Below, in pieces: positions 1 to 20,913 of a DNA stretch of 20,913 nucleotides. The DNA is from a virus. Where the stretch lies: the IMG/VR virus record IMGVR_UViG_3300042865_000689, positions 1 to 20,913 of that record; one strand, given 5' to 3'. The number at the start of each line of letters is the position of its first letter. Positions within the stretch are counted from its first letter, which is position 1. The position numbers and the translations under genes were made by a program. Under the pieces are notes generated by a model. The model did no database searches, was not told the origin of the DNA, and was given only the letters and a program-made list of their open reading frames with translations.

Positions 1-17
1 ATTTTTTTTATTTTTAT

Positions 18-25
18 TATAAATA
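18..25 (-). promoter_or_regulatory. TATTTATA box for a gene beyond the left edge
   Basis: On the minus strand this reads GATATTTATAATAAAAATAA, the same box and A-rich spacer seen before other genes here. It lies downstream of the HAD-like gene, so it probably serves a minus-strand gene that starts left of position 1. The rest of 1-105 is very AT-rich and holds no gene. A small inverted repeat (ACTAG-TT-CTAGT, about 79-90) is too tight-looped to call a terminator. Confidence 0.45.
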
Positions 26-105
26 TCTTATTTTATTTTTTTCTATTGACTTTATAAAATCAAATTTCTATTATTATACTAGAACTAGTTTTATATAATT
101 ATTAA

Positions 106-993
106 TTATATTAATTTATTTAATATTTTTCTTATTCTAGTTTCTAATTGTAATTCATCCTCCTCATCTTTTACTTTCTTTTTTATACCTCCATGTGTTG
201 AATATATATTAACACCTTTAATTTCTTTAACCGCAAACTCAATATTTTTTAAATCATCATCGGAAAATCCGAATACTGGTTTTAGTCTATATTCTGTTAC
301 TCCTTTTAATGAAAGATTATCATTTAAATAACGAATCAATTCCTCTACTGAAGATTTAAACATTCTTATAGCTTCTAATTTTATTTCTTCGGGTTTTATA
401 CCTCCATTTGGATAGTAATATCCTACAGGAAAGAATAGACAATTATCTAAATACTCATCTAACTCGTCTTCTACTGAACCTGTTTCTATACCAGCCTTTT
501 CGTTTCTTTTTTTAATACTTTTATAAAAATCCTCAATCGAAATACCTTCAACATTATTAGTTATTAGTTCATAAAAAGCTTTTTTAAATACTTCAGGATT
601 ATGTCCTCTCGCCGTTATTATTGCTAAATATGAACCACTATTTACTGCTTCAACAACATCTTCCCAAGCTGGACCTAACTTAGCGTTTTTCATATCTCTA
701 ATAAATTCGGATTCTCCACTTCTGAAATCTCTAAATGGATTATCAGATAAACCGACAATCATTTCACCCTCATACTCAAATGGTTTAAAAGATTTTCCAG
801 TTTTAGGGTCGAAATTTTTTCTATATTCAGCAAAAGGTTCAGTTCCCATACCAATCTCACCATCATCTTCAGTTTTTAAATATATTTTTGTTGGCATAAA
901 CATTATATTATCATCCCAATCTAACATATAATATTTCAGAGGAATTTTTCTTTCCTCAAACTCTCTTAATAATTTTATAATTGTATTTCTCAT
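106..993 (-). CDS. HAD-superfamily phosphatase-like protein
   Basis: This 295-aa protein shows the spaced motifs of HAD phosphohydrolases. Motif I is DWDDN (D25 and D27 would be nucleophile and acid/base), the motif II threonine lies in IITARG (T127), and the acidic motif IV is FSDDDL (D245-D247). K205 is a possible motif III lysine. The roughly 95 residues between motifs I and II form an insert with a charged 'FDPKTGKSF' stretch, much longer than in minimal HADs, so a cap domain is likely. The substrate is unknown; phage HADs include polynucleotide 3'-phosphatases and nucleotidases, but nothing here selects one. The start is an ATG four bases after a TATTTAT box, so the mRNA would have almost no leader. 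It follows the homing-endonuclease cassette but is separated from it by a terminator, so it is probably its own unit. No terminator is visible at its 3' end. Confidence 0.62.
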   Translation of the reverse strand: MRNTIIKLLREFEERKIPLKYYMLDWDDNIMFMPTKIYLKTEDDGEIGMGTEPFAEYRKNFDPKTGKSFKPFEYEGEMIVGLSDNPFRDFRSGESEFIRDMKNAKLGPAWEDVVEAVNSGSYLAIITARGHNPEVFKKAFYELITNNVEGISIEDFYKSIKKRNEKAGIETGSVEDELDEYLDNCLFFPVGYYYPNGGIKPEEIKLEAIRMFKSSVEELIRYLNDNLSLKGVTEYRLKPVFGFSDDDLKNIEFAVKEIKGVNIYSTHGGIKKKVKDEEDELQLETRIRKILNKLI

Positions 994-997
994 ACTA

Positions 998-1007
998 ATA
1001 AATATAT
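998..1007 (-). promoter_or_regulatory. TATTTAT box before the HAD-like gene
   Basis: The minus strand reads ATATATTTAT followed by TAGT and the ATG. The gap of four bases means a -10-type element here would give a near-leaderless mRNA. It immediately follows the terminator of the homing endonuclease. Confidence 0.5.
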
Positions 1008-1014
1008 CTTAATT

Positions 1015-1046
1015 AAAAAAAGGAAGATGGTTTATTATCTCCCTTT
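1015..1046 (-). terminator. Rho-independent terminator after the homing endonuclease
   Basis: On the minus strand AAAAGGGAGAT pairs with ATCTTCCTTTT around an 8-nt loop (one G-U pair), ending in a run of T. It begins 9 nt after the endonuclease stop codon and separates that gene from the HAD-like gene. Confidence 0.75.
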
Positions 1047-1054
1047 TGTTCAAT

Positions 1055-2578
1055 TTATCGTAATGATAGCTCAAATTTTAACGAACCACAATCCCAAATT
1101 CTATCATACCCTTTTAGTTTCATAATTTCCCACTCTGTCATATTTTTATCATAACCCTCCTTAACAAGTACATCCTTTCTAAACACAAATCTATGATGTC
1201 TATTTAGATATTTATCAGTTTTAATATACCAATAATTTGGTGGTGTTTTTGATGTATATTGAAAACCATTTTTGTGATAAACTGTGTTGTTTGGATTAAT
1301 ACCCGACCATCTGATATCTGCAAAAGTTTCTATTTTATGTGGATTGATGTTATTGATAAAATATTTTAACAATTTAGAGAATCCTCCAACAATTGTAGTG
1401 AACTTTTTATTACTAAATCGGATTAATTCATATTCGTCAGAAATGATATCTTTATTACCTAACGATTTTCTTTTTTTTCCAAAAGTCATTACAGATACTA
1501 ATTCATTTTCAAAAAAAAGACCATATCTAAATTTATCAATAGTATAACCTTGTAAATGATTTTCATTCAAAAATTCCATAGATTGTTTTTTTGTGATTTC
1601 TTGAGCATTACATTTTCTACCATAAATTTTACTATTTAAATTCAATTTACTCGATAACTTAGATAATACGATATCTGTTTTTAACATAATTTCATCTTCA
1701 TAGAATTGAATCAAATTAATATTTTTATCATTCGAAAGAATCGTTTTGTCAATATGATATAATTTTGTCTTTTCTCCACTTATTTCAGAATGAAAATAAT
1801 TACCATTTACCTCAATTCCAAGATTGAAATCGGGTAAAAAAATATCAATTTCTTTACCATTTAATATTTTTCTGTCGGCATCAATATGTTTTATATTATT
1901 CGTATTTAAAAAATCTTTAATTTTTTGTTCTAAGTTGGAATTTTTGGTAATTGGGTAACATTTTCTACAGATTGGTATTTTACCACTACCTAATAATGTA
2001 CTACTAAAAATGTTTTCACATTTAGTACACTCGAAAGTATAAGATTGTGAGGTATTACCATTTTTATTTTGTTTATAATCATCTAATAACTTCAAATTTT
2101 GTTCATCTAATTTGGGGAGTAGTTTGTCTAAATGTTTTATTTTAATTGTGTTTTTTAATTTATCCACAAATTCTTGTAAATACATAGGACTCTTAACTCC
2201 ATACTTCTCTATGAAAAGTTTATCTCTATTTTTTTTAAACTCATCTAATTTGAATAAAGAATCCTCACCATACTTTTCATATAACACTTGTTTCGACTTG
2301 TTAATTCTATTTTCTTTATTGACCTCTTTTTTATTCCAAATTGTTCTACATTCATTGGAACAAAGTTTTCTTTCGTGTTTTTTTCTTTCTGTAAAACTAT
2401 TACCACATTGGATACAAGTTCTGTTTTCCCTCACGCTTTCATCTTTCTCCTTACCAAGTATCTTATTTTTTTTAGCATACTCAAAATAACAAGTTCTATC
2501 ACAGAATTTTTTATCTCTATGTTTATAATCTGTAACAAACATATTCGTACAATTCATACATTTTAATTCAATTTTCAT
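1055..2578 (-). CDS. Free-standing homing endonuclease, Vsr-like (EDxHD type), with zinc fingers
   Basis: A 507-aa DNA endonuclease-like protein that probably cuts alleles lacking it and spreads by repair. Two CxxC...CxxxC zinc fingers come first (C7/C10/C26/C30 and C55/C58/C73/C77). Next are basic 'YG' repeats (about 100-150), typical DNA-recognition modules of phage homing enzymes, then a CxxC-CxxC finger (C184/C187/C204/C207). The catalytic core, about 242-296, has EIDIFLPDFNLGIEVNGNYF, HSE, YHIDK and QFYEDE, the pattern of the Vsr-like 'EDxHD' enzymes (I-Bth0305I relatives). A C-terminal domain (about 320-507) carries ELIRFS, GGFSKLL, PNYWY and RIWDCG, a module I associate with phage endonucleases. 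The ATG at 2578 starts right before finger one; an in-frame TTG at 2611 (518 aa) is possible because it lies 7 nt after the upstream box. With a terminator on each side and its own box it looks like an autonomous mobile cassette. Confidence 0.85.
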   Translation of the reverse strand: MKIELKCMNCTNMFVTDYKHRDKKFCDRTCYFEYAKKNKILGKEKDESVRENRTCIQCGNSFTERKKHERKLCSNECRTIWNKKEVNKENRINKSKQVLYEKYGEDSLFKLDEFKKNRDKLFIEKYGVKSPMYLQEFVDKLKNTIKIKHLDKLLPKLDEQNLKLLDDYKQNKNGNTSQSYTFECTKCENIFSSTLLGSGKIPICRKCYPITKNSNLEQKIKDFLNTNNIKHIDADRKILNGKEIDIFLPDFNLGIEVNGNYFHSEISGEKTKLYHIDKTILSNDKNINLIQFYEDEIMLKTDIVLSKLSSKLNLNSKIYGRKCNAQEITKKQSMEFLNENHLQGYTIDKFRYGLFFENELVSVMTFGKKRKSLGNKDIISDEYELIRFSNKKFTTIVGGFSKLLKYFINNINPHKIETFADIRWSGINPNNTVYHKNGFQYTSKTPPNYWYIKTDKYLNRHHRFVFRKDVLVKEGYDKNMTEWEIMKLKGYDRIWDCGSLKFELSLR

Positions 2579-2617
2579 AGGTAAATTATTTTTTAATGTA
2601 ACAAACACCAATCTACA

Positions 2618-2627
2618 TATAAATATA
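2618..2627 (-). promoter_or_regulatory. TATATTTATA box before the homing endonuclease
   Basis: The minus strand reads CCTATATTTATATG between the sheath terminator and the endonuclease start. It gives the endonuclease its own transcription start, independent of the sheath gene. Confidence 0.5.
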
Positions 2628-2640
2628 GGATATTTAATTA

Positions 2641-2680
2641 AAAAACAAAAACCCTCCTTTAAATTAAGGAGGGTTAATTT
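2641..2680 (-). terminator. Terminator after the tail sheath gene
   Basis: A perfect 10-bp stem (AACCCTCCTT, 2650-2659, with AAGGAGGGTT, 2666-2675) and a 6-nt loop is flanked by A-runs and T-runs on both sides. On the minus strand it ends in TTTTTGTTTTTT and lies about 25 nt after the sheath stop. It could act in both directions, but no plus-strand gene ends here. Confidence 0.85.
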
Positions 2681-2699
2681 TTTGTGGTATTAAAATATA

Positions 2700-5600
2700 T
2701 TAAATATTCTCAAACGAAGCACCTGTTGGGGTGATATAGAAAGTAATATCTATAAATTCTAACGAACGAGTTGGTTTAATATATATTTTACCTGTCAATT
2801 GGTTTCTATCCAAATCTGCAGGGTCTGAAGAAACCGTTACACGGAAATCATACAAACCTCTATCTCTTCTGATAGCATCTAATATTGGATTGACAGCATC
2901 TAAGAAATCTTGTCTTACTTTTTCGTCATTTTGTTCGAACAACAATCTAACTGAAACTGCAGATATAAGTTTTCTTGCTTGTAATAACAATCTTCTTACG
3001 TTGATTCTATCAAGAGCAGATTCTCTAATTTGCATAGTTTTGTTACCCCAAATAACTGTTCCTACATCAGAGAAAGTTGCGATTGGATTAATTCTACCTT
3101 TGTATAGAGTATCTCTTTCTTCTTGTGTAAGTTTTCTTCTCGCTTTGATTGCGTTAACAATACCTCTTGTATAACCTGCCGCAGCAAACCAAGGGAAAGC
3201 AATATTATCAGTTAAAGCTAAGTTTCTACAAACCTCAGCAGTTGGTGGTATATAGATTTGTGTATTGTTAACAGTATCTCTTGTTAATACCCAAGGATAG
3301 TAAGTTGCCGTGTAGTTAGAATCTATACCCGCAGTTTCTAAGTTATCAACAGCTTCTTGTGGATAAATAACATCAGTTTGTTCACCCGTTGTTGGTACTA
3401 ACATATTGTAGTCAGGTGTTGTTGTGATGTAAATTGAGTCAGCTCTATCAAATTCTATCATTTCTATTGCTGCTTCTACAAGGTTACTATTGTTTACATA
3501 ATCAATACCTGTTGTTACGAATACATTTATATTAACCGCTTCAGGATTTTGGAATGTTTGTTGACCTAACAAGTAAGCGTAATAGTCAGTATTAGCATAA
3601 TCTTGAGTTGTATTCCCAACTGTTATTGTTTTGAATGCACCCCATCCTGTTGCTGTTGGATATCTGAACGATGGACATGCACCTCTTAAATAACCACTTC
3701 TACCCAAAATAAAGTTATCGGCATTAGTTCTACGTTCTCTGTAGATGTCCCAACCATCGAAACCACCTGAGCACAAGAAACTAAATTTACGTGCAAATAT
3801 TCTGTAGTAAGGATTTGTTTCATCACTAGGGTCACTTGTGAATGTACCACTACCAACATAAAACTCAGCAGTACCACTTGTAGTAAACGAGTTAGCTATA
3901 GTAATACCTGAAGCGTCTTTATCCATATGGAAACCTTTTGTTCTATAAGACCAATCAGCCCCAGTAGTTGCATCACAGATACTTGAACCTGGTAAACGTT
4001 TTCCTTTGTAAGTGAAGAAATCAACATCGTAACCAACTGTATCAGAAATACCTAAATATGTTCTTCTAACATTGTCACCAGCACTTCTTAAAGCATCATC
4101 AGCACCTGAAGCTAACCCGAAAGGTGGATTGTATACAACTTCACCAGGGAAATCATATTTAGTTTTGTAAATTGGGAATGGTGATTTTGCACCAGCATAT
4201 TCTCTCATATTGTAACCAACGAAACCACAAGGTAAAGCATCGATTGGTGCATCTTCATTAATCTCTAACATTACAAATTTGGAGTTCAAAGCATATTCAC
4301 CATCTTTAGTTCCAATTTTTTTAGCTATGAAATTATTTTCATTAGGATTCATTGAACAATTTGTAAATTTCTCTAATACAACAGGATTTGAATCACTATC
4401 AAAGAAATCTCTAATTTGAACATCAAAAGTACCATTATTGAATGACATATTTGCCATAGAAATTTTTACTTCTGTATTTGCAGCATCCCCATCAGCTATC
4501 GTTGTAAATCTGAATAGATTAAATACTTTGTTACCTCTAAGTTCAGAAACAACCCATGGAGAAACTGGTGATTGGTATCTTTCTAAGTAGAAAGCTATTG
4601 AAGTTGCGTCTACCTCTTGTCTTGCATTTGGTAATGCAATCAAGTCACAATTCAAACCTCTAATGTAACCTTTTCTATAACCATAGTTTAATAATGATTG
4701 GAACCTTTCTTCTACAAACAATGGTGTTGTTGCTCTTGGTTTTGCAAAGTTACTTGAACCGAATACTTTAGCAATATACTTAGGGTCTGAATTAGTAAAT
4801 GATGTTTCGAAAGTAAAGTTATCACCATCTTTATTAGTAACATTAAGTGCAAATGTTGAATATGGATTTTTAGTAACCGCTGAATATGTGCCAGTACAAT
4901 CCATACTAACGTCAGTTAATCCACTGACCTCATATACGGCACCATTATCTGTACCATAAGTTGCAATACCTCTTGAACGTAGTGTTGCTATTACCAAGTC
5001 ATCATAATCTGTATATGCTGTACCACTATAAATGTATATGTTACCAGTTATACTACCACTATAACAATTAGTGATTGTACCTGTTTGAATTGTTCCTGTA
5101 TTACTTGTTGTACAAACACCACATGGGTCTGTGAAAAGTAAATTAATAGTCCAAGCTGAAGTTGCTGTCAAATCGTCAGATACTATTGTATATGATTTAG
5201 TCAAAGAACTAAAATTATAACCAACTGTTGTTGCCGATTGTACCACACCACCACTTGTTATACCACTTAATGCTGGGTTAGTACAAGCACTGAAATTAAT
5301 AGTCATTGCAGTTACGTCAGCTGTAGTTGCTGTGGATGGAAGACAAACATTAATTACATTTGTATTGTAATTGATTGCACCTGTAACTGTAGTGATAGTT
5401 GGAGAACTTACTGAGTAACTATAAAATGATGCACAATTTGATAACGATGATGTTAGTGTTAAACTATTAACATAATCGTAAAAAGAATAACCCGAATATT
5501 GACCATTTCCAATATTATCAAAAGTTGCATAATACCAAGTATCATTAACGGCTGCAGTATAGTCGGCCAAATCCGAACTAATGTTATCAACACCAAACAC

Positions 5601-6293
5601 ATTATTTTGAGAAGTGTACCCTGATAATAATGTATCAATAGTTCCACCTGATACTATACCAAAATAGTTTATTGATGTTGCTGATGTTGATGGGGTGTTT
5701 AAAATATTGAATAACTGATTTTTTATATCAGAATCAATCGTTGAGGTTGACCCATTAAATAACTCATATGTACTATATAAGTCACCCGATAGAAGTGCCG
5801 GTATTGATGTTGTGTATGAAATAGAGTTAATACTATTTGTACAACCAGTAAAATTGATTGTATAACTACTAACTTTAAATTCAACACATTGTGTAATACA
5901 ACTTACAGTTGAAGCACTTGAACAATCAAACCCAACAGTTGATTGGTCAACATTAGCAACCGTAGATATAGACCAAGAAGGTCCTGCATCATAACCTGAT
6001 AACCCAAGAATTCTTGTTACGAATAATTGGTTAGATTGTTGTAAGTATGCTTTGGCTACATAAGCGGCTTCATACTTTGGTATTTGAGTGTTTATAAATT
6101 TCTCAGGGGAAGTACCACCGAAATACGTTGTGAATTCGTCAAAGTTTGTAATAAAAATAGGTTCGAAGGCTGGACCTTTCAAGGTTTCACCAACAATACC
6201 AAGAGTTGTTACGCCCACACTTTGTGACACAAAACTTAAATCGACCTCAGAAGTATAGACACCAGGAGATACGAAAACTTTACTGTTTGACAT
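2700..6293 (-). CDS. Contractile tail sheath protein (T4 gp18-like) with a large insertion
   Basis: This is the subunit of the outer sheath that contracts to drive the tail tube through the host envelope. Residues 1-100 are typical of gp18: 'VFVSPGVYTSEVD', then 'GIVGETLKGPAFEP' and 'YVAKAYLQQSNQLFVTRIL'. Residues about 940-1197 form the conserved core and C-terminus: 'IEFDRADSIYITTTPDYN', 'YYPWVLTRD', 'AFPWFAAAGYTRG', 'LTQEERDTLY' and 'RINVRRLLLQARK'. At 1197 aa it is nearly twice T4 gp18 (659 aa). Most of the excess is residues about 104-475, a Ser/Thr/Asn-rich, beta-like stretch with 11 cysteines and a repeated motif TINF(T/S)(G/A)CTN (145-153 and 331-339). This part is probably exposed on the tail surface. 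The ATG lies about 30 nt after a box. The gene follows two joining-protein genes, the usual neighbourhood of gp18, and ends at a strong terminator. Confidence 0.95.
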   Translation of the reverse strand: MSNSKVFVSPGVYTSEVDLSFVSQSVGVTTLGIVGETLKGPAFEPIFITNFDEFTTYFGGTSPEKFINTQIPKYEAAYVAKAYLQQSNQLFVTRILGLSGYDAGPSWSISTVANVDQSTVGFDCSSASTVSCITQCVEFKVSSYTINFTGCTNSINSISYTTSIPALLSGDLYSTYELFNGSTSTIDSDIKNQLFNILNTPSTSATSINYFGIVSGGTIDTLLSGYTSQNNVFGVDNISSDLADYTAAVNDTWYYATFDNIGNGQYSGYSFYDYVNSLTLTSSLSNCASFYSYSVSSPTITTVTGAINYNTNVINVCLPSTATTADVTAMTINFSACTNPALSGITSGGVVQSATTVGYNFSSLTKSYTIVSDDLTATSAWTINLLFTDPCGVCTTSNTGTIQTGTITNCYSGSITGNIYIYSGTAYTDYDDLVIATLRSRGIATYGTDNGAVYEVSGLTDVSMDCTGTYSAVTKNPYSTFALNVTNKDGDNFTFETSFTNSDPKYIAKVFGSSNFAKPRATTPLFVEERFQSLLNYGYRKGYIRGLNCDLIALPNARQEVDATSIAFYLERYQSPVSPWVVSELRGNKVFNLFRFTTIADGDAANTEVKISMANMSFNNGTFDVQIRDFFDSDSNPVVLEKFTNCSMNPNENNFIAKKIGTKDGEYALNSKFVMLEINEDAPIDALPCGFVGYNMREYAGAKSPFPIYKTKYDFPGEVVYNPPFGLASGADDALRSAGDNVRRTYLGISDTVGYDVDFFTYKGKRLPGSSICDATTGADWSYRTKGFHMDKDASGITIANSFTTSGTAEFYVGSGTFTSDPSDETNPYYRIFARKFSFLCSGGFDGWDIYRERRTNADNFILGRSGYLRGACPSFRYPTATGWGAFKTITVGNTTQDYANTDYYAYLLGQQTFQNPEAVNINVFVTTGIDYVNNSNLVEAAIEMIEFDRADSIYITTTPDYNMLVPTTGEQTDVIYPQEAVDNLETAGIDSNYTATYYPWVLTRDTVNNTQIYIPPTAEVCRNLALTDNIAFPWFAAAGYTRGIVNAIKARRKLTQEERDTLYKGRINPIATFSDVGTVIWGNKTMQIRESALDRINVRRLLLQARKLISAVSVRLLFEQNDEKVRQDFLDAVNPILDAIRRDRGLYDFRVTVSSDPADLDRNQLTGKIYIKPTRSLEFIDITFYITPTGASFENI

Positions 6294-6324
6294 TGATAAG
6301 GATGTTTAATAATTTATTTTATAA

Positions 6325-6332
6325 ATAAATAT
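6325..6332 (-). promoter_or_regulatory. ATATTTAT box before the tail sheath
   Basis: The minus strand reads CTAATATTTATTTATAAAA, about 31 nt before the sheath ATG. The surrounding AT stretch is nearly self-complementary, so it could also serve the plus-strand gene at 6411. Confidence 0.4.
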
Positions 6333-6382
6333 TAGTATCAACCCTAAAAAACTTTACTTCATTATATGTATTGATAAATTGA

Positions 6383-6409
6383 GTAGAATAAATTCTACCT
6401 TTTTTCTAC
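6383..6409 (+). promoter_or_regulatory. Inverted repeat / possible operator before the ribbon-helix-helix gene
   Basis: GTAGAAT-AA-ATTCTAC is a perfect 16-bp inverted repeat at 6383-6398. A third half-site TTCTAC follows at 6404-6409, 11 bp (one helical turn) after the previous one and directly before the ATG at 6411. Helically phased half-sites next to a small DNA-binding-protein gene suggest an autoregulatory operator. This is an inference from layout only. Confidence 0.4.
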
Positions 6410-6410
6410 T

Positions 6411-6575
6411 ATGTCTAAAACAGAGAAAAAAATAAAGAATTTGAAGATATCTATTGAGGTACACGATATATTAAAAACATATTGTGATAAGAATGGTATA
6501 AAAATGTATCGTTTTTTGGAAAGATTGATAGTTGAAAAGTGTAAAGAAAAAAAAGATATATATGGTGATTCTTAA
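6411..6575 (+). CDS. Small ribbon-helix-helix (Arc/CopG-like) DNA-binding protein
   Basis: A 54-aa ORF, ATG to TAA, alone on the plus strand inside a minus-strand structural block. After a lysine-rich start, 'NLKISIEVHDIL' would be the DNA-contacting beta strand. 'HDILKTYCDKNGI' and 'KMYRFLERLIVEKC' would be the two helices around the turn, the size and order of ribbon-helix-helix repressors, which dimerise. No Shine-Dalgarno or clear box precedes it. Instead three GTAGAA/TTCTAC half-sites sit just upstream, so self-repression is plausible. Its stop overlaps the stop of the convergent 345-aa gene by four bases. Natural targets are unknown; a switch between sheath-block transcription and antisense transcription is one possibility. 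A non-DNA-binding small helical protein remains possible. Confidence 0.6.
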   Translation: MSKTEKKIKNLKISIEVHDILKTYCDKNGIKMYRFLERLIVEKCKEKKDIYGDS

Positions 6576-7609
6576 AGTAAGAAGCCACTCAAAACCATAG
6601 AAGATACTTCAGAGACATTTAATCTAACTACTTCAATCCTTACAATATCATTAGTGTTAATTTGTACTTGTGAAACATTAGTTCCATAATAATCATTATT
6701 AATATAAACATCATAGGTATTGACATTAACAATATCTAATATACTAAGATTAGTTGTGTAATTGAATGTTTGAGATAATGTATCGTTACCCACATTATAA
6801 ATCAAATTGAAATTATTTGATTGTTCAATAGATTCCATTTTTTTTCTTCTTCTTGTTGTACGAGTATCAACTTCGGTAACTTGTAAAACTCTACTTACTG
6901 CAGGACTTACTTCAAACTCGTTTTCATCAATTAGAAAACCTAACATAGTAAAACTATAACTTTGGATATAATATTTTCTTTTGTTCAAATCTAAGACACT
7001 TTCATCCGAAATATCACCCATTACAATTGGAATATAATGCCCTTTAATAACTTGATACGCTTGACGAGATGCAAATTTCTCCAAAATAATTTTATTAAAT
7101 TGGTTTAGTTCTCTCATTCGATTACAAATTACTTTCACCTCAAATGATATATCAACAGGAACTGGTTGTGGTATTTTGTATACATCCATACCCATTCTTT
7201 GTCCATCCCAAGTTGGAACTTGAGCATAAAAAAATAATCTTCTATTTGGTATATTATATAATGTAGATGGATTTGTCCCAAACTTAACTTCAGGTTTTCT
7301 TACAACTGTAACAAAAGGTGGTTCAACATTCTTATCAATATTTTGTATCTCCCAAGTTTCAACAAATTGAGACCAATTCTGTGTTGTAATTATTATATCA
7401 ATCGTTGGTATTATTTTTCCATCAACAATTAGTTTTAACTCTTCTTTTACAAAATCCAAAAACCCACCATCTAAATCAGCATGTAAAATAGATTTAGGTA
7501 AATAAGTTCCATCCTTATTTATCTTTTCTAACAATTCTTCCCTTCTTGCTAAACCAACTTTTGATTCTGTTAGGGGTAAATATTTTTTTATTTTTTTAGG
7601 TAGTGGCAT
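6572..7609 (-). CDS. Probable tail completion / sheath-stabilising protein (gp15-like position)
   Basis: A 345-aa protein encoded between the 170-aa joining protein and the sheath, the place where T4 relatives carry gp15. I do not recognise a definite family. Visible features are a basic start (MPLPKKIKKYLP), a central block with 'PVPVDISFEVKVICNRM', 'RELNQFNKIILEKF', 'AYQVIKGHYIPIVMGD' and 'SYSFTMLGFLIDENEFEV', a basic linker (RTTRRRKK, about 252-259), and a beta-rich C-terminal tail (about 265-345) that looks like a separate small domain. 'ELNQFN' and 'GHYIP' followed by a membrane-free beta region suit a tail-terminator-type fold. The ATG lies 2 nt after the stop of the upstream gene with no box, so the two are translated from one mRNA and the proteins probably work together. 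It is convergent with the ribbon-helix-helix gene. Confidence 0.5.
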   Translation of the reverse strand: MPLPKKIKKYLPLTESKVGLARREELLEKINKDGTYLPKSILHADLDGGFLDFVKEELKLIVDGKIIPTIDIIITTQNWSQFVETWEIQNIDKNVEPPFVTVVRKPEVKFGTNPSTLYNIPNRRLFFYAQVPTWDGQRMGMDVYKIPQPVPVDISFEVKVICNRMRELNQFNKIILEKFASRQAYQVIKGHYIPIVMGDISDESVLDLNKRKYYIQSYSFTMLGFLIDENEFEVSPAVSRVLQVTEVDTRTTRRRKKMESIEQSNNFNLIYNVGNDTLSQTFNYTTNLSILDIVNVNTYDVYINNDYYGTNVSQVQINTNDIVRIEVVRLNVSEVSSMVLSGFLL

Positions 7610-7611
7610 TT

Positions 7612-8124
7612 TTATAATCCTCTAAATTCATCATCAACGACTGCTGATGCTATTATTGTACGATAAAATGGTTTATATCCAGCATATGTGTGTTTATTAT
7701 CTGATACCACCCTTCCATCGTCAGTGACTGTGTAGAATCTAATTCTATCCTCAGTTTCATAATAACCAATATAATCACCAAAACTTACATCAACACCCAA
7801 CTCATCTAATTGTCTTTGATAAACCGAAACTTTCATATTACCAGGTTCAGTTTGATTAATTCTACTATTACCATAATTCTTATTTTCAGCTTCAGAAATC
7901 TGTACTAAACCTTTAAATTCAACTGGTGGTAAAAATTTAATACCATCCTTCAAAGTTTCACCATAAACATCGTCTGTTTTGGTTTTCATTTTATCTATAC
8001 GATATAAAACTAAAGTAAAATTCATATCACCATGTAACCATTCTGACCCCATATTAATATCGAGGTCATAGTCATTTTGGTCAAAAAACTTACCGAGTCT
8101 AGTAATTGGTACTCTATTATTCAT
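7612..8124 (-). CDS. Probable head-tail joining (neck) protein, gp14-like position
   Basis: A 170-aa protein that starts a short operon: this gene, the 345-aa gene, then the sheath. It opens with 'MNNRVPITRLGKFFDQNDYD'. It then has 'EWLHGDMNFTLVLYRID', a proline-containing strand 'FLPPVEFKGLVQI', 'DELGVDVSFGDYIGYY' and a C-terminal 'YKPFYRTIIASAVVDDEF'. The high content of aromatic and beta-forming residues and the lack of any enzyme motif fit a structural protein. Its place before the tail-completion candidate and the sheath suggests a gp14-type neck component; the sequence match itself is not one I can prove. The ATG is four bases after a TATTTAT box in a 47-bp region shared with the divergent helicase gene. 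Confidence 0.45.
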   Translation of the reverse strand: MNNRVPITRLGKFFDQNDYDLDINMGSEWLHGDMNFTLVLYRIDKMKTKTDDVYGETLKDGIKFLPPVEFKGLVQISEAENKNYGNSRINQTEPGNMKVSVYQRQLDELGVDVSFGDYIGYYETEDRIRFYTVTDDGRVVSDNKHTYAGYKPFYRTIIASAVVDDEFRGL

Positions 8125-8127
8125 ATT

Positions 8128-8137
8128 GATAAATATA
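8128..8137 (-). promoter_or_regulatory. TATATTTATC box in the divergent region
   Basis: The minus strand reads TATATTTATCAATATG, ending in the start codon of the 170-aa gene. The plus-strand side of the same 47-bp gap has only a variant, TATTTTTATG (about 8149-8158), before the helicase TTG start. Confidence 0.5.
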
Positions 8138-8171
8138 AACTTATTAACTATTTTTATGTTAAAATACTATT

Positions 8172-9938
8172 TTGAATATATCAGGTAACACCTCTAATCT
8201 TATTGAATTAAAAGCACTCGACATATTAGATAATTATTCGGGAACAAATAACTATATTCAAAAATTAAAATACCTAAAGGAATCCAATAAAAAGTTTTAC
8301 CCCACTCGTTCCCAAGCTGAATATATTATCAACTATCATTCTGTTGAACCAAAGGTTGCAAAGAAGTGGGTTAATATGGAACCATATTTTGCAAACAAGA
8401 TTGCTGATGAAAAAAATATGTTATCAGTACCAACTGATATTTGGGTTGAAAAGTTATTGGTTGATAAAGATAAATCATACCATATTTGGGGTAAATTTAA
8501 TACTGGTGACACTCTAACAGATATGTGGTTACCTAAGGCAGCATTATTAAAAACCCATAATACAATAGAAGTTAAAATTGATTATACAAAATATAGTCAC
8601 AGACCACCACTTGAACACCAAAAAACCGCAATAGAAAAATTGGTGGGTAGTAAAAGATTTATTTTAGCTGACGATATGGGACTTGGTAAAACGACTAGTA
8701 CTATAATCGCAGCATTAGAAACTGATATTAAAAAGATTTTAATTATCTGTCCTGCATCCCTTAAGATAAATTGGGAAAGGGAAATTAAAAACTACACAGA
8801 TAGAAGTGTATATATTTGTGAAGGTAAAAACTTCTCAACTGAACACGACTTTGTTATTGTAAATTATGATATCATTAAAAATTTTTATGATTTAAAAAAC
8901 AAAGAAAACTCCCCAATCACAAAAGGTAACTTTGATTTGGTTATTATAGACGAAGCTCATTACATATCCAATCCCCAAGCTCAAAGAACAAAATTAATTA
9001 ATAGTTTTGTTAAGGATGTTGAATATCTTTGGTTATTAACTGGTACTCCGATGACATCAAGGCCAATCAACTATTATAATTTATTGAATCTAATTGAAAG
9101 TCCTGTTGCTCAAAATTGGATGGCTTATGTTATCCGTTATTGTCAAGGATATCAATTTAAGGCGGGTAATAGAAAGGTTTGGAATGTGAATGGGGCGTCA
9201 AACTTGGAAGAGTTAAGAGATAGGACATCAAGACAAGTTTTAAGAAGATTAAAAGAGGATGTACTAGATTTACCTGAAAAGATTATTACCCCAATCTATC
9301 TTAGATTAAAATCTAAAATGTATGAAGAGTTAATGGGTGAGTATTACGAATGGTATAATAAACATCCTGATGAATCGAGGTCTTTAACAGTTCAGTTTAA
9401 TAAGTTGATGAAAGTTAGACAAGTAATTGCTGAAGAAAAAATATTGAATACAATTGAGGTTGTTGAAAATATTTTGGAACTTGGTAAAAAAGTTATCATA
9501 TTCACAAACTTTACAGATACTCTACATAAGATTCATTCTCACTTTGGAAAGAAAGCTGTTTATTTGGATGGAACTTGCTCAAAGGTTCAAAGACAATACG
9601 CTGTTGACCAATTCCAAGATAACGATAAGGTTAAAGTTTTTGTTGGGAACTTACAAGCTGCAGGAGTTGGTATTACATTAACTGCAGGTGAAGCTGTTGT
9701 ATTTAATGACTTATCTTTTGTCCCCGCACATCACCAACAAGCTGAGGATAGAGCCTATAGATATGGTCAAAAGAATTGTGTTTCAGTCTATTATCCATTA
9801 TTTGATAATACGATTGAAGGTGTTATCTATGATATGTTGATTAATAAAAAGAATGTTATTGATACTGTTATGGGTGATAATATTGATAGAGCGGAGTTCA
9901 TTGAGCAAATTATGAACAAGATTAATTCTGTTCGTTAA
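8172..9938 (+). CDS. SNF2-family DNA helicase/translocase
   Basis: A 588-aa superfamily 2 ATPase of the SNF2/SMARCAL1-like type. Motifs in order: Q-like 'PPLEHQKTAIEKL' (about 145-157), Walker A DDMGLGKT (167-174), Ia 'LIICPASLKINW', DEAH (260-263), III LTGTPMTS (289-296), then the second RecA lobe with 'VIIFTNFTDTL' (441-451), V 'AAGVGITLTAGEAVVFND' (496-513) and VI QAEDRAYRYGQ (523-533). The arginine fingers and ATPase residues look intact. In T4 the UvsW helicase handles branched replication intermediates; a phage SNF2 protein could do a similar remodelling job, which is inference. The only usable start is TTG at 8172: an in-frame stop lies at 8160-8162 and the next ATG is 68 codons in, inside a region that looks coding. 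The dismutase-nuclease gene begins 23 nt after its stop with its own box. Confidence 0.93.
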   Translation: MNISGNTSNLIELKALDILDNYSGTNNYIQKLKYLKESNKKFYPTRSQAEYIINYHSVEPKVAKKWVNMEPYFANKIADEKNMLSVPTDIWVEKLLVDKDKSYHIWGKFNTGDTLTDMWLPKAALLKTHNTIEVKIDYTKYSHRPPLEHQKTAIEKLVGSKRFILADDMGLGKTTSTIIAALETDIKKILIICPASLKINWEREIKNYTDRSVYICEGKNFSTEHDFVIVNYDIIKNFYDLKNKENSPITKGNFDLVIIDEAHYISNPQAQRTKLINSFVKDVEYLWLLTGTPMTSRPINYYNLLNLIESPVAQNWMAYVIRYCQGYQFKAGNRKVWNVNGASNLEELRDRTSRQVLRRLKEDVLDLPEKIITPIYLRLKSKMYEELMGEYYEWYNKHPDESRSLTVQFNKLMKVRQVIAEEKILNTIEVVENILELGKKVIIFTNFTDTLHKIHSHFGKKAVYLDGTCSKVQRQYAVDQFQDNDKVKVFVGNLQAAGVGITLTAGEAVVFNDLSFVPAHHQQAEDRAYRYGQKNCVSVYYPLFDNTIEGVIYDMLINKKNVIDTVMGDNIDRAEFIEQIMNKINSVR

Positions 9939-9948
9939 TATTTATGAG

Positions 9949-9957
9949 ATATTTATA
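9949..9957 (+). promoter_or_regulatory. ATATTTATA box that decides the start of the dismutase-nuclease gene
   Basis: GATATTTATATCTTATGG places the box five bases before the ATG at 9962. An earlier in-frame ATG at 9944 lies upstream of the box within another TATTTATG, so it is the less likely start. Confidence 0.5.
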
Positions 9958-9961
9958 TCTT

Positions 9962-12580
9962 ATGGAAAGAGCAGCAAATTTACTTAAAGAAATAATATTA
10001 ACTAAAGAAGATATATTATCTGAAGCAAAAAAAATTGGTATTGATAAATTACCATTTGGATATCGTTCAATTAGTAGTTTCATCGATGGAAAAACGATGG
10101 ATATACATTACAACAAACATTATAAAGGTTATGTTGATAAATTGAATAAAGCCTTATCTAAAAAGAACTATGGTGATGTTGAATTGGAGAACATTATTAA
10201 ATCCATTTCGAAGTATAATAAAACAATAAGGAATAATGCTGGTGGTGCTTTTAATCATGCTTTATTTTGGAAAATGTTGTCCCCAAAAAAACAAGAAATA
10301 CCAACTGAGATAAAAAACAAAATTATTAAAGATTTCGGTTCAATTAATACATTCAAAAAAGAATTCACCGAAATAGCAAAGGATAGATTTGGTTCAGGTT
10401 GGTGTTGGTTAATATTGACAAAAAACAACAGACTTAAAATTATGTCAACACCCAACCAAGACAATCCACTAATGAACATAGTTGATGGGGGTGGATTTCC
10501 TATTCTTGGTCTTGATGTATGGGAACACGCATATTATCTCAAATATCAAAACAAAAGAGATGAATATATTGAAAATTTTTGGGATGTTGTCAATTGGGAG
10601 TTTGTTAATAAATTATATACAGATAAAAAGAAAACTAAGTTAACTGAATCAGTTAAAACTAAAAAATTAATCAAAGAAGAAGTTGAGGTATTAAACCCAA
10701 ACGGAAGACTAAATCCTATTTTTGTTCAAACAATATTGAAGAAAGTTTATCCAAAATGTTCTCCTGAAATTATTAGGGATTACAATCCTGATACTCGTAT
10801 TGAATCACCTTGTTATGGTAAAATCCAAACTGAGTTATGTAAAACAAACTATGGTGTTATTGGTGGAAAATATGCTGTAAGTCAAAGGGGTGGAACTGGT
10901 GAATGGTCGGTTGTTAATTGGTTTGATGCTAACACTCGAATTAGTGATAAGATATTAGAGTTTTATGAAAAATATAATAGTAAAAACTATGATTTGGAAA
11001 CTTGGTTTAATATTATGGGAAAAACTCTGTTTGGTGATGAGGGAAAGTTTACCAATAGTTTGGCAAATATAGTTTTAAATCCAAAAACAAAAAAAGGAAC
11101 TTTGGATAGAGGTATTGAAAGGGAAAAAATTGCGATTGAAATATTCAACACTAAAAACAAAAATTCACAAATAACACAATTTTGTGATGGTGATACAAGG
11201 GACAAGTATAAAGGACAAGATATGTTTGTAACCGAAGATGGTGTAAGTAAATACGTTCAGGTTAAACCAACTACGGATTTATATGAAACGAGGGACAAAC
11301 AAGGTAATACTATCTATATCTTCAAAAGTAAAAATGTATATAATACAAATAATATTCAAATTTTTGCATTTGTTGATGATAAAAATAACTATATATTTTT
11401 TGATTTTAATGAGGTTGATATTGAGGATGGTGGAACACAATCAAAAGAAAGATATTCTTACGTTTTTAATTCAAAAAATAAAAAATTCCAATCCCAATTT
11501 TTAAAATTAAAAAAAATTAACATTACTGAAAATATGAACTCAACAATAATAATAACTAAAGAACAAGCTCAAATAATGAATTTTTTAATATCCGAGGACA
11601 TTAAGATTAATAATAATCAGTTAGATATTAATAGTATCATTAAAAGAGAATTACAAAAGTTAAGACCTATTCCCACTGAAATGAATGCGGCTAAAGAAGC
11701 AATTAATAATATTGTAACAGCTGAAATAAGTCGTGGTAAGTTAAATTTTAGTAGAACAATTGATTCTTTATTTAATTTAAACTTATCAACAGTTTCGGAC
11801 AGAAATAAATATAGGTTCAATAACTACTATTATAGATTTTATAGAAGTAGAACGAGAGGTTTAGATTTTGAAGGTTTAATTTCCGGTTTAATTGATGGAG
11901 ATATTTCTGAAGACATTAATTCTCCATATGATTTGATTACAAAAGATGGAAAAAAAATATCTATAAAAATAGTAAGAAATTTAAGTGAAAGTCCTGTATT
12001 GAAATCAGCAAAAGGAAATATACAAAGTTTTATCGAGAATTATAATGGTTCTGATGAAAACAAACAAATGTTGATTACACAAGCAAAAAATGAAAATCTT
12101 CTAAGTTTTTTAATAAGTTCGGGTAACAACGATTATATAAATATTGCTGAGGATTTAGTTGATTTCATACTACCTGACATTGATGGATTATTAATCGGTG
12201 TTCCCAACGAGAATTTTAACATCGACTTATTTTATTTTGACAGAGAGGGAATTAAATCGTTGGCTTTAGAACCTGGTAATTTAGGTGCACCAAAAACCAA
12301 AGGGTCACAACAGATTAGATTCAAAAAATCAGTTTTCCAAAAAACACCAAGTGAAGGAAATAGATTGGTTGGAAAAATATATTTCCCAATAATCTCAGAA
12401 CAAGAATATATTGATTTTTTAGTTGGTAATGAAAAAACAAAAGAAACATTATCATTACTTAATCGTTTTGGGAGTAAGTACAACATAAGAAACTTAGGTG
12501 GTAATATACCACAAGATATTATCCATAGTTTGTCTGACAACGAAAACTTCAAACAAGACATACTTAATTTGTTGGATTGA
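9962..12580 (+). CDS. Mn-type superoxide dismutase fused to two PD-(D/E)XK nuclease-like modules
   Basis: An 872-aa fusion (878 if ATG 9944 is used). Residues about 25-220 are a complete Fe/Mn superoxide dismutase. The four metal ligands are present: H49 (MDIHYNKH), H99 (FNHALFW), D185 and H189 (LDVWEHAYYLKYQNKRDEY). 'NNAGGAFNH' and Q166 in 'TPNQDNPLM' are the Mn-type/cambialistic pattern. The linker, about 226-245 (KLTESVKTKKLIKEEV), resembles the charged ends of other small phage proteins. The rest has two nuclease-like patterns. Module 1 has E386, D420 in KGQDMFV and QVK (433-435). Module 2 has E637, D657 in SPYDLITKDG and SIK (667-669). The C-terminal third (about 700-872) is unassigned. 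The frame is open throughout with uniform codon use, so I see no sign of a broken junction. It follows the SNF2 helicase by 23 nt, which could pair helicase with nuclease. The dismutase call is firm; the nuclease calls are moderate. Confidence 0.85.
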   Translation: MERAANLLKEIILTKEDILSEAKKIGIDKLPFGYRSISSFIDGKTMDIHYNKHYKGYVDKLNKALSKKNYGDVELENIIKSISKYNKTIRNNAGGAFNHALFWKMLSPKKQEIPTEIKNKIIKDFGSINTFKKEFTEIAKDRFGSGWCWLILTKNNRLKIMSTPNQDNPLMNIVDGGGFPILGLDVWEHAYYLKYQNKRDEYIENFWDVVNWEFVNKLYTDKKKTKLTESVKTKKLIKEEVEVLNPNGRLNPIFVQTILKKVYPKCSPEIIRDYNPDTRIESPCYGKIQTELCKTNYGVIGGKYAVSQRGGTGEWSVVNWFDANTRISDKILEFYEKYNSKNYDLETWFNIMGKTLFGDEGKFTNSLANIVLNPKTKKGTLDRGIEREKIAIEIFNTKNKNSQITQFCDGDTRDKYKGQDMFVTEDGVSKYVQVKPTTDLYETRDKQGNTIYIFKSKNVYNTNNIQIFAFVDDKNNYIFFDFNEVDIEDGGTQSKERYSYVFNSKNKKFQSQFLKLKKINITENMNSTIIITKEQAQIMNFLISEDIKINNNQLDINSIIKRELQKLRPIPTEMNAAKEAINNIVTAEISRGKLNFSRTIDSLFNLNLSTVSDRNKYRFNNYYYRFYRSRTRGLDFEGLISGLIDGDISEDINSPYDLITKDGKKISIKIVRNLSESPVLKSAKGNIQSFIENYNGSDENKQMLITQAKNENLLSFLISSGNNDYINIAEDLVDFILPDIDGLLIGVPNENFNIDLFYFDREGIKSLALEPGNLGAPKTKGSQQIRFKKSVFQKTPSEGNRLVGKIYFPIISEQEYIDFLVGNEKTKETLSLLNRFGSKYNIRNLGGNIPQDIIHSLSDNENFKQDILNLLD

Positions 12581-12600
12581 TATTTATATATAAAAACTAA
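12581..12600 (+). promoter_or_regulatory. Box plus A-rich leader of the gp13-like gene
   Basis: TATTTATATATAAAAACTAA ends 2 nt before the ATG. The identical 20 bases, on the other strand, directly precede the start of the 250-aa structural gene at 18231. The box overlaps the stop region of the preceding gene and no terminator intervenes. Confidence 0.55.
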
Positions 12601-12602
12601 TT

Positions 12603-13724
12603 ATGTCTATAATTCCTGAACCAGATAGAACCCAACTTTACACTAAATTGAGACATCTTTTAGGTGCACCACTAAGGGCTGTGGAATTGGAAGATGAAAT
12701 GTTAGATTCTTTATTAGAACTATCTATTGAGGATTATGCTCAATACGTACAAGATTGGTTAATTGAATCACAATGGACTTCACTATATAACTTAAACTTA
12801 GATACTGAATCTTTAACCAAAGCATTCATAACTAAAGATTTAAAGTTCGAGGAAAGATATACTTATGCTTATTCTAAAATTGTTGGTTTACAAGCAGGTG
12901 GAGATTCTGTAATGAAAAAGGACTATATACAACTTGTACCTGGTCAACAAATTTATGAGATACCAGCAGGTCGTGAATTAAATGAGCTATTATGGTTTAC
13001 ACCATCAGAACTTAATAACTTACTATTTGACCCTTGGACATTTGGTGCTTTGGGTGGTGTTGGTTTAGGTGGCCCCGCGGGTTATTCTCAAATGGGTTAC
13101 TCAGGTTCATACTTTATGATGCCAGCATTCGATATGTTATTAAGAATGCAAGAAATTAATATTCAAAGAAGAATTATTGCAGGTGACTTAACATACAGAG
13201 TAACGGCTTTACCTGAAGGTAAAAAAGCAATCCATTTAATGCAAACACCAGGTGGTAAATTTGACTTCGGTAATGCAACTTTAATGAGAGGTAAAGTTTG
13301 GTATTGGTATTATGAAGTTGATGGTGCAGACAGAGATGATTGTTTAAAGAAAAATCCTGATATAATTAGATTACCATCTGATGTTCCACTAGAAAAGATT
13401 AGTTGGATTGATTTAAATAATCCTGCCCAAATATGGGTTCGTAAATGGTTTTTTGCTTATGCTAAAGAGGCCTTGTCTAGAGTTAGAGGTAAGTTTAGTG
13501 GTGCACTCAAAACACCTGATGCCGAACTTACATTAGAATATCAAACTTTACAAACTGAAGCTAAGGACGAAAAAGACAAATTGAGAGAGGAATTAATTGG
13601 TGCTGAAGGTAAATTAACAAGATTAAAACCTGAAAAGGTTATGGAAAGAGAAGCATTAATAGCTGAAAACTTAAATAAAGTAAAAAAACTTACTGCTTTA
13701 CCAAGACAAATTTATGTAATTTAA
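12603..13724 (+). CDS. Neck protein, T4 gp13-like
   Basis: A 373-aa structural protein probably placed at the portal vertex, where it closes the filled head and receives the tail. The N-terminal half has helical 'MLDSLLELSIEDYAQYVQDWL' type segments. A glycine-rich loop 'GALGGVGLGGPAGYSQMGYS' (about 148-167) interrupts the middle. The C-terminal half has 'VWYWYYEVD' and 'IWVRKWFFAYAKEALSRVRG' (about 278-297), which resembles the gp13 signature of a W/Y-rich strand followed by an alanine-rich helix ending in (V/I)RGKF. The last 60 residues are strongly charged and probably coiled coil. T4 gp13 is 309 aa; the glycine loop and C-terminal helix account for the extra length. It starts 2 nt after a box-leader and is followed at 8 nt by a small gene without a box, so those two are one unit. 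Confidence 0.6.
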   Translation: MSIIPEPDRTQLYTKLRHLLGAPLRAVELEDEMLDSLLELSIEDYAQYVQDWLIESQWTSLYNLNLDTESLTKAFITKDLKFEERYTYAYSKIVGLQAGGDSVMKKDYIQLVPGQQIYEIPAGRELNELLWFTPSELNNLLFDPWTFGALGGVGLGGPAGYSQMGYSGSYFMMPAFDMLLRMQEINIQRRIIAGDLTYRVTALPEGKKAIHLMQTPGGKFDFGNATLMRGKVWYWYYEVDGADRDDCLKKNPDIIRLPSDVPLEKISWIDLNNPAQIWVRKWFFAYAKEALSRVRGKFSGALKTPDAELTLEYQTLQTEAKDEKDKLREELIGAEGKLTRLKPEKVMEREALIAENLNKVKKLTALPRQIYVI

Positions 13725-13732
13725 TTATAATT

Positions 13733-14092
13733 ATGACAACAATAAATTCAGAACTAGTCAGAAAACAATTCGGGGAAGTGTCAAAAACAATTCGTTATGG
13801 TCAATCAGTTTCGACCAAAATCAAAAAGGTAGTTAATACCCCAACCTATACAACAAATGGGGAATATCTTTTAGTTGTAAAAGATGTCGATAATTGTACA
13901 ATTACTTTAGATGGTTATACAACAGAATCCATTAAAATAAAAGTTCTTACAAAAACAAATATTGTACCCAAATATTCTTTAATTGATGACCAATATGAGG
14001 AAATCGAAATTGATAATGGGGCTTGTGTAGAATTAGAATATGTTGAGGGTAATTGGTACATAATATCCTCCGATGGTATGAAGTTAGAATAA
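13733..14092 (+). CDS. Small beta-rich structural protein
   Basis: A 119-aa protein, unrecognised by name. After a helical first 30 residues it is almost all beta: 'GEYLLVVKDVDNCTITLDG', 'IKIKVLTKTNIVPKYSLID', 'YEEIEIDNGACVELEYVEG' and the ending 'NWYIISSDGMKLE'. That C-terminal pattern (NGACVE..Y...WYI.SSDG) is one I associate with capsid- or fibre-decorating domains in large phages, but the link is from memory. The gene lies 8 nt after the gp13-like gene, has no box of its own and ends at a terminator, so it is co-transcribed with the neck gene and is probably a virion part. Confidence 0.6.
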   Translation: MTTINSELVRKQFGEVSKTIRYGQSVSTKIKKVVNTPTYTTNGEYLLVVKDVDNCTITLDGYTTESIKIKVLTKTNIVPKYSLIDDQYEEIEIDNGACVELEYVEGNWYIISSDGMKLE

Positions 14093-14097
14093 AAACT

Positions 14098-14127
14098 AAA
14101 CCCCACCTTTAAGGATGGGGGTTTTTA
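14098..14127 (+). terminator. Terminator after the neck-protein operon
   Basis: AAACCCCACCTT pairs with AAGGATGGGGGTTT (one mismatch) and is followed by TTTTT. It starts 5 nt after the stop of the 119-aa gene. Confidence 0.8.
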
Positions 14128-14135
14128 TTATTAAC

Positions 14136-14143
14136 ATATTTAT
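14136..14143 (+). promoter_or_regulatory. ATATTTAT box before the 92-aa gene
   Basis: ACATATTTATC is followed by an A-rich 13-nt stretch and the ATG at 14158. It sits right after the preceding terminator, so the 92-aa gene is its own unit. Confidence 0.5.
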
Positions 14144-14157
14144 CAAATAAAAAGATT

Positions 14158-14436
14158 ATGAAAAAAGTAGTAAAAATAACAGAAAAAGATTTATCAAAAC
14201 TAACTAAGAAAGTTGTTACTGAACTTGAACGAGTTTATGGTCATTCAGAAATAGACAAATTGTACTCAAGACTTGGTGATGATGAAGATGTACAATTGGA
14301 TGATTCATCGGGTGAGTTGTCAGGTAAAATAACAAAAAAGGTTGATATCGTTATAGATTTGCTTGAACAAGGTATCAGAAAAAAAGATTGGGTTAAAGTA
14401 TCCCGAGCATTATCGTACTTAGAGACAAAGTTTTAA
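14158..14436 (+). CDS. Hypothetical 92-aa charged helical protein
   Basis: I do not recognise this protein. It begins 'MKKVVKITEKDLSKLTKKVV' and has a short acidic centre (GDDEDVQLDDSSG, about 40-52). It ends with an amphipathic 'KVDIVIDLLEQGIRKKDWVK' and 'VSRALSYLETKF', which look like a helix-turn-helix-hairpin of tetratricopeptide-like size. There is no membrane segment or enzyme motif. It has its own box and a terminator on either side, so it is a single-gene unit. The lysine-rich N-terminus resembles that of other small proteins here. Confidence 0.65.
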   Translation: MKKVVKITEKDLSKLTKKVVTELERVYGHSEIDKLYSRLGDDEDVQLDDSSGELSGKITKKVDIVIDLLEQGIRKKDWVKVSRALSYLETKF

Positions 14437-14473
14437 TAAAAAAAATCCCCACCTATTAAGAGTGGGGTTTTTT
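14437..14473. terminator. Bidirectional terminator between convergent genes
   Basis: A perfect 6-bp stem CCCCAC (14447-14452) / GTGGGG (14462-14467) is flanked by an A-run on the left and T-run on the right. Either strand therefore gives a hairpin followed by U residues. It serves the 92-aa gene (plus) and the lipoprotein gene (minus), whose stop is 1 nt away. Confidence 0.85.
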
Positions 14474-14474
14474 G

Positions 14475-14645
14475 TTACTTCATTACATAAGTGTTTTGTT
14501 GTGTTGGTGTCTTTTCACCCAAGTTTCTATTTCCATACCAACTACCATTTCCTGTACATTTTTTTCTTTTTTTGTAAACTGGATTACCACAAGATGTTAA
14601 CCCAATCGTTAAAATTACTAAAATTAAAAAGATAAGTTTTTTCAT
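14475..14645 (-). CDS. Small phage lipoprotein
   Basis: A 56-aa ORF with a clear lipoprotein signal: MKK, hydrophobic LIFLILVILTIGL, then the lipobox LTSC with the lipidated cysteine at residue 19. The mature part is only 38 residues, with a KKRKK patch, a second cysteine (C30) and 'CTGNGSWYGNRNLG'. The residue after the cysteine is glycine, so there is no inner-membrane-retention aspartate, and no acidic surface-export signal typical of Bacteroidota is visible; it probably sits on the periplasmic side of the outer membrane. Phage lipoproteins of this size include receptor-blocking Llp-type and Rz1-type spanins, but nothing here chooses one, and it lacks the proline-richness of Rz1. A TATTTATA box precedes the ATG by 10 nt and a bidirectional terminator follows, so it is a separate unit downstream of the polymerase. 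Confidence 0.75.
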   Translation of the reverse strand: MKKLIFLILVILTIGLTSCGNPVYKKRKKCTGNGSWYGNRNLGEKTPTQQNTYVMK

Positions 14646-14655
14646 AAGTTTTTTT

Positions 14656-14663
14656 TATAAATA
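14656..14663 (-). promoter_or_regulatory. TATTTATA box before the lipoprotein gene
   Basis: The minus strand reads CTATTTATAAAAAAAACTTA then TG, just after the polymerase stop. It is in the class with an A-rich spacer. Confidence 0.5.
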
Positions 14664-14665
14664 GT

Positions 14666-17383
14666 TTAATCAATATATTGTTCCCATCCTTCTTCAGCCA
14701 AATCGTAAATATAGTTGGGGTCAATTCCTCTTTTGTTCCAATACTCTATTTCTTTTGGTTCTAAATCTAACAAATCCTCTTTGATTCTATCTTGGTCTTT
14801 TTCTTCAAATGGTACTCCATTAATTAGTTCACATTGTTGTTGTGTATAGAATTGTCTTTTCTCAGGGTTATCAATAATTAAAGTATCTCTAACTTCTTGT
14901 TTGAATACAACTAATAAAGGTTCAATACGATTATTGAAAGTTGTTATTGCTCTTGCTACATTATAATCACCCAACATATCAGGATTATTCTCAATGTCAT
15001 TTGGATTTAACATATAACAATTTAATACCACTTCATCTTTCTTCTTTTGAACATCTCCGTGACTTGCTTTGACACCATTATTAACATAATAAATCACCTC
15101 ACCAAGATTCACCTTTAGATTGTGTTTAATAGCCAGTTCCATATGCGCCATTCTAGACATGGCACCACCTGATTTGGTTGTTTGTTTTGACCTCTCAATA
15201 TAATCCTTAATACTCAACTTAACTTTTGCTCTTTGTGCAATTTTAAGAAGGGGGATTTCTTTGTTATAGATTTTAGTTAAGTATTCATAATACCATTCAA
15301 CAAACTTCTGTCCCTCACCTTCCAATAATAATCTAATTGCTTTATCCAAATATTCCTCAATGTATAATGGAAGTTTTTTGGATTTGATTGAGTTACCAGT
15401 CAATTTGATTTTACCATTATGTTCCATCGTTGCATAATTCTTACGAGCAAGATTAATACAAGATTTCCAAGTTCCATCACAATCTAATGCCATTTCACCC
15501 TTCATAAAGGTGTCGTTGAACTCAGCAACATCAGCATCATAACCTTTATATTCTTTTCCTTTCTTAACTTTCCAATTAAGACCTTTACCAATATAAACTC
15601 TATCATCAACACCACCTTCAGGTAATGAGAAGTTCATACCATCCGTATCACATACCAACGCAGTATAACCCCTCTTCATAAAGAACTTTAACATTTGACG
15701 AAGATATTGTCTTCCTGTACAAGTAATCTGTTCACCCATATACATATCACCCCAAGCAAACACTTGTGGAGCTGATAAAGCACCAAACATTGAGTTGATA
15801 AAAATCTTAATGGGTAATTGTTTTCTATCGTAGGACAATGATTTTTTCTTATCCTTGTCATACCATTCAGCTGCTAAGTTCTTGTATTTGATACGAGCAC
15901 TTCTAAAATAAGACAACATACCTTTCATAGCCCCCATAATATCACAATCAGGGAAAACATCGTGTACTAATTGAATAGATGGATAAAGAGATGAGTAGTC
16001 AAGTTTTAATACATCCTTCGAATAACCCACTCTTAACAATCTTGATAATCCACCAACAAAATCTTTCTTTTGTTCTTTTTGGGGGATGGCCAATTTATAC
16101 TTATAAGACCAAGCCATCATAAGCATCTTCCACAAAGTGGCTGTCCCCATGGTGGAAACTCTTTCATATGTTGTTGGAATCATCGATGCCAACATAAATG
16201 TTCCTTGATTAAACTCATCATCCACCTTCAAGGTTTCTTCCAAGTCATCATCCAAGTATCGTTCAACAATATTATCACCAGTTGTTTTGATATAGATACC
16301 AGGATATTTTTTATCCAAGTCGTTGTATTCAGGTTTGTCGGCCTTTTTGTATTTACCATTCTTAACATTTAACCAATACTCTTCTTTCTTGGCGTACATT
16401 GAACCGATATCAGTATGTCCAATATAAACTCGGTCTTCAGCTTCAGCATTGATGTATTGGGTAATATATTTAAGACCAGCGGATTTGATGTTTGAGTTGA
16501 TTGCTTGTGCTCTTCTAACGGAGTGTAGAATATCAATAACATTATATCCCCACATTCCAATCTGTGTATATTCCTCAACTTCATTAGCAAGTTTTAACAT
16601 ACCCTTGGTTTGTTTCATATTATATTCTGGATGTAAAGTTTTGCATATCTTTTTGATATCCAAATGTAGAGCTTTACATCTTTCCATAATCCAATACCAG
16701 TCGAAGTTGAATGAATTGTATCCACCAATGATTGATGGTTTAACTTCATCTATTGTTCTAAAGAACTCAACAATACCAGCTCGTTCTTGGTCTTCATTGG
16801 CACATTCGATTACTTTTTGTAGTCCTTTATTTGTTTTGATTCCAATCATAAAGATTCGACCATCTTTAGGTTCTAAAGAGGTCGTTTCTAAGTCGAATCC
16901 TAATCTTGTAATGTCATTGTATTCTTCATAACCCTTAAACAATCTTTTTTCCTTTTGGATAAGGTATTGTTCTACTGGTGATGGTATAAGGAAGTATTCT
17001 TTAGTATTATCTCCATATGGGTCAATTCCTCCTTCTTTGAAGAATTGCATTAAACTTCTATATCCTTTTAAAGATTTAACCAAAAACTTTAGACCTTTTT
17101 CTAATCGTTCATTTCCACCAGTATCCAATTTCTCAATTAGGATTCCGTGTTTGGTCATTGCTTCTTTTTGAAGTCCTTTGGATGATTTGTAAAAGTTAAG
17201 TCCGTGGAGGTCACCAACCCAAGCAAATGGGGTGAATGTATCTTTTCTAATTTCTTTCCCTTTTCCAGGGATTTCTTTGATTTTGAAAATGTTTTCTGTT
17301 GCCCAATCATATTCTATGGCAACGATGTGCTCTTCGGGGTCGTTTCCGTTTAAGAAACTTTCGATTTCTTCAGGTGTAATCAT
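14666..17383 (-). CDS. DNA polymerase, family B (T4 gp43-like)
   Basis: The 905-aa replicative polymerase, near the T4 gp43 length (898 aa). The 3'-5' exonuclease motifs are present: Exo I 'GFDLETTSL' (D164, E166), Exo II 'GGYNSFNFDWYWI' (N223, D228) and Exo III YLDDD (Y376, D380). Polymerase motif A is DYSSLYPSI (D462), motif B is KIFINSMFGALS (K526, N530), and motif C is CDTDGMNF (D579, D581). Two substitutions stand out: DTDG instead of the usual DTDS in motif C, and FG instead of YG in motif B. All catalytic aspartates are kept, so it should be active with proofreading. The C-terminus has no clear sliding-clamp peptide I can recognise. Its mRNA has a leader of about 60 nt with hairpins and a short upstream ORF, unusual in this window. 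No terminator separates it from the 250-aa gene upstream, so it may be read from both. Confidence 0.97.
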   Translation of the reverse strand: MITPEEIESFLNGNDPEEHIVAIEYDWATENIFKIKEIPGKGKEIRKDTFTPFAWVGDLHGLNFYKSSKGLQKEAMTKHGILIEKLDTGGNERLEKGLKFLVKSLKGYRSLMQFFKEGGIDPYGDNTKEYFLIPSPVEQYLIQKEKRLFKGYEEYNDITRLGFDLETTSLEPKDGRIFMIGIKTNKGLQKVIECANEDQERAGIVEFFRTIDEVKPSIIGGYNSFNFDWYWIMERCKALHLDIKKICKTLHPEYNMKQTKGMLKLANEVEEYTQIGMWGYNVIDILHSVRRAQAINSNIKSAGLKYITQYINAEAEDRVYIGHTDIGSMYAKKEEYWLNVKNGKYKKADKPEYNDLDKKYPGIYIKTTGDNIVERYLDDDLEETLKVDDEFNQGTFMLASMIPTTYERVSTMGTATLWKMLMMAWSYKYKLAIPQKEQKKDFVGGLSRLLRVGYSKDVLKLDYSSLYPSIQLVHDVFPDCDIMGAMKGMLSYFRSARIKYKNLAAEWYDKDKKKSLSYDRKQLPIKIFINSMFGALSAPQVFAWGDMYMGEQITCTGRQYLRQMLKFFMKRGYTALVCDTDGMNFSLPEGGVDDRVYIGKGLNWKVKKGKEYKGYDADVAEFNDTFMKGEMALDCDGTWKSCINLARKNYATMEHNGKIKLTGNSIKSKKLPLYIEEYLDKAIRLLLEGEGQKFVEWYYEYLTKIYNKEIPLLKIAQRAKVKLSIKDYIERSKQTTKSGGAMSRMAHMELAIKHNLKVNLGEVIYYVNNGVKASHGDVQKKKDEVVLNCYMLNPNDIENNPDMLGDYNVARAITTFNNRIEPLLVVFKQEVRDTLIIDNPEKRQFYTQQQCELINGVPFEEKDQDRIKEDLLDLEPKEIEYWNKRGIDPNYIYDLAEEGWEQYID

Positions 17384-17393
17384 TATTATATTT

Positions 17394-17432
17394 TTATAAG
17401 TTCAGTATATTAGCTGTCATACTGGATGACAT
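17394..17432 (-). CDS. Short upstream ORF in the polymerase leader
   Basis: ATG to TAA, 12 codons, reading MSSSMTANILNL. It is preceded by AAGGACAAGGTAA, one of the few Shine-Dalgarno-like stretches in the window, and ends 10 nt before the polymerase ATG in a different frame. It spans both arms of the leader hairpins, so its translation would affect their folding. Whether it is translated cannot be told from sequence. Confidence 0.3.
   Translation of the reverse strand: MSSSMTANILNL
17403..17431 (-). promoter_or_regulatory. Competing hairpins in the polymerase leader (possible translational operator)
   Basis: On the RNA strand TGTCAT (17431-17426) can pair with ATGACA (17420-17415) around a 5-nt loop. 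CAGTAT (17424-17419) can pair with ATACTG (17408-17403) around a 10-nt loop. The two helices share two bases, so full-length forms exclude each other. T4 and RB69 gp43 repress their own translation by binding a hairpin in the leader; the same position here suggests a similar operator, but this is inference. Confidence 0.4.
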
Positions 17433-17444
17433 TTACCTTGTCCT

Positions 17445-17454
17445 TATAAATATA
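17445..17454 (-). promoter_or_regulatory. TATATTTATA box before the polymerase leader
   Basis: The minus strand reads TTTATATTTATAAGGACAAG, about 61 nt before the polymerase ATG. The distance is the longest of all boxes in the window, leaving room for a structured leader. Confidence 0.5.
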
Positions 17455-17478
17455 AAATGAAGAACTAATTAAGTCAAA

Positions 17479-18231
17479 TTACAAATCAGGAAAAATACTA
17501 TTAGTGGTTATGTCGAAAGTGTAGGAAATAGGATAAGTTACAGCTAAATTAGTGAATACTGATGTACCATCTAAATCCGTATAATCATCACCAGTTATAA
17601 CTTGAGCATATCCTATTGTTGTACCTGAATTAATTGTTATTGCTGATGTAATTGTAATACCTGTACCAGTTATTTGACCTAATGTATTTGTGAAAGTTAA
17701 ATCTAATTGATTGTTTAATTGTTGTGATGAAGTTATAACATAATCAACATTTACTGAACCTGATGTTACAATACTTGTTAAATTAAGATTAATTGTTAGT
17801 CCAGTTGCAGGGCCATTTATACAACAAGGAAACTCTGATACATAACAACTATCATATTCCAAATCATCAGCAATATAAGATTCTTGTACATTAATATATA
17901 ACTTTTCTCTAATAGGTAAAATTAATACACCATCAGAACTTCTTAACATAAATTGACCCTCGAATCTTCCTACTCTATTTGTGTCTCTATTTTGAAATTG
18001 ATAGTATAAATAATATTCAGGGTCAGCATTAGGGTCAACATTTGTTTTTTCAACAAATCCCGCAGGTCTCGATGTAATCTTTGGAACACCAGTCTCCACA
18101 TCCATCATTGAAAAGAATAATGCCGATTCTTCGATTAACGACATAAAATTATCATAATCCAATCTGCCATTCTTCACCACCTGAAGCTTAAGGAGGGGTA
18201 GGGTTGCGTTCTTTTTAATAAAGAATTCCAT
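17479..18231 (-). CDS. Beta-rich virion protein, possibly baseplate/fibre (BppU-like N-terminus)
   Basis: A 250-aa protein in two parts. Residues 1-118 ('FFIKKNATLPLLKLQVVKNG', 'SALFFSMMDVETGVP', 'YYLYYQF', 'GRFEGQFMLRSSDGVLILPI' and 'KLYINVQ') follow the strand pattern of the N-terminal domain of baseplate upper proteins that carry receptor-binding parts. Residues about 136-250 are Thr/Ser/Asn-rich beta sequence ('TGLTINLNLTSIVTSGSVNV', 'TTIGYAQVITGDDYTDLDG') resembling the insertion of the tail sheath in composition and short motifs. 'SCYVSEFPCC' joins the two parts. The family call is tentative. The ATG directly follows a 20-base box-leader identical to that of the gp13-like gene, which suggests shared, probably late, expression. 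No terminator follows, so transcription may continue into the polymerase gene. Confidence 0.55.
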   Translation of the reverse strand: MEFFIKKNATLPLLKLQVVKNGRLDYDNFMSLIEESALFFSMMDVETGVPKITSRPAGFVEKTNVDPNADPEYYLYYQFQNRDTNRVGRFEGQFMLRSSDGVLILPIREKLYINVQESYIADDLEYDSCYVSEFPCCINGPATGLTINLNLTSIVTSGSVNVDYVITSSQQLNNQLDLTFTNTLGQITGTGITITSAITINSGTTIGYAQVITGDDYTDLDGTSVFTNLAVTYPISYTFDITTNSIFPDL

Positions 18232-18251
18232 TTAGTTTTTATATATAAATA
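18232..18251 (-). promoter_or_regulatory. Box plus A-rich leader of the 250-aa virion gene
   Basis: The minus strand reads TATTTATATATAAAAACTAA, then the ATG. It is the same 20-mer as at 12581-12600. It lies back to back with the box of the divergent 192-aa gene. Confidence 0.55.
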
Positions 18252-18264
18252 CTCTTTTGTATGG

Positions 18265-18272
18265 TATTTATA
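18265..18272 (+). promoter_or_regulatory. TATTTATA box before the 192-aa gene
   Basis: GGTATTTATATTTGTATGG places the box 5-6 nt before the ATG at 18278. The sequence TATATTTG also fits the Bacteroidota -7 element, but no TTTG lies at the right distance upstream. Confidence 0.45.
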
Positions 18273-18277
18273 TTTGT

Positions 18278-18856
18278 ATGGAAAAATTGATAAGAAAAAT
18301 ATTATTTGAGGAATTTTACCCTAAAAAAATCTATGTGAAAGAAATTTCCATAAATGAATTAAATCATCTCATTTTATTAAATGAAGGGTCAACAACACTA
18401 AAATGTAATGATGGTCTATTTAATTATGCTAAAAAAATAATAGAGAGTTATTACGATGAATTAAAAAGTTACAAATATAAAAGAAGTAGATTTACTGTTG
18501 AACAAACTGACCATTATTGTAGTAGATATAGAAGAAAGGACGAACCAGAAAACAAAAATAACCCTGATATATACAATCCTTTTACCACCGAAGGTGTCGA
18601 TTTAGTTTTTAAATCAATACCCTCAATTTATGATACGATTGTTAATAATAATTGGGATAACAAGAAAGAACTTTGTTTTACTATCAAAACAGATTCTATA
18701 ACCAAGAATGGGAAAATAGTACCATATACAGTCGCATTCGTTGTCCATAAGAATATCTTTGAAAGTAAAAGATATAGGATAACATTGAAAACTCAAATTA
18801 AAGGGGTTGAAATGCGTGATAAAAATTATGAGTATTGCGGTAAATATACAATATAA
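18278..18856 (+). CDS. Hypothetical 192-aa protein
   Basis: I do not recognise this protein. It begins MEKLIRKILFEEF, a short basic helix common at the ends of proteins in this phage type, and is lysine- and tyrosine-rich. A central basic, cysteine-containing segment reads 'EQTDHYCSRYRRKDEPE'. The second half has 'TTEGVDLVFKSIPSIYDTIV' and a beta-like end 'IVPYTVAFVVHKNIFESKRY'. No catalytic motif or membrane segment is visible. An earlier in-frame ATG at 18257 lies upstream of the box, so 18278 is the better start. It is divergent from the 250-aa virion gene and ends at a hairpin terminator shared with the minus-strand RNA region. Base composition is as AT-rich as its neighbours. Confidence 0.65.
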   Translation: MEKLIRKILFEEFYPKKIYVKEISINELNHLILLNEGSTTLKCNDGLFNYAKKIIESYYDELKSYKYKRSRFTVEQTDHYCSRYRRKDEPENKNNPDIYNPFTTEGVDLVFKSIPSIYDTIVNNNWDNKKELCFTIKTDSITKNGKIVPYTVAFVVHKNIFESKRYRITLKTQIKGVEMRDKNYEYCGKYTI

Positions 18857-18883
18857 AAAGGTGAGAATAATTCTCACCCTTTT
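18855..18883. terminator. Bidirectional terminator (192-aa gene / candidate non-coding RNA)
   Basis: A perfect 8-bp stem GGTGAGAA (18860-18867) / TTCTCACC (18871-18878) is flanked by AAAAA on the left and TTTT on the right. In the plus direction it ends the 192-aa gene. In the minus direction it ends in TTTTTATATT and would terminate transcription from the glycosyltransferase side. Confidence 0.8.
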
Positions 18884-19062
18884 CAAGTTTCCAATTTTCG
18901 TACTTTGGAGACACGCTGGTTTGGCTATATACCAGAGAGCCAATAGTCACCATCTTTCGATGTAATCAAGCTGTCTATCATTTTCGACTATCAGGAGTTG
19001 CCCACACACCCTAACTTTAAGGAAAGTCATCAACCAAGACCATTATTCTAACCCTTTATTGT
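18855..19062 (-). ncRNA. Candidate structured phage non-coding RNA, about 200 nt
   Basis: The 260 bases between the 192-aa gene and the glycosyltransferase hold no convincing ORF but a stretch clearly richer in G and C than its surroundings. On the minus strand it starts 5-7 nt after a good Bacteroidota-type promoter and ends at a U-rich terminator. Foldable parts are: GAUAGUC (18992-18986) with GACUAUU (18948-18942), including a G-U pair valid only on this strand; CAUC-GAAA-GAUG (18962-18951), a GNRA tetraloop only on this strand; UGACUUU-CCUU-AAAGUUA (19029-19012); UUGGCU/AGCCAA (18943-18938 with 18926-18921); and CUGGU/ACCAG (18935-18931 with 18920-18916), which crosses the previous helix. 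I do not recognise the family. It could instead be a structured 3' end of the glycosyltransferase mRNA, since no terminator separates them. Confidence 0.5.
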
Positions 19063-19066
19063 TTTA

Positions 19067-19097
19067 CAAAGATACAATCTCTTTATAAATATCCAAA
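19067..19097 (-). promoter_or_regulatory. Bacteroidota-type housekeeping promoter before the RNA, with embedded TATTTATA box
   Basis: On the minus strand TTTG (19097-19094), a 19-nt spacer, and TATCTTTG (19074-19067) match the known -33 TTTG / -7 TAnnTTTG pattern of the Bacteroidota primary sigma factor. A GATATTTATA box (19093-19084) lies inside the spacer, so host and phage forms of RNA polymerase could both start here. This is the only full host-type promoter I found in the window. Confidence 0.6.
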
Positions 19098-19115
19098 ACT
19101 TTTATTGATTTTTTT

Positions 19116-20789
19116 TTAATTTTCTTTTCTCAATTTTGAATCGTAATGGTCGAACCTATTGTGCTCGGTGGGGGTTAACAACAATAAACCAGGTTTAATT
19201 TTCCCTTTTATTGTTTCTTGGTAACAATACGACATGAGGGTCTGTTCGAATGGGTGAGCCCATTTTGTTTCCAAATAACATTTATAATTACCTTCTTTAC
19301 TTAAAACGATTGGCCAATTTGATAGGTAGATTTCTCCACCTACATATGGTACACCTTTATGAGTACTGATGAATTCAAACTTTGTTTTAGGTGCATTTGG
19401 GTCTAATCCCATCTGTGGAAGTTTTGGATTGTTTGGCCAATGTTTTTGTCTAAAATCTTGGGGTACATTGTACCACGCCCACTGTGTTCCATTGTCACCA
19501 TAAAACTCCGTATAATTTAGTTTAAGAAAATCGAACTTTTCTTTTTGAATAATCTCTAAACTTTTTTGATATAAGTTGATTACATATCTATTAAATCCAT
19601 TTTTACAAGTTTCATTCTTTGGATAGAAAAACATATCATCTTCCCAAAACCAGTAGAAATCTAAATCGGTATCATTAAAATGTTCGGCAACAAATATCCT
19701 ACCCCCCATTATGCCAATATTATCTTTCTTTATATGTTCAAATCCATATTGTTCACACAATTCTTTATATCTTGGTGTTGTTGATAAATCTGTTGAGTTA
19801 TCCAACAAAAACTTTCTTGGTTTGGTTATAAAATCCCTATCATATTCTAACATTGATTTTATTAAGGTCTCAAATTGTTTTGGTGAGTTGAATGTGATAA
19901 CATATAAACCCACCTTAGATATATCATTACTTTGATATTTGATTGGTTCAGGTGTTTCATTTAATACTTCCAATGTGTCGTTCTTCAAATCCTCAAAAAA
20001 CTTACCCATCAATCCATTACCCTCTATCATTGAATAGTTGATATGTTGGGGATATAGATAAGTCATTATTGTGAATATGGATTCTTCAGTGCCCATAAAT
20101 CCTTTTGATAATGAATCATTAAGTAACATATAATACAATGAGTTCATATCATTGATTCTTTCTTTTTTTCCACCAAAGAAACCACCCCTTGCAACTCTGT
20201 TTGTTTTTGTTTTGGTGTAATTATTCATCGCATTTATTTCAAATCCGTGAATCTCTGTACTTGTTTCATAAGGGAAACAAACGAAATGGAATCTATCTAC
20301 ATATTTGGGTAATTTGTCTAATACTTTATCGTGGGTAAAATAACCAGGATGAATTGTGTTTGTAATACCAGCATCAATCCAAAACATATAATCTGAGTTA
20401 AACTTATCCAATATTCTTGCATCATTTAGTAAGAACATTTTGGACATAACCAAAGGATTATACATTTCAAGTTTTGCTTGGGTTGAATCTTTTAACCAAC
20501 CAACTTGATTGTACCAACTTGGGTCTTGCCTAATCTTTTGTATCTTTGGATAGAACTCATTATTAATGAACCAATCTTTTGGTCTTATTATGAATTGTGT
20601 GTTATGTGAATCTCTTCTTTGTTCTACAAATCTTTGTAAGTCGGTGTCACCAAATATGATTAAGTTTACATCTAATTTGAGTAAACTTTCAAACTTGTCT
20701 AAATAGTGTTGGTATGTTCTTGACCATCCTTCAGTCAGTTGGTCCCTACCTATATCCCATAATCCTGTTACTAATGTTATATTATTCAC
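19116..20789 (-). CDS. Two-domain glycosyltransferase (HtrL/YibB-like plus GT-A-like)
   Basis: A 557-aa protein that probably transfers sugars to host surface glycan, phage DNA or virion proteins. Residues 1-270 resemble the HtrL/YibB family: 'ITLVTGLWDIGRD', 'LDVNLIIFGD', 'YMFWIDAGI' (the acidic WIDAG at 137-141), 'ARGGFFGG' and 'GTEESIFT'. Residues about 290-557 look like a second GT-A-type domain: 'VGLYVITFNSPKQFETLIKS', 'KKDNIGIMGGRIFVAEHF', 'WFWEDDMFFY' (the likely metal-binding acidic cluster, E383-D385) and 'HPFEQTLMSYCYQE'. The start is GTG at 20789, overlapping the 3' end of the upstream gene by 8 nt, so translation is probably coupled and no box is present. Its mRNA seems to run on into the RNA region, as no terminator follows the stop. 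The sugar and acceptor are unknown. Confidence 0.8.
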   Translation of the reverse strand: MNNITLVTGLWDIGRDQLTEGWSRTYQHYLDKFESLLKLDVNLIIFGDTDLQRFVEQRRDSHNTQFIIRPKDWFINNEFYPKIQKIRQDPSWYNQVGWLKDSTQAKLEMYNPLVMSKMFLLNDARILDKFNSDYMFWIDAGITNTIHPGYFTHDKVLDKLPKYVDRFHFVCFPYETSTEIHGFEINAMNNYTKTKTNRVARGGFFGGKKERINDMNSLYYMLLNDSLSKGFMGTEESIFTIMTYLYPQHINYSMIEGNGLMGKFFEDLKNDTLEVLNETPEPIKYQSNDISKVGLYVITFNSPKQFETLIKSMLEYDRDFITKPRKFLLDNSTDLSTTPRYKELCEQYGFEHIKKDNIGIMGGRIFVAEHFNDTDLDFYWFWEDDMFFYPKNETCKNGFNRYVINLYQKSLEIIQKEKFDFLKLNYTEFYGDNGTQWAWYNVPQDFRQKHWPNNPKLPQMGLDPNAPKTKFEFISTHKGVPYVGGEIYLSNWPIVLSKEGNYKCYLETKWAHPFEQTLMSYCYQETIKGKIKPGLLLLTPTEHNRFDHYDSKLRKEN

Positions 20790-20913
20790 CTTTTATATCT
20801 TCTAAAATTTTATAAAAACTTTTATTGATTGTTAAATAATTTGGGGGACAATCTGGTGTTAAATTATTTTCGTGCCACCAAACATCAAATGAAAATAAAT
20901 TAAATGATTCTTT
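20782..20913 (-). CDS. 3' end of an upstream gene (partial)
   Basis: The reading frame is open from the right edge to a TAA at 20782-20784 and gives the last 43 residues of a protein, including 'FDVWWHENNLTPDCPPNYL' and ending 'YKILEDIKGE'. It overlaps the glycosyltransferase GTG by 8 nt, so both belong to one operon. The piece is too short to name; a sugar- or surface-modification enzyme would fit the context. The start lies beyond the window. Confidence 0.65.
   Translation of the reverse strand, partial: KESFNLFSFDVWWHENNLTPDCPPNYLTINKSFYKILEDIKGE

Follow-up and report, generated by a model that had tools for sequence, protein, structure and literature searches.

The window analyzed here, the whole 20,913-nucleotide stretch of IMG/VR virus record IMGVR_UViG_3300042865_000689, comes from a T4-like phage whose host is probably a member of Bacteroidota. 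It carries an uninterrupted open frame on the plus strand (positions 9944 to 12580, 878 amino acids), in which a superoxide dismutase (SOD) is followed by two predicted nuclease-like modules, A and B. The ATG at position 9962, also used in the initial annotation, is the preferred start because the relatives on contigs L009, L013, and L109 begin at the corresponding Met residue. The features of the locus, with arrows marking predicted cuts and residues numbered in the 872-residue product, are as follows.

9944, plus strand: alternative in-frame upstream ATG of the SOD-A-B gene (product of 878 aa)
9962..12580, plus strand: gene for the predicted SOD-A-B polyprotein (872 aa; open frame, identical in 5 other contigs)
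9962..10024, plus strand: capsid-targeting-like tag at the N terminus, MERAANLLKEIILTKEDILSE, with a cut predicted after Glu21 (ILSE↓AKKIG)
10043..10612, plus strand: Mn/Fe superoxide dismutase domain (Pfam PF00081 and PF02777; PDB 6gsc, 3.8e-64; all metal ligands)
10640..10678, plus strand: linker 1, predicted sites LTE↓S (Glu229) and IKE↓E (Glu239) (conserved motif, low pLDDT)
10679..11521, plus strand: module A, predicted PD-(D/E)XK nuclease-like domain (AF2, Foldseek, 19-sequence alignment)
11522..11596, plus strand: linker 2, predicted sites ITE↓N (Glu523) and ISE↓D (Glu545) (swap in L006, tag in L213, pLDDT of <50)
11612..12577, plus strand: module B, predicted restriction-endonuclease-like domain (AF2, Foldseek, 27-sequence alignment)
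14158..14436, plus strand: small neighboring protein with a similar N-terminal tag, MKKVVKITEKDLSKLTKKVVTE (sequence; tag enrichment in a sister genome)

The initial annotation of this DNA described an in-frame fusion of an SOD to the downstream modules, and the fusion is borne out: a stop codon or frameshift near codon 240 that would split the frame into two genes was looked for and is absent, and an identical 878-aa open reading frame (ORF) is found in 5 further IMG/VR contigs. Contig L004 is 98.65% identical to the window across 8 kb and so represents this phage species in a record of its own. The identical ORFs and the similarity of L004 together exclude a sequencing artifact.

Judged by its sequence, the SOD part is a complete Mn/Fe superoxide dismutase. 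Residues 34 to 223 of the 878-aa frame match the Pfam domains Sod_Fe_N (PF00081, 1.2e-19) and Sod_Fe_C (PF02777, 5e-40), and the metal ligands His49, His99, Asp185, and His189, as well as the Mn-type second-sphere residue Gln166, align with those of solved Mn-type SODs, including 6gsc, in agreement with the earlier assignment of a complete Mn-type enzyme with four ligands and the Gln. The Pfam search of the 878-aa frame gave no match beyond residue 223, so that the SOD alone is recognized. Likewise, matches in cellular genomes are confined to the SOD region, the best of them being in Bacteroidota.

Modules A and B are predicted to adopt PD-(D/E)XK nuclease folds. The AF2 model of module A, built from 19 sequences, has a pLDDT of 83.9, and its best Foldseek matches in the PDB, with weak E values of 0.025 to 0.046, are the PD-(D/E)XK homing endonuclease I-Ssp6803I (probability of 0.97) and the Hjc Holliday-junction resolvases (0.85). 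In the viral library, the same module matched A0A6J5L953, a phage protein of 501 aa that was deposited under the name “superoxide dismutase” (E value of 1.3e-6), as well as a phage entry titled “PD(D/E)XK endonuclease domain-containing protein” (2.8e-4). The model of module B, built from 27 sequences, has a pLDDT of 88.2 and a pTM of 0.84; it matches the restriction endonuclease with DNA in PDB entry 3ndh (probability of 0.97) and Eco15I_Ntd (1.00), the probabilities for 3ndh, Eco15I_Ntd, and NhoI ranging from 0.91 to 1.00 with weak E values of 0.012 to 0.037. Eco15I_Ntd and NhoI are catalytic domains of the BisI family (PMC11347163).

The alignments agree with the models. Residues Glu388, Asp420, and Gln433-x-Lys435 are invariant among the 19 sequences of module A, down to about 24% identity, so that this module combines a restriction-endonuclease-like fold in the model with conserved E, D, and (E/Q)xK residues in the alignment. 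In the 27-sequence alignment of module B, the invariant residues are Glu637, Asp657, and Ser667-x-Lys669; here, Ser occupies the (D/E) place of (D/E)xK, and E, D, and K are invariant. Of the two PD-(D/E)XK-like patterns proposed in the initial annotation, D420/QVK and E637/D657/SIK thus stand, whereas E386 was misassigned, the invariant Glu being E388. The restriction-endonuclease-like fold expected there was recovered in the AF2 model of module A and is suggested by that of module B, with weak PDB E values in both cases. A profile search of each module had also been proposed, and it recognized the SOD in Pfam but no nuclease family for A or B: no convincing nuclease or defense family was found for the two modules in profile searches against the PDB or for the window and module sequences in Pfam, PHROGs, PADLOC, and NCBIfam. 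In summary, modules A and B are predicted to share the fold and the catalytic-residue pattern of PD-(D/E)XK nucleases such as I-Ssp6803I, Hjc, 3ndh, and the BisI family members Eco15I and NhoI, but have no similarity to them that is detectable by PDB sequence-profile search, and module B differs from such nucleases in carrying Ser-x-Lys instead of (D/E)-x-Lys.

The fusion belongs to a large and variable family. Viral contigs were searched with the complete protein and its individual modules; with partial ORFs counted, this revealed more than 100 distinct related fusions in T4-like phages. The most common architectures are MP-SOD-A' (44 distinct proteins), MP-SOD-B (33), and SOD-D (22); the rarer ones are SOD-A-C and SOD-A-A' (5 each), SOD-A (3), SOD-A-B, the type found in the window (2), and MP-SOD-C (1), and two genes encode stand-alone A' modules. 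MP denotes a 130-residue N-terminal domain, present in most homologs, that may be regarded as protease-like on the strength of its HEWVH motif. In the annotated phage collection, no record covers most of the SOD-A-B protein, and among the records listed for the isolated T4-like phages nearest by capsid protein (Flavobacterium phage immuto), there was no SOD match. The initial annotation knew of no described phage protein with this architecture, and indeed we found no paper on phage SOD-nuclease fusions, nor one on enzyme polyproteins cut at prohead-protease sites, in the open-access literature. However, A0A6J5L953 is probably a SOD-D version of the protein, as indicated by its length, name, and structural match.

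Comparison of relatives shows where the modules are exchanged. The DNA of L006 is 94% identical to the window up to position 11530, where the Glu523 codon ends; the rest of the gene encodes an unrelated module, C, and the similarity returns past the end of the gene. In L213, module A' has a gene to itself, which carries a tag, MKYIFTESQLDILKNKILINED, and is located directly 3' of a SOD-D gene; in L109, SOD-A-C is followed downstream by another tagged gene, which contains a HELAH protease motif. The SOD, A, and B domains are all under purifying selection, with estimated dN/dS values between the window and L009 of about 0.03, 0.10, and 0.05, respectively.

The initial annotation overlooked an (L/I)xE motif, the specificity of the T4 prohead protease, at every module border. 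In T4, the prohead protease gp21 cuts after L/I-X-E (PMC9026906), and cuts of this kind are predicted in the 872-aa chain after Glu21, Glu229, Glu239, Glu523, and Glu545. An [LIVMF]xE motif lies immediately N-terminal to the SOD in 70 of the 70 distinct homologs, with L or I at its first position in all 70, and [LIV]xE[STNDM] follows shortly after the SOD in 75 of 76, with at least 2 sites in 74 of the 76 linkers. When the homologs were dereplicated at 80% SOD identity, the site preceding the SOD was present in 13 of 13 lineages (shuffle mean of 1.6 and maximum of 6 in 2000 shuffles) and the one following it in 12 of 13 (mean of 0.95 and maximum of 5, also in 2000 shuffles). None of the 24 cellular SODs parsed has a post-SOD (L/I)xE site, these proteins ending 4 to 13 residues past the equivalent point. 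The motif is short, and a few copies of it also occur inside the modules. The linker stretches covered by the module A model (its start and linker 2) have pLDDT values below 50, and linker 2 resembles the N-terminal tag of stand-alone proteins such as the L213 A' protein. In the linker, the window and L009 are only 52% identical, yet the (L/V)xE sites hold the same places. Given these conserved sites and the exchange of a nuclease module at one of them, the parts are more likely to be separated than to act as a single chain. The earlier suggestion that oxidative chemistry would control a nuclease, or that the nuclease would be protected from it, within one protein thus finds no support, as the linker sites and the module swap favor separation.

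This phage species also encodes a protease of matching type: the 194-kb contig that carries the identical gene has genes for a gp21-family protease (PF03420, 9.9e-24) and a gp23-family capsid protein (1.3e-64). In the N-terminal region of the latter, FLINE↓A aligns with FLTE↓A of a T4-like gp23, and T4 gp23 is cleaved at this point. Tag-like N termini are common in this genome, and the tag may thus not be specific to capsid cargo: [LI]xE[SANQ] is found within the first 30 residues of 24 of the 163 proteins of the sister genome, compared to 10.7 ± 3.0 in random internal stretches. This enrichment is real but modest.

Directly upstream of the gene lies the SNF2 helicase (PF00176, 7e-32) already recognized in the initial annotation. 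The gene neighbors comprise a tail sheath protein, a head-tail adaptor, a DNA polymerase, and the helicase, which led us to reject a restriction or defense island as an explanation of the locus. The tail sheath protein (positions 2700 to 6293, minus strand; 1197 aa) shows PHROG similarity in its C-terminal part (best stretch, residues 980 to 1195) and may hold a large insertion. Another minus-strand gene (1055 to 2611) encodes a protein of 507 to 518 aa with Cys-rich fingers, an EIDIF...GIEVNG stretch resembling Vsr/PD-(D/E)XK nucleases, and weak Pfam matches to Mom (3.6e-4), DUF7487, and a PvuRts1I-like N-terminal domain. The T4 late-promoter word TATAAATA occurs in 12 copies in the window, compared to 5.7 expected, a number reached in 0 of 100 shuffles; it is not clearly placed before the SOD-A-B gene and was dropped as evidence for it.

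Taken together, these data suggest that the gene product is probably a modular cargo polyprotein that comprises capsid-internal “ejection” enzymes and is targeted and cut like the internal proteins of T4. Two hallmarks of T4-type capsid-internal proteins are present, namely, a tag ending in (L/I)xE (in 70 of 70 homologs) and a gp21-type protease in the genome. Capsid-targeting sequences would be provided by the tag at the N terminus and by the similar tags inside the chain, which would thereby be incorporated into the core of the prohead. As the head matures, the gp21-type protease would cut after the Glu of the (L/I)xE sites flanking the modules, freeing within the capsid a superoxide dismutase and two PD-(D/E)XK nucleases. 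These enzymes would then be ejected with the DNA, as happens with Alt and the internal proteins in T4. Once inside the new host, the nucleases could cleave the DNA of the host or of competitors, and the SOD could remove superoxide early in infection. This scheme builds on the fusion itself, the SOD residues, the nuclease-like folds, the border sites, the swap at one such site, and the protease and capsid processing site, from which we infer the packaging, cleavage, and ejection of the chain and the activities and targets of its enzymes. A nuclease that is packed beside the DNA of its own phage has to be held inactive. The phage genes include one for a C5 cytosine DNA methylase (L119:16613-17617 in sister contig G001; PF00145, 3.2e-57), which could possibly modify the phage's own DNA, shielding it from its own nucleases.

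Alternatively, the protein could be produced in the infected cell and act as an uncut multidomain enzyme, whose nucleases would degrade host or rival DNA, with the attached SOD shielding phage replication from superoxide and the linkers acting as flexible tethers. The arrangement of SOD and then nuclease-like module in nearly all fusions could mean functional coupling, and the gene starts only a few bases after the helicase gene. Such an enzyme nevertheless seems unlikely, given that the (L/I)xE sites persist in a linker that otherwise varies and that the same motifs mark the N-terminal tags of neighboring genes and the processing site of the capsid protein. It is very unlikely that the chain is a polyvalent protein packaged uncut and then either injected whole as a multiweapon effector or processed by a metalloprotease, whether its own or a partner: most homologs do have the protease-like N-terminal domain with HEWVH, and polyvalent proteins often contain peptidase domains and can be packaged unprocessed (PMC5512222), but the window version lacks the HEWVH domain, and sites of gp21 specificity flank its SOD and the border between A and B. 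Finally, an assembly or frameshift artifact fusing two genes, in favor of which nothing was found, is exceedingly improbable in view of the same ORF in 5 other contigs, the more than 100 related fusions, and the purifying selection acting on all modules.

With regard to the cargo polyprotein, the evidence tips slightly toward a still broader interpretation, namely, that T4-like phages possess an exchangeable cargo cassette whose modules (protease-like, superoxide dismutase, and several different nucleases) would be swapped at prohead-protease sites, packed, cut, and injected, that the SOD would be an injected phage enzyme, and that the phage group carrying the cassette is widespread. If this is true, phage-head processing signals would constitute a general cargo system, and capsid-delivered enzymes should therefore be predictable from their (L/I)xE borders in uncultured phages. 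Superoxide would then be something that phages must handle in the first minutes of infection, and the modules would add new families of nucleases, with an exchange similar to that of polymorphic toxins.

Among known systems, the T4 internal proteins IPI to IPIII and Alt resemble the predicted polyprotein in having a short N-terminal tag that ends in an (L/I)xE site, a gp21-type protease in the same phage species, and a structural-gene neighborhood. Alt is processed at both ends, being trimmed at ITE and LTE (PMC5694885), and T4 tags can deliver foreign proteins in phage heads, including EcoRI endonuclease and staphylococcal nuclease (PMC9026906). However, the chain in the window, for which we infer packaging, holds two or three enzymes with sites between them, and these are an SOD and nucleases rather than the ADP-ribosyltransferase or small inhibitors of T4.

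SOD homologs are also found in other large phages with gp21-type proteases, but these are single-domain proteins without a nuclease. EST35_0261 of Pseudomonas phage PA5oct (L257:2956-3504) is a diverged SOD homolog annotated as a hypothetical protein and labeled ESI-MS/MS, and its N terminus, ISIAEA, resembles the T4 capsid-targeting sequence. The label was rejected as proof of packaging because it also marks ribonucleotide reductase, thymidylate synthase, and other nonvirion enzymes. The single-domain SOD of Vibrio phage 2.275.O (L256:2953-3522) ends in ...KMLDESVNIRHL, and its C terminus, KMLDESVNIRHLINFISK, resembles the post-SOD linker of the fusions.

The SOD-nuclease cargo appears to be new, and the nearest concept is that of polyvalent proteins (Iyer et al. 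2017, PMC5512222), a paper in which superoxide dismutase is unmentioned. In polyvalent proteins, unrelated enzymes are strung together in one phage polypeptide, many members contain peptidase-like domains, and injection with the DNA has been proposed; the disparate enzymes found here are the SOD and the two nuclease-like modules, with a peptidase-like domain in the relatives. In contrast to those of polyvalent proteins, the modules described here are of small size and can be exchanged, and prohead-protease sites lie at their borders.

Follow-up and report, generated by a model that had tools for sequence, protein, structure and literature searches.

What is encoded in the stretch of roughly 200 nt between positions 18855 and 19097 of the viral DNA analysed here (20,913 nt, hereafter the window), and on what would its product act? 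A first-pass annotation had proposed a new structured non-coding RNA read from the minus strand. We are highly confident that the minus strand does encode a stand-alone RNA of ~200 nt that is conserved, contains a pseudoknot, has a promoter of host type and ends at an intrinsic terminator, whereas the answer to the second question is a tentative one.

The RNA Gene and Its Signals

The gene is placed at 18852..19062 on the minus strand, its start and end being inferred from promoter and terminator. Its homologues have ~70% identity and their matches to a covariance model of the RNA score up to 188 bits. The stretch had been described as lacking ORFs and as richer in G and C than its surroundings, and it is both: 18855-19097 holds no gene-sized ORF, the short frames that exist are disrupted in homologues, no conserved protein encoded there emerged from the homologue comparison, and the GC content is 0.41 (18884-19048) against 0.30 for the whole window. 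That the RNA codes for a short peptide (MVDDLP... in the RNA type of the window, type 1, and MSKKRxGNPNTSKDGDKEC in a second type, see below) is very improbable. Several homologues, and both copies of type 2, do contain short ATG frames, but this reading was rejected because the start or the frame is missing in two of the related loci (L011 and L091) and the frames end variably among the homologues; in addition, such changes as occur in the motif, few in number, do alter residues, and covariation tracks base pairs and not codons.

The Bacteroidota promoter reported upstream is of the sigma-ABfr type (19067..19097, minus strand) and reads TTTG-N19-TATCTTTG, with the -33 element TTTG at 19094-19097, the -7 element TATCTTTG at 19067-19074 and an A-rich tract upstream, in keeping with the consensus TTTG / TAnnTTTG given for Bacteroidota (PMC7366714). 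It is the sole match in the window; as a control pattern gave 2 matches, a lone match is insignificant in 21 kb of AT-rich DNA, and the significance comes from its conserved position. The distance from the promoter to the conserved RNA start GGUUG is exactly 44 nt in six homologues, while the window copy carries an 18-nt insert between the two. L023 and L091 have other upstream sequence, without a sigma-ABfr promoter.

The minus-strand terminator suggested downstream was also borne out (18855..18883), and consists of a perfect 13-bp stem with a T-tail. Shuffled sequences contain 0.7 terminators on average, so that a single terminator means little and what counts is its conservation, the hairpin being present in every homologue examined. 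The stem is flanked by an A-tract on one side and a T-tract on the other, and could serve both strands. Elsewhere in the window, a hairpin that has T-runs on either strand (14440-14480) lies between a plus-strand and a minus-strand gene and is apparently, judged by its sequence, a bidirectional terminator.

Distribution and Relation to Known RNA Families

Related loci (80) were gathered via the gene at 17479-18231. Homologues of the region were found by blastn and nhmmer in L008, L009, L011, L012, L013, and L023-L025, with L019 homologous in the first half only; a further homologue, in L091, was recovered by a pattern for the 5' motif. In five additional contigs the sequence is the same as in the window. 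The structure alignment comprises eight sequences from IMG/VR contigs, seven of them distinct. Against named phages, blastn of the region returned promoter or AT-rich matches only. An 18-base core pattern searched in 84,980 species gave 12 scattered matches that had neither promoter nor structure and were judged to be chance, and a wider core pattern hit 49 stretches of viral DNA, those new to the analysis being coding or chance. The RNA model hit none of 299 Flavobacteriaceae and 395 Bacteroidota genomes, but as the filters were strict and a positive control was lacking, this blank among 694 genomes is weak evidence of absence.

The RNA had been said to match no family that could be named, and a covariance search of Rfam 15 likewise returned no family at the gathering score, the best hit (E 0.083, at a homologue locus) reaching 27 of the 50 bits needed. 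ARAGORN detected no tRNA or tmRNA in the window, and readings as a group I intron, hammerhead, 6S-like RNA or tmRNA were dropped for want of a match in Rfam or ARAGORN. We take the structured phage RNA family to be real and new and, as far as sampled, restricted to phages.

A Covarying Fold with a Pseudoknot

Folded as a single sequence the RNA is no more stable than its shuffles (z +0.74 for the minus and -0.68 for the plus strand), so the case for a structure is a comparative one. One consensus structure was written, with helices P1 and P2, P3 enclosing a P4/P5 junction, and a pseudoknot P6/P7. Standard pairs occupy 93.8% of the 226 cells of the alignment. The compensatory changes that were to support the stems are found among the seven distinct sequences, as double-sided changes at 13 pairs (7.2 in shuffles) and in 28 cells (9.5 in shuffles), counts that 0/500 shuffles reach, and the covariation score is 0.431 vs. 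0.211 when shuffled, with 0/500 shuffles reaching 0.431. When the 3' partners are shifted by 1 to 3 columns, the covariation score falls to 0.02-0.10. This test is biased in favour of the structure because the latter was derived from the same sequences; more weight lies with the double changes in independent helices. RNAalifold, run unguided, recovered P1, P2, P3, P5, and P7.

The 5' domain (19013..19035, minus strand as for all elements below) is near-invariant, GGUUGRUGACUUWCC...AAAGUUANGG, and includes P1 (19024-19028 / 19013-19017), the pairs of which never vary and hence are uninformative. Being the most conserved part, and being kept together with the promoter in L019 where the body of the RNA has changed, the segment GGUUGRUGACUUWCC might be thought to pair with host or phage mRNAs as in a regulatory small RNA. 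We regard this as improbable, as the segment lies partly within P1, structural constraint on the remainder of the RNA goes far beyond what a small RNA scaffold requires, and the exposed A-rich loops would make poor seeds.

The P2 hairpin that follows (18993..19012) is 92.5% paired with double changes in two pairs and has the loop GAAAA in most homologues; by hand reading, its register has to be slightly shifted in the window copy. The three-way junction P3/P4/P5 (18943..18991; GAAAANGA...AAUACAUCGAAAGAUGGUGAC) is also found in the second RNA type. P3 (18986-18991 / 18943-18948) is 100% paired and shows double changes at three pairs, P4 (about 18968-18977) fits in only half of the cells, as its register shifts, and P5 (18951-18962), a GNRA hairpin CAUC-GAAA-GAUG, shows no variation in its pairs and is thus uninformative. 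Its loop is GAAA or GUAA in L008, L009, L011, L012, and L013, and longer or shifted in L023 and L091.

Downstream, two crossing helices near 18916-18943 had been left as either a pseudoknot or alternatives. P6 (18938-18941 / 18923-18926) has double changes in 3/4 pairs (GGCU/AGCC to GCCU/AGGC or UCCU/AGGA) and P7 (18931-18935 / 18916-18920) in 4/5 pairs (CUGGU/ACCAG to CUUAC/GUAAG or CCAGU/ACUGG). As both covary across homologues they form an H-type pseudoknot (18916..18941) and are not alternatives. A last hairpin, P8 (18891..18908), is a hand reading outside the pair counts, as is the motif ACGANA seen in its loop in several homologues.

The strand is fixed by the G-U pairs. In the minus sense 212 of the 226 cells pair compared with 184 when complemented; 30 cells are G-U and would be C-A on the opposite strand. 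Together with the mostly conserved GNRA loop, this agrees with the direction of the promoter, as the first reading had it from strand-specific features.

A three-way junction with invariant unpaired bases combined with a pseudoknot is a common architecture of active sites and aptamers. As the RNA presents exactly these elements, it might be a new ribozyme or a riboswitch-like aptamer. This too is improbable, since there is no match to a ribozyme family and, with a promoter of its own and a terminator facing a convergent gene, the RNA has no gene in cis to regulate.

A Second RNA Type and a Chimeric RNA

A search with the core ATACATCGNAAGATGGTG revealed a second RNA type in L113 (on a 318-kb contig), L116, and L119. 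It has the same promoter type followed by a junction, GUCGAAAAAGA-P4-AAUACAUCGAAAGAUGGUGAC, that is nearly identical to that of type 1 and is scored at 30-32 bits by the model of the window RNA. In L113 and L116 a pseudoknot equivalent to P6/P7 (AGGA/UCCU crossing GUUAGG/CCUAAC) comes next, and then a hairpin and the terminator; a script run over segments placed by hand served to check the helices of type 2, and the pair counts given above cover the type 1 alignment only. The 5' domain is absent from all three loci. The reverse is seen in L019, where a chimeric RNA (5158-5500) has a family-like promoter and 5' domain and the body is replaced. With type 2 lacking the 5' domain and L019 the usual body, the parts of the RNA look modular. 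The ORF that usually converges on the RNA is absent from L019, and the RNA is followed on the same strand by a 172-aa ORF (5408-5926) containing the motif TYHQRFERGG; this ORF is only weakly similar to the usual one, ~2% of shuffles scoring equally high.

The 318-kb contig (G033, with L049 and L113) carries many near-identical host-type promoters, TTTGG...GTATTATCTTTG, at ~64-80 and 150-186 kb, and from sequence these clusters have the look of an early regulon in a very large phage.

Type 2 RNAs likewise adjoin a convergent ORF, and this arrangement is conserved across two gene neighbourhoods, next to a DNA polymerase gene in L116 and elsewhere in L113 and L119. The type 2 ORF (AF2 model, pLDDT 30) has no detectable relation to the type 1 ORF beyond an N-terminal peptide, and homology of the two ORF families was dismissed as unsupported outside that peptide. 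It is therefore conceivable that the neighbour is incidental and that the RNA serves early host takeover, as a mimic or decoy binding host RNA polymerase, the ribosome, a nuclease or a defence protein. We consider this explanation somewhat unlikely, yet it accounts for the conservation of the junction in two RNA types despite unrelated neighbour proteins, and the strong host-type promoter with its A-tract, the complex rigid fold and the recurrence of the promoter type in early-regulon-like gene blocks of the 318-kb record would all suit it. On the other hand no host RNA was matched in the 299 Flavobacteriaceae and 395 Bacteroidota genomes (under the stricter filters, without positive control), no Rfam family was found, and the strict conservation of the neighbour is left unexplained.

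The Convergent Gene

In type 1 loci that neighbour is a plus-strand ORF of 192 aa (18278..18856) that ends at the terminator and has a predicted RelE/RegB-like (BECR-type) domain. Profile searching located the ORF in 15 contigs, and a match to the RNA model adjoins it in 15/15. The first-pass annotation had noted neither this tight association nor the type 2 RNA. Among 50 virus records every copy of the ORF is accompanied by the RNA, with the exception of a single contig that starts within the ORF. The gene upstream of the RNA, unlike the convergent ORF, varies between homologues. In the window it is 19116-20789, with an HtrL_YibB-type domain and then a second half without assignment; in L008, L009, L012, and L013 its homologue is separated from the RNA by an unrelated gene that runs on the opposite strand.

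The convergent ORF has no Pfam match and no convincing family match. Its AF2 model (pLDDT 83.8) consists of helices followed by an antiparallel sheet. In a structural ranking RelE/HigB proteins (HigB2-type) and CDI toxins took ranks 1-8 with Z 3.6-4.6, values that are middling by the tool's own scale, and the other rows, all at 3.1 or below, were taken as background. The Foldseek list against the PDB had no E under 0.001 and was likewise regarded as background. In a viral library, T4-type RegB was among the top Foldseek matches (probability 1.00, E 6e-4, TM 0.37-0.49). The order of elements in the predicted fold, helices plus a four-stranded sheet, agrees with RegB/BECR, though the scores are weak. 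ToxN-like (MazF/Kid) folds were missing from the structural ranking, and absence from such a list is not exclusionary. By prediction, the convergent protein may share a fold class with T4 RegB, an early endoribonuclease, to which it has no significant sequence similarity. The catalytic histidines of T4 RegB are H48 and H68 (PMC3014915). A profile comparison aligned the invariant His of the ORF with H48 at E 0.14; no counterpart of H68 was seen, and the alignment of ORF homologues showed no second invariant His. On these models the product of the convergent ORF likely has an RNase-like fold.

The N-terminus of the convergent protein is a predicted capsid-targeting-like helix. A peptide of the type M-x-x-LIRKILREE, which recalls the T4 capsid-targeting peptide CTS (PMC9026906), is common to otherwise unrelated proteins, namely those encoded at 106-993 and 18278-18856 of the window, at 2954-3547 and 6932-7417 of L113 and at 8071-8562 of L116. 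Going by this shared peptide, several proteins of such phages may be packaged and injected. As for other genes of the window, 1055-2611, which adjoins the tail sheath gene, is predicted to encode an HNH/homing endonuclease (phrog_3339) and has a weak, sub-threshold Mom-like match at its C-terminus.

A Possible Partnership Between RNA and Protein

The explanation we favour is that an early, protein-binding phage RNA partners or restrains the convergent RNase-like protein, although we hold this mechanism as a whole with somewhat less than even confidence. Host RNA polymerase would, from established knowledge, transcribe the RNA early in infection without a phage factor. The RNA would then fold as a rigid body made up of the 5' hairpins, the GNRA-capped three-way junction and the H-type pseudoknot. 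As the constraint lies on this three-dimensional body, the RNA may be expected to act by binding protein, not by base-pairing or coding. Its likeliest partner would be the tail-to-tail RNase-like protein; the RNA might keep this protein inactive, set its timing or steer it, by analogy with the pseudoknot RNA antitoxins that restrain their RNases. The capsid-targeting-like N-terminus would allow the RNase-like protein to be injected with the genome, to be limited subsequently by the early RNA.

Several observations point to this partnership. The RNA lies beside the ORF in all contigs that have the latter, and type 2 RNA also travels with a convergent ORF of its own; P3, P6, and P7 covary, the promoter spacing is conserved, and type 2 RNA has the same promoter type; and the predicted fold of the ORF is nearest to RelE/HigB and RegB. 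There is also precedent: the RNase toxins of type III systems are inhibited by RNAs with a pseudoknot (PMC5086642), and direct binding of a folded non-coding RNA inhibits AbiF (PMC12373285). On the other hand, RNA and ORF may be adjacent through vertical descent and their common use of a bidirectional terminator, L019 has retained the promoter and the 5' domain without the usual ORF, the fold matches are weak, and the convergent layout differs from that of type III toxin-antitoxin loci. The main point against the partnership is the unrelated ORF beside type 2 RNA: as the junction is near-identical there, it can be argued that the junction does not recognise the convergent protein, and a target in the host stays close as an explanation. 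The narrower proposal, in which the pseudoknot RNA is dedicated to a RegB/RelE-type phage RNase as its antitoxin or guide and acts from a convergent locus, is rather unlikely.

Relation to Known Systems and Outlook

The type III toxin-antitoxin RNAs (ToxI, CptI, AntiQ) resemble the present RNA in that an H-type pseudoknot RNA lies beside an RNase-like gene in a phage context. However, tandem repeats were not found here, and the RNA is convergent with its own promoter, whereas a type III RNA lies upstream in the toxin operon with a terminator between; furthermore ToxN of type III is MazF/Kid-like (PMC5086642), while the fold predicted here ranks with RelE/HigB/RegB. Pseudo-ToxI of phage PhiTE is a phage-borne pseudoknot RNA that acts on an RNase (PMC3475682); the present RNA has no repeat units and no sequence match, and the RNase-like gene is on the phage itself. 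The abiF RNA (RF03085) and Abi_2 protein systems, which occur in prophages (PMC12373285), similarly combine a structured RNA and its terminator with an adjacent protein gene, but the present RNA has no covariance match to RF03085, is convergent and pseudoknotted, and adjoins an ORF without Pfam match. Like the ornate RNAs GOLLD and ROOL it is stand-alone, structured and carried by phages; these are several times larger, and the RNA studied here has no Rfam match.

With a covariation-supported pseudoknot, absence from Rfam and a distribution restricted to phages as sampled, the RNA, carried by viruses of Bacteroidota-type bacteria, constitutes a new family in its own right. If it were such a dedicated antitoxin or guide, RNA and protein would form a pair that differs from the type III systems in the fold of the toxin, the architecture of the RNA and the layout of the genes. 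A review on T4 RegB describes no RNA partner, and raises and leaves open whether the enzyme has an anti-RegB partner (PMC3014915); the RNA would be an RNA counterpart to the partner speculated on there. The strict pairing of the RNA with an RNase-like gene makes it testable whether phages match RegB/RelE-type RNases with RNA partners.
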